Assembly: GCF_037948395.1 (NCBI RefSeq)
Contig: NZ_CP149940.1
Span: 1,178,001 to 1,242,000, forward strand
Length of the DNA stretch: 64,000 nucleotides
Direction: 5' to 3'
Source: Serratia nevei
GTDB lineage: Bacteria; Pseudomonadota; Gammaproteobacteria; Enterobacterales; Enterobacteriaceae
A program made the position numbers and the translations under genes. Of this stretch, positions 1-64,000 are shown one piece after another; the stretch's first letter is position 1, and each line of letters opens with the position of its first letter. The notes below the pieces were generated by a model. It saw only the letters and a program-made list of their open reading frames with translations. It was not told the origin of the DNA and did not search any database.

Positions 1-886
1 CCAACAGCAAACGGCGCCGTAGCGACAGACTTTGCGGTAAACGGCTGGCCGACAAGTTACCGATAATGGCGCTGCCAGACACCATCAATAGCAGTAAACT
101 GGCGCCAGAGGCGGAAAGTTGGAAGGTCTGCGTCAGCACGATGGGTGCGGCAGCCATAAAGGCCATAAAGGCCGACTGAGCGAAACCAAATTGAAAGGCA
201 TTGCCGAGAAAGGTGGCGTTTTTCGCCAACTGCCCATAGTCATGGAACAGATTGCTTTTGCCTGCTTCTACGCCAGTTTGCGCTTTGCGGGTTTCGGGGA
301 GACTGAACAAGATGATAATAAACACGATGACTGCAATAGCGCCGATCAGAATGAAATTGGAACGCCAACCAAAGTTATCCGTTAATAAACCACCCAATGG
401 CACGCCCAGTAGAGGCGATATCATCATAGAAGCGACCAGTTTCGACATGACATTTGCCGCTTTTTCGCTGTGATAGATATCCATGACGATAATTCGCGCC
501 GCAATAACGCCGGCCGCCCCGCCCGCCGGTTGAATAATACGGCCCAAAATTACGGCTTCAATGGACTGCGCCGATAAACAAATGAAGCTACCAATAATCA
601 GGATCGCCATGCCTAACAGTAATATTGTTCTGCGTCCCAGTCGATCAGCCAATCTTCCATATACCAGACAAGCAAGGGCAAAACTGATCATCGATAGAGA
701 GACTGTCAGGTTGGCGGTCGCAGGTGTTGTTTCAAAGTATTTAACCAGGCTAGGCACTGAAGGCAGGAAAATTTGGAATGAGGTTGGCCCCAAACCTGAC
801 AATAGGATGAGAATGAATTGCAATAGGGCGTGATTGACGTGCGTTTGCTCGCTGGCGTTATCAGAGGACATCTGTCTTCCGTTCAT
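1..886 (-). CDS. Bcr/CflA-type MFS drug exporter, 3' end outside window
   Basis: The visible part is the first 295 codons of an inner-membrane major facilitator protein; the gene continues beyond base 1. The start is ATG at 886, preceded by AGGAAGAA at good spacing; an in-frame ATG at 871 is an alternative. After a short hydrophilic N-terminus the protein shows repeated hydrophobic segments. The cytoplasmic loop between segments 2 and 3 reads GRLADRLGRR, the MFS signature. The segment pattern and the IQPAGGAAGVIAARIIVMD stretch are like the Bcr/CflA group of 12-segment proton-coupled drug or sulfonamide exporters. The substrate cannot be read from the sequence. It is transcribed away from the 1 kb AT-rich gap at 887-1931, so its promoter should lie there. 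The family call is firm; the specificity is unknown. Confidence 0.8.
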   Translation of the reverse strand, partial: MNGRQMSSDNASEQTHVNHALLQFILILLSGLGPTSFQIFLPSVPSLVKYFETTPATANLTVSLSMISFALACLVYGRLADRLGRRTILLLGMAILIIGSFICLSAQSIEAVILGRIIQPAGGAAGVIAARIIVMDIYHSEKAANVMSKLVASMMISPLLGVPLGGLLTDNFGWRSNFILIGAIAVIVFIIILFSLPETRKAQTGVEAGKSNLFHDYGQLAKNATFLGNAFQFGFAQSAFMAFMAAAPIVLTQTFQLSASGASLLLLMVSGSAIIGNLSASRLPQSLSLRRRLLL

Positions 887-1931
887 TGCTTCTTCCTGTA
901 TTGAATGTGAGAGACAGCTAAATACCCGCGACATACCGCAATGGGCATTCACTGCCAAAAACAAATTATTAGAATCTATTTAATTACCTTGCTAACCATT
1001 TGTGCCTGTGTTTGGCGAAGTGATTAGGTTTTTTTTGTTGTTTTTAAAAGACTTTTATCATCACGCTGCTGCTGGTAGGGATTGTGATGTTATGTAAGGT
1101 TAAGTCCTCTTTTGTTAATCAAAGGTAAATATATGCAAATATTATTTATCTATAAGCTATATCCAAGTCAATCAGTAAGGTTAATTTATTTTAATGTTTT
1201 TTCTGCTGATTTAAGGTGAGTGTCGCTGCAGGCCTTGATAAGTCTGCAATCAGGCTGTCGTTGAGTATTCCTTGATTTTTTAATAATGAGTGGGCGGTCA
1301 CAGAATAAAAAGGATGAAAAAAAGAGCTATTTTTATAGCTTATGAAAATAGAAAAAATTGATGTTTTGGTTTTTTGTATTGTTAAATTCGCATAGTGTTG
1401 GTTTTAAAAACTGCCTTGTTGTTGCTATTTGGCGATTTTAATCGACTGCGATAATGGGGTTTCTCTCCCGAGCCCTTCCTGTCGTCCATGTTTCCGGGGG
1501 CGAAAGAAAAAATGGCGGTCTGATAGGGCGGACTCTGGTTCACGAATTGGGTGATTAATACTTTTTGTGATTATTATGATTGTTAATTATTTGTGCTGAT
1601 GTTTAATGCTATTGTTTGCGCAAGGATGAATGATTGAACAACGAATTCAGTAAATGTTTGCATGGTATGACGAGGGCTTAGTGACATCTTCACATTCAAA
1701 CGGGTTTAAGGGGGCGCGTCACTCTCGGCTATATGGCCGTGGATGAGTTTATCGGTTGTTTCATCTCCCCATTCGGCGTTACATCTGGCCGAGCAAACTT
1801 ACGCGGGGATGACAGTTCTATACATTGGGATTGGTACTGTAGCTCTACCCGATGATGTTGTGTGTTATCCATTCCCTGTAGTGTATTACCCCATCCCTGT
1901 TAAGTTTATCCCGCCTTGCGCGGGATTTTTT
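887..1931. other. AT-rich intergenic region without a supported gene
   Basis: About 1 kb with clearly lower GC than the flanking genes and runs of A and T. No frame has coding character; the longest open stretch at its right end has no recognisable protein. A short dyad, AGCTAT-TTTT-ATAGCT, lies at 1325-1340. The region must hold the promoter of the exporter that starts at 886, and a plus-strand terminator lies at its right edge (1908-1933). It may be a horizontally acquired remnant or a large regulatory spacer. Confidence 0.5.
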
Positions 1932-1933
1932 TT
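1908..1933 (+). terminator. Intrinsic terminator, plus orientation
   Basis: A 7-bp GC-rich stem, ATCCCGC / GCGGGAT (1908-1914 and 1920-1926) with a 5-nt loop, is followed by a run of T to 1933. It is oriented to stop plus-strand transcripts, yet no plus-strand gene lies upstream within 1 kb. The T-run touches the stop codon of the converging reductase gene. Confidence 0.6.
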
Positions 1934-2996
1934 ATCTGCGCCGGGCGAGATGCACGCCGCCGGTCATGATGTTGCGGGTGGCTGGCAGGGCGAGAAAATC
2001 GTGCGGGAATCCCAGCTCGATGGCGCTGAGATCGTCCAATCGTCGCCAATGATCTTCCGCCAGCGCCACCTTCAATGCGCCGAGGTTATCTTCCAATTGC
2101 GCCAGGGTTCGGGCGCCGACGATCGGCGCGGTGACCATCGGGTGACGCAGTGTCCAGGCCAGCGCGATTTGTGATGGGGAATATCCAGTCTCATCAGCTA
2201 TCTGGTTGACGGCGTCGGCGATATCAAGATTGTGTGCGTTCAATGTCCCCTTGGCGCGCACGGCTTCACGCCGAGAGCCCGCTTCATCGGGCGACGGTTG
2301 CAGATCCTGCCGCCGGTATTTGCCGCTTAATACGCCGCCGGCCAGCGGCGACCAAGGGATCACGCCCATCCCCAATTCTTGCGCCATCGGCATCAGCTCG
2401 CGTTCGACGGTGCGCTCCAGCAGACTGTACTCGATTTGCAGAGCGATCAGCGGCGACCAGCCACGCAGGTCCGCCAGCATTTGCATTCTCGACGCCTGCC
2501 AGGCGGGAAGGTCCGATACTGCCACATACAGCACTTTTCCGGCGCGTACCAAATCGTCCATGGCGCGCATGATCTCTTCCACCGACGTGGTGAAATCCCA
2601 GGCATGCAGATAGAGCAGGTCGATGTAATCGGTATTGAGCCGTTGCAGGCTTCCCTCCACCGATCGCAGCATGCTTTTGCGGTGATTGCCGCCGGAATTG
2701 GGATCGTCCGGCTGCATCGGCAGGGTGTATTTGGTGGCGATCACCAACCGATCGCGGCGCCCGGCGGCGAATTCCCCCACGAAACGTTCGGCGCTGCCCT
2801 CGGTATAGCGGTTGGCGGTATCGATAAAGTTGCCGCCGCGTTCGACATAAACGTCAAACAGACGGCGGGCTTCGGCCAGTTCGGCGCCCCAGCCCCAGTC
2901 GGCACCGAAGGTCATGGTGCCCAGCGCCAGCGGTGAAACGCGCAGGCCGGAACGGCCCAATAAACGATAGTGATCCAGCGATAGTGACGTGTTCAT
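1932..2996 (-). CDS. Aldo/keto reductase
   Basis: This is a cytoplasmic NAD(P)H-dependent oxidoreductase of the aldo/keto reductase superfamily, about 354 residues, which is normal length. The catalytic tetrad can be seen: Asp and Tyr in FIDTANRY, Lys in IATKYT and His in YLHAWD. The family reduces aldehydes and ketones; the physiological substrate is not evident. The ATG at 2996 is preferred over one at 3002 because GGGAG then sits 7 nt upstream. The gene is divergent from a LysR-type regulator starting at 3094, with a 97-bp shared promoter region, so the regulator probably controls it. It is close to the YeaE/YdjG/YajO-like branch of AKRs, without certainty on the subfamily. Confidence 0.85.
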   Translation of the reverse strand: MNTSLSLDHYRLLGRSGLRVSPLALGTMTFGADWGWGAELAEARRLFDVYVERGGNFIDTANRYTEGSAERFVGEFAAGRRDRLVIATKYTLPMQPDDPNSGGNHRKSMLRSVEGSLQRLNTDYIDLLYLHAWDFTTSVEEIMRAMDDLVRAGKVLYVAVSDLPAWQASRMQMLADLRGWSPLIALQIEYSLLERTVERELMPMAQELGMGVIPWSPLAGGVLSGKYRRQDLQPSPDEAGSRREAVRAKGTLNAHNLDIADAVNQIADETGYSPSQIALAWTLRHPMVTAPIVGARTLAQLEDNLGALKVALAEDHWRRLDDLSAIELGFPHDFLALPATRNIMTGGVHLARRR

Positions 2997-3093
2997 AGGC
3001 ATTCTCCCGTGTAGGTAGCGTCTACAGTAGCGCCCGCAGGTTGTTTAAGGAATGCGCTATAATCTTCATGAATTATTAAGGAAGGAGAGCATA

Positions 3094-3999
3094 ATGAGGG
3101 GCAGTGATTTCGCCGAGTTGCGCGCCTTTGCCGCGATTGTTGAGCACGGCGGTTTCGCTCGCGCCGCTGCACATTTGGGCATGTCCGCTTCGGCGCTCAG
3201 CCAAACGCTGCGCAACCTGGAGGCGCGTTTGGGTGTGCGTTTACTGAATCGCACCACTCGCAGTGTGGCGCTGACTGAAGCCGGAAGACAGATGTTGGCG
3301 CGCCTGACGCCCGCGATGGCCGAGATTGACGCGGCGGTGGCACAGGCGGTCGAGCAACGCCAGAACCCCTCGGGTCTTTTGCGGCTTAATGTAACCCGCG
3401 TGGCGGCGTTACATTTTCTGGCGCCTTTGATCGCGCCGTTTCATCATCAATATCCTGATATTACGCTCGATCTCAATGTTGAGGAGCGGTTGGTGGATAT
3501 CGTTGCCGGCGGTTTTGACGCCGGCGTGCGGCTGCACGAGAAACTGGCGAAAGATATGGTGGCGGTCAAGCTGGGCGGGGAGGTGCGGATGCGCGTCGTT
3601 GCTTCACCGGCGTATTTGGCGCGTCACGGCCGGCCGTCAACACCGGGCGATCTGCATCGACATCGCTGTTTGAATTACCGCTGGCCGACCAACGGCAGTT
3701 TGTATCGCTGGGAGTTTGAGTGCGACGGTGAAAAGCAGGAGATCGCCGTGGAAGGGCCGGTGATAGTCGATGAGCCGGAAGTCTTGGTGCGGGCTGCGAT
3801 GGATGGGGCTGGCATTGCCTACCTGTTTGAGCAACAAATTGCCGCCGGTTTGGCCGATGGCCGGTTGTTGCCGCTGCTCGATGCCTGGACGCCGCCGTTC
3901 CCCGGTTTCTATCTGTACTATCCGGCAAACCGCCAAATGCCGCGCCCGCTGCGTGCTTTTATCGACTTCGCCCGTCAACAGGCAGAGCAGGGCGCATAA
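3094..3999 (+). CDS. LysR-family transcriptional regulator
   Basis: A 301-residue DNA-binding regulator of usual LysR length. The N-terminal helix-turn-helix covers about residues 1-60 (FAAIVEHGGFARAAAHLGMS and RLGVRLLNRTTRSVALTEAG), followed by the two-lobed effector-binding domain. The start is ATG at 3094 with AAGGAGAG-type Shine-Dalgarno sequence 5 nt upstream; an upstream in-frame ATG at 3052 has no such site. It is divergent from the aldo/keto reductase and lies 118 bp upstream of a flavodoxin-like oxidoreductase on the same strand, so a small redox or electrophile-detoxification regulon is likely (inference). It belongs to the broad CrgA/DmlR-like group, and its effector is unknown. 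Confidence 0.88.
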   Translation: MRGSDFAELRAFAAIVEHGGFARAAAHLGMSASALSQTLRNLEARLGVRLLNRTTRSVALTEAGRQMLARLTPAMAEIDAAVAQAVEQRQNPSGLLRLNVTRVAALHFLAPLIAPFHHQYPDITLDLNVEERLVDIVAGGFDAGVRLHEKLAKDMVAVKLGGEVRMRVVASPAYLARHGRPSTPGDLHRHRCLNYRWPTNGSLYRWEFECDGEKQEIAVEGPVIVDEPEVLVRAAMDGAGIAYLFEQQIAAGLADGRLLPLLDAWTPPFPGFYLYYPANRQMPRPLRAFIDFARQQAEQGA

Positions 4000-4117
4000 C
4001 GCGATTTTTTTGAATAACACCGTCAGTTTTATTCGGTATTCAGCCGCTGCGCGCTTGATTAGATTGAACGCGAGAGGGGCGCCGTCGGCGCCTTTGTGCA
4101 ATGAGTGGAGAATTTCT

Positions 4118-4669
4118 ATGGCGAAGACAGTAGTGGTGTTTCATTCCGGCTACGGCCATACCGAGCGTTTGGCGAAAGTGGTGGCGGAAGGCGCCGGGGC
4201 GGCACTGATCGCCATCGACCAGAACGGTGATATCAGCGACGAAGCCTGGCAGACGCTGGATGAGGCGGACGCCATCATCTTTGGTTCGCCGACCTATATG
4301 GGCGGCCCATCCTGGCAGTTCAAGAAATTCGCCGACGCCAGCTCCAAGGCCTGGTTCGGCCGCAAGTGGCAGGACAAAGTGTTTGGCGGCTTTACCAACA
4401 GCGCCAGCCTGAACGGCGACAAGCAGGTCACGTTGATCGCGCTGCAGACGCTGGCTTCGCAACATGGCGGCCTGTGGGTCAGCCTGGGGCTGCTGCCGGC
4501 CAACACCAAATCGGCGCAGCGCACCGACGTCAATAACCTGGGCGGTTCGGTGGGGCTGCTGGTGCAGACCCCGGCGGATGCCGGCGTGGATGAGATGCTG
4601 TCGGGCGATCTGGCGACCGCCAAGCTCTATGGCCAGCGCGTAGCGGGTTTTGCCGCCAAACTGGCGTAA
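4118..4669 (+). CDS. Flavodoxin-like NAD(P)H:quinone oxidoreductase family protein
   Basis: A 183-residue flavodoxin-fold protein of the WrbA/FMN-reductase type. It has the N-terminal FMN phosphate loop (VVFHSGYGHTERLA), a second FMN-contacting loop (FGSPTYMGGPSWQFKKF) and a third (GGFTNSASLNGDKQ). WrbA itself has about 198 residues, so this is a slightly shorter relative, expected to bind FMN and reduce quinones by two electrons in the cytoplasm. The ATG at 4118 gives the family N-terminus. It follows the LysR gene at 118 bp and may be part of the same regulon as the divergent aldo/keto reductase. The exact substrate is unknown. Confidence 0.82.
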   Translation: MAKTVVVFHSGYGHTERLAKVVAEGAGAALIAIDQNGDISDEAWQTLDEADAIIFGSPTYMGGPSWQFKKFADASSKAWFGRKWQDKVFGGFTNSASLNGDKQVTLIALQTLASQHGGLWVSLGLLPANTKSAQRTDVNNLGGSVGLLVQTPADAGVDEMLSGDLATAKLYGQRVAGFAAKLA

Positions 4670-4743
4670 GGTCTTCCGTGCGGAGAGGGCAGTGACGCGA
4701 CTGAACGGACGCCGCGTTCATTTTCTCTGCACAATTGGCGTGT

Positions 4744-4823
4744 AAGCTGCGAAATGTTATTAGCCTGCTTGGGCTAACACTGCATTTCGTACAAATATTC
4801 CCGGTTCCTAGGCCGGGTTTTTT
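4744..4823 (+). ncRNA. Candidate structured RNA or processed 3' UTR
   Basis: Nested dyads CGAAATG/CATTTCG (4750-4756, 4783-4789) and TTAGCC/GGCTAA (4760-4765, 4772-4777) are followed directly by a terminator, CCCGG/CCGGG (4800-4817) with six T. No convincing own promoter was found, so this could be the 3' UTR of the flavodoxin-like gene or a small RNA cut from it. Confidence 0.3.
4800..4823 (+). terminator. Intrinsic terminator after the flavodoxin-like gene
   Basis: The stem CCCGG/CCGGG with an 8-nt loop is followed by TTTTTT. It lies 130 bp downstream of the stop codon at 4669. Confidence 0.65.
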
Positions 4824-4865
4824 GTTGCTAAGGTCTGCTTAAGCTTTCACCGCTATACTGCGCGG

Positions 4866-4949
4866 CAGCACAGGCATGCAACGTATGGCTGTGTCGTAAC
4901 TGTCGATTTGCTGTTGTTCAAGCAAGCCCGCGCTATGCGGGCTTTTTTT
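4866..4949 (+). ncRNA. Candidate small RNA with sigma-S-like promoter
   Basis: CTATACTG at 4853-4860 resembles the sigma-S -10 element (CTATACT). A start about 7 nt downstream and the terminator at 4924-4949 would define a transcript of roughly 84 nt with no plausible reading frame. The tail of seven T after the hairpin is the type Hfq binds. I do not recognise the sequence as a named small RNA. The -35 region is poor. Confidence 0.35.
4924..4949 (+). terminator. Strong intrinsic terminator
   Basis: AAGCCCGC/GCGGGCTT (4924-4931 and 4937-4944) with a 5-nt loop is followed by a T-run to 4949. It is the second terminator in a gap that holds no gene, which supports a separate transcript upstream of it. 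Confidence 0.75.
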
Positions 4950-5286
4950 GGGTTGTTATTGCACGGGCGGCCCAGTTGCAGGAAAATAATCGCGTAGTTA
5001 TTCAAACATCATTCAACGACCAATAACCACAAACTTATTAATGTAATTAACGCCGTCGGCGGCCTATTACGCTATGCGCTATGCTGACAGCAGAGTCGGC
5101 ATTATTTGCTGACGCTATGCGGGTGAGCCCGCCGCGGTCGCATCAGGCTAAGAAAAGTCTGTTAATTAAATGTTAACGTTTTTTATTATTGATTTGTCTG
5201 GCTTTTTTGGTTGAAATCCGAGTTGACTATCCCTCACTGGCCGGGCGAGAGAGTATGCACATTATTATTCTGGTTATTAGCGAAAT

Positions 5287-6747
5287 ATGGGCGAGGCGAT
5301 GAACGTCAGAATAAACGCCAGGCATGGCCTGCCTCTGACGGTTCAGCTGATCAATCTTTTCATGCTGGCCTTTTTACTTTCTCTGGTGGGTATTCTTAGC
5401 CGGCCAATTGGTTCGCTTTCTTTATTTTGGCCGGTGAATGCGATTCTGCTCGGCCTGCTGCTGCGCAAACCCGTTTACGCCACGCCGCTCGGCTGGCTTA
5501 CCACCTATCTGGGCATGGTTGCCGCCGATCTCAGCACCGGCGAAGGCTGGTCCCTGGCGCTGTGGCTGAACGCCTGCAACATGTCGCTGATCGCCGTCGG
5601 TTACGGCATCATGCTGATGCTGCCCCAGTCGCAACGGCGCATGGGCAAACCCCAGGCGATACTCTATATGTTCAGCGCCAGTCTGGCCGGTGCGGCGGTG
5701 GCGTCGACGCTGTCGGTGCTGCGCAACGACAGCCTGTACAACAACACGGTGGTGGTCGCGTGGCTGGCCTGGTTCAGCGAGCAGTTCTCGACGACCTTGC
5801 TGCTGTTGCCGGTGCTGATGGCGGCACCGCGGCTGAAGCAGCTGTTGCGCATACAGGTGCGTTGGCGTTTGAAAGGCTGTCTGCCGCTGCTGGCGCTGCT
5901 GCTGTCGCTGATATTCAGCGTCTATATCGGCGGGCCGGGCGCTATCGCCTTCCCGATCCCGGCGCTGCTGTGGTGCGCGGTGCGTTATCAGCTGTTCCCC
6001 GTGACGTTGCTGACGTTGTTGACCGGCATGACCGAGATCAGCAGCATTTCCGCCAACCTGGTGCTGTACGAAACGCCGAACAACCACAACGCCTTCCTCG
6101 ACACGCTGATGTCCGCCCGCTTGGGCATCGCCATGCTGGTGATGGGGCCGCTGATCCTCGCCAGCTCTATCGCCGCCAACCGCAAGCTGATGCGGCGTCT
6201 GGAGCACAGCGCCAACCACGATTTTCTGACCGGGGTGCTGGCGCGCAGCGCGATGACGCGCAAAGCGGGCGAGCTGCTGGAGCACAAGCACCGCTCCAAA
6301 GAGGCGGTGTCGCTCCTGCTGATCGACATCGACCATTTCAAGCAGATCAACGATACGCATGGCCACAGCGCCGGCGATCAGGTTTTGGCGTCGTTCGCGC
6401 ACATCGTGCGGCGCGAGCTGCGCCACGATCAGCTGTTCGGCCGCTTGGGCGGGGAAGAGTTCGCCATCATGTTGCCGCGCGCGCTGGCGGCACAGGGCGT
6501 GGCGCTGGGGGAACATCTGCGCCGGCTGGTGGAGCAGGCGGAACTGCAGGCGGAAGGCAAACAAACGTTGAAAATTACCATCAGCGTCGGCGTAGCCAGC
6601 CTGGCGATGAACGAAGTGAAATCGCTGGAGCAGCTGATGAATATGGCGGATATCGCGCTGTATCGCGCCAAATCGCAGGGGCGTAATCGGGTGGAGTCGT
6701 TCAACGTGGTGAACGGCAACAGCGTCGAGCATATCCTGTTCCGCTAG
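5287..6747 (+). CDS. Membrane diguanylate cyclase (MASE1-like + GGDEF)
   Basis: 486 residues. About 300 N-terminal residues form eight or so hydrophobic segments resembling the MASE1 sensory domain (LFWPVNAILLGLLLRKP near the start). A GGDEF domain follows from about residue 310 (HDFLTGVLARSAM, DIDHFKQINDTHGH) with the active-site motif GGEEF, so it should make cyclic di-GMP from GTP. The feedback I-site is not canonical: the RxxD position before GGEEF reads RHDQ. The start is uncertain, since ATG at 5287 and at 5299 both lack a clear Shine-Dalgarno sequence. The 5' region (4950-5286) is AT-rich near the gene and probably holds its promoter. The signal sensed is unknown. Confidence 0.88.
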   Translation: MGEAMNVRINARHGLPLTVQLINLFMLAFLLSLVGILSRPIGSLSLFWPVNAILLGLLLRKPVYATPLGWLTTYLGMVAADLSTGEGWSLALWLNACNMSLIAVGYGIMLMLPQSQRRMGKPQAILYMFSASLAGAAVASTLSVLRNDSLYNNTVVVAWLAWFSEQFSTTLLLLPVLMAAPRLKQLLRIQVRWRLKGCLPLLALLLSLIFSVYIGGPGAIAFPIPALLWCAVRYQLFPVTLLTLLTGMTEISSISANLVLYETPNNHNAFLDTLMSARLGIAMLVMGPLILASSIAANRKLMRRLEHSANHDFLTGVLARSAMTRKAGELLEHKHRSKEAVSLLLIDIDHFKQINDTHGHSAGDQVLASFAHIVRRELRHDQLFGRLGGEEFAIMLPRALAAQGVALGEHLRRLVEQAELQAEGKQTLKITISVGVASLAMNEVKSLEQLMNMADIALYRAKSQGRNRVESFNVVNGNSVEHILFR

Positions 6748-6771
6748 GGCTCGACGCTGGGCAACCGGCGC

Positions 6772-7251
6772 TTACAGGCTTTTCAGCGCCTTGATGGTCT
6801 CATCCATATCGATCTCGTGCTCGGAGAAGGTATGGGTGGTGTTCTGGAAAGTGGTAATGGTCAGCATGCGCAGCGTTTGCATGGTCTGCGCCTGGTCTTC
6901 GGACTGCGGGCGAATGCGGTTCATCAGCAGGCCGACCGACAGCACGGTGTTCTCTTTATCCACGTCGGCTTTGACCGGCACTTCCTTGGTGAAAGTGTTG
7001 AAAGACTTGATGCTGGCGATCTTGATTCTTTCGTTGGCGATGATGATGTATTTGCTGGGCGCCAACACTTTGACCGCATAAGCCGACGGGCCTTTGGTGT
7101 TATTGGTCGGTTCGAAGGTCACCGCCGCATTTTTCTTAATCAGCTCCGGGTTCTGCACTTTAATCACGTGAAAATAACGATTTTCTCCGTTCTCGTCGGT
7201 AATAAAGCCGAAGCCTTTGTCTTCAAAAAAAGTCGTTATCTTGCCGTTCAT
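6772..7251 (-). CDS. Cold-shock-domain protein with uncharacterised C-terminal domain
   Basis: 159 residues from ATG at 7251; a GTG at 7263 in the same frame is possible but less well placed. Residues 1-65 form a cold-shock nucleic-acid-binding fold, with the RNP1-like stretch DKGFGFIT and a shortened RNP2-like RYFHV where CspA has VFVHF. The remaining 95 residues (YIIIANERIKIASIKSF onward) are a separate domain that I do not recognise; the alternating hydrophobic pattern suggests beta strands followed by helix. Ordinary Csp proteins have about 70 residues, so this is a fusion. It converges on the diguanylate cyclase (24 bp between stops) and is divergent from a VOC protein. An RNA- or ssDNA-binding role is inferred from the fold only. 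Confidence 0.7.
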   Translation of the reverse strand: MNGKITTFFEDKGFGFITDENGENRYFHVIKVQNPELIKKNAAVTFEPTNNTKGPSAYAVKVLAPSKYIIIANERIKIASIKSFNTFTKEVPVKADVDKENTVLSVGLLMNRIRPQSEDQAQTMQTLRMLTITTFQNTTHTFSEHEIDMDETIKALKSL

Positions 7252-7417
7252 CGCTATTCTCACAAAAGGGTTCTATACAGCGCTTATGATAGCGCGGAAT
7301 GCCTTGCAGCGACAGATTGCGCGGGCGGCATTTAGTCATGCGATAACGGCATTTAGCGGCTTTCTCCCCACATGCTATGTTCATGCTGACTTCATTCAAT
7401 GCGAAAAAGGAATAGCG

Positions 7418-7927
7418 ATGGGCATCAAACGTCTCAATCACGCCGTGCTGTATGTCAGCGACGTGCGGCAGAGCGCCGACTTTTATCATCAGGTGTTGGG
7501 GTTCAAGCTCAAGCCGTCCGACAGCCCCGATCGGGCGGTGTTTACCCAGGCCGCCGATTCGGACAACGATCACGATTTGGCGCTGTTCAGCAAGAACCTG
7601 GGCCAGCAGCGTGCCGGGGTATTTCGCGCCAACAACGAGCCGCCGGCGGAGCATGAGCCACCGGCCGGGCTGTACCATCTGGCCTGGGAAGTGGACAGCC
7701 TGGAGGAGCTGGAGCGCATTCGTCACCAGCTGGCTGAACGCGGCATTCTCGGGCTGGAAGAAGATCACGGCGTGCACAAAAGCATTTATGGCCACGATCC
7801 GGACGGGCTGCTGTTCGAGGTGACCTGGTTTATTCCGCCGGCGTTGCTGACCGAAGAGGACAAAAACCAGCAGGGGATCCGCCCGCTGGATTTCGCCGCC
7901 GAGAAACGGCGTTTCGCCGGCCGGTAA
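7418..7927 (+). CDS. VOC-family (glyoxalase/dioxygenase-fold) protein
   Basis: 169 residues from ATG at 7418, preceded by AAGGAA. It has the paired beta-alpha-beta-beta-beta modules of the vicinal oxygen chelate fold. Candidate metal ligands sit at the usual places: His in LNHAVLYV near the N-terminus, His in GLYHLAWEV, and Glu in GLLFEVTW near the C-terminus. This 2-His-1-Glu pattern is like extradiol dioxygenases (catechol 2,3-dioxygenase-like) as well as glyoxalase I. The reaction cannot be assigned. It is a single gene converging on the transporter cluster that ends at 7964. Confidence 0.8.
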   Translation: MGIKRLNHAVLYVSDVRQSADFYHQVLGFKLKPSDSPDRAVFTQAADSDNDHDLALFSKNLGQQRAGVFRANNEPPAEHEPPAGLYHLAWEVDSLEELERIRHQLAERGILGLEEDHGVHKSIYGHDPDGLLFEVTWFIPPALLTEEDKNQQGIRPLDFAAEKRRFAGR

Positions 7928-7963
7928 GCGGCTCGGGTACGGGGCGCCGCGGCGCCCCGACGA

Positions 7964-8791
7964 TCACAGCACTTTGTTGAGAAAGTTGACGGTGCGCGGA
8001 TGCTGCGGCTGAGCCAGCACTTGCCTGGCGTCGCCCTGCTCGACGATCTGCCCGTCGACCATAAATACCACCCGATCCGCCGCTTCGCGCGCAAAGCCGA
8101 TTTCATGGGTGACCACCACCAGCGTGACGCCCAGATCCGCCAACCCCTTTATCACGTCTAGCACTTCGCCGACCAGCTCGGGATCGAGCGCGGAGGTCGG
8201 TTCATCGAATAGGATCACCTTAGGGTTCAGCGCCAGCGCACGCGCGATGGCGATGCGCTGCTGTTGGCCGCCGGAGAGGTGGCGCGGGTAGGCGTCCGCC
8301 TTATGGCGCAGCCCGACGGTATCCAGCAGCTCATAGGCTACCGCTTTCGCCCGTTCGCGGGAGTGGATCTTGTGCACCACCGGCGCTTCGATGATGTTTT
8401 CCAGCACCGTCAGGTGCGGGAACAGGTTGAAATTCTGGAACACATAGCCGACGTTGATGCGTTGCCGAAGGATGGCCTTTTCCTTCAGCTCATACAGCCG
8501 GTTGCCCTTGCGGCGATATCCGACGTAGTCGCCGTCGATGCGGATAAAGCCTTCGTCCACGCGTTCCAGGTGGTTGATCGCCCGCAGCAGCGTCGACTTT
8601 CCGGAGCCGGAAGGGCCGAGGATCACGGTGACGGTGCCCGGCTGCAGCGTCAGGCTGACGTCGTCCAGCGCCTTGTGTTTGCCGAAGAACTTGCTGACGT
8701 TGCTGATTTCGATTAGGCCGCGCGCCGGCACTGGGGTGAGGTTGCGCGCCGGCTGCTCGGGCAAGGCGTAATAATCAATGGCTTCAGACAT
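7964..8791 (-). CDS. Amino-acid ABC transporter ATP-binding protein (YxeO/TcyN-like)
   Basis: 275 residues, cytoplasmic ATPase of a polar amino-acid importer. Walker A is GPSGSGKST, the Q-loop is in FQNFNLFPH, the signature is LSGGQQQR, and Walker B is [12 protein letters not shown] followed by the switch His in VVTHE. An AGGAG sequence lies 7 nt before the ATG. It has a roughly 25-residue N-terminal extension compared with GlnQ. It is the last gene of the six-gene minus-strand cluster that begins at 13881 and lies 9 bp after the permease, so it should energise uptake through that permease and the binding protein at 10256-11176. By gene content it corresponds to B. subtilis yxeO; the substrate is inferred, not seen. 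Confidence 0.9.
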
Positions 8792-8800
8792 GCGGGTCTC

Positions 8801-9688
8801 CTAACGTTTTAGCCAGCCGGCCAGTTTCTGCCAGGGCGTCGGCGGCAGTTCGCGCACCGCGCCTCGGGCGAAATAGCGCTCGATGTAGTATTGGATCACC
8901 GACAGCGCGGTGGTGATGAACAGATACCAGACGGTGGCGACCATCAGCAGCGGTATCACCTGCTGGGTGCGGTTATAGATAACCTGAATGGTATAAAACA
9001 GCTCCGGCAGCGCCAGCACGTAAACGATCGAGGTGCCTTTCGCCAGGCTGATGATCTCGTTGAAGCCGGTCGGAATGATGGAGCGCAGCGCCTGCGGCAG
9101 AATGATGCGGAAGGTGCGGCGATAGCCCGGCAGGCCCAGCGCCGCCGCCGCTTCGTGCTGGCCGTAATCCACGCCCAAAATGCCGCCGCGGATGATCTCG
9201 GCGGTGTAGGCGGACTGCACCAGCGTCAGGCCCAGCACCGCCACGGCGAATTGGCCGAGAATGTCGATGGTCGGATAGCTGGCGAACACCACGGAGGTGA
9301 AGGGAATGCCCAGCGAGATGGCGTCGTACAGGTAGGAAAAGTTGTACAGGATGATCAGCACCAGAATCAGCGGCAGCGAGCGAAACAGCCAGATATAACC
9401 CCAGGCGAGCGACGCCAACAGGTAAGAGCGCGACAGTCGCGCCAGCGCCAGCAGGGTACCGAACAGGATGCTGAACAGCGTGCCGAGCAGCGTCAGCAGC
9501 AGGGTTTGCCCCAGCCCCGCCAGCACCGCAGGCGCGAAGAACCACTCGGCGAACACGCCCCATTCCCAGCGCGCGTTGCCCGCCACCGATTGCACGATGG
9601 CGGCCAGAATAAACAGCGAAAACAGCGCGCCGATCAGCCGCAGCGGATAGCGGGCGGGCACCACTTTCAAGACGTCTTGTTTGGACAT
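8801..9688 (-). CDS. Amino-acid ABC transporter permease (YxeN-like)
   Basis: 295 residues of the HisM/GlnP permease family, an inner-membrane channel for polar amino acids. It has an N-terminal segment (LIGALFSLFILAAIVQ), then the core permease with about five membrane segments, and the EAA loop HEAAAALGLPGYRRTFRIILPQA that docks on the ATPase. Only one permease gene is present, so it would act as a homodimer. AGGAG is 7 nt before the ATG. It is followed by the ATPase gene and preceded by a GNAT gene 30 bp upstream in the same cluster. Confidence 0.9.
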   Translation of the reverse strand: MSKQDVLKVVPARYPLRLIGALFSLFILAAIVQSVAGNARWEWGVFAEWFFAPAVLAGLGQTLLLTLLGTLFSILFGTLLALARLSRSYLLASLAWGYIWLFRSLPLILVLIILYNFSYLYDAISLGIPFTSVVFASYPTIDILGQFAVAVLGLTLVQSAYTAEIIRGGILGVDYGQHEAAAALGLPGYRRTFRIILPQALRSIIPTGFNEIISLAKGTSIVYVLALPELFYTIQVIYNRTQQVIPLLMVATVWYLFITTALSVIQYYIERYFARGAVRELPPTPWQKLAGWLKR

Positions 9689-9718
9689 GTCATGTCTCCT
9701 GATACAGATAAAGGGGCC

Positions 9719-10246
9719 TTAGGCGATTTTCCTTTCCGACGCGCAACAACATGCGTCCTCTGCAATCAGGCTTTTGCGGAACGGCAGGCGGCCATCGTAG
9801 GGTGGGCGGCTGTAAACCTCGCTGTCGACGGTGGGATCGAACTGCGGCTGATACCCGTTGCTCAGATACAGGCCCACCGCTTCGGGCTGGCGAAAACCGG
9901 TGGTCAGATAGAGCCGGCGATATCCCTGCGCCAGCGCCAGCGTTTCGAGCTGCTGCAACACCCGCTGCGCCAGGCCCTGGCGCCGCAGATCGCCCCGCGT
10001 CCAGATGCGCTTCAGCTCGGCGGTTTGTGCGTCATAGCGTTTGAAGGCGCCCATGGCGATCGGTGCACCGGCGCGCAGCAGCACGATGAAGGCCCCCTGC
10101 GGCGGCGCGTACAGATCCAGCGGTTCCGGTTCCTGGTCACCAAAATAGTCGCCGTAACGCTGGCGATATTCGCCGAACAGCCCCTCGATTACCGGGGCGA
10201 TCAGCGGGTCGGTCGGCAGCGTCTGAATGAAGGTGTCTTGCGTCAT
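9719..10246 (-). CDS. GNAT N-acetyltransferase (YxeL/SndA-like by context)
   Basis: 175 residues with the GCN5-related acetyltransferase fold. The acetyl-CoA pyrophosphate loop reads WTRGDLRRQGLAQRVLQ (R/Q-x-x-G-x-A), followed by YRRLYLTTG and EAVGLYLSNGYQP. It starts 9 bp after the binding-protein gene with AGGAG upstream, so it is translationally close to it. Inside an operon with an amino-acid importer, a flavin monooxygenase and an M20 hydrolase, the likely task is N-acetylation of the imported S-modified cysteine, as described for the Bacillus yxe and ytm operons. That substrate is an inference from context; the fold is clear. Confidence 0.83.
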   Translation of the reverse strand: MTQDTFIQTLPTDPLIAPVIEGLFGEYRQRYGDYFGDQEPEPLDLYAPPQGAFIVLLRAGAPIAMGAFKRYDAQTAELKRIWTRGDLRRQGLAQRVLQQLETLALAQGYRRLYLTTGFRQPEAVGLYLSNGYQPQFDPTVDSEVYSRPPYDGRLPFRKSLIAEDACCCASERKIA

Positions 10247-10255
10247 CGCGCGCTC

Positions 10256-11176
10256 CTAGTCGCCCAGGCCGGGCGGGTTGATTTCCGACTGCGCAAGGCG
10301 TTCGACGCTCTCGCCCCAGCGGTTGAGCACCCGATCGTACTGCCCGCCGCGGATCGCGCCGTTCAGCGCTTCGTTCACCGCCTGCACCAGGCCGTTGCCT
10401 TTACGGGTGGTGACGGCGATGTGCGCCGCCTTGGGCCAACCGCCTTCCACCGTGCCCGCCAGCCGGGTGCGGCCGTTCAGCGCCGCTTTATAGGCGCCCA
10501 GCACGTTCGGCCCGAAGTAGGCGTCGGCCCGGCCGGATTGGATCGCCAGCGTGGCGGCCGCATCGTCGGTCACGTAGATCGGCTGGAAGGGTTTAAGCCC
10601 CTGCTGCCGATTCTGCTTGTCCCATGCCAGCAAGATGGCTTCCTGATTGGTGCCGGAGCCGACGATAATTTTTAATCCGGCGATATCGGCAGGCTGTTTG
10701 ATCGTCGCGATCTTGCCGCCGGTTTTGACATAAAAGCCGAGCGAGTCGATGCGGTAGGTGGCGAAGTCGAAGCGGGTTTTGCGCTCTTTGGTCACGGTGA
10801 CGTTAGTGATGGCCGCGTCATACTTGCCGGAAACCACCCCCAGCGGCCAGTCTTCCCACGAGGTTTGCACCACGTTAAGCGTTAGGCCCAGGCTGTCGGC
10901 CACCAGCTGTGCGATATCCACTTCGCTGCCGATCAGTCGCCGGTTGTCGGCGGCGAACAGCGCCAGCGGCGGCGTGTTGAGTGCGGCGATCGCGACGGTG
11001 AATTGGCCCGGCTTCACGAAGTGGAAATCGGCCGGCAGTTTGGCGATCGCCTGCGGGTTTTTCGGCGCGTGGATCGGGGTTTCATTGGCCTGCAAATCGA
11101 TGCCGGTGCCCGCCAGTGCGGCGCCGGTCAGGCTCAGCAAGGCCGCCACGAGGGCGGCGGTAACGGTTTTCTGCAT
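10256..11176 (-). CDS. Periplasmic amino-acid-binding protein (YxeM-like)
   Basis: 306 residues. It has a Sec signal peptide (MQKTVTAALVAALLSLTGAALA, cleavage about residue 22) and a family-3 solute-binding domain: FTVAIAALNTPPLALF, GSEVDIAQLVADSLGL, KYDAAITNVTVTKERKTRFDF, then a second lobe with GSGTNQEAILLAW. The usual Arg that holds the substrate carboxylate falls in the TKERK stretch. It collects an amino acid or close derivative for the permease and ATPase encoded downstream. The upstream gene is the flavin monooxygenase, 26 bp away. The ligand is not determined. Confidence 0.9.
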   Translation of the reverse strand: MQKTVTAALVAALLSLTGAALAGTGIDLQANETPIHAPKNPQAIAKLPADFHFVKPGQFTVAIAALNTPPLALFAADNRRLIGSEVDIAQLVADSLGLTLNVVQTSWEDWPLGVVSGKYDAAITNVTVTKERKTRFDFATYRIDSLGFYVKTGGKIATIKQPADIAGLKIIVGSGTNQEAILLAWDKQNRQQGLKPFQPIYVTDDAAATLAIQSGRADAYFGPNVLGAYKAALNGRTRLAGTVEGGWPKAAHIAVTTRKGNGLVQAVNEALNGAIRGGQYDRVLNRWGESVERLAQSEINPPGLGD

Positions 11177-11202
11177 AGCGGGTATCCCTGAAAGCGATCT
11201 TA

Positions 11203-12528
11203 TTATTGGGTGAATCTGTTCAACGGGCGCTTCAGGCCCAGGTGCTCGCGCAGCGTGTCGCCGTGGTACGCCTGGCGGAACAGGCCACGTTGTTGCAGGA
11301 CGGGCACCACCCGATCGACGAAGTGGCCGAAGGCGTTGGGCGTACCGCCGCTGATGATGAAACCGTCGGCGGCTTCGCCGTCGAACCAGCGCTGCAGACC
11401 GTCCGCCACCGCTTCCGGCGTGCCGCTGAACACCGGGCGCGGCGAGGCGGCTTCCAGCGCCACCTGGCGCAGCGTGAGGTTGCGCTCGCGGGCGCTGCGC
11501 TTGATGGCGTCGGTGGTGCTGCGGAAGCTGTTTTGCCCCAGATCGCCGATGTCCGGGAAGGGCGCGTCCAGCGGATGGCGGGCGAAGTCGTAATGCTCGA
11601 AGTAGCGGCCGAGGTAGTTGAGGGCGTTCTCGATGCTGACCAGGCGGGCGGTTTCCTGGTACTGGCGCTCGACGTCCGCGTCGTCGTCGCCGACGATCAC
11701 GCTGACGCCCTGGAAGATGCGCAGATCGTCCGGTTCGCGCCCCTGTTCCACCAGCTGCCGCTTCACGTCCTGATAGAAATCCTGCGCCTGTTCCAGCGTG
11801 TCGTGATGGGTGAAGATCGCATCGGCGTGTTGGGCCGCCAGCCGTTTGCCGTCTTCAGAGGCGCCGGCCTGGAACAGGATCGGGCGCCCCTGCGGCGTGC
11901 GGCCGATGTTCAGCGGCCCCTGTACCGAGAAGAACTCCCCCTGGTGATTGAGAGTGTGCAGTTTGCCGGTGCGGAAGAATTCGCCGCTGGCTTTATTACG
12001 CACGAAGGCATCGTCTTCCCAGGAGTCCCACAGCCCTTTGGCGACGTCGAGAAACTCGCCGGCGATGCGGTAACGCAGGCTGTGTTCCGGGTGTTCTGTG
12101 CGCGAGAAGTTTTTGGCCGAGCCTTCCAGCGGCGACGTCACCACGTTCCAGCCGGCACGGCCGTTGCTCAGGTGATCGAGGCTGGCGAACTGGCGGGCGA
12201 CGGTGAACGGATCGCTGTAGGAGGTGGAGAGGGTGCCCACCAGGCCGATTTTGTCGGTGGCGGCGGACAGCGCGGCCAGCAGGGTGAGCGGTTCGAAACG
12301 ATTAAGAAAATGCGGAATGGATTTTTCGTTGATATATAACCCATCGGCGACGAAGACGAAATCGAATTTTCCCTGTTCGGCTTTTTTCGCCGAGGCGATA
12401 TTAAATTCGAGGTTAATGCTGGCGTCGGCGGTGGCGTCCGGGTGGCGCCAGGCGGACATATTTCCCGATGCGCCATGCAGAATGGCGCCCAGGCGCAATT
12501 GCCGTTGATTATTCGCGTTGTCGCTCAT
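11203..12528 (-). CDS. LLM-class flavin-dependent monooxygenase (NtaA/SnaA/DszA group, YxeK-like)
   Basis: 441 residues. This is a two-component FMNH2-dependent monooxygenase of the luciferase-like superfamily. The NtaA/SnaA/DszA group is recognised by [19 protein letters not shown] near the N-terminus, GWNVVTS (phosphate or flavin contact), [11 protein letters not shown] and the C-terminal [17 protein letters not shown]. Members oxidise C-S, C-N or Baeyer-Villiger substrates with reduced flavin from a separate reductase; no reductase is encoded in this cluster. In Bacillus the homologous YxeK/CmoO cleaves N-acetylated S-alkyl or S-succinyl cysteines. An AGGA lies 8 nt before the ATG. The 189-bp gap to the upstream M20 gene contains a terminator-like hairpin. 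Confidence 0.87.
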
Positions 12529-12672
12529 CGTGATTATCCTGTCATGCGCTGCAGAGGCGCGCGGTGTCTGATGGGTTCACTATTGATGAGCGGCGGCGGG
12601 ATGTAAAACAACAAAACAGCATATTCAAATGTTGAAAACTGCAAATATCACGGCGGGTAAAAATAATAGGGC

Positions 12673-12698
12673 CCGACGCGGCATGTGCGGCGTCGGGG
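12673..12698 (-). terminator. Hairpin terminator between the M20 and monooxygenase genes
   Basis: An 8-bp stem, CCCGACGC/GCGTCGGG (12673-12680 and 12691-12698), is followed on the minus strand by CCCTATTATTTTTA. It could stop or attenuate transcription from the M20 gene, so the five genes downstream may also have their own promoter in 12529-12670. Confidence 0.5.
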
Positions 12699-12717
12699 AA
12701 ATAATATGTTCCGTTAT

Positions 12718-13881
12718 TCAGGCGTTGCTGAGGGCTTTTTCTGGCGCGGTGGTTAATTGTTGCAGCGTGCGTTCCGCCAGCAGCGTGAAATATTGCGCCG
12801 CCGGGAACAGGGCCCGTTCATCGGGATTGAAACGCGGATGATGCAGGCCGAACTCGCTGGCGGATCCGATGCTGACAAATACGCCCGGTACGTGATGCAG
12901 ATACAGCGCGAAATCTTCACCGCCCATCTGCAACTCCGCTTCTTCGACCCGGTAGCCGGCCTCGGCGGCGACGGTTTTGCTGAACGCCGCCCAATGCGGG
13001 TCATTGATCACCGCCGGCGGCCCCGGCTGCCAGCGCAGTTCGGCCTGCGCACCCAGCGCGGCGGCTATGCCGTCGATCACCTGGCGAATCTTGTCCGGCA
13101 CCTGGCGGCGCACCGCGTCGCTGTGGGTGCGCACCGTGCCTTCCAGCTCCACGGTTTGCGGCAGCACGTTCCAGGTATTGCCGCCTTCGATGCGCGTTAC
13201 GCTTACCACCAGCGATTCCAGCGAGCTGAAGCTGCGGCTGGGCAGCGTCTGCAGCGCGCCGACGAGCTGGCTGGCGGTGACGATGGTGTCGACGCCCTGT
13301 TCCGGTTTGGCGGCGTGCGCGCCCTTGCCGGTGATGAGGATCTGGAAGCGATCGACGTTGGCGTAGAACGGCCCGGCGCGGGTGGCGAAGGTGCCGGTGG
13401 GCAGCTCCGGCGCATTATGCAGGCCAAACACCGCGGCGACGTTATCCAGCGCGCCGGCGTCGATCAGGTGTCGGGCGCCGTTGAAGGTCTCTTCCGCCGG
13501 CTGGAAGAAGAGGCGTACCGTGCCGGGCAGGTCGGCCTCACGCGCTTTCAACAGGTGTGCGGCGCCGAGCATCACCGAGGTATGAAAGTCGTGGCCGCAG
13601 GCGTGCATCACGCCGCGGTTTTGCGAGCTGAAGGGCACGTCGGCGATTTCGTCGATCGGGAGAGCGTCAATGTCGCCGCGCAGCGCGATGATCGGCCCCT
13701 TGCCGCTGCCGATCTCCGCCACGACGCCGGTTTTCAGCGCCAGCGGCAGCAGGCGAATGCCCGCTTCTTGCAGCCAGCGCGTCAGCCGGGCGGTGGTGGC
13801 GAATTCGTGATTGGAAAGCTCCGGGTTTTGGTGCAGCTCACGCCGATAGGCGATGATTTTGTCTGCCAACTGGCTGGTCAT
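12718..13881 (-). CDS. M20 family amidohydrolase/deacetylase (YxeP/SndB-like)
   Basis: 387 residues, a cytoplasmic metal-dependent N-acyl-amino-acid hydrolase of the M20D group (hippurate hydrolase, IAA-amino acid hydrolase, YxeP). Metal ligands and catalytic residues are seen in order: ALRGDIDALPI, MHACGHDFHTSVMLGAA, FQPAEE (Glu-Glu), FGLHN and the C-terminal GGEDFALYLHHVPG. A lid dimerisation domain lies between about residues 180 and 295. It is the first gene of the cluster and would remove the acetyl group to release the free amino acid, for example cysteine after oxidative cleavage (inference). The Shine-Dalgarno sequence is weak. It is divergent from cspE. Confidence 0.88.
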   Translation of the reverse strand: MTSQLADKIIAYRRELHQNPELSNHEFATTARLTRWLQEAGIRLLPLALKTGVVAEIGSGKGPIIALRGDIDALPIDEIADVPFSSQNRGVMHACGHDFHTSVMLGAAHLLKAREADLPGTVRLFFQPAEETFNGARHLIDAGALDNVAAVFGLHNAPELPTGTFATRAGPFYANVDRFQILITGKGAHAAKPEQGVDTIVTASQLVGALQTLPSRSFSSLESLVVSVTRIEGGNTWNVLPQTVELEGTVRTHSDAVRRQVPDKIRQVIDGIAAALGAQAELRWQPGPPAVINDPHWAAFSKTVAAEAGYRVEEAELQMGGEDFALYLHHVPGVFVSIGSASEFGLHHPRFNPDERALFPAAQYFTLLAERTLQQLTTAPEKALSNA

Positions 13882-14149
13882 AGGCTTGGCTCACAGTGGG
13901 AAATAAACCCTAACCCTAGTGCAGCGGCCGCCGAAGCAAAAAGACCATCTGGTTATATTTCATAGCGATTGCGTCTGCGCGGGAGCGTCAACTCTGGGGG
14001 AAGCGGGCGAGTTTGGGCGTTCGCTCGTTGTTCGCCGGCGCGTGGAGAGGATTGACCTGGCACGGTAACTTATCGCAACCGGTGCAATCAATTTACACCG
14101 GACAACACGGATTTTTTCACTCTTTATCGGATTTCTGTGATCGCGGTGG

Positions 14150-14178
14150 TGGACAAAATCCTGCCTGCTTGCTGTACT
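14150..14178 (+). promoter_or_regulatory. Putative cspE promoter
   Basis: TGGACA (14150-14155) and TGTACT (14173-14178) are 17 bp apart and resemble sigma-70 elements. The predicted leader is about 43 nt and opens with a small hairpin, GACACA/TGTGTC (14185-14201). The rest of the 346-bp gap between the M20 gene and cspE shows nothing else I can name. Confidence 0.45.
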
Positions 14179-14227
14179 GTAATAGACACAGGTTTTGTGT
14201 CTTTCATTCACGTTAAAGGTAAGTTTG

Positions 14228-14437
14228 ATGTCTAAGATTAAAGGTAGCGTTAAGTGGTTTAATGAATCCAAAGGCTTCGGTTTCATTACTCCGGAAGATG
14301 GTAGCAAGGACGTTTTCGTTCACTTCTCTGCCATCGTTAGCAACGGTTTCAAAACGCTTGCTGAAGGCCAGCGTGTAGAATTTGAAATCACGAACGGTGC
14401 CAAAGGCCCATCTGCCGCTAACGTTACTGCTATCTAA
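14228..14437 (+). CDS. cspE: Cold-shock-like protein CspE
   Basis: 69 residues, a single cold-shock domain almost identical to E. coli Csp[22 protein letters not shown] at the start, RNP1 KGFGFIT, RNP2 DVFVHFSAI, and [10 protein letters not shown] at the end. It binds single-stranded RNA, melts secondary structure and acts as a transcription antiterminator; CspE is expressed at normal temperature in E. coli. The gene lies near crcB and tatE as in E. coli, which separates it from the very similar cspC. AAAGGTAAG precedes the ATG. A bidirectional terminator follows at 14461-14484. Confidence 0.93.
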
Positions 14438-14460
14438 GCTGCGTAGCTGAATTTCTTAAA

Positions 14461-14484
14461 ACCCGCTCATTGAGCGGGTTTTTT
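14461..14484 (+). terminator. Terminator of cspE, bidirectional
   Basis: ACCCGCTCA-T-TGAGCGGGT (14461-14479) is followed by TTTTT. On the opposite strand the hairpin is followed by TTTTAAG, so it can also serve the MFS gene that ends at 14495. Confidence 0.85.
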
Positions 14485-14494
14485 ATTGGGCGCG

Positions 14495-15685
14495 TTATGC
14501 CTCGCTGCGGCGGCCTAACAGGCTGAACAGCAGGATGGCGACGGCGTAGCAGCCGACGATGGTCAGCGCCATCGACAAGCTGGACGTGCCGCCCAGCCCG
14601 GTGAGCGGCACGGCGCAGGCACCGAGCGCGAACATGCACACGCCGATCAAGGCCGACGCGCTGCCCGCTTTGTCACCCTGGCTTTGCATGGCCAGCGAAG
14701 AGGCGGTTGGGCCGACGATGCCGATCACCGCCACCGAAAAGAACAGCGGCACCAGCAACAACACCAGCGGCGCATGCAGCGCGGCGGCCAACAGCAGCAA
14801 CAGCGATGCGACGGCCGCCAGCGTTAACCCACTCCTCAACACCCGGCGCTCCCCCCAACGCGAACTGAGGCGGCTGGCCAGCTGCGCCGCAATGATCAGC
14901 CCGACGCCGTTAATGGCGAAACACAGGCTGAACATCTGCGGGCTGAGGCCGTAGATCTGCTGCAAGACGAAAGGCGAGGCGCCGATATAGGCGAACATGC
15001 CGGCCATCACGAAGCCCTGCGTCAGACACAGGCCCATGAAATAGCGTTGGGTCAACAGACTGCCCAGCGACATCAGCATCGCCAGAATGCCGCCCTGGCT
15101 GCGGCGCTCGGCCGGCAGGGACTCGCGCAGCTTCAGCGCCGACAGGCTGAACAGCAGCACGGCGATGGCCGCCAGCACGCCGAAGATGCCGCGCCAGTTC
15201 ATCACCTGCAGCATAACGCCGCCCAGCACCGGCGCGACGATCGGCGCCAGACCGTTGACCAGCATCAGCAGGGCGAAGAAGCGGGTCAGCTCATGACCGG
15301 CATACAGATCGCGGGCAATGGCGCGGGAAATCACCGCGCCACCGGCGCCGGCGATGCCCTGCAGCAGGCGGGCGATCAGCAACTGGTCGATGGTGGGCGC
15401 CAGCGCGCACCACAGCGAAGCGCCCAGCAGCAGGATCAGCGACAGCAACAGCGGACGCATGCGGCCCAGTTTGTCGCTGTAAGGACCGAAAATCAGCTGG
15501 CCGACGCCCAGGCCGAGCAGCCCGGCGGTCAGGCTGAGCTGCGCGGCGGCGGTAGAGGTATTCAGTTCGCCCGCCATTTCCGGCAGGGCGGGCAGATAGA
15601 GATCGGTGCACAGCGGCCCCAGCGCGGCCAACAGGCCAAGCACGACGGCGTACACCAGACGTTGTCTGGCTAAGTGTTTGGTCAT
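14495..15685 (-). CDS. Bcr/CflA family multidrug MFS exporter
   Basis: 396 residues with 12 predicted membrane segments in the inner membrane. The segment 2-3 loop reads FGPYSDKLGRMRPLL, and RLLQGIAGAGGAVISRAIARDLYAG in the segment 4-5 region is typical of the Bcr/CflA (DHA1) drug:proton antiporters. It starts 6 bp after the stop of a TetR-type repressor on the same strand, so the two form an operon in which the repressor likely controls the pump. The substrate is not known; relatives export bicyclomycin, sulfonamides or chloramphenicol. Confidence 0.88.
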   Translation of the reverse strand: MTKHLARQRLVYAVVLGLLAALGPLCTDLYLPALPEMAGELNTSTAAAQLSLTAGLLGLGVGQLIFGPYSDKLGRMRPLLLSLILLLGASLWCALAPTIDQLLIARLLQGIAGAGGAVISRAIARDLYAGHELTRFFALLMLVNGLAPIVAPVLGGVMLQVMNWRGIFGVLAAIAVLLFSLSALKLRESLPAERRSQGGILAMLMSLGSLLTQRYFMGLCLTQGFVMAGMFAYIGASPFVLQQIYGLSPQMFSLCFAINGVGLIIAAQLASRLSSRWGERRVLRSGLTLAAVASLLLLLAAALHAPLVLLLVPLFFSVAVIGIVGPTASSLAMQSQGDKAGSASALIGVCMFALGACAVPLTGLGGTSSLSMALTIVGCYAVAILLFSLLGRRSEA

Positions 15686-15691
15686 GGGAGA

Positions 15692-16288
15692 TTAGAGTTT
15701 CCTGAACAGGTGAGAAATGGCCTGCTGATACAGATCGCGCAGCAGGGACGCATCGGCTTTTTGCGTGGTAAGGATGCGGTAACCGGTGCCTTCGCTCATG
15801 ACGGCGATAAACTCCACCCGCGCGGCGATCTCTTCCGCGCTGAAATGGGGATACAGCCGCTGCAGGTTGTGGCACACGTGGCGAAACAGCCGCGCTTCCG
15901 CATCGCTGAGCATTTTGGCCACCACCGGGTTGCGCGTGGCCTCGGCGGTCACTTCAAGCATCAGCATGTGATCGGTTTCGCTCTCGCCCGGCTGCTGAAA
16001 CAGCGTGCGCGCCGCCAGCGTGCCGGCGATCAGGTTGATGTGATCGCCAAGATTTTCCAGCCGCTGCATCTTGCTGGCGATGATGCGGTTGACGATTTCC
16101 TCGATAATCGCGTCTTTATTGGCGAAATAGCGATAGATTTGCCCGACGCTGAGCTGCGAGCCCTGGGCGATTTCCGCCATGCTGGCGGCGTGGAAGCCGT
16201 GGCGGCGGAAGCTGGTTTTCGCCGCTTCGACGATCTGATCGCGGCGGGCCTGCACCTTGGCCTGTTTACTGTCGTTGGGGGGGAGCAT
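15692..16288 (-). CDS. TetR-family repressor, first gene of pump operon
   Basis: 198 residues. Residues about 15-60 are the TetR helix-turn-helix (RDQIVEAAKTSFRRHGFHAASMAEIAQGSQLSVGQIYRYFANKD); the rest is an all-helical ligand-binding domain. AGGA lies 9 nt before the ATG. Just upstream are an inverted repeat and a short perfect palindrome at 16319-16345 that suit an operator, so the repressor probably controls itself and the exporter downstream. The ligand is unknown. Confidence 0.88.
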   Translation of the reverse strand: MLPPNDSKQAKVQARRDQIVEAAKTSFRRHGFHAASMAEIAQGSQLSVGQIYRYFANKDAIIEEIVNRIIASKMQRLENLGDHINLIAGTLAARTLFQQPGESETDHMLMLEVTAEATRNPVVAKMLSDAEARLFRHVCHNLQRLYPHFSAEEIAARVEFIAVMSEGTGYRILTTQKADASLLRDLYQQAISHLFRKL

Positions 16289-16318
16289 TTGCCCGATCCT
16301 TTGCTACGCGTGAGCCGG

Positions 16319-16345
16319 GTTCACATTTTTGGGTGTGAACGTTCA
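16319..16345. promoter_or_regulatory. Probable TetR operator
   Basis: The inverted repeat GTTCACA-N8-TGTGAAC (16319-16325, 16334-16340) overlaps the perfect 10-bp palindrome TGAACGTTCA (16336-16345), 31-57 bp upstream of the TetR start codon at 16288. Palindromes of this kind are common TetR-family operators. Confidence 0.55.
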
Positions 16346-16410
16346 TTCTCAATTGTAGTGCAATCGGCCGGAAAGGCGCAAGATGAACGCGTGCTGTGGG
16401 GAAAAGGCGC

Positions 16411-16506
16411 TTAAGCGAACAGGTAGGATTTGATAAAGGCGGCGACGATCAGCACGCACAGCGCAACGGCAATCGCTTCGGTGGCGGTTTTCGGCAGGCT
16501 AAACAT
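16411..16506 (-). CDS. 31-residue hydrophobic membrane microprotein
   Basis: A small open frame from ATG at 16506 encodes MFSLPKTATEAIAVALCV followed by LIVAAFIKSYLFA. Residues about 9-29 form one transmembrane helix, with charged residues at K6, E10 and K26. I do not recognise a named family. GGATGAGA lies 7-8 nt upstream as a Shine-Dalgarno-like sequence, inside the 3' arm of a perfect hairpin. It lies 71 bp downstream of crcB on the same strand and 122 bp upstream of the TetR gene. It could share the fluoride-controlled crcB transcript or have its own promoter. It is real as an open frame; expression is unproven. Confidence 0.55.
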   Translation of the reverse strand: MFSLPKTATEAIAVALCVLIVAAFIKSYLFA

Positions 16507-16515
16507 AGCGGTTTC

Positions 16516-16540
16516 TCATCCAGTCAGGAGTACTGGATGA
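16516..16540 (-). promoter_or_regulatory. Perfect 9-bp hairpin in the leader of the microprotein
   Basis: TCATCCAGT-N7-ACTGGATGA (16516-16524, 16532-16540) is a perfect dyad 10 bp before the ATG at 16506. Its 3' arm on the minus-strand RNA contains GGAUGA, the only ribosome-binding-like sequence. No U-run follows, so a terminator is unlikely. It may control translation or bind a protein. Confidence 0.45.
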
Positions 16541-16577
16541 GATTATGCGCATGCAAGATTAAGGAAACATTAAGGGC

Positions 16578-16961
16578 TTAGCGCCCGTTGACCCACATCA
16601 CCAGCATGAAAGCCAGCAGCGTCATCGCCAGCGAGCCGGCCAGGTTGAGCAGCATGTTGGCCAGCGCCCAGCCGAAGCGGCCATCCTGCATCAGGTACAC
16701 CACCTCCAGCGAAAAGGTGGAGAAGGTGGTCAGGCCGCCGCAGAACCCGGTGGTGATCAGTAATTTCCAGGTGGGGTCCAGATGCGTCATGCGGGTGAAA
16801 ATCGCCATCGCCAGGCCGATGATAAAACCGCCGATCAGATTGACCATCAGCGTACCGAGCGGAATGTGGGCGTTCAGCGGATTCATTTTCATGCTTACCG
16901 CCCAGCGCAAAACGCTGCCGACGCCGCCGCCGATAAATACGGCCAGTAAAGAGCTCAACAT
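16578..16961 (-). CDS. crcB: Fluoride exporter CrcB/Fluc
   Basis: 127 residues from ATG at 16961, exactly the E. coli length; an upstream in-frame ATG at 16979 is less likely. It is a small inner-membrane protein with four membrane helices that assembles as an antiparallel dimer to form two fluoride-specific channels. Family motifs are [12 protein letters not shown] at the N-terminus, [14 protein letters not shown] (pore Asn) and [15 protein letters not shown] (Thr-Phe-Ser-Thr-Phe track). The gene is preceded by a fluoride riboswitch at 17046-17094, which raises expression when fluoride is present. The single gene encodes a homodimer, with no second copy seen. Confidence 0.95.
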
Positions 16962-17045
16962 GGGGCAACTACCTTTCAATCAGAGAAATTCACGGGGCTC
17001 GGAAAGAGACAGGCGTAACGCTACGCGCCTCTCTCCGAGAGGTTA

Positions 17046-17094
17046 CGTAGACATCATCAGCCTGTGAAGGCGGTTAGGGAGGAATGTCATCTCC
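17046..17094 (-). promoter_or_regulatory. Fluoride riboswitch (crcB motif)
   Basis: On the minus strand the sequence opens GGAGATGACATTCCTCC and closes CTGATGATGTCTACG. It matches the fluoride aptamer layout: P1 GGAG/CTCC, conserved AACCGCC, P3 GCCT/AGGC, and P2 GACAT/ATGTC, with the conserved GATG pieces in place. It resembles the Pseudomonas syringae aptamer closely. The downstream 84 bases before crcB form a long imperfect hairpin (CTCGG...CCGAG) that can alternate with the aptamer 3' end, the probable expression platform. Confidence 0.93.
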
Positions 17095-17185
17095 AGCGTG
17101 CCGCACGGCCTTTTTTGCCGTACCCGGTGGATGTTACACCTAACGCCGCCTATTTTGTAGTATCGACAATCTGCGAGGTCACCCC

Positions 17186-17614
17186 ATGGAAATCAGAACG
17201 GCGCGCCTGAGCGATCGCCAGGCTATCGCCGAATTAATGACGGCGTTGGATTATCCCGGCACCGAGGCGTTTCTGCCGCAGCGAATGCGCCAGCTGCTGG
17301 CGCATCCGGACGAGGCGCTGCTGGTGGCCGTGGAGGGCGAGCGGGTGCTGGGCGTGCTGTCGCTGCATTTTCTGCCGCAGCTGGCGTTGGCCGGCGACAT
17401 TGGCCGCATCAGCTATTTTTGCGTCGACGACCGAGCGCGCGGCGCGGGCGTAGGGCGGCGGCTGTTGACGGAGGGCGAGGCGCTGGCGCACCGTCGCGGC
17501 TGCGATCGGCTTGAAGTCCATTGCCACAGCCGCCGCGAGCGGGCGCATGCGTTTTACCGGCGTGAAGGTTTTGTCGAAGCGCCGAAGTATTTTGCCAAGT
17601 TATTAAACCAGTAA
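17186..17614 (+). CDS. GNAT family N-acetyltransferase
   Basis: 142 residues. It has the GNAT core with the acetyl-CoA loop VDDRARGAGVGRRLLTEGEALA (R/Q-x-x-G-x-G/A) and a C-terminal strand-helix, RERAHAFYRREGFVEAPKYF. The substrate is unknown. It is a single gene with GAGG upstream; its stop is adjacent to that of the converging diguanylate cyclase. Related small enterobacterial acetyltransferases act on amino acids or antibiotics, but nothing here decides between these. Confidence 0.82.
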   Translation: MEIRTARLSDRQAIAELMTALDYPGTEAFLPQRMRQLLAHPDEALLVAVEGERVLGVLSLHFLPQLALAGDIGRISYFCVDDRARGAGVGRRLLTEGEALAHRRGCDRLEVHCHSRRERAHAFYRREGFVEAPKYFAKLLNQ

Positions 17615-17615
17615 G

Positions 17616-18683
17616 TTAGTCGCCCGTCTGCACCGCCGTTTCCAGCCGGTTGCGGCCATTTTGCTTCGCCCGGTAAAGCGCGCCGTCGGCCGCTTTCAGC
17701 CAGTCCAGATAACCGCCCAGCGCGGGGTGGTAGTTGGCGATGCCGGCGCTGATCTGCAGCCGCAGCTGTGGCGCCTCTTTGAAGATAACGGCATCCAACC
17801 GCTGCTGGATGCGCCGCAGGACGGTTTCCGCCTGTTCGGCGCTGGTGTTCGGCAGCACCGCGCCAAACTCGTCGCCGCCGTAGCGCCCGACGATATCCAC
17901 GTTGCGCAAGCCAATCAGCAGCTCTTCCGCCAGCGCCGCCAGGGCCTCATCCCCCAGCGCATGGCCGAAAGTATCGTTGATGGTTTTGAAACGATCGATA
18001 TCCATCAGGATCAGCGTGGCGTTGTCCTGGTAGCGGCGGCAACTGTCGAACTGACGATGCAGCAGATGCTCCCAATGGCGGCGGTTGTACAAGCCGGTCA
18101 GCCCATCGCGGGTGCTGATGCGTTGCAGCTCCTGTTTTTTTTCCGCCAGCCGTTTGGCGGTGCGGTAGGTCACCAGGCCGAGCAGCGTCGGGTAAAGGTA
18201 GATCATCGGCAGGCACAGATAGATTTGCAGCGGCGTGCTGTGCGGGTGGAACGGGAAACCGAGCAGCGCGCCGGTCAGCGCCGCCGCGGCCAATTGAATC
18301 GCCAACCCTTTGACAAACAGTGCCTTACCGGCCGAAGCGATGTTGTTCATGCTCATCATCGACAGGATGACGATCGCCGGCAGCGCGTTGAACGCCATCA
18401 TCGCCGCCCAGAAACCGCCGAAGGCGGAGTCGATCAGCAGGTTGCGGATCTCGGCTTTGAACGGATCTTTGGCGCGGCAGGCCAGGCGGTAGGCGAGATG
18501 CGGCCAGAGAAAACCGTGAAAGGCCAGCAATAGCCAGACCGCCGTGGGCGGAGCCAAGGGATAGAGTGCGGCGCAAACGCAGATAAAGCCGAGCCCCAGA
18601 CCGGCGACGCGGGGCAGATAGGTGCGTTTGGCGAAGCTGAGGCCGGATTTTCGGGCATCGAAAATGGGTGGGGCAATATACAT
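17616..18683 (-). CDS. Diguanylate cyclase AdrA/DgcC-like (MASE2-GGDEF)
   Basis: 355 residues. The N-terminal 170 residues are a MASE2 membrane domain (RSGLxFAKR-type start, [15 protein letters not shown], about five membrane helices). A GGDEF domain follows, with [30 protein letters not shown] and the active site GGDEF. The feedback I-site RNVD is intact. The match to E. coli DgcC (AdrA, YaiC) runs through both domains, so it is expected to make cyclic di-GMP, in enterics often for cellulose synthesis. AGGGAG precedes the ATG. It is not in the E. coli genomic position. The DgcC name is likely but not proven. Confidence 0.88.
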
Positions 18684-18901
18684 CCGGCATCTCCCTGATA
18701 AGTATCACGGCAGCGTATCATGCGGGTGATAAACTAAGAATAGTCTGGGATTCACGTCGTGAGGCGGCGTGGCATTCCTGCGACGGATCTCACTCTGTTA
18801 CATGTTGCGGTTGTGCGAGCGGGGGGAAAGTCGCTAAATATTCGCAGGCAAGGTCAGTTTTTCTCGCTGTTCACGCAGCGCTCTATGATAAGAAGGTGAG
18901 T

Positions 18902-19117
18902 ATGGAAGGTATCAGTATTACCAAACTTCTGGTGATTGCGGTATTGGTGATTTTACTGTTCGGCACCAGCAAGCTGCGCACGCTCGGTGCCGATCTTGGC
19001 GCGGCGCTGAAAGGCTTTAAAAAAGCCGTGGGTGACGACAGCACGCCGCCGGCCGCTGGCAGCAACACCGCCGAGAGCCAGTCCGCTCAGCAGAGCGTCG
19101 AGAAGAAAGACGTTTAA
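18902..19117 (+). CDS. tatE: Twin-arginine translocase subunit TatE
   Basis: 71 residues. It has a TatA-family layout: an N-terminal membrane helix ([20 protein letters not shown]), the FGTSKL hinge, an amphipathic helix ([16 protein letters not shown]) and a hydrophilic tail. It contributes to the pore-forming TatA/E oligomer that exports folded proteins. [15 protein letters not shown] matches E. coli TatE, and the position next to lipA is the E. coli one, which separates it from tatA in the tatABC operon. AAGAAGGTGAG lies before the ATG. Confidence 0.93.
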
Positions 19118-19136
19118 TCCCGTCTGAGGGCGAGCA

Positions 19137-19172
19137 ATAAAAAACGGATGCCTGGCGGACATCCGTTTTTTG
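19137..19172. terminator. Bidirectional terminator between tatE and lipA
   Basis: AAAACGGATG/CATCCGTTTT (19141-19150, 19160-19169) has A-rich and T-rich flanks on both strands, placed between converging genes. Confidence 0.85.
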
Positions 19173-19210
19173 GCGTTTCCGCCGTCTTTAGCGTAACAAA
19201 CTATTACGCG

Positions 19211-20176
19211 TTATTTCACTTCCATCCCTTTGGCCTGCAGATCGGCGTGATAAGACGAACGCACGAACGGGCCGCAGGCGGCGTGGGTGAAGCCCATCGC
19301 CATCGCTTCTTCTTTCATCTCGTCGAACTCGGCCGGGCTGACGTAGCGCTGCACCGGCAGGTGGTGGCGGCTCGGCTGCAGGTACTGGCCCAGCGTCAGC
19401 ATGGTCACGCCGTGGCGGCGCAGATCGCGCATCACTTCGACGATTTCCGCGTTGGTTTCGCCCAGGCCGACCATCAGGCCGGATTTGGTCGGGATATCCG
19501 GGTGTGCTTCTTTAAAGCGCTCCAGCAGCTTCAGCGACCACTCGTAGTTGGCGCCCGGGCGCACCTGGCGATAAACGCGCGGCACGTTTTCCAGGTTGTG
19601 GTTGAACACGTCCGGCGGCGTGGCGGTGAGGATCTCCAGCGCGCGGTCCATACGGCCGCGGAAGTCCGGCACCAGCGTTTCAATCTTGATGTTCGGGCTC
19701 TTGGCGCGGATGGCCGAAATGCAGTCGGCAAAGTGTTGAGCTCCGCCGTCGCGCAGATCGTCGCGGTCAACCGAGGTGATCACCACGTAACGCAGCGCCA
19801 TGTCGGCGATGGTTTGCGCCAGCTTTTCCGGCTCGTTGGCGTCCGGCGCGATCGGGCGGCCGTGGGCCACGTCGCAGAACGGGCAGCGACGGGTGCAGAT
19901 GGCGCCGAGGATCATAAAGGTAGCGGTACCGTGGTTGAAACACTCGGACAGGTTAGGGCACGAGGCTTCCTCACAGACGGAGTGCAGGCCGTTTTTACGC
20001 ATGGCGGCTTTGATGCCTTGAATGCGCGTTGAGTCGGCAGGCAGTTTGATCTTCATCCACTCGGGTTTACGCAACAGCTCCTGCCGTTCGGTGACCACCG
20101 TTTTGACCGGGATCAGCGCCATTTTGTCAGCATCGCGGTATTTGACGCCGCGTTCCATCTGAATTGGTTTACTCAT
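19211..20176 (-). CDS. lipA: Lipoyl synthase
   Basis: 321 residues from ATG at 20176, the E. coli length. A radical-SAM enzyme that inserts two sulfur atoms into protein-bound octanoyl groups to make lipoyl cofactor. It has the auxiliary cluster motif [12 protein letters not shown], the radical-SAM motif [10 protein letters not shown], and the C-terminal RSSYHA whose Ser is a cluster ligand. Its start overlaps the last 8 bp of lipB, so the genes are translationally coupled. The reading frame continues upstream of 20176, but the family N-terminus ([10 protein letters not shown]) fixes the start. Confidence 0.97.
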
Positions 20177-20837
20177 AATCGTGCAGGTTCCAGTTACGAA
20201 GCTCGACCGTCTGGTAGCCGAGTAAATGAACAAATTCCTGTACCAGGATTGGGTGTATGTCTTCAATGCCAACGCCGGGCGCCAGCGCGCTGACCTGCGT
20301 CATTTGCATGCCGGCGTAACCGCAAGGGTTGATGCGTTGGAAGGGGCTGAGATCCATCGCCACATTCAGGGCCAGGCCGTGGAATGAGCTGCCTTTGCGG
20401 ATCCGCAAACCCAACGAACAGATTTTCTGCTCCCCCACGTACACGCCAGGCGCATCGGGACGGGCGCGCGATTCGAGGCGGAAGTGGGCGAGGGTGTTGA
20501 TAACCGTATCTTCTATCGCCGTAACCAATTGGCGTACGCCGACCTTGCTGCGTTTCAGATCGACCATCACGTACATCACCTGCTGGCCCGGCCCGTGGTA
20601 GGTCACCTGGCCGCCGCGATCGCTCTGGACCACCGGGATATCGCCGGGCATCAGCACGTGCTCGGCTTTGCCGGCCTGGCCCTGGGTGAAGACCGGGTGA
20701 TGCTGCACCAGCCACAGCTCGTCCGGCGTAGTCTCGGTACGACTGTCGGTGAAGTTATGCATGGCTTGGGATACAGGCGCGTAGGGCTGCAACCCCAGCT
20801 GACGCAAAATGATCTTGTCTGGTTGCAAAAGAGTCAT
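20169..20837 (-). CDS. lipB: Octanoyltransferase
   Basis: 222 residues. It transfers octanoate from acyl carrier protein to the lipoyl domains of dehydrogenase complexes, giving the LipA substrate. The motifs are [32 protein letters not shown] (catalytic Lys) and the catalytic Cys in [10 protein letters not shown]. It overlaps lipA by 8 bp and lies 134 bp after ybeD, with the ybeD terminator between them, so a lipB promoter should lie in 20838-20905. The N-terminus is a few residues longer than in E. coli. Confidence 0.96.
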
Positions 20838-20906
20838 CGTCAGGTTACAGAAGTGGTAAAGCCATTATACCGGGCGCTCCGGCCTGCGACCAGCCTTTCG
20901 CTGACC

Positions 20907-20948
20907 AAAAATGCGCAACCCGGGAAGACGCTGCGCCATCCCGGGTTG
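20907..20948 (-). terminator. Terminator of ybeD
   Basis: CAACCCGGGA/TCCCGGGTTG (20916-20925, 20939-20948) is followed on the minus strand by CGCATTTTTGG. Confidence 0.75.
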
Positions 20949-20971
20949 ATAAGCAGGGGTTTATGCTGGAA

Positions 20972-21238
20972 TTACAGCACCATGCGAACAATTTCAATGT
21001 TGCCCAACTCTTCGTACAGGGTTTCGACCTGCTCAATGTGAGTGGCGTTAATGGTGATGGAAACGGAGTGGTAGTTGCCTTTGCTGCTTGGCTTAACCTG
21101 CGGGTTGTAATCGCCCGGTGCATGGCGCTGCACCACTTCAACTACCTGGTCAACCAGCTCAGGCTGCGCCAGGCCCATCACCTTGTAGGTAAACGAGCAA
21201 GGGAATTCGAGCAGTTCGTTCAGTTTAGTTTTTTGCAT
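20972..21238 (-). CDS. ybeD: DUF493 family protein YbeD
   Basis: 88 residues (87 in E. coli). A small ferredoxin-like alpha/beta fold related to ACT-type regulatory domains; [22 protein letters not shown] and the C-terminal [10 protein letters not shown] are conserved. The function is not established. It sits between dacA and lipB as in E. coli, with a hairpin on the dacA side (21278-21299) and a strong terminator on the lipB side, so it is largely its own unit. Confidence 0.95.
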
Positions 21239-21277
21239 GTGCGTGCGCTCCAGAGTGCTAGCTAATCTATAAATTAT

Positions 21278-21299
21278 AACTCCCGCCGGGGCGGGAGTT
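21278..21299 (-). terminator. Terminator of dacA
   Basis: AACTCCCGCC/GGCGGGAGTT is followed on the minus strand by ATAATTTATAG. The U-tract is broken, so efficiency is uncertain. Confidence 0.55.
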
Positions 21300-21342
21300 A
21301 ATGTTATTCAGTATATGGGGGCAATTTCGCCCGATTCAACCG

Positions 21343-22554
21343 TTAACCGAACCAGTGGTGGAACATCAGTTTGATGTAGTCCACGATGCGGCTGAAGAAA
21401 CCGCCTTCTTTCACTTCGTTCATCACCACCAGCGGACGCTGGTCGATGGTTTTGCCGTCCAGCTGGAAGTTGATGCTGCCGACCACCTGGTTTTTCGCCA
21501 GCGGCGCGTGAATTTCAGGGGTGTTCAGCACGTAACTGGCCTTCAGATCTTTCATGCGGCCGCGCGGGATGGTCAGGTAGACGTCTTTGTCCACGCCCAG
21601 CTCAACGCGGTCGGCATCGCCGAACCAGACCGGCTCGGAGGCGAACTCTTTACCGACCTTCAGCGGCGCTACGGTTTCGAAGAAGCGGAAGCCCCAGGTC
21701 AGCAGTTTCTTGCTCTCGGCTTCGCGGCCTTTGTAAGTGCGGCCGCCCATCACGGCGGAGATCAGACGCATCTGGCCTTCGGTCGCCGAAGCCACCAGGT
21801 TGTAACCCGCCGCATCGGTGTGGCCGGTTTTGATGCCGTCGACGTTCAGGCTGTTATCCCACAGCAGACCGTTGCGGTTCATCTGGCGGATGTTGTTGAA
21901 GGTGAACTCTTTTTCTTTGTAAATCGCGTACTCTTCCGGCACGTCGCGGATCAGCGCCTGGCCGATCAGCGCCATGTCGCGCGCCGAGCTGTACTGGCCC
22001 TGGGCATCCAGGCCGTGTACCGTCTGGAAGTGGGTGTTCTGCAGGCCCAGCTTGCTGACGTAGGTGTTCATCAGGTTAACGAACGCGTCCTGGCTGCCGG
22101 CGACGTAGTCGGCCATCGCCACGCAGGCGTCGTTACCGGATTGCAGGTTGATGCCGCGGGTCAGTTTGGAGACCGGCACGCGATCGCCTGGCTTCAGGAA
22201 CATCAGCGAGGAGCCTTTGAACACCGGGTTGCCGGTCGCCCAAGCGTCCTGACCGACGGTCACCAGATCGTCCTGGCCGATTTTGCCCGCTTTCAGCGCC
22301 TGGCCGATGACGTAGCTGGTCATCATTTTGGTCAGACTGGCCGGATCGCGACGCGCGTCGGCGTTCATCTCGGCCAGCACCTTGCCGGAGTTGTAATCAA
22401 TCAGGATGTACGCTTCCGCATCGATCTGCGGGACACCTGGGATCATGGTTTTGATGTTAACGTCATCGGCATGTGCAACGGAGGCTGCGCTCATTGCGAT
22501 AACGGTGCCGAGTGCGATGCTTTTGATTAAGCGAAAAGAAGTTACTTGTTTCAT
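21343..22554 (-). CDS. dacA: D-alanyl-D-alanine carboxypeptidase PBP5
   Basis: 403 residues, same length as E. coli. It removes the terminal D-Ala from peptidoglycan pentapeptides on the periplasmic face. The signal peptide ends at SVAHA (residue 29), giving a mature start DDVNIK. The serine in SLTK is residue 73 (mature Ser44, as in E. coli). SGN is in [10 protein letters not shown] and KTG in [12 protein letters not shown]. The C-terminal segment [16 protein letters not shown] is the amphipathic membrane anchor. Its neighbours rlpA and ybeD match E. coli; a spacer of 180 bp separates it from rlpA. Confidence 0.97.
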
Positions 22555-22734
22555 GATCGGGACTACAACATCCGTGAAAGTAAAGTTAAAAAACGAGCCA
22601 CACTATAGCAGATGCGATCCCGGCAGGCATTACCCATTCATCTGACTAATTGCGGTTAGAGAACTTTTAGCTGCAAGAAAATGTTTCAGCTAAATAACCG
22701 CTTATCAGCCGCGAATGCCCGCCGGGCTTAACGC

Positions 22735-23814
22735 TTAGGGTGCAGCAGTAACGAAAGACTGTTGTTGCGCTTCGCTGGCCAGGCGTTGCTGCAGCTGGGC
22801 CGCCTGCTGACGGCTGCTGAACGGGCCGAGCTGGACGCGATAAACGTTGCCGTTAGCCGCCACTTTGCCCGGCACGCCAAACTGCTGGCTCAGGCTTTGC
22901 TGCCAGCTTTGGGCGCGCTCGGCGCTGCTCAGCGCACCGACCTGCACCACATAGCCGCCGGAGGAAGACGCGGCAGCCATGCCGGCAGCCGCGGCGCCGG
23001 CCGCGACCGGTGCGGCCACGGCTTCAGGTTCTGATCCTTCCAGCACGCCGGCCGGTACAGCGCTTGGCGCGCCGAGGAAACCGCTGCGGCCGCCGGTTGC
23101 GTTGCCGCCGGCGGCTGGCGCGTTGTTGTCGTCGGTGCGCAGGGTGCTGTTATCGATCGGGCGCACCGCCGCGCCGCTGGCGACCGGCACGTCCTGTTGG
23201 ATCGGGGTGCCCATGCCGCTGGAGCCGAGATCCGGGCGTGCCGGCAGGGCGTAGCTCTGTTTCGCCACGATGGTGCCGATGGTGCCCGGGCCGCTCAGCG
23301 TGCCGTCCGGCGCCACGTTGATGAAATCGACTTTGACCTTGGTGTTGTTGGACAGGTTGAGGCGATCGGCGGCGGCTTTCGACAGATCGATGATGCGGCC
23401 CTTGGTGTAAGGCCCGCGATCGTTGACGCGCACCACCAACTGACGGCCGTTGGCCAGGTTGGTGACACGTACATAGCTAGGGATCGGCAAGGTCGGGTGC
23501 GCCGCGGTCAGGCCGTTCGGATCGAACTGCTCGCCCAGCGCGGTGGTGTTGCCGTTGGCTTCTTCGCCATACCAGGCCGCCAGGCCGGTCTGCGAGAAGT
23601 TCTGCGGATCTTTTACGATGCGGTAAGTATCGCCATTAACCTTATAATCCTGCATGTTATTAGGGTTATAGGGTTCATATTGAGGCTCGACGCCACCGAT
23701 TTCCACCACCGGGCCGTTGTACGGCTGCTGTGGCGCCTGCTGTTCCGTGGTCGGGGCGGTACAGGCGGAGAGCAATACCGCCGCGACGCCGATCCAAAGC
23801 CATTCCTTACGCAT
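22735..23814 (-). CDS. rlpA: Septal ring lytic transglycosylase lipoprotein RlpA
   Basis: 359 residues. The signal ends in a lipobox, VLLSAC, so it should be an outer-membrane lipoprotein. Residues about 75-165 are the RlpA double-psi beta-barrel (GLAAWYGEEANGNTTALGEQFD, VRVNDRGPYTKGRIIDLSKAAA). A Pro/Ala/Gly-rich linker is followed by a C-terminal SPOR domain (about 285-355, GGYVVQVGALSSAERA) that binds denuded glycan at the septum. In Pseudomonas RlpA cleaves such glycan; in E. coli this activity is not seen. It lies 10 bp after mrdB, within the mrdA-mrdB-rlpA unit. Confidence 0.95.
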   Translation of the reverse strand: MRKEWLWIGVAAVLLSACTAPTTEQQAPQQPYNGPVVEIGGVEPQYEPYNPNNMQDYKVNGDTYRIVKDPQNFSQTGLAAWYGEEANGNTTALGEQFDPNGLTAAHPTLPIPSYVRVTNLANGRQLVVRVNDRGPYTKGRIIDLSKAAADRLNLSNNTKVKVDFINVAPDGTLSGPGTIGTIVAKQSYALPARPDLGSSGMGTPIQQDVPVASGAAVRPIDNSTLRTDDNNAPAAGGNATGGRSGFLGAPSAVPAGVLEGSEPEAVAAPVAAGAAAAGMAAASSSGGYVVQVGALSSAERAQSWQQSLSQQFGVPGKVAANGNVYRVQLGPFSSRQQAAQLQQRLASEAQQQSFVTAAP

Positions 23815-23824
23815 TACTCACCTC

Positions 23825-24937
23825 TTATAAACTTTTAGACAGCATTTTCCGATGCGTGTGGATCGACATGATGATGCCGAAACCGGCCATCAACACTATC
23901 AGCGCCGAACCCCCGTAACTGACCAGAGGCAAAGGTACGCCAACTACCGGCAAAATGCCACTGACCATACCGATGTTAACAAAGACATAAACGAACAAAA
24001 TCAGCATCAAGCCGCCGACCATCACGCGGCCGAAGGTGGTTTGCGCCTTGGCGGCGATCATCAGCCCGCGAATGATCACCAGCAGGTAAAGCGCCAGCAG
24101 CACCAACACCCCGATCAGCCCCAGCTCTTCGGCCAACACGGCGAAGATAAAGTCGGTATGGCGTTCCGGCAGGAACTCCAGCTGCGACTGGGTGCCGTGC
24201 AGCCAGCCCTTGCCGGACAGGCCGCCGGAGCCGATGGCAATCTTGGATTGAATGATATGGTAGCCGGCGCCGAGCGGGTCGCTTTCCGGATCGAGCAGCA
24301 TCATCACGCGGTCGCGTTGATAACCGTGCATCAGGAAGAACCACAGCACCGGGATAAAGGCCGCCAGCGCGACGGCGGCGACGGCGATCAGTTTCCAGCT
24401 CATGCCCGACAGGAACAGCACGAACAGGCCGGAGGCGGCGATCAGGATCGAGGTGCCCAGATCCGGCTGCGCGGCCACCAGCAGCGTCGGCAGGAAGATC
24501 AGCACCAGGGCGATGGCGGTGTTTTTCAGCGAAGGCGGGCAGACGTCGCGGTTCATAAAGCGCGCTACCATCAGCGGCACGGCGATCTTGGCGATTTCCG
24601 ACGGCTGGAAGCGCACCACGCCGAGATCCAGCCAGCGCTGCGCGCCTTTACTGATCTGCCCGAAGGCGTCCACCAGGATCAGCAAAATCACGCAGAAGAT
24701 ATACAGATAGGGCGCCCAGCTTTCGTATACGCGCGGCGGGATTTGCGCCATGACGGCCATCACGATCAGCCCCATGACGATCTGCCCGATCTTGCGCTCC
24801 ATCATGCCGATGTCCTGGCCGCTGGCGCTCCACATCACGAAGGCGCTGTAGACCAGCAGGGCCAGGATCAGCAGCAGGAACGTCGGGTCGATGTGGATTT
24901 TGGTCCAGATCGAGCCTTTTTGTTGGCTTTCAGTCAT
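23825..24937 (-). CDS. mrdB: Rod-shape SEDS glycosyltransferase RodA
   Basis: 370 residues with about ten membrane helices, a SEDS-family peptidoglycan polymerase of the elongasome. Conserved pieces are [41 protein letters not shown] (catalytic Asp region), [35 protein letters not shown] and the C-terminal [13 protein letters not shown]. It works as a pair with PBP2, whose gene lies 8 bp upstream in the same operon. Confidence 0.97.
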
Positions 24938-24945
24938 GTTCTACC

Positions 24946-26841
24946 TTAGTCACCTTCTACGCCAGGCGGCAGTGGGGCCTCGCTTGGCAATTGCGTATTG
25001 TTGTCGCCCAGCAGAATATGGTCGAGGATCTGGCGGGTGATGGTGCCCACCGCCGGACCGGCGCCGCCGTTTTCCAGAATGATGGCGACCGACACCGTCG
25101 GATTGTTGAACGGCGCGAAGGCGGTCATCAGCTTGTGATCGCGCAGGTGCTCCGCCAGTTTATGGGCGTTGTAAGTTTCGTAGCCGAATACCTGTGCGGT
25201 ACCCGATTTCGCCGCGGCTTTGTAAGGGGCGTCCGCAAAGTATTTGCGCGCCGTCCCGTTCGGACGGTTGGCCACCCCGTACATGCCGTCTTTGGCGATT
25301 TCCCAGAAGCCGGAGTGAATATCGCCGATCTGCGTGTCTTCTTCCTGTTTGAACGGCACCAGCGCGCCGTTGACGCGGGTGCTCTGCAGCAGGTGCGGCG
25401 TTTTGACGGTGCCGTCGTTGATCAGGGTGTTCAGCGCCTTGGCCATCTGGATCGGCGTGGCGGTCCAGTAACCCTGGCCGATGCCCACCGGAATGGTGTC
25501 GCCCTGATACCACGGCTTTTTATAGCGCTTCAGCTTCCATTCGCGCGTCGGCATCAGGCCGGAGCGCTCTTCGGACAGATCGATGCCGGTGTACTGGCCG
25601 TAACCGAATTTGGTCAGCCAGGTCGACAGCCGATCGATCCCCATGTCATAGGCGACCTGATAGAAATAGGTATCTGCGGACTCTTCCAGCGCCTTGGTGA
25701 CGTTCAGCCGGCCGTGGCCCCATTTTTTCCAGTCGCGGAAGCGTTTTTCCGAGCCGGGCAGCTGCCACCAGCCGGGATCGAACACCACGGTGTTTTTGGT
25801 GATCACCCCGGCGCTGAGCGCCGACACCGCGATGTAAGGCTTCACCGTCGACGCGGGCGGGTAAACCCCCTGCGTGGCGCGGTTGATCAGTGGGCGATTC
25901 GGATCGTTCAGCAGCCCCTGATAGTCCTTGCTGGAAATGCCGTCCACGAACAGGTTCGGATCGTAACTCGGGTTGGACACCATCGCCAGAATGGCGCCGG
26001 TGCGCGGATCGCTCACCACCACCGCGGCGCGGCTGCCTACCAGCAGCTGCTCGATATAGCGCTGCAGGTTGAGATCGAGCGTCAGGTAGACGTCCTGACC
26101 GGCGGAAGGCGGCTGCTCGTGCAATTGGCGGATCACCCGGCCGCGGTTGTTGACCTCGACCTCTTCGTAGCCGGTTTTGCCGTGCAGCGTGTCTTCGTAA
26201 TAGCGTTCGATGCCCAGCTTGCCAATGTCGTGGGTCGCGGCGTAGTTGGCCAGCTTGCCGTCTTTGTCCAGGCGTTCGACGTCGCGGTCGTTGATCTTCG
26301 ACACGTAGCCGGTGACGTGGGTGAGGGCGGAGCCGTAAGGGTAGTAGCGGCGCTGGTAGCCTTTCACTTCCACGCCGGGGAAGCGGAACTGATTAACCGC
26401 AAAGCGGGCGACCTGCACTTCGGTCAGCGCGGTTTTCACCGGAATGGAGACGAAACGGCGCGAACGCTTGCGCTCTTTTTCGAAATTGGTGATGTCGTCG
26501 TCGGTCAGGTCGACCACCGTGCGCAGCGCCTGCAGCGTGGCTTTGAGATCGTCAACCTTCTCCGGCATCAGCTCCAGCTGATAAATGGTGCGGTTGAGTG
26601 CCAGCGGGGTGCCGTTGCGATCGTAGATAATGCCGCGGCTGGGCGCGATAGGCACCAGCTTGATGCGGTTTTCGTTGGAGCGGGTGCGGTAATCCTCGAC
26701 GCGGACCACTTGCAGATTATACAGGTTGGCGATCAGGATGCCGGACAGCACCAGGATGACCAAGAACGCCACCAGGGCGCGGCGTACAAACAGGGCGGAT
26801 TCAGCCGTATAGTCGCGAAAAGGGTTACGTTCTATTTTCAT
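24946..26841 (-). CDS. mrdA: Penicillin-binding protein 2 (transpeptidase)
   Basis: 631 residues. An N-terminal membrane anchor (ALVAFLVILVLSGILIANL), a pedestal domain, then the transpeptidase domain. The active-site serine is in PPASTVKPY (about residue 330), the second motif is SADTYFY, and the third is KSGTAQVF. It cross-links peptidoglycan during rod elongation with RodA and is the target of mecillinam. It is 38 bp downstream of rlmH and 8 bp upstream of mrdB, as in E. coli. Confidence 0.97.
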   Translation of the reverse strand: MKIERNPFRDYTAESALFVRRALVAFLVILVLSGILIANLYNLQVVRVEDYRTRSNENRIKLVPIAPSRGIIYDRNGTPLALNRTIYQLELMPEKVDDLKATLQALRTVVDLTDDDITNFEKERKRSRRFVSIPVKTALTEVQVARFAVNQFRFPGVEVKGYQRRYYPYGSALTHVTGYVSKINDRDVERLDKDGKLANYAATHDIGKLGIERYYEDTLHGKTGYEEVEVNNRGRVIRQLHEQPPSAGQDVYLTLDLNLQRYIEQLLVGSRAAVVVSDPRTGAILAMVSNPSYDPNLFVDGISSKDYQGLLNDPNRPLINRATQGVYPPASTVKPYIAVSALSAGVITKNTVVFDPGWWQLPGSEKRFRDWKKWGHGRLNVTKALEESADTYFYQVAYDMGIDRLSTWLTKFGYGQYTGIDLSEERSGLMPTREWKLKRYKKPWYQGDTIPVGIGQGYWTATPIQMAKALNTLINDGTVKTPHLLQSTRVNGALVPFKQEEDTQIGDIHSGFWEIAKDGMYGVANRPNGTARKYFADAPYKAAAKSGTAQVFGYETYNAHKLAEHLRDHKLMTAFAPFNNPTVSVAIILENGGAGPAVGTITRQILDHILLGDNNTQLPSEAPLPPGVEGD

Positions 26842-26879
26842 CCCGCTGCTTTATTTCACTCTGTCACGGTCACCACCGG

Positions 26880-27350
26880 CTATTCCCGGTGGTAAGGATG
26901 ATTTGTAGTAATACTCCAGGCGCGGTAGAGGCTTTCGGCCACCAGGACGCGCACCAAAGGATGCGGCAATGTCAACGGAGAAAGTGACCAGCTCTGCTCG
27001 GCAGCGGCTTTGCAGGCGGGCGCCAACCCTTCCGGGCCGCCGATCAGCAAGCTGACGTTACGGCCATCCTGCTTCCAGCGCTCAAGCTGCTGCGCCAGCT
27101 GCGGCGTTTCCCACGGCGTGCCTGGGATATCCAGCGTAACGATGCGGTTGCCTTTGCCCACCGCCGCCAGCATCTGTTCGCCTTCTTTGTCCAGAATGCG
27201 CTTGATGTCGGCGTTTTTGCCGCGTTTGCCCGCCGGGATCTCGGTCAGCTCAAACGGCATATCTTTGGGAAAGCGGTGCAGGTAATCCATAAAGCCGGTT
27301 TGCACCCAGTCTGGCATTTTGGTGCCGACCGCCACCAATTGCAGTTTCAC
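26880..27350 (-). CDS. rlmH: 23S rRNA pseudouridine-1915 N3-methyltransferase
   Basis: 156 residues. A small SPOUT-fold methyltransferase that methylates pseudouridine 1915 in helix 69 of 23S rRNA on the 70S ribosome. The knotted cofactor site includes [17 protein letters not shown] and the C-terminal [20 protein letters not shown], ending with the family TNHPYHRE. It starts 3 bp after rsfS, so the two ribosome-related genes are coupled. Confidence 0.97.
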
Positions 27351-27353
27351 CGC

Positions 27354-27671
27354 TTAGCTCCAGAGTTTTTCCAGCTCGTACAGGCGACGGCTCTCTTCCT
27401 GCATCACGTGCACGATCACTTCGCCCAGATCGACCACGATCCAGTCGGAGGCTTCCTGGCCTTTCATACCGTACAGCTCCATGCCTGCGGCACGGGATTC
27501 CTGCACCACGTGGCTGGCGATCGACATCACGTGGCGAGTCGAGGTGCCGGTGCAGATGATCATGCAATCGGTGATGCTGGATTTGCCCTGGACGTCCAGA
27601 GCGATAATGTCTTGGCCTTTCAGGTCATCGATTTTATCGATGACGAAATCTTGGAGCGCTTTACCTTGCAA
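27354..27671 (-). CDS. rsfS: Ribosomal silencing factor RsfS
   Basis: 105 residues. It binds uL14 on the large subunit and blocks subunit joining under starvation. Conserved stretches are [37 protein letters not shown] and [21 protein letters not shown]. The upstream spacer of 194 bp to nadD has no supported gene; in E. coli cobC lies here. Confidence 0.97.
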
Positions 27672-27865
27672 AGGTTCCCCCTCGGGTGTGTTCTGTTCAG
27701 TCGGCTGCGGCGGGCAAAATGCGCGCGCCGCGGCGTAACCGGATAATGGTTTCGGCAGGCTGCCGCTGAAAGCCAGCTAACTGGTGACTGCCCGGCCAGC
27801 TAAGGTTTCCGGGGTTTTCAGCGGATACCTGAAAAATAGCGGCGCAGTATATCACGCACCTTTCG

Positions 27866-28528
27866 CTAGCGATATAAACCCTGCAACTCGATGTAGCGCT
27901 GCACCGGGCGTGGCAGCAGGTCGTCGCAGTTAAGGCCCTGATGGCGGCGCTGGCGGATCTCGGTGGCGGAAATTTCCAGCTCCGGCGTATCGGCCAAATA
28001 GATATGGCCGTGTGGGCGACGGCTGAGCAGCGCCGGGTCGGCGGTGCGATGGCGTTCCAGCCACTGCTGCAGCTCCGGCGTGTCCATGCGATCGTTATAG
28101 CCCGGGCGCGCCAGCACCAGCAGATGGCAGACGTCCAACAGCGCCTGCCAGCGGTGCCATTTATGCAGCGTTAGCAGCGAGTCCTGGCCAATAATAAACG
28201 CCAGCGGCTGGGCGGCGCCACGCTCTTTACGAATCGTTTCCAACGTCTCGATGGTGTAGGAGGGGGTGGTGCGGTGCAGTTCGCGATCGTCGACCGCAAA
28301 CAGCGGGTTGCCGGCGATCGCCAGCTCCACCATCTTCAGGCGCTGCTGCGCATTGGCCTCCGGCTGCGGGCGGTGCGGCGGCACGTGGTTAGGCAGCAGC
28401 GTGACGCGATTCAGGCCCACTTCGGCGGCCAACGCTTCCACCGGCCGCAGGTGGCCGTAGTGGATCGGGTCAAAGGTGCCGCCGAACAGCGCGTGCAAAA
28501 CGGTGGGGTGTTCCGGATTAGTGGGCAT
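27866..28528 (-). CDS. nadD: Nicotinate-mononucleotide adenylyltransferase
   Basis: 220 residues from ATG at 28528. It makes deoxy-NAD from nicotinate mononucleotide and ATP. The nucleotidyltransferase motif is [14 protein letters not shown] and the C-terminal ISATEIRQR is the second signature. Its first 11 bp overlap the end of holA. The frame stays open further upstream, but the start is set by the family N-terminus and the nearby holA stop. Confidence 0.95.
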
Positions 28529-29552
28529 CGCTAAAACTCGTGGCCAGGGGTTTGCCGCACAGCAGCATCGACAGGGTTTCCAGTTCCGGCCAGACCGACT
28601 GGCCATAGTCCTGCTTGAGGGTCAGCTCGATTTGCGTCAGCAGCTGTACCGCCTGCTGCAGCTGGGGGCCGGACAGGCGTTGCAACGCCTGGGTCACCAG
28701 CGGGCGGCGATTCTGCCAGACCTTGTGCTGATCGAACAGCGTGCGCAGCGGCGCGGAAGCCATGCGGCGCTGCAGCGTTAGCAGCAGCAGCAGTTCGCGC
28801 TGCAGAGTGCGCAGCAGGATCACCGGCTCCACGTCCTCTTGCTGCAGCTGCTGCAAGATATGCCAGGCGCGCTTGCTTTTGCCGGCCAGCAGGGCATCCA
28901 GCCAGTGGAACGGCGTGAAGTGGGCGGCGTCGTTCACCGCCTGTTCGACGCGCGGCAGCGTGAGCTTGCCGTCCGGGTGCAGCAGCGACAGCCGCTCCAG
29001 CGCCTGCGACAGCGCCAGCAGGTTGCCTTCGTAGCAGTAGCACAGCAGCTGATTGGCGGCGTCGTCCAGCTCCAGCTTCATCGCCTTGGCGCGCGTGGCG
29101 ACCCAGCGCGGCAGCTGTGCCTGTTCCGGCGTCTGGCAACTGACGAGGGCACCGTGCGGGCTGAGCGCCTTGAACCAGGCGCTGTTTTCCTGCGCTTTGG
29201 TGAGGCGCGGGCCGCGCAGGATCAGCAGAATATCCTCGTGCAGCAGCGTGGCGAGCTTGGTCAGCTGTTCGCCGATCGGCGCCGTCGGGCCGTTTTCCGG
29301 GAAGATCAGCAGCAGCGTCTGGCGGCTGGCGAACAGGCTCATCGCCTGGCAGATGCCGAAGATGGCGTCCCAGTCGGTATGGGCGTCGAGGGAAATGCTG
29401 TAGTGCTCACTGAACTGCTGCTGTTGCGCGGCCTGCCGGAGCAAATCCTGGCTTTCCTGCAGCAACAGCGGTTCATTGCCGCTCAATAAATAACAAGCGC
29501 GCAGCCCCTCTCGGAGCTGCGCGGCAAGTTGTTCCGGATAAATGCGGATCAT
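28518..29552 (-). CDS. holA: DNA polymerase III subunit delta
   Basis: 344 residues. The clamp-loader wrench that opens the beta clamp. It is built from an ATPase-like fold without a functional Walker A, followed by a helical collar domain. The N-terminus [33 protein letters not shown] contains the family's LLxGxEPLL clamp-binding region. Its ATG overlaps the lptE stop by 4 bp and its end overlaps nadD, in the leuS-lptE-holA-nadD unit as in E. coli. Confidence 0.95.
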
Positions 29553-30109
29553 TGTGCGGTTTGGCTTGCCGCTCGTTCGCCGGCGGCAGCGGCTTTCTGC
29601 CGGTTCTCTTCTTCCGCCGCATGCACGGTCAGCAGTTTGCGCACCAGCTGTTGCGCCGCCTGCTCACGCATTTCCTGGCGAATGATATCCTGTTCGGAGT
29701 CCTTGGCCAGCGCGGTCAGCGGGTTGTCGAAGAAGGAACGGAACACTTTCACCGACAGCGGATACAGGTCATGGCCCGGGATCAGCACTTGCGCCTGCAC
29801 GGTCAGCACCAGCTGGTACTCGGCGGTTTTACCGTCCTGGAAGATAGAAGCGGTATCCTGGCTTTCCGTTGCGCCGACGATGCGCAGGGAAGGCACGTCT
29901 TTACGTTTCGGATCGCTGACGATAGTCACTTCGTTAAGACGCAGCTGCTCACGCACCGCGCGCGTCAACGGGCCGTAAGGATCCGAACTGTCCAGGATCA
30001 GCGTTTTCATTTCATTCGGCACCTGCGTGGTGCCACGCAGGTGAAAACCGCAGCCGGCGGTGACCAGCACCGCCAACCCCAGCAACAGCGTCAGAATACG
30101 TTGTCGCAC
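29549..30109 (-). CDS. lptE: LPS-assembly lipoprotein LptE
   Basis: 186 residues. The signal peptide ends in a lipobox (LVTAGC), with the mature protein starting [12 protein letters not shown]. It plugs the LptD barrel in the outer membrane for lipopolysaccharide insertion. The C-terminal tail is Ala/Gln/Glu-rich, as usual. It starts 14 bp after leuS and overlaps holA by 4 bp. Confidence 0.95.
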
Positions 30110-30123
30110 AACTCCTCCTTGTG

Positions 30124-32706
30124 TTAACCCACAACCAGGTTAAGCAGTTTGCCCGGAACGTAGATCACTTTGCGAATCGTGACGCCGTCCAGATATTTAG
30201 CCACCAGATGCTCTTCGGCAGCGCGCGCGCGCACCTGCTCTTCGGTCGCATCGGCAGATACGGTGATTTTAGCGCGAACCTTGCCGTTCACCTGCACCAC
30301 CACCAGCTTGGAGTCTTCGACCATCGCCTGTTCGTCGGCAACCGGCCATGGCGCGGTGTCCACGTCGCCTACGCCGCCCAGTGCCTGCCACAGGGTGAAG
30401 CACACGTGCGGGGTGAACGGGTACAGCATGCGAACCACGGCCAGCAGCGCTTCCTGCAGCAGCGCGCGATCCTGCTCGCTCTCCTGCGGCGCGCGGGCCA
30501 GTTTGTTCATCAGCTCCATCACGGCGGCGATCGCGGTGTTGAAGGTCTGACGGCGGCCGATATCGTCGGTTACCTTGGCGATGGTTTTGTGCAGATCGCG
30601 GCGCAGCGCTTTCTGAGCTTCGTTCAGCGCCGCTACGTCGAGCGGCTGTACCGCGCCTTTTTCCACGTGATCGTAGGCCAGTTTCCACACGCGTTTCAGG
30701 AAGCGGTTAGCCCCTTCCACGCCGGATTCCTGCCACTCCAGCGTCATTTCTGCCGGTGAAGCGAACATCATGAACAGACGCACGGTGTCCGCGCCGTATT
30801 TTTCCACCATTTCCTGCGGGTCGATGCCGTTGTTCTTCGACTTCGACATTTTGCTCATGCCAGCATAGACCAGTTCACGGCCTTGCGGATCGGTGGCCTT
30901 GATGATGCGGCCCTTGTCGTCGCGCTCGACGGTGGCGTCAACCGGAGATACCCAGACGCGCTCGCCGCTGTTGCCGGTGTAGTAGAAGGCGTCGGCCAGC
31001 ACCATGCCCTGACACAGCAGACGCTTGGCCGGCTCGTCGGAGTCCACCAGGCCTGCATCGCGCATCAGCTTGTGGAAGAAGCGGAAGTACATCAGGTGCA
31101 TGATGGCGTGTTCGATACCGCCGATATATTGATCGACCGGCAGCCAGTAGTTGGCGGCGGCCGGATCCAGCATGCCCTGGTCATACTGCGGGCAGGTGTA
31201 GCGCGCGTAGTACCAGGAAGACTCCATAAAGGTGTCGAAGGTGTCGGTTTCACGCAGCGCCGGCTGGCCGTCGACGGTGGTCTTCGCCCACTCAGGATCG
31301 GCCTTGATCGGGCTGGTGATGCCGTCCATGACCACGTCTTCCGGCAGGATCACCGGCAGCTGATCTTCCGGCGTCGGCATCACGGTGCCGTCTTCCAGCG
31401 TCACCATCGGGATTGGCGCGCCCCAGTAACGCTGACGGGAGACGCCCCAATCGCGCAGACGGTAGTTGACCTTGCGCTGGCCCACGCCCTTGGCGACCAG
31501 TTTGTCGGCGATGGCGTTGAAGCCCGCTTCGTTGTCCAGGCCGTCGAATTCGCCGGAGTTGAACAGCGCGCCTTTGTCGGTCATCGCTTCGGCGCTCACG
31601 TCAGGTCGGCTGCCGTCGAGGTTCAGGATCACCGGTTTGATCGGCAAATCGTATTTGGTGGCGAATTCCCAGTCGCGTTGGTCGTGCGCTGGTACCGCCA
31701 TCACGGCGCCGGTGCCGTATTCCATCAGCACGAAGTTGGCGACCCACACCGGCAGCTTCTCGCCGCTCAGCGGGTGGACAACGAACAGGCCGGTCGGCAT
31801 GCCTTTCTTCTCCATCGTCGCCATTTCGGCTTCGGCAACTTTGGTGTTGCGGCATTCGTCGATGAAGTCGGTCAGCGCCGGGTTATTGCGAGCGCCCTGT
31901 TGCGCCAGCGGGTGGCCCGCGGCGACCGCCACGTAGGTGGCGCCCATGAAGGTGTCGGGACGGGTAGTGTAAACCGTCAGCTTCTCTTCGCTGTCCGCCA
32001 CGTCGAAGGTGATTTCCACGCCTTCGGAGCGGCCAATCCAGTTGCGCTGCATGGTTTTCACCTGCTCTGGCCAGCTTTCAAGCGTGTCCAGATCGTTCAA
32101 CAGCTGATCGGCGTAGGCGGTGATTTTGATGAACCACTGCGGGATCTCTTTACGCTCGACCTTGGTGTCGCAGCGCCAGCAGCAGCCGTCGATAACCTGT
32201 TCGTTGGCCAGCACGGTCAGATCGTGCGGGCACCAGTTCACCGCCGAGGTCTTCTTGTAGACCAGGCCTTTTTCATACAGCTTGGTGAAGAACCACTGTT
32301 CCCAGCGGTAGTATTCCGGCTGGCAGGTGGCGATTTCGCGATCCCAGTCGTAGCCGAAGCCCAGCAGTTTCAGCTGGTTCTTCATGTATTCGATGTTGTC
32401 GTAGGTCCACGGGGCCGGCGCGGTGTTGTTTTTCACCGCCGCGCCTTCCGCCGGCAGGCCGAACGCATCCCAGCCGATCGGCTGCAGTACGTTTTTGCCC
32501 AGCATGCGCTGATAGCGCGAGATCACGTCGCCGATAGTGTAGTTACGAACGTGGCCCATGTGCAGTCGGCCGGACGGGTAAGGCAGCATGGATAGGCAGT
32601 AGTACTTTTCCTTGCTGTCGTCTTCGGTAACTTTGAAAGTCTGCTTCTCTTGCCAGTGAAGCTGTACGTTCGATTCTATGTCTTCTGGACGGTATTGCTC
32701 TTGCAT
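30124..32706 (-). CDS. leuS: Leucyl-tRNA synthetase
   Basis: 860 residues, the E. coli length. A class I synthetase that charges tRNA-Leu. The HIGH-type motif is in [16 protein letters not shown], the CP1 editing domain contains the threonine-rich [16 protein letters not shown], and the KMSKS loop is SKMSKSKNN. The C-terminal domain ends in the family [10 protein letters not shown]. It is first in the leuS-lptE-holA-nadD unit, divergent from ybeL. The 285-bp gap upstream must hold its promoter; I see no sure elements there. Confidence 0.98.
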
Positions 32707-32991
32707 GGCGGCCGGTGGTCCTGTAGGTGTAAACCGTTGCCCCGGTCAGAGGCAACGCAATGAACATTTAGTATTCGTAGATCCGCATAGCATAGCTGAT
32801 AAGACCTCCCGGCAACAACTCCAAGCGCCTGACTCGGCGCATTTAAAAAAAACGCCGCCATGACGCGGCTCACAACCTGCGGATCCCGCGTCTTGCCAAG
32901 TGACATCAGTCATTTACGGCTAAAATAAGAACAAGTAGCTTAGGGGTATCCCTACAGCCAAGTCCGGCGCAGCGTTTATCGAGGAGAGTCT

Positions 32992-33474
32992 ATGAACAAG
33001 GTTGCTCAGTATTACCGCGAATTGGTGGCATCGCTGACCGAACGCCTGAAAAACGGTGAACGCGATATCGACGAACTGGTGGCCAGCGCGGAGCGGCGGT
33101 TGAACGAGGCCGAAGATCTGACCCGCGACGAAGTACGGCAGGTGACGCAGGCGGTGCGGCGCGATCTGGAAGAGTTCGCCCGCAGCTATCAGGAAAGCCG
33201 GGATGAGTTTACCGACAGCGTGTTTATGCGGGTGATCAAAGAGAGTCTGTGGCAGGAACTGGCGGATATCACCGACAAAACCCAGCTGGAGTGGCGCGAA
33301 GTGTTCAAGGATGTCAGCCACCACGGCGTTTACCACAGCGGTGAAGTGGTGGGGCTGGGCAATCTGGTGTGCGAGCAGTGCCACTACCACCTGGCGTTCT
33401 ATACGCCGGAGGTGTTGCCGCTCTGCCCGAAATGCGGTCACGACCAGTTCCAGCGCCGGCCGTTTGAACCTTGA
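32992..33474 (+). CDS. ybeL: Zinc-ribbon protein YbeL (DUF1451)
   Basis: 160 residues. The N-terminal two-thirds are highly charged helices with coiled-coil character (RLKNGERDIDELVASAERRLNEAEDL). The C-terminus has a zinc ribbon, CEQCHYHL...CPKCGHDQF. The function is not established. GAGGAGAG precedes the ATG. It is divergent from leuS as in E. coli, and a long perfect hairpin lies after its stop. Confidence 0.93.
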   Translation: MNKVAQYYRELVASLTERLKNGERDIDELVASAERRLNEAEDLTRDEVRQVTQAVRRDLEEFARSYQESRDEFTDSVFMRVIKESLWQELADITDKTQLEWREVFKDVSHHGVYHSGEVVGLGNLVCEQCHYHLAFYTPEVLPLCPKCGHDQFQRRPFEP

Positions 33475-33476
33475 TG

Positions 33477-33502
33477 ACGTTCCCCGCTGCGGCGGGGAAC
33501 GT
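33477..33502. terminator. Hairpin between ybeL and azoR
   Basis: A perfect 11-bp stem, ACGTTCCCCGC/GCGGGGAACGT (33477-33487, 33492-33502), lies between converging genes. Neither side has a T-run, so it is a candidate transcription barrier rather than a classic terminator. Confidence 0.45.
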
Positions 33503-33514
33503 TAAGGCCGGCGT

Positions 33515-34240
<726 letters not shown>

Positions 34241-34331
34241 CTAATCGGTAACGATGTCAGTCGGTGTAAACGCATGGTAGAGGCAAGCCAGGAACAGTGA
34301 TAGCGCAAAAATTCGCTGAGTTAAATCAAAA

Positions 34332-34360
34332 AACTTGAATGAGGGGCGCGAGCGCGCCCC
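34332..34360 (-). terminator. Probable terminator of rihA
   Basis: GGGGCGCG/CGCGCCCC (34343-34350, 34353-34360) is followed on the minus strand by TCATTCAAGTTTTTT. Confidence 0.5.
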
Positions 34361-34367
34361 GATGGGA

Positions 34368-35300
34368 TCAATAACGCGCTACGCGCTCGGCCAGCAGATC
34401 GATAAAGCCTTCGCGGTTGATGCCGGTCAGCACTTCCACGTTGGCCGCGTTGCCGGTTTGCTGGAAATAGTCCACCACCGTCATGCCGACGGTGTATTCC
34501 CCTTTGGTTTCCACCCCTACCCAGCGCTCTACGCCGGTAAACAGCTGCGGCGCCAACAGCCAGGCGATGGTGCAGGGATCGTGCATCGCCGCGCCGGGCA
34601 GGCCACGCGGATGGCTGAGGTACAGCGGCAGGTAAAAATCGAGCATCTCCGCGACCGCCTGCGCGACCGGATTGTCTATCTGGCGAATGCGCTCAATATC
34701 CTGCGGCAACACCAGCGCCTGATGGGTGACGTTCAGCCCGGCCATGGTCAGCGGCACGCCGGATTTCAGCACCATTTCGGCGGCTTCGGGATCGACGAAG
34801 ATGTTGAACTCCGCGACCGGCGTGGTATTGCCGGCGTTCATGCCGCCGCCCATAAATACGATGCGCTCGATGCGGTTTTTCAGCTCGGCATGCTGGGCCA
34901 ACAGCAGAGCGATGTTGGTCATTGGGCCGGTCACCACCAGGGTTATCGGCTGCGGGCTGGCGCGCAGCAGGTCGGCGATCAGCTCGACGGCGCCGCGGGG
35001 ATCGGGCTTGATTGTCGGCGTCGGCAGGTGGGTGTTGCCCATGCCGGTTTTGCCGTGGACATAGTCGGCGATCACCAGTTCGCGCATTAGCGGGCCGCCG
35101 GCACCGGCGGCGACCGGTATGTCCTCGCGCTGCATCAGGGTCAACAGACCCAGCGCGTTATGCAGGGTTTTCTCCGGCGTCTGGTTGCCGGCGGAGGTGG
35201 TGATGGCTTTGACGTCCAGCTCCGGCGAACGCAGCGCCATAGCCAGCGCGATGGCGTCGTCGAGGCCGGGATCGCAATCGATGATAATAGGGCGGGGCAT
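34368..35300 (-). CDS. rihA: Pyrimidine-specific ribonucleoside hydrolase RihA
   Basis: 310 residues from ATG at 35300. It hydrolyses cytidine and uridine to base and ribose. The calcium-binding N-terminus is [12 protein letters not shown], with further active-site pieces [25 protein letters not shown] and the C-terminal [10 protein letters not shown]. It matches E. coli RihA along its length and lies next to gltL as there, except that an extra deaminase-like gene sits between them. The shorter start is chosen over an upstream non-ATG start because [12 protein letters not shown] matches the family. Confidence 0.94.
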
Positions 35301-35399
35301 GTTCTTTCTCCTCTGTTTGTTATCCAGCGAGCATCGGATCAAAACCGGGGAGAAACAAGCGCTTTTAGTGCCGGGCGTTTGCGCGACGGGATAAGGCGT

Positions 35400-35861
35400 T
35401 CAGACACCGCAGAGTTCATGAGCGCTGCGTTTCCATTCTTCCACCTCGGTTGGGTGCAAGAAGGAGTAATAGACGGTAGTGCCGTCGGGCAAGATATTTT
35501 GCAGTGCCTGCATGCAGTTGGCCTCGCAGGGGCGCAGCTCGATATACACGTTGGTGATCGGCACCTGCTCCTTATCGGCGTCAAAGCGTTCGATGCGCCT
35601 TATCGCCGCAACCAGCGCGGCCATTTCGGCATGTAGCTTGACCCAGTTATGGGTGTAGATATCCGGCGGCATCTCCATTTTCATCTGGCTATTGCCAAAG
35701 GCATAGCGAGTGCTGCCGCGCAGCTGGTATTCGATGGTGGCGCAACAGGACTCAGGCCCGAAACCCGGTTTTTCAATCAGTTTCTTCTTGTCTTCCAACG
35801 TGCGTCGAACAATCGGATAACCGGATTTGATGCTGTACTCCGCTTGTACCAGTTGAATCAT
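35400..35861 (-). CDS. Orphan deaminase-fold protein (HAE / PCxxC)
   Basis: 153 residues from ATG at 35861 with GAGAGG 5 nt upstream; another ATG at 35891 lacks a ribosome site. Residues 77-79 are HAE and 111-116 are PCEANC, the zinc-binding and catalytic signature of the cytidine-deaminase superfamily (His, Glu, Cys, Cys), with the usual beta strand (NVYIELR) before PC. The N-terminal 70 residues do not resemble housekeeping cytidine, dCMP or guanine deaminases. Similar folds occur in bacterial toxin deaminases. No immunity-like gene, export domain or signal peptide is seen. It interrupts the rihA-gltL pair of E. coli and has somewhat lower GC than its neighbours. The substrate is unknown. 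Confidence 0.65.
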   Translation of the reverse strand: MIQLVQAEYSIKSGYPIVRRTLEDKKKLIEKPGFGPESCCATIEYQLRGSTRYAFGNSQMKMEMPPDIYTHNWVKLHAEMAALVAAIRRIERFDADKEQVPITNVYIELRPCEANCMQALQNILPDGTTVYYSFLHPTEVEEWKRSAHELCGV

Positions 35862-36009
35862 GCCAGCCTCTCTGGTGGGTGAGTTAATCATCAAAGGTAG
35901 GACAGCCTGCAGGATCGCGCGTTATTTACGGTCATCGCGACGGGGAGTTTAAGATAAATCCTAACTTTGTTGAGACGGCAATGAGAGGCATTCAGGCGCA
36001 TGGGTGCCG

Positions 36010-36036
36010 AAAAACAAGCGCCCCTTGGGGCGCTTG
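36010..36036 (-). terminator. Terminator of gltIJKL
   Basis: CAAGCGCCCC/GGGGCGCTTG (36015-36024, 36027-36036) is followed on the minus strand by TTTTTC. Confidence 0.8.
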
Positions 36037-36055
36037 GGTTTAGGGCACTGCGCGA

Positions 36056-36781
36056 TCAGTGCAGGATCTTGGCCAGGAAGTCCTTGGCGCGCTCGGACTC
36101 GGGGTTGTTGAAGAAATCGTCTTTGTTGCGGTCTTCGACGATTTTGCCTTCGTCCATAAAGATCACCCGATTCGCCACCTTACGGGCGAAGCCCATTTCG
36201 TGGGTCACCACCATCATGGTCATGCCTTCGTTCGCCAGTTCGACCATGACGTCCAGCACTTCGTTGATCATTTCCGGATCGAGCGCCGAGGTCGGTTCAT
36301 CGAACAGCATGGCGATAGGATCCATGCACAGCGCGCGGGCGATGGCGACGCGCTGCTGCTGGCCGCCGGACAGCTGACCGGGGAACTTGTTGGCATGGGC
36401 GGAGAGGCCGACGCGCTCCAGCAGCTTCAGGCCCTTCTCGCGCGAGGCGGTCTTGTCGCGCTTGAGCACTTTCACCTGCGCCAGCGTCAGGTTGTCGATG
36501 ATAGACAGGTGCGGGAACAGCTCGAAGTGTTGGAACACCATGCCGACCTTGGCACGCAGCTGCGCCAGGTTGGTTTTCTTGTCGTTGACCGGCGTGCCGT
36601 TCACCAGGATGTCGCCCTGCTGGATCGGCTCGAGGCCGTTGACGGTTTTGATCAGGGTGGACTTGCCGGAACCTGAAGGACCGCAGACGACGACCACTTC
36701 GCCTTTTTTCACTTCGGTGGTGCAATCGGTCAACACCTGAAAGTGACCGTACCACTTAGAAACATTTTTCAGGGATATCAT
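36056..36781 (-). CDS. gltL: Glutamate/aspartate ABC transporter ATPase
   Basis: 241 residues, the E. coli length. Walker [10 protein letters not shown], signature LSGGQQQR, Walker [14 protein letters not shown], and switch His in VVTHEMGF. The ATG at 36779-36781 overlaps the gltK stop (ATGA), so translation is coupled. It powers import of glutamate and aspartate through GltJK. Confidence 0.97.
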
Positions 36782-37455
36782 CAAACAGTCCTTTTCTTCA
36801 AATAGCTTACCAGTGCCGAGGCGGCGAGGCTGATAACAAAATAGACAAAGCCGGCGAACAGGATCATTTCAACCTGGGTGCCGTCGCGTTCGCCGATGGT
36901 CGACGCGGTGCGGAAGAAGTCGGCCAGGCTCAGTACGTAAACCAGCGAGGTATCCTGGAACAGTACGATGCCCTGGGTCAGCAGCAGCGGCACCATGGCG
37001 CGAAACGCCTGCGGCAGGATCACCAGCCGCATGGATTGCCAATGGGTCATGCCCAGCGCCAGCGCGGCGGAGGATTGGCCGCGCGAGATGCTGATAATGC
37101 CGGCGCGGATGATTTCCGAATAATAGGCCGCTTCAAACAGGGAAAAGGCTACCATAGCCGAGATCAGGCGAATATCGGTTTTCGGCGATAACCCTAGAAC
37201 CTGTTGTAATAAGCTAGGAACCACCAGATAGAACCACAGCAGCACCATCACCAGCGGCACCGAGCGGAACAGGTTGACGTACAGGGTGGCGAACCAGCTG
37301 ATCGGTTTGAACGGCGACAGACGCATCACCGCCAGCACGGTACCCCACAGAATACCGACCACGATGGCGGTCACGGTGATCTTCAGCGTGATCACCATGC
37401 CCTGCAGCAAATAAGGGAAGCTTGGGACGATCGACGCCCAGTCAAATTCGTACAT
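36781..37455 (-). CDS. gltK: Glutamate/aspartate ABC transporter permease GltK
   Basis: 224 residues, HisM/GlnP-type inner-membrane permease with about five helices. The EAA loop is [23 protein letters not shown]. It overlaps gltJ by one base and gltL by a few bases, forming a tightly coupled operon, and pairs with GltJ as a heterodimer. Confidence 0.96.
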
Positions 37456-38195
37456 TATTTACTCCCCAGGTTGCCAGGCAACTGCACTTTCTTTTCGACC
37501 AGACGCATAAACAGCATGATAACGGCGTTGATGCCGATATAAGCCAGCGTGATGGCGGTAAAGGATTCATAGGCGTGTGCGGAGTAATCCAACAGCTTGC
37601 CGGCCTGCGCGGCCATGTCCACCAGCCCGATGGTGGAGGCGATGGCGGAGTTTTTGACCAGGTTGAGCATTTCCGAGGTCATCGGCGGCACGATCACCCG
37701 GTAGGCGTTCGGCAGCAGCACGTAGCGGTAGGTTTGCGGCAGCGTCAGGCCCATCGCCAGCCCGGCGGCTTTCTGGCCGCGCGGCAGGGACTGAATGGCG
37801 GCGCGCACCTGCTCGCATACGCGGGCGGCGGTAAACAGCCCCAGGCAGAGCATGGAGGAGACGAAGAACTGCACGTTGGGATCCAGCTCGCTTTTAAACC
37901 AGGTGCCGATATTGGCCGGCAACAGCTCGGGGATCACCAGATACCAGGTAAAGAATTGCACGATCAGCGGCACGTTGCGGAACAGTTCGACGTAACAGGT
38001 GCCGAGGGCGGAAAGAAAGCGGTTGGGCACGGTACGCAAGATACCGAACAGCGAACCGACGAAGAAAGCGATAATCCATGCACAGACGGAGAGGGCCACC
38101 GTGACCTGAAAGCCGGACCAAATCCAGCCGAGGTAAGTGGTGTTCCCAAACGGGGCCTGCTGCAGGAAGATACCCCAGTTCCAATCTATTGACAT
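37455..38195 (-). CDS. gltJ: Glutamate/aspartate ABC transporter permease GltJ
   Basis: 246 residues, the partner permease of GltK. The start [25 protein letters not shown] matches the enteric family. The EAA loop is [24 protein letters not shown]. It is separated from gltI by 212 bp, which contain GC-rich inverted repeats that probably tune expression between the abundant binding protein and the membrane parts. Confidence 0.96.
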
Positions 38196-38407
38196 AACAA
38201 ACTCCGGTAAACGGGCGCAGGGCGCCGAAGATTGATGACTTGATGAGCGCCGATCGCCGTGCGGCCAGTCTGGCTGGCTTGTTGTGTGCGGAGATCGGTG
38301 ATGCGCGTTGGGGAAAATGAGGGAGGGGAACGGCCCCCCTCATACCTGTCTGTCCCAGTCATCAACTGGGCCGGTTTGGCCTGCGGCCGCCCCGGCTCTT
38401 GTTCTAT
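38196..38407 (-). other. gltI-gltJ spacer, possible SroC-type RNA source
   Basis: The spacer has several GC-rich dyads such as GAGGGG/CCCCTC near 38322-38341. In E. coli and Salmonella the gltI-gltJ spacer is processed into the small RNA SroC, a sponge of GcvB. The position is equivalent; I could not confirm sequence identity. Confidence 0.3.
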
Positions 38408-39304
38408 TTAGTTCAACGCTTTGTCGTTAGGCTCTTTGAACAGCTGCTTCATGTCGTCCGAGAGTTCGAAGTTCATGTTGAGGTTTTTCGGTGGAATAGG
38501 CTGCTTGAACCATTTGTCAAACCACTTGGCCGCTTCACCGGAGGTTTGCGCCTGGGCGATGGTGTCATCGACCAGCTTTTTGAACTCAGGATCGTCTTTG
38601 CGCAGCATGCAGCCGTAGGCTTCTTTCGACTGCGGCGTGCCGATGATTTCCCACTGATCCGGCTTCTTGGCCTTGGCGCGCTCGCCCGCCAGCAGGGCAT
38701 CGTCCATCATGAAGGCCACCGCGCGGCCGCTTTCCAGGGTGCGGAAGGAGTCACCGTGGTCTTTGGCGCTGATGATGCGCATGTTCATTTTGTCGCTGTC
38801 GTTCAGCTTGTTCAGCAGCACTTCGGAGGTGGTGCCGGAGGTGACCACCACCGGTTTACCGGCCAGGTCTTTAAAGTCTTTGATGTCGGAGCCTTTTTTC
38901 ACCAGCAGACGGGTGCCGACCACGAAAATGGTGTCGGAGAAGGCGGCCTGTTTTTGGCGCTCGAGGTTATTGGTGGTGGAGCCGCACTCGAAGTCATAGG
39001 TGCCGTTTTGCAGCAGCGGGATGCGGTTCTGCGAGGTAATCGGCAGCATTTTCACCTGCAGATTCGGTGCATTAAGTTTTTTCTTAACAGCTTCAACGAT
39101 TTGGTTGGAGTAGTCCTGAGAGTAGCCCACAACTTTTTGTTGGTTGTCGTAGTAGGAAAAGGGCACTGACGATTCGCGGTGGCCGACAACGATCACGCCG
39201 TTGTCTTTGATTTTCTTCAGCGTACCGGACAGGTCTTCCGCATGCGCCACGCTACCTGCCATACCGAGCAGCAGTAACGATAACGCCAATTTACGCATTT
39301 GCAT
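38408..39304 (-). CDS. gltI: Glutamate/aspartate periplasmic binding protein
   Basis: 298 residues. The signal peptide MQMRKLALSLLLLGMAGSVAHA is followed by EDLSGTLKKIKDNGVIVVGHRESSVPFSYYD, typical of family-3 binding proteins. GGAG lies 7 nt before the ATG at 39304. It delivers glutamate and aspartate to GltJKL. The leader contains a CA-rich stretch (CCACCACAACAGCAAAGG, minus strand about 39314-39331) like the Salmonella gltI site bound by the GU-rich part of small RNA GcvB. Confidence 0.96.
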   Translation of the reverse strand: MQMRKLALSLLLLGMAGSVAHAEDLSGTLKKIKDNGVIVVGHRESSVPFSYYDNQQKVVGYSQDYSNQIVEAVKKKLNAPNLQVKMLPITSQNRIPLLQNGTYDFECGSTTNNLERQKQAAFSDTIFVVGTRLLVKKGSDIKDFKDLAGKPVVVTSGTTSEVLLNKLNDSDKMNMRIISAKDHGDSFRTLESGRAVAFMMDDALLAGERAKAKKPDQWEIIGTPQSKEAYGCMLRKDDPEFKKLVDDTIAQAQTSGEAAKWFDKWFKQPIPPKNLNMNFELSDDMKQLFKEPNDKALN

Positions 39305-39520
39305 GGTCCAACTCCTTTGCTGTTGTGGTGGCTCTGACTAAAGAGCGTCAGGTTAAATCGACTATTTATTGCTCAAGTTATAAAGATAGTCTTAGAACGG
39401 ATAGCCGTTAAAAAATAACCGATTGTGAATACCTTGAAACTAAAATGTTTCATTTTTTGAGACGCCGCGCGCACCAAATCAATGCAACGAAACCCTGACG
39501 CCCCCGCGTGGTGCGCTCAA

Positions 39521-39537
39521 TGCACCCAAAATGTGCA
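39521..39537. promoter_or_regulatory. Candidate NtrC-type site upstream of gltI
   Basis: TGCACCCAAAATGTGCA is a near-perfect dyad of the form GCAC(C/T)-N5-(G/A)GTGC that NtrC binds. It lies about 217 bp before gltI. I could not find a clear sigma-54 promoter after it. Apart from this and the gltI promoter, I see nothing in the 392-bp gap 39305-39696 except the hairpin next to lnt. Confidence 0.35.
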
Positions 39538-39663
39538 CAGGTGCGACAAAACGTCAGCAAAAGTAAATCGGCGCGCGATGTCACCATAGTTAAAGCAAGG
39601 AGTGTGCCAGCCGCGTTGATTTAACGGCGTTTTCTGACCAAGGAGGGGACAGTGACGAGAACG

Positions 39664-39686
39664 CGGGGCGCGGCGGGCGCGCCCCG
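39664..39686 (-). terminator. GC-rich hairpin after lnt
   Basis: CGGGGCGCG/CGCGCCCCG (39664-39672, 39678-39686) lies 10 bp after the lnt stop. There is no T-run, so it is a weak candidate. Confidence 0.35.
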
Positions 39687-39696
39687 GCGAGAAGGA

Positions 39697-41226
39697 CTAT
39701 TTGCGGCGCAGGCCCAACATCAGCGCCCAGCCGCCCAGCAGCAGGGTTATCACCCACAGCGGCGTGGCGCCGAAGCGTGCGTAAGGCGTGACGCCGGTGG
39801 TCGGCGTGACCTTCACTTCGAGCACCTGACGGGTAAACTGCGGGATCTCGGCGATCACCTCGCCGTTCGCATCCACCGCGGCGGTAACGCCGTTGTTGGT
39901 GCTGCGCAGAAGCGGCCGGCCGAGCTCCAGCGCCCGCATGCGCGCCATCTGGAAGTGCTGCCACGGGCCGATAGAGTGGCCGAACCAGGCATCGTTGGAG
40001 ATGGTCAGCAGGAAATTGGTGTCCGGGCGGAAGTTATCGCGTACCTGCTGGCCCAGGACGATTTCGTAGCAGATGGCCGCCGTCAGGTTGTACCCGCGTA
40101 CGCTGAGCTGCGGCTGCACGTAGTCGCCGCGGCTGAAGGAGGACATCGGCAGATCGAAGAACGGCGCCAGCGGCCGCAGCAGGGTTTCCAGCGGCACGAA
40201 CTCGCCGAACGGCACCAGGTGGTGCTTGTTGTAGCGATCCTTGGCCGGGTAGCTGTACGGCGTCGGTTCGCCGAGCACGATGGCGCTGTTGTAGATCTGC
40301 TGGCCCTGTGGCGTGGCGCGCACGTCGACGATGCCGGTGATCAGGCTGCTGTTCTTCGCCCGCATCAGGTCGTCCATCATGGTCAGGAAGCCGTTCTGGT
40401 TGGCTTCATAATCCGGGATGGCGGACTCCGGCCAGATGACGATCGGCGCCTTGCCCACGTACGGACGGGTTTCGTCCAGATAGGTTTGCAGCGTGCTGAC
40501 CAGCGCCTTCGGATCCCATTTCATCGACTGGGCGATGTTGCCTTGCACCATGGCGACGTTCACCGCTTTCTCCGGCTGCGGAGTAAACCACTGCAGCTGG
40601 CGCAGCGGCCACGGCAACAGCAGCAGCGCGGCGGCGATGATCGCAGCCGACAGGCGGCGCTGATTGACGGCGTACACCAGCAGGCCGGCGATGGCCATCA
40701 GCACAAAGGTGATGGCGTCGACGCCCAGCAGCGGCGCGATGCCCTTCAGCGGGCCGTTGATCTGGCTATAGCCGAACTGCAGCCACGGGAAGCCGGTCAG
40801 CACCCAGCCGCGCAGGAATTCGGTCACCTGCCACAGCGCCGGCGCGGCGATGGCCAGCCGCCACCAGCGGGTGGCCGGCCACAGGCGCGTCAGCAGCCCG
40901 GCGAACAGCCCGGTATACAGCGACAGGTAAGCGGCGAGCAGCACCACCAGGAAGACGTTGACGGCGAAAGGCATGCCGCCGAAATCGGCGATGCTGACAT
41001 ACACCCAGTTGATGCCGCTGCCGAACAGCCCGAAGCCCCAGACAAAGCCGAGCAGGGCAGACTGTTTGGTGGTGCGATTGAGGGTAACGGCCAGCAGGCC
41101 GAACAGGGAGACGATGGCCGCGGGCCAGAAGTCGTAGGGCGAGAACGCCAGCGTCCCGCCGGCACCTGACAACAGCGCCAGCAGGGCGCGAACCCGCTGG
41201 CGTTCAAGTAATGAGGCTTTAGCCAT
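39697..41226 (-). CDS. lnt: Apolipoprotein N-acyltransferase
   Basis: 509 residues. An inner-membrane enzyme that adds the third acyl chain to lipoproteins. About seven N-terminal membrane helices are followed by a periplasmic nitrilase-like domain with the Glu in VPFGEFVP, a Lys between them, and the catalytic Cys in [10 protein letters not shown]. It is 7 bp after corC as in E. coli, in the ybeZ-ybeY-corC-lnt operon. Confidence 0.97.
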
Positions 41227-41233
41227 GTTGGAT

Positions 41234-42112
41234 TTAATCTTCCAGTTTCGGTGGTGGAGAATCGTCCGGAATTTTTACATGAACCTGGATAATACGTCGA
41301 CTGTCGGCCATGGCAACTTTAAATAGGTAACCTTCGATTTCAATGGTTTCCCCGCGCGCCGGCAGGTGACCGAAGGCCTGCATCACCAGACCGCCGATGG
41401 TATCGACCTCGTCGTCGCTGAAATGGGTGCCGAAGGCTTCGTTGAAGTCTTCGATCGGGGCCAGAGCGCGCACGGTGTACATGTGGCGGCTGAGCTGGCG
41501 GATATCCAGATCGTCTTCGTCGTCGTATTCGTCTTCGATCTCGCCGACGATCAGTTCCAGAATGTCTTCGATGGTGACCAGGCCGGATACGCCGCCGAAT
41601 TCGTCAATGACAATCGCCATGTGATAGCGCTGGGAGCGGAACTCTTTCAACATCCGGTCGACGCGCTTGCTTTCCGGCACCACCACCGCGGTGCGCAGCA
41701 CCTTGTCGATGCTGAACGGCTCGGAGTCTGCGCGCATGAACGGCAGCAGATCCTTGGCCATCAGGATGCCTTCGATGTGATCTTTGTCTTCGCTGATCAC
41801 CGGGAAGCGCGAGTGGGCGGAGTCGATAATCACGTCCAGGCACTCTTCCAGCGTCTGGTTGCGCTTGAGCGTCACCATCTGGGAGCGGGGGATCATGATG
41901 TCGCGCACGCGCTGTTCGGCGATATCCATCACGCCTTCCAGCATGTCGCGGGTATCGGGATCGATCAGGTCGTTTTGTTCGGAATCACGGATCAGCTCGA
42001 CCAGATCGCCACGGTTTTTGGGTTCGCCGTGGAACAGCTGGTTAAGGATAAGAGTAAAGAACCCCTTCTTGGGACTGGGGCTGTCATTGCTTTGTGAATG
42101 GTCGTCGCTCAT
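41234..42112 (-). CDS. corC: CNNM/CorC-family CBS-domain protein
   Basis: 292 residues from ATG at 42112, the E. coli CorC length; an in-frame ATG at 42136 is possible. Two CBS domains (about 70-190) are followed by a CorC_HlyC domain. Conserved parts are [35 protein letters not shown] and the acidic stretch [13 protein letters not shown]. It is linked to magnesium and cobalt efflux, without membrane segments of its own. It lies 85 bp downstream of ybeY. Confidence 0.95.
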
Positions 42113-42197
42113 GGCGTTTTCGTTACTGTCACTCATGTCAGAGTTAAGGGGCGTCAGCGACAGCCCCGCATGGGGGCTGTAGGGTAAACGGCTGACG

Positions 42198-42671
42198 TCA
42201 GACGGGGTCTTTTTCCGCCAGGTACGGATCAGGATAACCCAGTCCGTGCATGATTTCGGTTTCCAAAGACTCCATTTCTTCGGCTTCATCGTCTTCGATG
42301 TGGTCATACCCTAGCAGATGAAGACTGCCATGGACAACCATATGCGCCCAGTGGGCCTCCAGCGCCTTGCCTTGCTCAATCGCTTCCTGTTCAACCACCT
42401 GGCGGCAGATAATCAGGTCGCCGAGCAGCGGCAGCTCGATGCCCGGCGGGGCCTCGAACGGGAAAGAGAGCACGTTGGTCGGCTTGTCTTTGCCGCGGTA
42501 GGTCAGGTTCAGCTCGTGGCTTTCCGCTTCGTCCACCAGACGCACGGTCACCTCGGCCTCTTCCTGAAATTGCGGCAGCACGCCTTCCAGCCAGCGCTGG
42601 AAGGTGGCCTCATCCGGCAGGCCGTCGCCGCTTTCACAGGCAATCTGCAGATCCAAAATCACCTGACTCAT
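42198..42671 (-). CDS. ybeY: rRNA maturation endoribonuclease YbeY
   Basis: 157 residues. The zinc motif is [11 protein letters not shown] (His-x3-His-x5-His). It acts in 16S rRNA 3'-end processing and 70S quality control. Its ATG overlaps the ybeZ stop by 4 bp. Confidence 0.97.
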
Positions 42672-43723
42672 GGTGTCTCCTGCTCGGAGGCGGCGAGCGC
42701 CTCGCGCTTACGTTGTTCGGCAATCGCGTCTTTGCGTTTCTGTTCGGCCGCTTCCCAGGCCTCATAGGCGATGACTACGCGGGCCACCACCGGATGGCGC
42801 ACCACGTCTTCGCTGTGGAAGAAGTTGAAGCTCAGTTCTTCCACGTCCGACAGCACTTCCACCGCGTGGCGCAGGCCGGATTTCTGGTTGCGCGGCAGGT
42901 CGATCTGGGTGACGTCGCCGGTGATGACCGCCTTCGAGTTGAAGCCGATGCGCGTCAGGAACATCTTCATCTGTTCGATGGTGGTGTTCTGGCTCTCATC
43001 CAGAATGATAAAGGCGTCGTTCAGCGTACGGCCGCGCATATAGGCCAGCGGCGCGACTTCGATCACGTTGCGCTCGATGAGCTTCTCCACGCGCTCGAAG
43101 CCCAGCATCTCGAACAGGGCGTCGTACAGCGGGCGCAGGTAAGGATCGACCTTCTGGCTCAGATCGCCGGGCAGGAAGCCCAGTTTTTCGCCGGCTTCGA
43201 CCGCAGGGCGTGTCAGCAAAATGCGGCGAATTTCCTGGCGCTCCAGCGCATCCACCGCGGCGGCGACCGCCAGGTAGGTTTTGCCGGTGCCCGCCGGGCC
43301 GATGCCGAAGGTGATGTCGTGATCGAGAATGTTGGCGATGTACTGCGCCTGGTTAGGCGTACGCGGTTTCACCATGCCGCGCTTGGTTTTAATGGTGACC
43401 GCCTTGCCATAATCCGGCACGCTGTCGGCCACCTGTTCCAACACCCGGCTCTCTTTGATAGCCAGGTGGATTTGCTCTGGGTCGATATCCGGGATCACGC
43501 CGCGAATCGGCGCGGTATCCACGTACAGATGGCGCAGGATATCGGCGGCGGCAACCACGCACAGGTTTTTGCCGACCAGCTTGAAACGGTTGTCGCGGCG
43601 ATTGATTTCAATGCCCAATCGGCGCTCGAGTTGCTTGATGTTGTCATCAAACGGGCCGCACAGGCTGAGCAAACGCTTATTGTCTGCGGGCTCTAACAAA
43701 ATTTCTTGTGTTGCGACGTTCAA
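42668..43723 (-). CDS. ybeZ: PhoH-like ATPase YbeZ
   Basis: 351 residues. An N-terminal KH-like part ([14 protein letters not shown]) is followed by a PhoH ATPase: Walker [14 protein letters not shown] and Walker [10 protein letters not shown]. It partners with YbeY in rRNA processing. The C-terminal 30 residues are Lys/Glu/Ala-rich. It is the first gene of the ybeZ-ybeY-corC-lnt unit; in E. coli it follows miaB closely, but here yjdM intervenes. Confidence 0.96.
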
Positions 43724-43898
43724 ACTATTCCTCTAGGTCACATCGGGCCTGGTTGATGTCACATAGCGCGTTCGGGACGCGCGCGTTCAGGACGAGCCTG
43801 AATACTCTCTTTCTTGAATTATTCATGGTGCGCCGCAACGGCGCAAGTTTACCGCTGATCTATCTGTGCGCCATCGGCGGAATTCAAGGGAAGATAAG

Positions 43899-43932
43899 GA
43901 AAAAACGCGGCGGGGCGCAAAGCCCGCCGCGT
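43899..43932 (-). terminator. Terminator of yjdM
   Basis: ACGCGGCGGG/CCCGCCGCGT (43905-43914, 43923-43932) is followed on the minus strand by TTTTTTCC. Confidence 0.85.
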
Positions 43933-43957
43933 CATCACAGAACAAGGCCGCCGTGAA

Positions 43958-44293
43958 TCAGTTCTTTTTCACGAACTCGGATTTCAGCTTCATCGGGCCG
44001 AAGCCGTCGATTTTGCAGTCGATGTTGTGATCGCCTTCGACCAGGCGAATGTTTTTCACCTTGGTGCCGATCTTCAGCATCGAGGAGCTGCCTTTGACCT
44101 TCAGGTCTTTGATCACGGTGACCGCATCGCCGTCCGCCAGCAGATTGCCGTTGGCGTCTTTGACGATCAGCGCGTCCTGATCTTCCGCCGGGGCGCTGTC
44201 GCTCCACTCGTGGGCGCACTCAGGGCAGATGAACAGGGCATTGTCCTGGTAGGTGTATTCGGAGTTGCACTTCGGGCAGTGTGGGAGTTGCAT
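43958..44293 (-). CDS. yjdM: PhnA/YjdM family zinc-ribbon protein
   Basis: 111 residues from ATG at 44293, the E. coli length, with the C-terminal half nearly identical ([20 protein letters not shown]). An N-terminal zinc ribbon, [10 protein letters not shown]...CPECAHEW, is followed by the PhnA domain. Despite the old name it is not needed for phosphonate use in E. coli; the function is unclear. It is inserted between ybeZ and miaB and has its own terminator, while miaB terminates just upstream at 44324-44355, so it is a separate unit. Confidence 0.95.
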
Positions 44294-44323
44294 GTTATGT
44301 CGCCTCTTCAACAATAAAAAAAT

Positions 44324-44355
44324 AAAAAAGAAAATCACCGGGCGCGGGCGCCCGG
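44324..44355 (-). terminator. Terminator of miaB
   Basis: CCGGGCGC/GCGCCCGG (44338-44345, 44348-44355) is followed on the minus strand by TGATTTTCTTTTTTA. Confidence 0.75.
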
Positions 44356-44411
44356 CGGAGAAACGGTAAGGAGTAGCGCGAATGGGCGGCGATAAGGCGG
44401 CCGCCGCGGCG

Positions 44412-45836
44412 TCAGGGCTGGTAAATGCCGACGCCCAGCGCGTTTTCTTTGCGGGTACGGGCGATCACCGACTGCGGGGATTCATGTACGCGCAGATCCA
44501 TCTGCTGTTCGGTGCGCACCACTGCGCCACGCAGGGTGTTGGTCAGCACCTCGGTAATTTCCACGTCGACGAACTGGCCGATCATGTCGGGCGTGCCCTC
44601 GAAGTTTACCACACGGTTGCACTCCGTGCGCCCGGCCAGCTCCATCACGCTTTTGCGCGAGGTGCCCTCCACCAGGATGCGCTGGACGGTGCCGAGCATG
44701 CGGCGGCTGAACTGCAGCGCTTGCTGGTTGATGCGATCCTGCAGAATATACAGCCGCTGTTTTTTCTCTTCTTCGCTGACGTCGTCGACCATGTCCGCCG
44801 CCGGGGTGCCCGGGCGCGACGAATAGATGAAGCTGAAGCTGACGTCGAAATTGACATCGGCGATCAGGTTCATGGTCTGTTCGAAGTCGGCCTGGCTTTC
44901 GCCCGGGAAACCGACGATGAAATCGGAGCTGAGCTGAATGGCCGGCCGCGCCTTGCGCAGCTTGCGGATAATCGCCTTGTACTCCAGCGCGGTGTGCGCG
45001 CGTTTCATCATGGTCAGGATGCGATCCGAACCGCTCTGCACCGGCAGATGCAGGAAGCTGACCAGCTCCGGCGTGTCTTCGTACACCGCGATGATGTCAT
45101 CGGTGAACTCGATAGGGTGGCTGGTGGTGAAGCGAATGCGATCGATGCCGTCGATGGCCGCCACCAGGCGCAGCAGTTCGGCGAACGAACAGATCTCGCC
45201 GTCATGCGTGGCGCCGCGGTAAGCGTTGACGTTTTGGCCGAGCAGGTTGACCTCGCGCACGCCCTGCGCCGCCAGTTGGGCGATTTCGAACAGCACGTCG
45301 TCGCTCGGGCGGCTCACCTCTTCGCCGCGGGTGTAAGGCACCACGCAGAAGGTGCAGTATTTGTTGCAGCCTTCCATGATCGACACGAATGCGGTCGGGC
45401 CTTCGGCGCGCGGTTCCGGCAGACGGTCGAATTTTTCGATCTCGGGGAAGCTGATGTCGACCACCGGGCTGCGGGTGCCCTGAACGTGATTGATCATTTC
45501 CGGCAGGCGGTGCAGGGTCTGCGGGCCGAAGACCACGTCGACGCAGGGCGCGCGGCTGCGGATCAGTTCGCCTTCTTGCGAGGCCACGCAACCGCCGACG
45601 CCGATGATCACCGACGGATTTTTTTCTTTCAGCAAGCGCCAGCGCCCCAGCATGGCGAAAACTTTCTCCTGCGCTTTTTCACGGATCGAGCAGGTGTTCA
45701 GCAGCAGCACGTCCGCCTCTTCGGCGTTTTCGGTCCACTCGAAGCCGTGCGTGCTGTTCAACAGGTCGGCCATTTTCGATGAATCATACTCATTCATCTG
45801 GCAGCCCCAGGTTTTGATATGTAGTTTTTTCGTCAT
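44412..45836 (-). CDS. miaB: tRNA-2-methylthio-N6-dimethylallyladenosine synthase
   Basis: 474 residues. A radical-SAM methylthiotransferase that modifies i6A37 in tRNA. Domains in order: the N-terminal cluster domain with [13 protein letters not shown] and GGCVASQEG; the radical-SAM motif CNKYCTFC; and a C-terminal TRAM domain ([10 protein letters not shown]). It is divergent from ubiF as in E. coli. A terminator follows, isolating it from yjdM and ybeZ. Confidence 0.97.
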
Positions 45837-46033
45837 TGACTTGCCATTACTCAGTGCGGAGCGAAAGTTGCGTTACGCGACATGCAGGGCGCGTATTGTA
45901 ATCATTTGCCGCCGTTGTGACCAGCGCGGGGGAAAATGGCGCGCGACCTGAAGCCGGAGCGAAAATCCGGTACACTGCGCAAAACGCCATGCCGGGTGGG
46001 ATGGTGAGCATTCACACAGAAAACATAGCCAAT

Positions 46034-47215
46034 ATGAAGACATCTCAAAATCGGTATGACGCGGTGGTGGTGGGCGGCGGCATGGTCGGCGCGGCGGCGG
46101 CCCTGGGGCTGGCGCAGGCGGGCTGGTCGGTGGCGTTGCTGGAACATCAGGCGCCGCAGGCGTTCGAGGCGCAAAGCCCGCCGGATCTGCGCATTTCCGC
46201 TATCGGCTGCACCTCGGTGGGGCTGCTGAAACAGCTCGGCGCCTGGCAGGCCGTGACGGCGATGCGCACGGCGCCGTATCGCCGGCTGGAGACCTGGGAA
46301 TGGGCGTCGTCGCGCGTGGCGTTCGACGCGGTGTCCCTGGGGCTGCCCGAGCTGGGCTTTATGGTGGAAAACCGCATTCTGCAGCTGGCGCTGTGGCAGC
46401 AGTTCGCGCAGTGCGCCAACCTGACGCTGCTGTGCCCCGCCAGGCTGCAATCGCTGCAGCGGGCGGACAATGCCTGGCAGCTGACGCTGGACGGCGGCGA
46501 GACGCTGCAGGCGCGTCTGGTTGTCGGCGCCGACGGCGCCAACTCGCAGGTGCGCAAGCTGGCGGCGATCGGCACCAACGGCTGGCAGTATCGTCAGGCG
46601 TGCATGTTGATCACCGTCGATACCGGCGCGCCGCAGCAGGATGTGACCTGGCAGCGTTTCTTCCCGTCCGGGCCGCGCGCCTTCCTGCCGCTGTACGACA
46701 GCTGGGCGTCGCTGGTGTGGTATGACAGCCCGCAGCGCATTCGCCAGCTGCAGGCGATGCCGCCGGCGCAGCTGGAGCGTGAGATCGCCGCCGCTTTCCC
46801 GGCGCGACTGGGCCCGGTCAAGGTGCACGCCGCCGGTTCGTTCCCGCTGACGCGGCGTCATGCGCAGCGCTACGTGCTGCCGGGGCTGGCACTGCTGGGG
46901 GATGCGGCGCATACCATCAACCCGCTGGCGGGGCAGGGCGTCAATCTGGGGTATCGCGACGTGGATGCCTTGCTGAACGTATTGAGCGACGCGCGGGAGC
47001 AGGGAGAGGACTGGAGCAGCGAGGCGGTACTGCTGCGTTATCAGCGCCGCCGCCGTACCGACAATCTGCTGATGCAGAGCGGGATGGATCTGTTCTATAC
47101 CGCTTTCAGCAATAACCTGGCGCCGCTGAACGTGGCGCGCAATCTGGCGCTGATGGCCGCGCAGCGGGCGGGCAAGCTGAAAGAGCATGCGTTGAAGTAC
47201 GCGTTGGGATTGTAA
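46034..47215 (+). CDS. ubiF: 2-octaprenyl-3-methyl-6-methoxy-1,4-benzoquinol hydroxylase
   Basis: 393 residues from ATG at 46034. A FAD-dependent hydroxylase in late ubiquinone synthesis. The FAD-binding GxGxxG is VVVGGGMVGAAAALGLAQAGW, the middle motif is VVGADGANSQVRKLA, and the second FAD motif is LLGDAAHTINPLAGQGVNLGYRDV. It matches UbiF rather than UbiH by its position opposite miaB and next to the tRNA array. The frame is open upstream of 46034, but the family N-terminus supports this start. Confidence 0.93.
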   Translation: MKTSQNRYDAVVVGGGMVGAAAALGLAQAGWSVALLEHQAPQAFEAQSPPDLRISAIGCTSVGLLKQLGAWQAVTAMRTAPYRRLETWEWASSRVAFDAVSLGLPELGFMVENRILQLALWQQFAQCANLTLLCPARLQSLQRADNAWQLTLDGGETLQARLVVGADGANSQVRKLAAIGTNGWQYRQACMLITVDTGAPQQDVTWQRFFPSGPRAFLPLYDSWASLVWYDSPQRIRQLQAMPPAQLEREIAAAFPARLGPVKVHAAGSFPLTRRHAQRYVLPGLALLGDAAHTINPLAGQGVNLGYRDVDALLNVLSDAREQGEDWSSEAVLLRYQRRRRTDNLLMQSGMDLFYTAFSNNLAPLNVARNLALMAAQRAGKLKEHALKYALGL

Positions 47216-47271
47216 CCGACAGGGCTCAGCTGCGGCTGGGCCCGTTAGGATTGGCTGAACGCCAGACAGCA

Positions 47272-47295
47272 AAAAGCCCGCCGAAGCGGGCTTTT
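47272..47295. terminator. Bidirectional terminator between ubiF and tRNA operon
   Basis: AAAAGCCCGC-CGAA-GCGGGCTTTT is symmetrical and lies between converging transcription units. Confidence 0.88.
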
Positions 47296-47302
47296 CTAAA
47301 TA

Positions 47303-47377
47303 TGGCTGGGGTGCCAGGATTCGAACCTGGGTATGCTGGTATCAGAAACCAGAGCCTTACCGCTTGGCGACACCCCA
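47303..47377 (-). tRNA. glnV: tRNA-Gln (CUG)
   Basis: 75 nt with CCA encoded. The acceptor TGGGGTG pairs with the 3' CACCCCA region, the anticodon loop is TTCTGAT (anticodon CUG), and the T-arm is GGTTCGAATCC. It is the last of six tRNA genes on the minus strand. Confidence 0.96.
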
Positions 47378-47381
47378 ATTA

Positions 47382-47458
47382 TGGTGGCTACGACGGGATT
47401 TGAACCTGTGACCCCATCATTATGAGTGATGTGCTCTAACCAGCTGAGCTACGTAGCC
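47382..47458 (-). tRNA. metU: tRNA-Met (CAU), elongator
   Basis: 77 nt with CCA encoded, acceptor GGCTACG, anticodon loop CTCATAA. It has no initiator features: the first base pairs with its partner in the acceptor. It differs from the other copy by TTCAAAT in the T-loop where that copy has TTCGAAT. Confidence 0.95.
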
Positions 47459-47499
47459 GATGTTACTTTTTACTTCTTTGATTTGCAAGCAGTTTGTTA

Positions 47500-47574
47500 T
47501 GGCTGGGGTACCTGGATTCGAACCAGGGAATGCCGGTATCAAAAACCGGTGCCTTACCGCTTGGCGATACCCCA
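47500..47574 (-). tRNA. glnW: tRNA-Gln (UUG)
   Basis: 75 nt with CCA encoded, anticodon loop TTTTGAT (UUG). It appears identical to the next copy at 47618-47692. Confidence 0.96.
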
Positions 47575-47617
47575 CCTGCAAACAAATCTTATGTTGAAAC
47601 CCATTCCCGAAAGAATA

Positions 47618-47692
47618 TGGCTGGGGTACCTGGATTCGAACCAGGGAATGCCGGTATCAAAAACCGGTGCCTTACCGCTTGGCGATACCCCA
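47618..47692 (-). tRNA. glnU: tRNA-Gln (UUG)
   Basis: 75 nt with CCA encoded, anticodon UUG, identical to the copy at 47500-47574. The 43-bp spacer between them differs from the other spacers. Confidence 0.96.
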
Positions 47693-47722
47693 TCAACATA
47701 CTGCGCCGACGATGAAGAGAAA

Positions 47723-47807
47723 TGGTGCGGGAGGCGAGACTTGAACTCGCACACCTTGCGGCGCCAGAACCTAAATCTGGTGCGTCTACCAATTTCGCCA
47801 CTCCCGC
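47723..47807 (-). tRNA. leuW: tRNA-Leu (UAG)
   Basis: 85 nt with CCA encoded and a long variable arm. Acceptor GCGGGAG, anticodon loop TTTAGGT (UAG). Confidence 0.96.
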
Positions 47808-47822
47808 AATGCAAAAAAGAGA

Positions 47823-47899
47823 TGGTGGCTACGACGGGATTCGAACCTGTGACCCCATCATTATGAGTGATGTGCTCTAACCAGCTGAGCTACGTAGCC
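47823..47899 (-). tRNA. metT: tRNA-Met (CAU), elongator
   Basis: 77 nt with CCA encoded, anticodon CAU, first in the operon and about 40 bp after a strong promoter. Confidence 0.96.
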
Positions 47900-47938
47900 C
47901 TCTTTTTTTGCTTTGCCTTCATCGGCGTTGCGGGGCGC

Positions 47939-47967
47939 ATTATGCGTATATGACCGATTTGCGTCAA
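47939..47967 (-). promoter_or_regulatory. Promoter of the tRNA operon, stringent type
   Basis: TTGACG (-35, 47962-47967) and CATAAT (-10, 47939-47944) are 17 bp apart on the minus strand. The -10 is followed by GCGCCCC, a GC-rich discriminator typical of stable-RNA promoters that respond to ppGpp. Confidence 0.85.
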
Positions 47968-48071
47968 CAAGTTTTTTCCCGAAAAAGTGCCGGGAAGCGC
48001 CGTTTGTCTGGGTTGTGAACATTATGGCGATAAAATCGGCAATTCAGGCAGTTGGCGGGGGGAAAAGGCAA

Positions 48072-48099
48072 CAAAAAGGCGGGCCAAAAGGCCCGCCTT
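48072..48099 (-). terminator. Terminator of asnB
   Basis: AAGGCGGGCC-AAAA-GGCCCGCCTT (48076-48099) is followed on the minus strand by TTTTTGTT. Confidence 0.85.
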
Positions 48100-48117
48100 G
48101 GGGAAAACGCCGCGCGA

Positions 48118-49782
48118 TTATTTATAGGCGGCTTGGTGCACGCCGACGGCGCGGCCGGAAGGATCGTCCATCTTCTTGAACGATTCGTCCCATTCGATGG
48201 CCTTGGCGGACGAACAGGCGACGGACGGGCCGCCCGGCACGCATTCGGCGGCGCTCGGCAGCGGGAACAGCTCCTCGAAGATCTCGCGGTACAGGTAGCC
48301 TTCTTTCGAGGTCGGCGTGTTGTACGGGAAGCGGAAACGCGCGGTTTCGAGCTGTTGATCGCTGATTTGCTGCGCAGCGACCTCTTTTAGCGTGTCGATC
48401 CAGCTGTAGCCGACGCCGTCGGAGAACTGCTCTTTTTGGCGCCAGGCCACGCTGGCCGGCAAATAGGACTCGAAACATTCGCGGACGATGTGTTTTTCCA
48501 TTTTGCCGTTGCCGCACATTTTATCTTTCGGGTTGATGCGCATCGCCACGTCGAGGAATTTCTTGTCCAGGAACGGCACGCGGGCCTCAACGCCCCAGGC
48601 GGACATCGCCTTGTTGGCGCGCGCGCAGTCGAACATATGCAGCGCCAGCAGCTTGCGCACGGTCTCTTCGTGGAATTCGCGGGCGTCCGGCGCCTTATGG
48701 AAGTAAAGGTAGCCGCCGAACACTTCGTCCGCGCCTTCGCCGGAGAGCACCATCTTGATACCCATCGCCTTGATTTTGCGCGACATCAGGTACATTGGCG
48801 TCGAGGCGCGAATGGTGGTGACGTCATAGGTTTCGATGTGGTAAATCACGTCGCGGATGGCGTCCAGGCCTTCCTGCACGGTGAAGTGGATCTCATGGTG
48901 CACGGTGCCCAGATGGTTGGCGACCTCCTGCGCGGCGCGCAGATCCGGCGAGCCTTCCAGACCGACGGCGAAGGAGTGCAGCTGCGGCCACCAGGCTTCG
49001 CTGCGCTCCTGATCTTCCACGCGGCGCGCGGCGTACTTCTTGGTGATCGCCGAGATGACCGAGGAATCCAACCCGCCCGACAGCAGCACGCCGTAAGGCA
49101 CGTCGGACATCAGGTGGCTTTTCACCGACTCTTCCAGCGCGGTGCGCAAGGCGGCGGCGTCGGTCACGTTGTCTTTGACGCTGTCGTAATCGAACCAGTC
49201 GCGGCGATAGTATTCGCGGATCTCACCGTCCTGGCTCCACAGGTAGCTGCCGGCCGGGAATTCCTTGATGGTGCGGCACACCGGCACCAGCGCCTTCATT
49301 TCCGAGGCGACGTACAGGTTGCCGTGCTCATCGTGGCCCATGTACAGCGGGATGATGCCCAGGTGATCGCGGCCGATCAGGTAAGCGTCTTTTTCGGTGT
49401 CATACAGGGCGAAGGCGAACATGCCTTGCAGATCGTCGAGGAAATCCGGGCCTTTCTCCTGGTACAGCGCCAGGATCACTTCACAGTCGGACCCGGTCTG
49501 GAACGCGTAGCGGTCGCTCAGCTGTTGGCGCAGCGCCTGGTGGTTGTAAATTTCGCCGTTGACCGCCAGAACGTGGGTGTGCGCGGCGTTGTACAGCGGT
49601 TGAGCGCCGTTGTTGACGTCGACGATCGACAGGCGTTCGTGGGCCAAAATGGCTTTGTCGCTGGCGTAAACGCCGGACCAATCCGGGCCGCGGTGGCGCA
49701 TCAGACGCGACAGCTCCAGCGCTTTCTTACGCAGTTCAACGGGATCGGACTTCAGATCGAGCACACCGAAAATAGAACACAT
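48118..49782 (-). CDS. asnB: Asparagine synthetase B (glutamine-hydrolysing)
   Basis: 554 residues, the E. coli length. It makes asparagine from aspartate using ATP and glutamine. The N-terminal Ntn glutaminase starts MCSIFGVL with nucleophile Cys2. The synthetase domain has the PP-loop LLSGGLDSSVISA and the GEGADEVFGGY motif. It lies between the tRNA operon and the chitinase gene. The 284-bp upstream gap to chiC must hold its promoter. Confidence 0.97.
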   Translation of the reverse strand: MCSIFGVLDLKSDPVELRKKALELSRLMRHRGPDWSGVYASDKAILAHERLSIVDVNNGAQPLYNAAHTHVLAVNGEIYNHQALRQQLSDRYAFQTGSDCEVILALYQEKGPDFLDDLQGMFAFALYDTEKDAYLIGRDHLGIIPLYMGHDEHGNLYVASEMKALVPVCRTIKEFPAGSYLWSQDGEIREYYRRDWFDYDSVKDNVTDAAALRTALEESVKSHLMSDVPYGVLLSGGLDSSVISAITKKYAARRVEDQERSEAWWPQLHSFAVGLEGSPDLRAAQEVANHLGTVHHEIHFTVQEGLDAIRDVIYHIETYDVTTIRASTPMYLMSRKIKAMGIKMVLSGEGADEVFGGYLYFHKAPDAREFHEETVRKLLALHMFDCARANKAMSAWGVEARVPFLDKKFLDVAMRINPKDKMCGNGKMEKHIVRECFESYLPASVAWRQKEQFSDGVGYSWIDTLKEVAAQQISDQQLETARFRFPYNTPTSKEGYLYREIFEELFPLPSAAECVPGGPSVACSSAKAIEWDESFKKMDDPSGRAVGVHQAAYK

Positions 49783-50031
49783 ACAACTCTCCTAACGGGC
49801 TTTCATGACTGTGATGTTGTTTTTTACTGTTATGGGCAGCATTGCCGATTCATCAGCGATAACGCGGTTTTGCTGCGCTGTGGTTATGAAAATGCGCCTA
49901 AAGCTGCAGGTAATGCAAGCGTTTTAGCCATACGCTGAGAAATAGTTGTTTGCGTGGCTGCGATTTTTAACGGATTTTCAGTTATTGGCGGGAAAATTTA
50001 ACGATTATGCAATTTTTAGCGTGATGACGGG

Positions 50032-50056
50032 ATTGCCGGCCGGTTTGGCCGGCAAT
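50032..50056 (-). terminator. Hairpin after chiC
   Basis: A perfect 10-bp stem, ATTGCCGGCC/GGCCGGCAAT (50032-50041, 50047-50056), lies 10 bp after the chiC stop. No T-run follows, so termination is uncertain. Confidence 0.45.
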
Positions 50057-50066
50057 CGATTAGCGA

Positions 50067-51506
50067 TTAGGCGATAAGCTGCCACAGGGTGAAGGCGGCG
50101 TCCGGCGTCCAGCCGGCGTTGGAGGTGTGCGCCTGGATACAGGTGTATTTCTTGCCTTTATAACTCACCACGTCGCCGGCTTTGTAGCTGTGGTTGTTCT
50201 GCCACTCGGGCGCCCCCGGATCGGGTGGCGTGCCGTCGTTGGCGGTTTTAACCGCCAGCGCGCTGCTCGGCAGCGAGGTATTGCCCTGGCTGTCGGTGGC
50301 GGTAACGAAGTAGCTGTACTGGGTGGCCGGGGTCAGGCCGCTGTCGGCCAGCGACAGGCCGGCGGTCTGGCCGATCGGGGTGCCGTTGCGGTAGACGGTG
50401 TAACTGGCGATCGGTAAGGCGCCGGTGGCGGCGGCCCAGCTCAGCTTCAGCGAGGTGGCGCCCAGCTCGGCGACCGTCAGCGCAGTCGGTGCATTAGGTT
50501 TTCCCGGCGGTGGGGTAACGCCGCCCTGAATCAGCGGCGCGTAGCGGGTTTTGAATTCCCAGTTGTAGGCCACGCCGGCTTTGCTCTTACCGTTGTCCCA
50601 GTTGATTGACCAGGTCATCAGGCCCTTGATCGACAGGTTCTTGGCGTCGAGACGCGAGAAAGCGTTATATACCGCCTGTTTATCGATCACGTAGCCGGTG
50701 GCGGCGGCGTCGTTGTTGCTCGGCAGGCCGATGACGAATTTTGCGGCCGGGATCTTTGCATAGCCGCGGGTGCCGGTGACCAGGCTTTCCGTCAGGTAGT
50801 AGAGGAAGTCCTCTTTCATGGCGTCGTTATTCTGCGTGATCCAGGCGTTGAGTTCGTCCACCCAAATACCGTCGCCACCCTGGTTATAATATTGCGGCGC
50901 GATAAAGTCATAATAGCCTTCGAGGGCGTTGATATAATCCAGGTAGGTGCCGTTGGTGCGTAAATACGGGAATTCCGGCGCCATGCTGATAATAAAGTTT
51001 TTCCCCTGCGCGGCGTAATAGTCTTTTACTTTTTTCAATGCCGCAGGCAAGACGGTTTTATTATTGGCCGCACCGATTGCCGCCTGTTCCAAATCGATAT
51101 CCAGGCCGTCGAAGCCATAGACTTCCACCAGACGAATAATCTCGTCTTTCAGCTTATCTTCGTCGCCGGTTTTCAGCTCGATATGCGCGTCTGCGCCGCC
51201 GAGGGAGATCAGCACCGCGCGGCCCTGGCTGTTCAGCACGCCCACCTGGCGGCGGAACTCGGCGTCGGACAGGTTGTACGGTTTGAAGGTTGGGATGCCC
51301 TGGCCTTTCATAAAGGCGACGGCCACCACGTTGTATTCGGCGGGAATGTCGGTCAGGTTCATATTGGCGAACTGGCCTTGCTGATAGCCGTCACTGGCAC
51401 CGGCGGCCCAGTTGTGCCAAAAACCCATCAGGATTTTTTTATTGGCGATAGTCGGCATAATGGCTGCGTCATCGGCGGCGGCATTAATCATGTTATTTGT
51501 GCTCAT
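50067..51506 (-). CDS. chiC: Chitinase C (GH18, FnIII, CBM5/12)
   Basis: 479 residues from ATG at 51506 (GAGG 5 nt upstream); the sequence is near-identical to Serratia marcescens ChiC as I recall it. The GH18 catalytic domain (about 20-330) has the DxxDxDxE motif DGLDIDLE with acid Glu140, and lacks the inserted alpha/beta domain of ChiA/ChiB, as expected for an endo-acting enzyme. A linker (GGVTPPPGKPN) leads to a fibronectin III domain (about 345-430) and a C-terminal CBM5/12 chitin-binding domain (APEWQNNHSYKAGDVVSYKG). There is no signal peptide, consistent with the known unusual export of ChiC by a holin-type route. It follows nagD in the same direction. Confidence 0.96.
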   Translation of the reverse strand: MSTNNMINAAADDAAIMPTIANKKILMGFWHNWAAGASDGYQQGQFANMNLTDIPAEYNVVAVAFMKGQGIPTFKPYNLSDAEFRRQVGVLNSQGRAVLISLGGADAHIELKTGDEDKLKDEIIRLVEVYGFDGLDIDLEQAAIGAANNKTVLPAALKKVKDYYAAQGKNFIISMAPEFPYLRTNGTYLDYINALEGYYDFIAPQYYNQGGDGIWVDELNAWITQNNDAMKEDFLYYLTESLVTGTRGYAKIPAAKFVIGLPSNNDAAATGYVIDKQAVYNAFSRLDAKNLSIKGLMTWSINWDNGKSKAGVAYNWEFKTRYAPLIQGGVTPPPGKPNAPTALTVAELGATSLKLSWAAATGALPIASYTVYRNGTPIGQTAGLSLADSGLTPATQYSYFVTATDSQGNTSLPSSALAVKTANDGTPPDPGAPEWQNNHSYKAGDVVSYKGKKYTCIQAHTSNAGWTPDAAFTLWQLIA

Positions 51507-51665
51507 GGTAGCCTCATTAATTAGGGGGAAAGGTTTTCCGCTGGCCGGCAATATCAGCTATTGGCGGGGCGTAAGGTTATAATGAGGATTTTTAGCGCAG
51601 GCAGGCTGAAACCTTTTGCGGCCATGAACGAATTAAATTCAAACTGCGGTCAGGAAGAGAAAATA
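51507..51665 (-). promoter_or_regulatory. chiC upstream region
   Basis: A TATAAC -10-like element lies about 80 bp before the start on the minus strand, without a good -35, as expected for an activator-dependent promoter (the LysR regulator ChiR acts on chitinase genes in S. marcescens). The terminator of nagD separates chiC from the nag operon. Confidence 0.3.
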
Positions 51666-51687
51666 ATGGCGGCCGGGCAGCCGCCAT
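51654..51687 (-). terminator. Terminator of nagBACD
   Basis: ATGGCGGC/GCCGCCAT (51666-51673, 51680-51687) is followed on the minus strand by TATTTTCTC. Confidence 0.65.
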
Positions 51688-51694
51688 AAATGCA

Positions 51695-52447
51695 TCAGAA
51701 GATGGTGATATCGGCAACGGAAGGGTAGACGTAGCTCGGGCGGAACGGCATGGTTTCAATGTCGCTCAGCGTGGAGACGCCGGACAGCACCAGCACGGTT
51801 TCCAGACCGGCCTGGAAGCCCGCCAGAATGTCGGTGCGCAGGTTGTCGCCGACGATCACCGTCTCTTCCGAGTGCGCCTGCATTTTGTTCAATGCGGCGC
51901 GAATGATCCACGGGCTGGGCTTGCCGACGTAAAACGGCTTGCGGCCGGTGATCTTCTCGATGGGGGCGCACAGCGCGCCGCAGGCCGGCGAGAAGCCGTG
52001 GCCGTGGCTATCCGGGTTGGTGGCGATAAAGCGTGCGCCGTTACTGACGAAGTAGGCGGCCTTGTGCATCATGTCCCAGTTGTAAGAGCGGGTTTCACCG
52101 ACGATCACGAAATCCGGGTTGATGTCGGTGATGGTGAAACCGGCTTTGTACAGCTCATGGATCAGAGCGCCTTCGCCGACCACGTAGGCTTTTTTGCCTT
52201 CCTGGCGGCGCAGGAAATCGGCGGTGGCCATCGCCGAGGTATAGAACGCGCTCTCCGGCACTTCCAGCCCGGCGGCGGCGAAGCGGTTCGCCAGATCCTG
52301 CGCGGTCTGTGACGGGTAGTTGGTCAGCACCACCAGCGGCATGCCTTGTTCCTGGATGCGCGCCAGGAACAGATCGGCGCCGGGCACCGGCGTATTGTCA
52401 TGCAGCAGCACGCCGTCGATATCGCATATAACGTTTTTGATTTTCAT
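51695..52447 (-). CDS. nagD: UMP phosphatase NagD/UmpH
   Basis: 250 residues from ATG at 52447, the E. coli length. A HAD-type phosphatase: motif I is DIDGVLLHD, the C2 cap follows, and motif IV is VGDNLRTDILAGFQAG. It dephosphorylates UMP and other nucleoside monophosphates and is the last gene of the nagBACD operon; its link with GlcNAc use is unclear. Confidence 0.95.
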   Translation of the reverse strand: MKIKNVICDIDGVLLHDNTPVPGADLFLARIQEQGMPLVVLTNYPSQTAQDLANRFAAAGLEVPESAFYTSAMATADFLRRQEGKKAYVVGEGALIHELYKAGFTITDINPDFVIVGETRSYNWDMMHKAAYFVSNGARFIATNPDSHGHGFSPACGALCAPIEKITGRKPFYVGKPSPWIIRAALNKMQAHSEETVIVGDNLRTDILAGFQAGLETVLVLSGVSTLSDIETMPFRPSYVYPSVADITIF

Positions 52448-52514
52448 TTGTCGCTGTTTCTCATGATTACGGCAGGCAAGGGGTGACGATAACACACCTG
52501 CCAGAAGCGGCGGA

Positions 52515-53735
52515 TCAGCTTTCCAGCAATCGCTGCAAGAGCACGCCGTTGAGCATCGCGCGTTTGGCCAGGGCGAAAGCGCCGATCGCCGAGCGATGAT
52601 TGAGTTCGGAGGTCACCACCGGCAGATTTTTGCGGAAGTCCTTCAGCACCTGGGTATTGATGCAGCTCTGGATCGCCGGCAGCAGCACCTTGTCCGCTTC
52701 GGTGATCTCACCGGCGATCACCACCTTCTGCGGGTTGAACAGGTTGATGGCGATGGCCACCGCCTTGCCCAGATAGCGACCGACGTGTTCGATCACTTCG
52801 CTGGCCAGCAGATCGCCGCGGTTGGCGGCCTTGCAGATGGCGTTGATGCCGCAGTCTTCCAGCGTCAGTTTGCTCGGGTAGCCCTGGCTCAGCAGCTGGC
52901 GCACGCGCTGTTCGATCGCCGCGTTGGCGGCTACGGTTTCCAGGCAGCCGAAGTTGCCGCAGTGGCAGCGTTCACCCAGCGGATCGATCTGGATATGGCC
53001 GATTTCGCCGACGTTGCCGTTATTGCCGAGAAAAATCTGCCCGTTGACGATGATGCCGGCGCCGGTGCCGCGGTGCAGGCGCACCAGAATAGAGTCTTCG
53101 CAGTCGCGGGTAGCGCCGAAGTAGTGCTCCGCCAGCGCCAGGCTGCGGATGTCGTGGCCGACGAAGCTGGTGACGTTGAAGCGCTGCTGCAGGTTGTCGA
53201 CCAGCGCCCAGTTGCTGACGCTGATGTGCGGCATGTAGCGCACCACGCCCAGCGCCGGATCCACCAGGCCGGGCAGGATCACCGCGATGGCGATCAGCTC
53301 GCGCAGGCGGCGCTGGTTTGCTTCGATGAATTGGGCGATGGCGGCGAACAGCGCATTTTCCAGCGTTTCCTGGGTGCGTTCCGGCAGCGGATAGTGTTCT
53401 TCGCTGAGCGATTTACCGCTCATGTCATACAGGGTGATGGTGGCGTCGTGGCGGCCGAGACGTACCGCGACGGTATGGAAATGACGGGTTTCCGACACGA
53501 TGGAGATCGCGCGGCGACCGCCGGTGGAGGCTTGCTGATCGACTTCTTTGATCAGCCCGCGCTCCAGCAGCTGGCGAGTAATTTTGGTGACGCTGGCGGG
53601 AGCAAGCTGGCTGAGTTCGGCAATTTGAATGCGCGAGATCGGGCCCTGCTGGTCGATCAGGCGGTAAACTGCCGCGCCGTTAAGCTGTTTGACTAAGTCA
53701 ACGTTCCCTATTTGTGCTTGTCCGCCAGTGCTCAT
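52515..53735 (-). CDS. nagC: N-acetylglucosamine repressor NagC
   Basis: 406 residues from ATG at 53735, the E. coli length. A ROK-family repressor: the N-terminal winged helix-turn-helix is GPISRIQIAELSQLAPASVTKITRQL, and the ROK domain carries the zinc motif CHCGNFGCLE. GlcNAc-6-P releases it from DNA. It controls the nag genes and, in E. coli, chiP; candidate boxes are seen at 55827-55849, 55922-55942 and 60412-60424. It lies between nagA and nagD in the operon. Confidence 0.97.
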   Translation of the reverse strand: MSTGGQAQIGNVDLVKQLNGAAVYRLIDQQGPISRIQIAELSQLAPASVTKITRQLLERGLIKEVDQQASTGGRRAISIVSETRHFHTVAVRLGRHDATITLYDMSGKSLSEEHYPLPERTQETLENALFAAIAQFIEANQRRLRELIAIAVILPGLVDPALGVVRYMPHISVSNWALVDNLQQRFNVTSFVGHDIRSLALAEHYFGATRDCEDSILVRLHRGTGAGIIVNGQIFLGNNGNVGEIGHIQIDPLGERCHCGNFGCLETVAANAAIEQRVRQLLSQGYPSKLTLEDCGINAICKAANRGDLLASEVIEHVGRYLGKAVAIAINLFNPQKVVIAGEITEADKVLLPAIQSCINTQVLKDFRKNLPVVTSELNHRSAIGAFALAKRAMLNGVLLQRLLES

Positions 53736-53762
53736 CAATAATGTTACTCGCTGTTCATTGAA

Positions 53763-54902
53763 TTAAACCTCGTTACCGTTAACGAGCGTTTTGGTGATCT
53801 TGAAATCACGGGTGAAGGCGGTCAGGTTAGCCACCTTGCCGGCTTCGATGGTGCCCAGACGCTGCTCGACGCCGATGGCGCGCGCCGGATACAGCGTTGC
53901 CATGCGCAGCGCTTCGTCCAGCGCGATGCCGATATGCTCGACGCTGTTTTGCACCGCTTCGATCATGGTCAGTGCGGAACCGCTCAGGGTACCGTTCTCA
54001 TCCACGCACAGCCCATCCCGATAGTATATTGTTTTACCGGCGAAAATAAATTGGTCAATATCTGCACCTGCCGGTGCGGTCGCGTCGGTGACCAATACCA
54101 ATTTATCACCTTTCAGGCGTTTGGCGTTACGGATACTCGCCCAGGCCACGTGATGGCCGTCGGCGATGATGCCGGTATAGACCTCCGGCGTATCGAAGAT
54201 CGCCCCCATCAGCCCAGGTTCGCGGCCGGTGATATACGGCATGGCGTTGTACAGGTGGGTGGCGAAGCTGATGCCGGCGGCGAAGCCGGTGCGCGCCTGA
54301 TCGTAGGTGGCGTTCGAGTGGCCGGCGGAGACCACGATGCCGGCCTTGGTCAGCTGCTCGATAACGTGCGGCTCAACCATTTCCGGCGCCAGCGTCACCT
54401 TGGTGATCACGTCGGCGTTGGCGCACAGGTAATCGATCATGTCCTGAGTTGGCTTGCGAATGAACGCCGGGTTATGGGTGCCTTTTTTCACCGGGCTGAG
54501 GTACGGCCCTTCCAGGTGCAGGCCCAGCGCCTGGTTTTGGTGCTTTTTCAGATAAGCGCGCATCACGTCGACGCTGTGCTTCATGAATTCGTCGCTGCTG
54601 GTGATCAGCGTCGGCAGATAGCTGGTGCAGCCGGATTTCTCGTTGGCGCGCTGCATAATCTCCAGCGTTTCTTCCGAAATCGCTTCCAGCGAATCGTTGA
54701 ACTGGACGCCGCCGCAGCCGTTCAGCTGCACGTCGATCAGCCCGGGGGCCAGGATGGCGCCACCCAGGTCGCGCGTTTCGATGCCGGCGGGCAATTCAGC
54801 CGCCGGGCAGACTCTCTCGATCAGCCCATCAGCGATAATGACTGCATGGTCATCAAGTACGTCGTGGCCGGTATAGATTCGGCCGTGGGTTAAAGCGAAC
54901 AT
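53763..54902 (-). CDS. nagA: N-acetylglucosamine-6-phosphate deacetylase
   Basis: 379 residues from ATG at 54902. It hydrolyses GlcNAc-6-P to GlcN-6-P and acetate. Amidohydrolase-fold metal ligands: Glu in HLEGPYLS, His in SAGHSNA and His in FATHLYNAM; the catalytic Asp is in VTDATAPAG. It is 18 bp after nagB and 27 bp before nagC. Confidence 0.97.
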
Positions 54903-54920
54903 CGTAGCCCCCTGCAAAGA

Positions 54921-55721
54921 TTAAAGACTTTTCACGCTTTCCGCTTCTAACTCGCGGAAATATTTAACGGTTTTGACTTTCAGCTCCATGGTGGCCGGCT
55001 CGTCGCACACCACCACCGCTTTGGCGTGCAGCTGCAGGCAGCTGATGGTCCACATGTGGTTGATGTTGCCTTCCACCGCGGCTTCCAGCGCCTGCGCCTT
55101 GGCGTGGCCGGTCACCAGGATCATCACTTCTTCCGCGTCCAGCAGCGTGCCCACGCCGACGGTCAGCGCATATTTCGGCACCAGGCTGACGTCGCCGCCG
55201 AAGAAGCGCGAGTTGGCGATGCGGGTGTCTTCGGTCAGCGTTTTGATGCGGGTGCGTGAAGCCAGGGACGAAGCCGGCTCGTTGAACGCGATATGGCCGT
55301 CGATGCCCACGCCGCCCATGAACAGGTTAATTTTGCCGTAAGACTTGATCTTCTCTTCGTACTGGCGGCACTCGGCGTCGACATCCGCGGCGTTGCCGTT
55401 CAGCAGGTTGATATTTTCGCGAGGGATATCAACGTGGTCAAAGAAGTTGCGGTACATGAAGGTGTGGTAGCTTTCCGGGTGTTCCTGCGGCAGGCCAACG
55501 TACTCGTCCATGTTGAAAGTCACAACATGCTTAAAGCTTACTTCACCTGCTTTGTGCATCGCAATCAGATGTTTGTAGGCTTCCAGCGGCGTGCCGCCGG
55601 TGGGCAGGCCGAGGACAAACGGGCGCTCTGCGGTTGGCTTGAATGCGTTGATGCGTTGAACGATATGACGCGCGGCCCATTTGCCGACTTGTGCGGTATC
55701 TTTCAGTGGGATAAGTCTCAT
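54921..55721 (-). CDS. nagB: Glucosamine-6-phosphate deaminase
   Basis: 266 residues, the E. coli length. It converts GlcN-6-P to fructose-6-P and ammonia. Asp72 is in FNMDEYVGL, and His143 is in [16 protein letters not shown]. In E. coli it is activated by GlcNAc-6-P. It is the first gene of the nagBACD operon, divergent from nagE. Confidence 0.97.
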
Positions 55722-55826
55722 CTAACACCTCTTGGGATAAGTAAACTAAAGCTATACTGTACGGGCCTGCGGGAGTCCTAAGCGTAACCCAGCTTTATGA
55801 TTCTCGCGTGAATCGTCCGTTCGGTT

Positions 55827-55849
55827 GATTTTTTGAATGATAAAATAAG
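55827..55849. promoter_or_regulatory. NagC box, nagB side
   Basis: GATTTTTTGAATGATAAAAT (then AAG) matches the AT-rich NagC pattern with TTATTTT on the reverse strand. Its centre (55838) is 94 bp from the centre of the nagE-side box, the spacing known in E. coli for the NagC repression loop. Confidence 0.6.
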
Positions 55850-55892
55850 TTTTGTGTGATGGCCAGCAATCTGGGAGGGAAAGACTACTTTT

Positions 55893-55910
55893 TGGTGATA
55901 TTTATCACAA
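55893..55910. promoter_or_regulatory. CRP site between nagB and nagE
   Basis: GGTGATATTTATCACA (55894-55909) matches nine of ten positions of TGTGA-N6-TCACA. It lies between the two NagC boxes, about 61 bp before the likely nagE start point, as in E. coli. Confidence 0.8.
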
Positions 55911-55921
55911 AAAGGGAGGTT

Positions 55922-55942
55922 TTAATTTGCGATACAAAATAA
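55922..55942. promoter_or_regulatory. NagC box, nagE side
   Basis: TTAATTTGCGATACAAAATA (then A) reads on the other strand as TTATTTTG...CAAATTAA, a good NagC operator. It overlaps the presumed -35 region of nagE. Confidence 0.7.
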
Positions 55943-56055
55943 ATTTTTTACACTCGGCATGAGTGATACGTGCCAAGCATTGTTTCTAAAAAGGTAGTGA
56001 GAGATCCAAATAAACTACTAATAGGGTCCGTCCGCGGACAACATAGGGGGAAAAG

Positions 56056-58092
56056 GTGAACATTCTTAGTTATTTGCAAAAGGTGGGACGGGCGCTGATG
56101 GTGCCGGTCGCCACGCTGCCTGCCGCCGCCATCTTGATGGGCGTCGGGTACTGGATTGACCCTGTTGGTTGGGGCGGCGACAACGCGCTTGCCGCATTAT
56201 TTATCAAATCCGGTTCAGCCATTATCGATCATATGGCCGTGCTGTTCGCCATCGGTGTGGCCTACGGCATGTCCAAAGACAAGGACGGCTCTGCCGCACT
56301 GACCGGCTTCGTCGGTTTCCTGGTGCTGACCACCCTCTGTTCACCGGCCGCCGTGTCGATGATTCAGAAGATCCCCCTCGACCAGGTGCCTGCCGCGTTC
56401 GGCAAAATTGAAAACCAGTTCGTCGGTATTCTGGTGGGTATCATCTCCGCCGAAGTGTACAACCGCTTCAGCGGCGTCGAGCTGCCTAAGGCGCTGTCGT
56501 TCTTCAGCGGCCGCCGTCTGGTGCCGATCCTCATTTCCTTCCTGATGATCCTGGTCGCTTACATCCTGATGTATGTCTGGCCAGTGGTGTTCGGCGCTCT
56601 GGTGAGCTTCGGCGAACACATCCAGAAATTGGGCTCCGTCGGCGCGGGCATCTATGCCTTCTTCAACCGTCTGCTGATCCCGGTCGGCCTGCACCACGCG
56701 CTGAACTCGGTGTTCTGGTTCGACGTGGCCGGCATCAACGATATCCCTAACTTCCTTGGCGGCCAGCAGTCGATCGAAGCCGGTAAAGCGGTCGTCGGCA
56801 TCACCGGCCGTTATCAGGCGGGCTTCTTCCCGATCATGATGTTTGGTCTGCCGGGCGCAGCGCTGGCTATCTATCACTGCGCGCGCCCTGAGAATAAGGC
56901 GAAAGTGCTGGGGATCATGATGGCGGGGGCATTCGCTGCCTTCTTTACCGGCATCACCGAACCGCTGGAATTCTCCTTCATGTTTGTGGCGCCGGTGCTG
57001 TATGTGCTTCACGCGATCTTGACCGGGATTTCCGTCTTCATCGCCGCCAGCATGCACTGGATTGCCGGTTTCGGCTTCAGCGCCGGTTTGGTGGATATGG
57101 TGCTGTCGTCGCGCAACCCGTTGGCGACCCACTGGTACATGCTGATCCCGCAAGGTCTGGTGTTCTTCGTTATCTACTATGTGGTGTTCCGCTTCACCAT
57201 CAACAAGTTCAACCTGATGACCCCGGGCCGCGAGCTGGCGGTTGCCGGTGACGAAACCGACGGTTATGACGTCAACGTCAACAGCAACGCCGGTAAAGAC
57301 GAGAACGAAACTACCACGCTGGCCCGTCGCTACGTCGGCGCGATCGGTGGTTCCGACAACCTGACCGGCATCGATGCCTGCATCACTCGCCTGCGTTTGA
57401 ACGTGAAAGACTCCGCGCTGGTGAACGACGCATTGGCGAAACGCCTCGGCGCATCCGGTGTTATCCGTCTGAACAAGCAGAGCGTGCAAGTGATCGTCGG
57501 CACCCGTGCTGAACTTATCGCCAGCGCAATGCGCAACGTGATTGCAGCCGGCCCGGTAGCGGCAGCGGCGGCCCCGGCGGCGGCTCCTGCTGCGGAAGCC
57601 AAACCGCAGGCGGTACCGAACGCACCGAAAGTCGCGTTTGAAACGCTGGTGGCGCCGGTGACCGGTGAAGTCGTGGCGCTCGATCAGGTGCCGGACGAAG
57701 CTTTCGCCAGCAAGGCGGTAGGTGACGGCCTGGCGATTCGCCCGACCGACAACATCGTCGTGGCGCCGGCGGACGGCACCGTGGTGAAAATCTTCAATAC
57801 CAACCACGCGTTCTGCCTGGAAACCGACAAGGGCGCCGAGATCGTGGTGCACATGGGGATCGACACCGTCGCGCTGGAAGGCCAGGGCTTCAAACGCCTG
57901 GTGGAAGAGGGCGCGGAAGTGAAAGCCGGTCAACCGATTCTGGAACTGGATCTGGATTATCTGAACGCCAACGCGCGTTCGATGATAAGCCCGGTGGTGG
58001 TCAGCAACTCTGACGACTACGCCGGCCTGGCGGCGCTGGCCAGCGGCTCTGTCGTCGCCGGTCAGACCAAGCTGTACGAGATCCAAAAGTAA
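56056..58092 (+). CDS. nagE: PTS N-acetylglucosamine transporter EIICBA
   Basis: 678 residues from a GTG start at 56056, as in E. coli nagE, with GGGGGAAAAG upstream. The IIC domain (about 1-375) has the membrane segments and the GITEPLEFSFMF substrate site. The IIB domain (about 410-490) carries phospho-Cys442 in GIDACITRL. An Ala/Pro linker (about 498-520) leads to the IIA domain with phospho-His599 in EIVVHMGIDTVALEG. It imports and phosphorylates GlcNAc to GlcNAc-6-P, the inducer of NagC. It is divergent from nagBACD with a 334-bp shared control region. Confidence 0.97.
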   Translation: MNILSYLQKVGRALMVPVATLPAAAILMGVGYWIDPVGWGGDNALAALFIKSGSAIIDHMAVLFAIGVAYGMSKDKDGSAALTGFVGFLVLTTLCSPAAVSMIQKIPLDQVPAAFGKIENQFVGILVGIISAEVYNRFSGVELPKALSFFSGRRLVPILISFLMILVAYILMYVWPVVFGALVSFGEHIQKLGSVGAGIYAFFNRLLIPVGLHHALNSVFWFDVAGINDIPNFLGGQQSIEAGKAVVGITGRYQAGFFPIMMFGLPGAALAIYHCARPENKAKVLGIMMAGAFAAFFTGITEPLEFSFMFVAPVLYVLHAILTGISVFIAASMHWIAGFGFSAGLVDMVLSSRNPLATHWYMLIPQGLVFFVIYYVVFRFTINKFNLMTPGRELAVAGDETDGYDVNVNSNAGKDENETTTLARRYVGAIGGSDNLTGIDACITRLRLNVKDSALVNDALAKRLGASGVIRLNKQSVQVIVGTRAELIASAMRNVIAAGPVAAAAAPAAAPAAEAKPQAVPNAPKVAFETLVAPVTGEVVALDQVPDEAFASKAVGDGLAIRPTDNIVVAPADGTVVKIFNTNHAFCLETDKGAEIVVHMGIDTVALEGQGFKRLVEEGAEVKAGQPILELDLDYLNANARSMISPVVVSNSDDYAGLAALASGSVVAGQTKLYEIQK

Positions 58093-58157
58093 GGCCGTTT
58101 TTACCTGAGTAGTACCGGGGGCCGGCCACGCATCATGGCGGAGTTTGCCCCGACTTG

Positions 58158-58190
58158 GCGGGAAGAGAGCGATCTCTTCCCGCTTTTTTT
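58158..58190 (+). terminator. Terminator of nagE
   Basis: GCGGGAAGAGA-GCGA-TCTCTTCCCGC is followed by seven T. Confidence 0.9.
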
Positions 58191-58332
58191 ATTTCGTTTC
58201 GCCCCACGGCGGTGCGCTGCGCGCCGACGGTGCAACGCGCCGCATTTTTCGTGAAACAAACGGTTGTTTCCAGACGTGGCTTGTTGGATCATAGGCGGTT
58301 ATGTGTAGCGCTTTGCATTGAGGAACAGTGAA

Positions 58333-59997
58333 ATGAGTGAGGCTGAAGCCCGCCCAACCAATTTTATCCGTCAGATCGTCGATGAAGATCTGGCGTCGGG
58401 GAAACACACGTCGGTACATACCCGCTTCCCGCCGGAGCCTAACGGCTATCTGCATATCGGCCACGCCAAGTCCATCTGCCTGAACTTCGGCATCGCCAAG
58501 GACTATCAGGGCCAGTGCAACCTGCGTTTCGATGACACCAACCCGGTGAAAGAAGACATCGAGTTCGTGGAGTCAATCAAGCACGACGTGGAGTGGCTGG
58601 GCTTTGAGTGGAGCGGCAACGTTCGTTACTCCTCAGACTATTTCGATCAGCTGCACCAGTATGCGGTTGAGCTGATCACCAAGGGCCTGGCCTACGTCGA
58701 TGAGCTGTCGCCGGAGCAGATCCGTGAATATCGCGGCACCCTGACCGCGCCGGGCAAAGACAGCCCGTACCGCGGCCGCAGCGTGGAAGAGAACCTGGCG
58801 CTGTTCGAGAAGATGCGCAACGGCGAGTTCGCCGAAGGCGCCGCCTGCCTGCGCGCCAAGATCGATATGGCTTCGCCGTTTATCGTGATGCGCGATCCGG
58901 TGCTGTACCGCATCAAGTTCGCCGAACACCACCAGACCGGCAATAAATGGTGCATCTATCCGATGTACGATTTCACCCACTGCATTTCCGATGCGCTGGA
59001 AGGGATCACCCATTCGCTGTGCACCCTGGAATTCCAGGATAACCGCCGTCTGTATGACTGGGTGCTGGATAACATCACCATTCCTTGCCACCCGCGTCAG
59101 TACGAGTTTTCGCGTCTCAACCTCGAATACGCCATCATGTCGAAGCGCAAGCTGCACCAGCTGGTGGCCGAGAAGATCGTCGAAGGCTGGGACGATCCGC
59201 GTATGCCGACCGTCTCCGGTCTGCGCCGTCGCGGTTATACCGCCGCCTCGATTCGTGAGTTCTGCCTGCGCATCGGCGTGACCAAGCAAGACAACAACGT
59301 CGAGATGGTGGCGCTGGAATCCTGCATCCGCGACGATCTGAACGAGAACGCCCCGCGCGCCATGGCGGTGCTGGATCCGGTGAAAATCGTCATCGAGAAC
59401 ATGGGCGATGCGGTGGAAATGGTCACCATGCCTAACCACCCGAACAAACCGGAAATGGGCAGCCGAGATGTGCCGTTCAGCCGCGAGATCTATATCGATC
59501 GCGCCGACTTCCGCGAAGAAGCCAACAAGCAGTACAAGCGTCTGGTGCTGGGCAAGGAAGTGCGTCTGCGCAATGCGTACGTGATCAAGGCCGAGCGCGT
59601 CGAGAAGGACGAAGCGGGCGAGATCACCACCCTCTTCTGCAGCTACGATGCGGAAACGCTGAGCAAAGATCCTGCCGACGGCCGCAAGGTGAAGGGCGTG
59701 ATCCACTGGGTGTCAGCGGCGCACGCGCTGCCGGCGGAAATTCGCCTGTACGATCGCCTGTTCAGCGTGCCTAATCCGGGCGCGGCGGAGGATTTCCTCT
59801 CCACCATCAACCCGGAATCGCTGGTCATCAAGCACGGCTTCGTCGAGCCGAGCCTGGCAGCTGCACAGCCGGAGAAAGCCTATCAGTTCGAGCGTGAAGG
59901 TTACTTCTGCGCCGACAACCGTCACTCGTCGGCCGAGCATCTGGTGTTTAACCGCACCGTCGGCCTGCGTGACACCTGGGCGAAAATCGAAGGCTAA
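58333..59997 (+). CDS. glnS: Glutaminyl-tRNA synthetase
   Basis: 554 residues, the E. coli length. A class I synthetase: the HIGH motif is in [12 protein letters not shown], and the KMSKS-like loop is in IMSKRKL. The C-terminal beta-barrel anticodon-binding domains follow from about residue 340. The ATG at 58333 follows GAGGAACAG. It charges the three glutamine tRNAs encoded at 47.3-47.7 kb among others. Confidence 0.98.
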
Positions 59998-60025
59998 TCT
60001 TATTCGCCTCGAAAATTAATGAATC

Positions 60026-60051
60026 AGCGCGGCTTTAAGCCGCGCTTTTTT
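60026..60051 (+). terminator. Terminator of glnS
   Basis: AGCGCGGC-TTTAA-GCCGCGCT (60026-60046) is followed by a T-run to 60051. Confidence 0.88.
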
Positions 60052-60203
60052 ATGCCTGCGCTCAGCTCGCGATCTATTCCTCTCTCATTTTATCCGGGGT
60101 GCGTTTAATTAATGGCGACGCATTAACCCATTAGTTCTCTTATATTGGTCCTATTAGTCTTCATTTTTTCTTATATATTCGTGATGCGAATTAATTTCAT
60201 TTG

Positions 60204-60215
60204 GAGAGCGCTCTC
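60204..60215. promoter_or_regulatory. Perfect palindrome upstream of chiP, LacI-type operator candidate
   Basis: GAGAGCGCTCTC is a perfect 12-bp dyad in AT-rich flanks with a central CG, the layout of LacI/GalR-family operators. It is about 370 bp before chiP and 200 bp upstream of the NagC-like site. TATAT elements just left of it (60172-60179) could belong to a second promoter. Confidence 0.4.
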
Positions 60216-60361
60216 AATTTTTATCGTCTGACTGACGAATTTAGCCAGGCTGAAACCATTAATCGTCTCTGGTTGACCTTGTATCTCAATTTATTTTGAT
60301 TTAATTGAATTTTTTATTCGACACCCTCTATGATCACCAGCGTAACAAATTCTCACTGATA

Positions 60362-60377
60362 TGTGCTCCTTGTCATA
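60362..60377. promoter_or_regulatory. Candidate CRP site upstream of chiP
   Basis: TGTGC-TCCTTG-TCATA matches eight of ten CRP core positions. chiP of E. coli needs CRP, which supports the call. Confidence 0.4.
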
Positions 60378-60379
60378 CT

Positions 60380-60412
60380 TTGACAAATCTCCCTCATTTT
60401 TCATTTGATAAT
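60380..60412 (+). promoter_or_regulatory. Putative chiP promoter
   Basis: A perfect TTGACA (60380-60385) is followed by poor -10 candidates (TTTGAT at 18 bp or GATAAT at 21 bp). The latter runs into the NagC-like palindrome. The leader would then be about 155 nt. Confidence 0.4.
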
Positions 60413-60424
60413 TCGCGTCGCGAA
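60412..60424. promoter_or_regulatory. NagC-like operator of chiP
   Basis: TTCGCG-T-CGCGAA is a perfect dyad flanked by AT-rich sequence, like NagC sites with a CGCG core. NagC represses chiP in E. coli, and nagC is in this window. Confidence 0.55.
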
Positions 60425-60484
60425 AAATAGTCTGTCTGTAGCAATTAGTGCTGTGGGAATAACATCTCGTCGGCAATATTTTTT

Positions 60485-60502
60485 ACCCGTTCGGGTTTTT
60501 TA
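60485..60502 (+). terminator. Short intrinsic terminator inside the chiP leader
   Basis: ACCC-GTTC-GGGT (60485-60496) is followed by a run of T. It lies 74 bp before the chiP start codon, so it could be an attenuator of chiP or end a separate short upstream transcript. Confidence 0.45.
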
Positions 60503-60556
60503 TTGGCAGTCGTGCAGGGCAGTGGTGAACACAGGCGGCTGCAACTTTTAAGTTAA

Positions 60557-60573
60557 GTCAAAGAGGAATTTCA
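60557..60573 (+). promoter_or_regulatory. ChiX small-RNA target over the chiP ribosome site
   Basis: GTCAAAGAGGAATTTCA is the exact reverse complement of 17 nt of the E. coli ChiX seed region (UGAAAUUCCUCUUUGAC, from memory). It contains the AGAGGAA Shine-Dalgarno sequence of chiP, so pairing should block translation when chitooligosaccharides are absent. Confidence 0.88.
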
Positions 60574-60575
60574 AT

Positions 60576-61979
60576 ATGGGTACGCACGGTGCTCAGCGTA
60601 AAACGCTGGCGCTCGCAGTCGCGGGCGCGCTGTTGGGAACAGGGTTTGCCATGGCGCCTGAGGCGAAAGCCGCAGGGTTTATCGATGATTCCACGCTGAC
60701 CGGCGGCATTTATTACTGGCAACGTGAGCGCGACCGTAAAGATCTTAATCCGGACAGCAAGGATTACAACCAATACACCACCAACCTGTCGCACTCCACC
60801 GCCAACCTGAGCCTGGATTTCGCTTCGGGCTACGCCTGGGACATGTTCGGTCTGGACGTCGGTGCCTTTACCGCCATCGAGCTGGCGGAATCCAGCGCCA
60901 GCGGCCACCCGAACGAGATCGCGTTCTCCTCGAAAAACCGTACCTACGACGAAGACTATTCCGGTGACAAAGGCGGCGTCAGCCTGTACAAAGCCGCCGC
61001 CAAATTCAAATACGGCCCGGTCTGGGCGCGCGCCGGCTATATTCAGCCGAGCGGCCAAACCCTGCTGGCGCCGCACTGGAGCTTTATGCCGGGCACCTAT
61101 CAGGGGGCCGAAGCCGGCGCCAAGTTCGACTACGGCGACGCCGGTGCGTTGAGCTTCTCCTACATGTGGACCGATAAATACAAGGCGCCGTGGCATATCG
61201 AGATGGACGACTTCCGCCAGAACGATAAGAAAACGCGCGTCTCCTACCTGCACTCGCTGGGCGCCAAGTACGATTTCAAAAACGATCTGGTGCTGGAAGC
61301 CGCCTTCGGCCAGGCGCAGGGTTATGTGAATCAATACTTCACCAAGGCGTCTTACAAATTCGATGTGCTCGGCAACCCGCTGACCACCAGTTACCAGTTC
61401 TACGGTGCGGAAGACCGCATCAGCGACAAGAACGATCCGAACAGCATCTACGACGGCCTGGCCTGGCTGCAGGCGCTGACCTTCGGTTACACCACCGGGC
61501 AGTTCAACTGGCGTCTGGAAGGCACCATGGTCAAGGCGGAAGGCAACCAGGGCTTCTTCCTGCAGCGCATGACCCCGACCTACGCCTCGTCCAACGGTCG
61601 TCTGGACGTGTGGTGGGATAACCGCTCCGACTTTAACGCCAACGGTGAGAAAGCGGTGTACGCCGGCGTGATGTATGACCTCAGCAACTGGAACCTGCCG
61701 GGCATGGCGGTCGGCGGCTCCTACGTTTACGCCTGGGACGCCAAGCCGAGCACCAACCCGATCTACGATCAGAGCCAGCGCCTGAAGGAAAGCGCCTGGA
61801 GCCTGGACGCGATGTACACCATCCAGGAAGGGCGCGCCAAGGGCACCCTGATCAAGCTGCACTACACCCAGTATGACAACCACACCAACATCCCGAGCTG
61901 GGGCGGCGGTTACGGCAACATCTTCCAGGACGAGAAAGACGTCAAGTTCATGGTCATCGCGCCATTCACCATCTTCTGA
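60576..61979 (+). CDS. chiP: Chitoporin ChiP
   Basis: 467 residues. The signal peptide is cleaved near residue 32 ([11 protein letters not shown]). The mature protein is an OprD-family outer-membrane barrel with many aromatic-rich amphipathic strands ([33 protein letters not shown]) and the C-terminal phenylalanine in APFTIF. It lets chitooligosaccharides into the periplasm. AGAGGAA lies 8 nt before the ATG, inside the ChiX target. It is followed by chiQ (46 bp) and chitobiase, the chiPQ-ctb operon of Serratia. Confidence 0.95.
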
Positions 61980-62025
61980 TGCGTTCCCCGGCCTCGCCGC
62001 CGGGGGCAGTTAAGGGAATTCAACG

Positions 62026-62352
62026 ATGAAAAAAATCATGCTGATGTTGGCGGCCGCCGCGGCCTTGAGCGCCTGTGCGCAACCCGCCGCACCGCCGGAA
62101 GATGCCAAATTGAAGCAGGCTTACAGCGCCTGCATCAACACCGCCGAAGGTTCGCCGGAGCGTCTGCAACCCTGTAAGGCGGTGCTGAACGTGCTGAAAC
62201 AAGAGAAGCAGCACCAGCAGTTCGCCGCGCAGGAAACGGTGCGGGTGATGGATTATCAGAACTGCATTATGGCGGTGCACAGCGGTAACGGTCAGGCTTA
62301 CGACGCCAAGTGCGGCAAGCTGTGGCAAGAAATTCGCGATAACAATAATTAA
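62026..62352 (+). CDS. chiQ: Lipoprotein ChiQ (YbfN homologue)
   Basis: 108 residues. The signal peptide ends in a lipobox, LSAC, so it is a lipoprotein of about 90 mature residues. Three further cysteines (YSACINT, LQPCKAV, QNCIMAV) and one near the end may form disulfides in the periplasm. It matches E. coli ChiQ/YbfN by position and form. The role is unknown. The gap to chitobiase is 13 bp. Confidence 0.9.
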
Positions 62353-62365
62353 GAAGGACAAGAAC

Positions 62366-64000
62366 ATGAACGCATTCAAACTGAGCGCATTAGCCGCGTT
62401 GACGGCAACGATGGGATTTCTGGGCGGCATGGGAAACGCCATGGCCGATCAACAGCTGGTGGATCAGCTGAGCCAGCTGAAGCTGAACGTAAAAATGCTG
62501 GATAACCGCGCCGGCGAAAACGGCGTGGATTGCGCGGCGCTGGGCGCCGACTGGGCCTCATGCAACCGGGTGTTGTTCACCCTCAGCAACGACGGCCAGG
62601 CGATCGACGGTAAAGACTGGGTCATCTATTTCCACAGCCCGCGCCAGACCCTGCGGGTAGACAACGACCAGTTCAAGATTGCTCACCTCACCGGCGATCT
62701 GTACAAGCTGGAGCCGACCGCCAAATTCAGCGGCTTCCCGGCCGGTAAGGCGGTGGAAATCCCGGTGGTCGCCGAATATTGGCAGCTGTTCAGAAACGAC
62801 TTCCTGCCGCGCTGGTATGCCACGTCCGGCGACGCCAAGCCGAAAATGCTGGCGAATACCGACACCGAAAACCTGGACCAGTTTGTGGCGCCGTTCACCG
62901 GCGACCAGTGGAAGCGCACCAAGGACGACAAAAACATTCTGATGACGCCGGCTTCGCGCTTTGTCAGCAATGCCGATCTGCAGACGCTGCCTGCCGGCGC
63001 GCTGCGCGGCCAGATCGTGCCGACGCCGATGCAGGTGAAGGTTCACGCGCAGGACGTCGATTTGCGCAAAGGGGTATCGCCGGATCTAAGCACGCTGGTC
63101 AAGCCGGCGGCGGACGTCGTCAACCAGCGCTTCGCGCTGCTGGGCGTGCCGGTTCAGGCCAACGGCTATCCGATCAAGACCGACATCCAGCCGGGCAAGT
63201 TTAAAGGCGCGATGGCGGTGCCGGGCGCCTATGAGCTGAAAATCGGCAAGAAAGAGGCGCGGGTGATCGGCTTCGATCAGGCCGGGGTGTTCTACGGGCT
63301 GCAGTCGATCCTGTCGTTAGTGCCGAGCGACGGCAGCGGCAAGATCGCCACGCTGGACGCCAGCGATGCGCCGCGCTTCCAGTATCGCGGCATTTTCCTC
63401 GACGTAGCGCGCAACTTCCATAAGAAGGACGCGGTGCTGCGCCTGTTGGATCAAATGGCGGCCTACAAGCTCAACAAATTCCACTTCCACCTGAGCGATG
63501 ACGAAGGCTGGCGCATCGAGATCCCCGGTTTGCCTGAGCTGACGGAGGTCGGCGGCCAGCGCTGCCACGATCTGAGCGAAACCACCTGTCTGCTGCCGCA
63601 GTACGGCCAGGGGCCGGACGTCTACGGCGGCTTCTTCAGCCGTCAGGACTATATCGACATCATCAAATACGCCCAGGCACGCCAGATTGAAGTGATCCCG
63701 GAGATCGACATGCCGGCACACGCCCGCGCCGCGGTGGTCTCGATGGAAGCGCGCTATAAAAAGCTGCATGCCGCCGGGAAAGAGCAAGAGGCCAACGAAT
63801 TCCGCCTGGTGGATCCGACCGATACCTCCAACACCACCTCCGTGCAGTTCTTTAACCGCCAGAGCTACCTGAACCCGTGCCTGGATTCTTCCCAGCGTTT
63901 TGTCGACAAGGTGATCGGCGAGATCGCCCAGATGCATAAAGAGGCCGGCCAGCCGATCAAGACCTGGCACTTCGGCGGCGACGAAGCGAAAAACATTCGC
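62366..64000 (+). CDS. ctb: Chitobiase (GH20 beta-N-acetylhexosaminidase), 3' end outside window
   Basis: The first 545 residues are present. The signal peptide (cleavage after NAMA, residue 27) is followed by a carbohydrate-binding-like domain (about 28-180), the GH20 small domain (about 210-335) and the catalytic barrel from about 336 ([37 protein letters not shown]). The visible end [10 protein letters not shown] places the catalytic Asp-Glu pair at residues 539 and 540, exactly the numbering of S. marcescens chitobiase. It splits chitobiose to GlcNAc in the periplasm. AAGAAGGACAAG precedes the ATG. Confidence 0.97.

Follow-up and report, generated by a model that had tools for sequence, protein, structure and literature searches.

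Six adjacent genes in Serratia nevei raise the question of which sulfur-salvage pathway they serve. They lie in a stretch of 64,000 nucleotides, hereafter the window, and the initial annotation had equated them with Bacillus subtilis yxeK-P, in which cysteine is recovered from S-(2-succino)cysteine (2SC) and related adducts. We find good support for the broader claim that S-modified cysteines are salvaged, and this claim stands. The cluster is most likely the CmoO/CmoJ route known from B. subtilis, with a split locus.

Gene content and conservation of the cluster

The open reading frame (ORF) list of the window has six ATG-started ORFs at 7964–13881, all on the minus strand, which confirms the six adjacent genes initially described, and Pfam matches agree with the domains that had been assigned to the six proteins. 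The genes, together with a block upstream of them, are as follows:

12718..13881, minus strand: M20 amidohydrolase, probable N-acetylcysteine deacetylase (best PDB match 1ysj YxeP, 396 bits)
11203..12528, minus strand: predicted CmoJ-type FMN-dependent C-S monooxygenase (LLM), from TIGR03860, best PDB match YtnJ/MoxC (588 bits), tree, and diagnostic columns
10256..11176, minus strand: family-3 solute-binding protein (PF00497), patchy in Serratia
9719..10246, minus strand: GNAT acetyltransferase (PF00583), probably N-acetylating S-substituted cysteine
8801..9688, minus strand: amino-acid ABC transporter permease (PF00528; top NCBIfam model a cystine permease, under cut-off)
7964..8791, minus strand: amino-acid ABC transporter ATPase (PF00005; top NCBIfam model the TcyN cystine ATPase, under cut-off)
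13936..13970, minus strand: segment preceding the M20 gene, almost unchanged across 8 Serratia loci, candidate regulator site

From the M20 gene to the ATPase gene, the intergenic gaps are 189, 26, 9, 30, and 9 bases. The monooxygenase scores 544 bits against TIGR03860 (cut-off 279.7). All six genes are intact and under purifying selection in Serratia, with dN/dS values of 0.008–0.115 against 7 other Serratia genomes wherever the gene is present; these 7, used with this genome also for the upstream alignments, come from the other 25 monooxygenase-bearing Serratia genomes. Five of these 7 genomes lack the binding-protein gene at the locus.

Affinities of the encoded proteins

Identity of the monooxygenase is 57% with CmoJ (YtnJ) of B. 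subtilis and 49% with B. mojavensis YxeK. The latter value is just below the >50% identity to B. subtilis YxeK by which close homologues are recognized in PMC9706529, with the reference here being B. mojavensis and not B. subtilis 168. In a quick tree of 91 rows, where Serratia is represented by the window protein and 5 of the 25 fetched orthologues, the protein groups with B. subtilis CmoJ in a clade of 61 rows (SH-aLRT 100), and the YxeK rows fall outside it; rows L031–L034 were dropped as duplicates of L133–L135 and L138. Twenty-three columns separate 42 CmoJ-side rows with CmoO (the Enterobacterales loci L119 and L133 left out) from 11 YxeK rows, groups whose sorting relied in part on score to the window protein and which thus carry a mild circularity, and at these columns the window monooxygenase has 20 CmoJ residues, 1 YxeK residue, and 2 of neither kind. 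Counts for B. subtilis CmoJ are equal to these, while a YxeK-like protein from another Serratia (L131) has 6, 10, and 7, respectively. For example, at four of the columns YxeK has H22, H71, H109, and R155, and the window protein and CmoJ both carry G, I, T, and I. Among solved relatives, the YtnJ/MoxC entries (YtnJ, 588 bits) are followed by 3sdo (499 bits), deposited as a nitrilotriacetate monooxygenase, a name behind which we know of no assay; DszA, dimethyl sulfide monooxygenase, and EDTA monooxygenase score 294, 241, and 216 bits, respectively. At the sequence level, all three measures (identity, tree, and diagnostic columns) place the monooxygenase closer to CmoJ than to YxeK.

The GNAT is 58% identical to its counterpart in a Pantoea cluster and 51% to that of a Rhizobium cluster, and blastp at E 1e-3 matched it with neither YxeL nor YtmI. 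With YxeP as its Bacillus reference, the M20 enzyme shares 49% identity with the B. mojavensis protein, 61% with its counterpart in the Pantoea CmoO cluster, and 39% with the Rhizobium M20. Lying beside a CmoJ-type gene, the GNAT and M20 resemble those of CmoO-bearing clusters. The binding protein shares 67% and 57% identity with the pair found in the Pantoea cluster and matches YxeM weakly (E 8e-4, 25% over 151 residues). Identity to the Yxe counterparts is 29% for the permease and 49% for the ATPase, the latter also being 47% identical to TcyN, and the ABC layout, with one binding protein and one permease, fits the YxeMNO type.

A distant CmoO gene and its co-occurrence with the monooxygenase

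A CmoO orthologue is encoded in the same chromosome, on the plus strand at C1:2689276–2690262 (L128:9277–10263), 1.5 Mb from the cluster. It scores 341 bits against TIGR03558 (cut-off 167) and is 59% identical to CmoO of the Pantoea cluster. CmoO is present in all 26 sampled monooxygenase-bearing Serratia genomes, all of at least 4.9 Mb, and is outside the operon each time, with the two genes on different contigs, and their distance not measurable, in 11 of the 26. Four Serratia genomes of 1.5–3.6 Mb have neither gene. The gene is also under purifying selection in Serratia (7 comparisons), which, together with its retention in 26 of 26 genomes, suggests that CmoO is normally needed. To look for the decayed remains of a CmoO gene next to the operon, positions 7000–17000 of the window were searched by tblastn with two CmoO proteins, with chance matches only (best E 0.18).

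Across an order-wide set of 394 genomes, the monooxygenase is found in 24 and CmoO in 23 (E 1e-60), the latter in 23 of the 24 monooxygenase genomes versus 0 of the 370 others (Fisher P = 2e-36, kinship ignored). Pathway genes of the CmoO/CmoJ type occur in 12–13 of 118 sampled genera of the order. All 21 non-Serratia genomes among the 23 have CmoO within 3 kb of a monooxygenase, and the seven genes form a single run in 19 of these 21; of the other two, G256 has them at a second locus (L162), and G066 shows no M20. One genome, G304, has the complete cluster and no CmoO at E 1e-60. We also sorted a wider set of monooxygenases by score; its Bacillota rows, from a genome-collection scan that kept 80 of 588 YxeP relatives, were chosen by nearness to YxeP. 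In this set, 49 monooxygenases are nearer to CmoJ or the window monooxygenase, with a CmoO-family gene within 7 kb in 43, only a YxeL-like gene in 1, and neither in 5, and 30 are nearer to YxeK, with YxeQ or YxeL and no CmoO in 14, CmoO within 7 kb in 6, and neither in 10. CmoJ-like genes that have no adjoining CmoO are found at L120, L157, L160, and L163.

The Serratia genes resemble the Bacillus cmo system, whose operon bears the gene names cmoOIJ in PMC6323116, in that the genome encodes CmoO and the cluster combines a CmoJ-type monooxygenase with a GNAT, an M20 deacetylase, and an amino-acid ABC transporter. They differ in that the GNAT is not recognizably YtmI and CmoO is unlinked. Likewise, Serratia has one binding protein and one permease, whereas the B. 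velezensis locus (L129) has two of each, and no LysR gene adjoins the Serratia cluster, whereas a probable LysR gene lies upstream in L129 (judged by eye). Clusters of the cmo type in Pantoea agglomerans (L119), a second genus of the same family (L133), Agrobacterium vitis (L121), and Rhizobium ruizarguesonis (L122) share their gene set with Serratia. In L119 and L133, the order M20-monooxygenase-binding protein-GNAT-permease-ATPase is identical to that of Serratia, and the monooxygenases of Serratia and L119 are 76% identical. Unlike Serratia, all four carry CmoO within the cluster, along with a second binding protein, and in L121 and L122 the permease and ATPase are fused. The yxe/scm operon of B. 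mojavensis (L035) shares the domain set, with M20 and monooxygenase each at 49% identity, but its YxeL and YxeQ are without a Serratia counterpart. Loci L131 and L132 of other Serratia likewise have a monooxygenase of this protein family and an ABC transporter; their monooxygenase, however, is nearer to YxeK and adjoins a YxeQ homologue, with neither a GNAT nor an M20 found alongside.

Proposed pathway and its alternatives

Gene content, orthology to CmoJ and CmoO, co-occurrence, linkage in other genera, and purifying selection make it probable that the cluster supplies the steps of transport, acetylation, C-S cleavage, and deacetylation in CmoO/CmoJ S-alkylcysteine salvage, with the sulfoxidase encoded 1.5 Mb away. 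As CmoO is unlinked in Serratia, we infer rather than observe its joint use with the cluster. Every enzymatic step, the step order, the substrate range, and the FMNH2 supply are likewise proposals. Specifically, the ABC transporter would import an S-alkyl (or aryl) cysteine that the GNAT would then N-acetylate, the unlinked CmoO would oxidize the thioether to a sulfoxide, and the CmoJ-type enzyme, with FMNH2 and O2, would cleave the sulfoxide C-S bond to yield an aldehyde and N-acetylcysteine sulfenic acid, in line with the CmoJ chemistry of PMC10863075. This acid may be reduced by cellular thiols or a glutaredoxin, after which the M20 enzyme would set free cysteine. In the Bacillus system, the CmoI partner is glutaredoxin-like. 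FMNH2 could come from SsuE or a general flavin reductase. The earlier remark that an FMN reductase is lacking holds for the cluster but not for the genome, where an SsuE-type reductase is found elsewhere (310 bits, cut-off 225) and has a gene for alkanesulfonate monooxygenase in its vicinity.

The cluster has the domain set and ABC layout of yxeKLMNOP, the top PDB match of its M20 enzyme is YxeP, and its monooxygenase is 49% identical to YxeK, all of which would suit a yxe/scm operon whose YxeK-type enzyme oxygenates N-acetyl-2SC, the yxe/scm substrate according to PMC9706529, to oxaloacetate and N-acetylcysteine. Against this, the monooxygenase is nearer to CmoJ by all the measures above, is just below the >50% YxeK value of that paper, and has the four YxeK residues replaced; the GNAT is not YxeL-like; no YxeQ (MmgE/PrpD-like) ORF was seen around the cluster when the ORF list was inspected by eye; and CmoO accompanies the monooxygenase in 23 of 24 genomes and is its linked partner in other genera. 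YxeQ probe matches occur in L035–L043, L123, L131, and L132, and the YxeK-like gene with YxeQ homologue of L131 and L132 was not found in this genome. On four counts, namely sequence identity, tree placement, diagnostic columns, and gene context, we reject use of 2SC via YxeK, and we regard a yxe/scm operon as quite improbable. The equation with yxeK-P is correct for the domain set and fails for orthology (YxeK 49%, GNAT not YxeL, YxeM only E 8e-4). Use of 2SC via a 2SL lyase was also rejected: the genome has four PF00206 genes, none in the cluster and none spare, their number presumably being that of fumC, aspA, argH, and purB. The label was plausible, probably wrong, and is corrected here, and CmoJ-type and YxeK-type clusters can be told apart.

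Methiin and alliin are cysteine sulfoxides of plants, and the operon might use such ready-made sulfoxides without CmoO, with the distant CmoO serving thioethers only. The position of CmoO outside the operon in the 26 sampled monooxygenase-bearing Serratia genomes, the cluster without CmoO in G304, and the action of CmoJ on the sulfoxide, as given in PMC10863075, are consistent with this, but retention of CmoO in 26 of 26 genomes and purifying selection in 7 comparisons make it unlikely. Doubtful, though conceivable, is an arrangement in two modules, where CmoO has moved out of the operon and apparently lies under an element that the ssuE promoter also has. The operon by itself would then deal with cysteine sulfoxides (methiin or alliin of plants), and thioethers, including mercapturate-type conjugates, would be added by the distant CmoO under sulfate starvation. 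Finally, the family name NtaA/DmoA and the score of 3sdo could point to a monooxygenase for another organosulfur compound or aminopolycarboxylate (NtaA, EmoA, or DszA type), with the GNAT and M20 acting on other acylated amino acids; this is very improbable given the lower scores of DszA and of the dimethyl sulfide and EDTA monooxygenases versus YtnJ, and it would leave the GNAT, M20, and CmoO context without explanation.

If the CmoO/CmoJ reading is true, these bacteria can take cysteine from S-alkylated, possibly drug- or plant-derived, conjugates, and growth on them should depend on the gene 1.5 Mb off as well as on the operon. Transcriptomes of S. marcescens at differing sulfate supply are reported in PMC6687942 and may already bear on whether the two loci are induced together. 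PMC10863075 describes the pathway as widely distributed in soil bacteria, and the matches listed from the open-licence literature include no report of a CmoO/CmoJ or yxe-type cluster in Serratia.

A search with a 19-base motif from the blocks upstream of the M20 and CmoO genes gave nothing convincing, and a scan of 7700–14500 returned 1 promoter-like site versus 1.8 expected and 9 terminator-like sites versus 7.5 expected. The quinone reductase gene near the cluster, for which a functional link had been proposed along with an AKR gene, is present at all 8 Serratia loci compared and at none of the 29 from other genera, 2 of which have an AKR gene (36% identity), in a comparison that reaches some 5–9 kb from the monooxygenase. 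As such, the proposed link looks like Serratia synteny.

Gene content and the identity of the monooxygenase

The six minus-strand genes described in the initial annotation are upheld in both location and domain assignment:

7964-13881, minus strand: six-gene cluster, all ORFs intact

In order of transcription, these genes encode an M20 hydrolase, a luciferase-like (LLM) monooxygenase, a family-3 binding protein, a GNAT, a permease, and an ATPase, with intergenic gaps of 189, 26, 9, 30, and 9 bases from M20 to ATPase. The monooxygenase is present as a single full-length copy in the 5.46-Mb genome, and the closest protein among the database matches listed (97%) is named Serratia marcescens. Where present, the cluster genes have dN/dS values of 0.008-0.115 against seven other Serratia genomes, and the binding-protein gene (10256-11176) is missing from the locus in 5 of these 7.

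The best solved structure for the monooxygenase is B. subtilis YtnJ/MoxC (588 bits), and none of its 23 PDB matches is YxeK by name, while the M20 hydrolase best matches YxeP (396 bits). We take YtnJ to be CmoJ, and YtmO to be CmoO. Sequence identity of the window monooxygenase is 57% with CmoJ, 56% with its B. velezensis counterpart, and 49% with the YxeK of B. mojavensis, the yxe operons for comparison being drawn from the genome collection (80 of 588 relatives kept). In the B. velezensis locus (L129), a protein 83% identical to YtnJ comes after TcyN and an LLM protein. PMC9706529 uses >50% identity as the criterion for close homologues of B. subtilis YxeK. As for the other products, protein comparison matched the GNAT with neither YxeL nor YtmI, and the binding protein matches YxeM over 151 residues only (E 8e-4). 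PMC12757645 shows B. subtilis ScmP (YxeP), YhaA, and YtnL to be redundant N-acetylcysteine deacetylases; as such, a YxeP-like M20 does not point to S-(2-succino)cysteine (2SC).

A 91-row tree built with a quick method groups the window monooxygenase and B. subtilis CmoJ in one clade of 61 rows (SH-aLRT 100) that excludes the YxeK rows. At 23 diagnostic columns, i.e. those separating 42 CmoO-linked CmoJ-side rows from 11 YxeK rows, it carries 20 CmoJ residues, 1 YxeK residue, and 2 that are neither, counts identical to those of B. subtilis CmoJ, although this comparison is mildly circular because rows were assigned to sides partly by score to the window. The corresponding counts (CmoJ/YxeK/neither) for YxeK-like proteins are 6/10/7 in another Serratia (L131), 7/9/7 in Erwinia persicina (L123), and 3/12/8 in a Brevibacillus (L055). 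Specifically, four of the diagnostic columns read H22, H71, H109, and R155 in YxeK but G, I, T, and I in both the window protein and CmoJ; our guess is that these YxeK residues bind the succinyl carboxylates.

The initial annotation had read these genes as a yxeK-P-type set for salvage of S-modified cysteines, including 2SC. The idea of cysteine salvage is supported, but yxeK and 2SC are replaced by CmoO/CmoJ on the basis of identity, tree, diagnostic columns, and context; the earlier reading compared domains, and protein-level comparison leads to a different system assignment.

Separately, a 557-residue relative of the monooxygenase (P0002) scores 960 bits yet has only 72% BLAST identity; its gene model appears to be irregular or fused.

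Linkage to CmoO outside Serratia

Pantoea agglomerans has these six genes in an identical arrangement, preceded by an MsnO8-family LLM oxidoreductase, whose family (TIGR03558) is also that of B. velezensis CmoO. Agrobacterium vitis and Rhizobium ruizarguesonis likewise have a CmoO-family gene next to their monooxygenase. The 79 monooxygenases compared across the retrieved loci divide into 49 on the CmoJ side and 30 on the YxeK side. Within 7 kb, 43 of the 49 CmoJ-side cases have a CmoO-family gene, 1 has a YxeL-like gene alone, and 5 have neither. On the YxeK side, YxeQ or YxeL occurs without CmoO in 14/30, CmoO in 6/30, and neither in 10/30.

Across 394 Enterobacterales genomes, with cut-offs of E 1e-140 for the monooxygenase and E 1e-60 for CmoO, the monooxygenase is found in 24 and CmoO in 23, all within those 24; none of the 370 genomes without the monooxygenase has CmoO at E 1e-60. 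By coordinates, CmoO lies within 3 kb of a monooxygenase in the 21 non-Serratia genomes of those 23; the seven genes form one run in 19 of these, while G256 carries them at another locus, L162, and G066 is without a visible M20 gene. The one genome of the 24 outside the CmoO set is a draft assembly (G304; L161, L157), with a full monooxygenase-M20-binding protein-GNAT-permease-ATPase locus and no CmoO match at E 1e-60. An Erwinia rhapontici plasmid (L120, 3329-10338) carries a CmoJ-type monooxygenase of 72% identity, accompanied by a GNAT and by a different type of ABC transporter that has two permeases; neither CmoO nor M20 was found near this monooxygenase.

A split locus in Serratia

No CmoO, not even a remnant, is found in or beside the window cluster. 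Its orthologue lies at C1:2689276-2690262, 1.5 Mb away, and is 59% identical to the Pantoea cluster CmoO and 36% to the genome's other TIGR03558 protein over cut-off. This distant gene is under purifying selection (dN/dS 0.034-0.131, seven comparisons). Among 30 sampled Serratia, the monooxygenase is present in 26, each of which also has CmoO, and both are missing in 4 (genomes of 1.5-3.6 Mb); by contig coordinates, the two genes are at least 1.35 Mb apart on the same contig in 15, and on different contigs in 11. The homology points to a cluster of CmoO/CmoJ type with a split locus, which is invisible from the window alone. The pathway is of an already known kind, to which Serratia would add a member with a split locus; none of the open-licence papers listed in the literature searches describes such a cluster in Serratia.

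The binding protein has an orthologue (at least 86%) in 14 of the 26 Serratia with the monooxygenase and is missing in 12, including G016, though its monooxygenase is 98% identical; two paralogues (65-69%) occur elsewhere in each of the 26. Other Serratia, in at least 15 of the 30 genus genomes, have a separate YxeK-like monooxygenase, 44-46% identical to that of the window. In the two loci examined (L131:8103-10777 and L132:8600-11261), it has a YxeQ homologue for a neighbour, along with an ABC transporter, with no GNAT or M20 found beside it. This locus would be a likelier candidate for breaking down 2SC in Serratia.

Predicted route and upstream elements

In the route given in PMC10863075, S-alkylcysteine is acetylated and sulfoxidised by CmoO, CmoJ cuts the sulfoxide C-S bond to yield a sulfenic acid, and reduction and deacetylation follow. 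By homology, Serratia would acetylate S-alkylcysteine, sulfoxidise it with the distant CmoO, cleave the sulfoxide C-S bond to a sulfenic acid with the CmoJ-type enzyme, and then reduce and deacetylate the product. FMNH2 could come from an SsuE-type reductase or a general flavin reductase.

The 15-base element GCGCATATCNAAATC, a motif picked after its two sites had been seen, has exactly two sites in this genome, C1:1828481 upstream of ssuE and C1:2689160 upstream of CmoO. Four sites have one mismatch, every one within predicted reading frames, and the reversed control has zero sites in the genome. The shorter form GCATATCNAAATY is found at 55 places in 13 Serratia genomes versus 8 for its reversed control, and by coordinates one copy precedes CmoO by ~100 bases in 12 of these genomes (all but G012). 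Among 30 places fetched as loci, 5 are just upstream of ssuE, 5 of CmoO, 18 are within ORFs, and 2 elsewhere. Upstream of the M20 gene, a 35-base block (13936-13970) shows almost no variation across 8 Serratia loci. We treat these elements only as a lead to a regulatory link; CysB or Cbl control would be our guess.

Divergent to the M20 gene, an ORF on the plus strand (14228-14437, from the MSKIKGS methionine) resembles a cold-shock protein, a name given by eye; the two share an upstream region that is partly conserved in Serratia.
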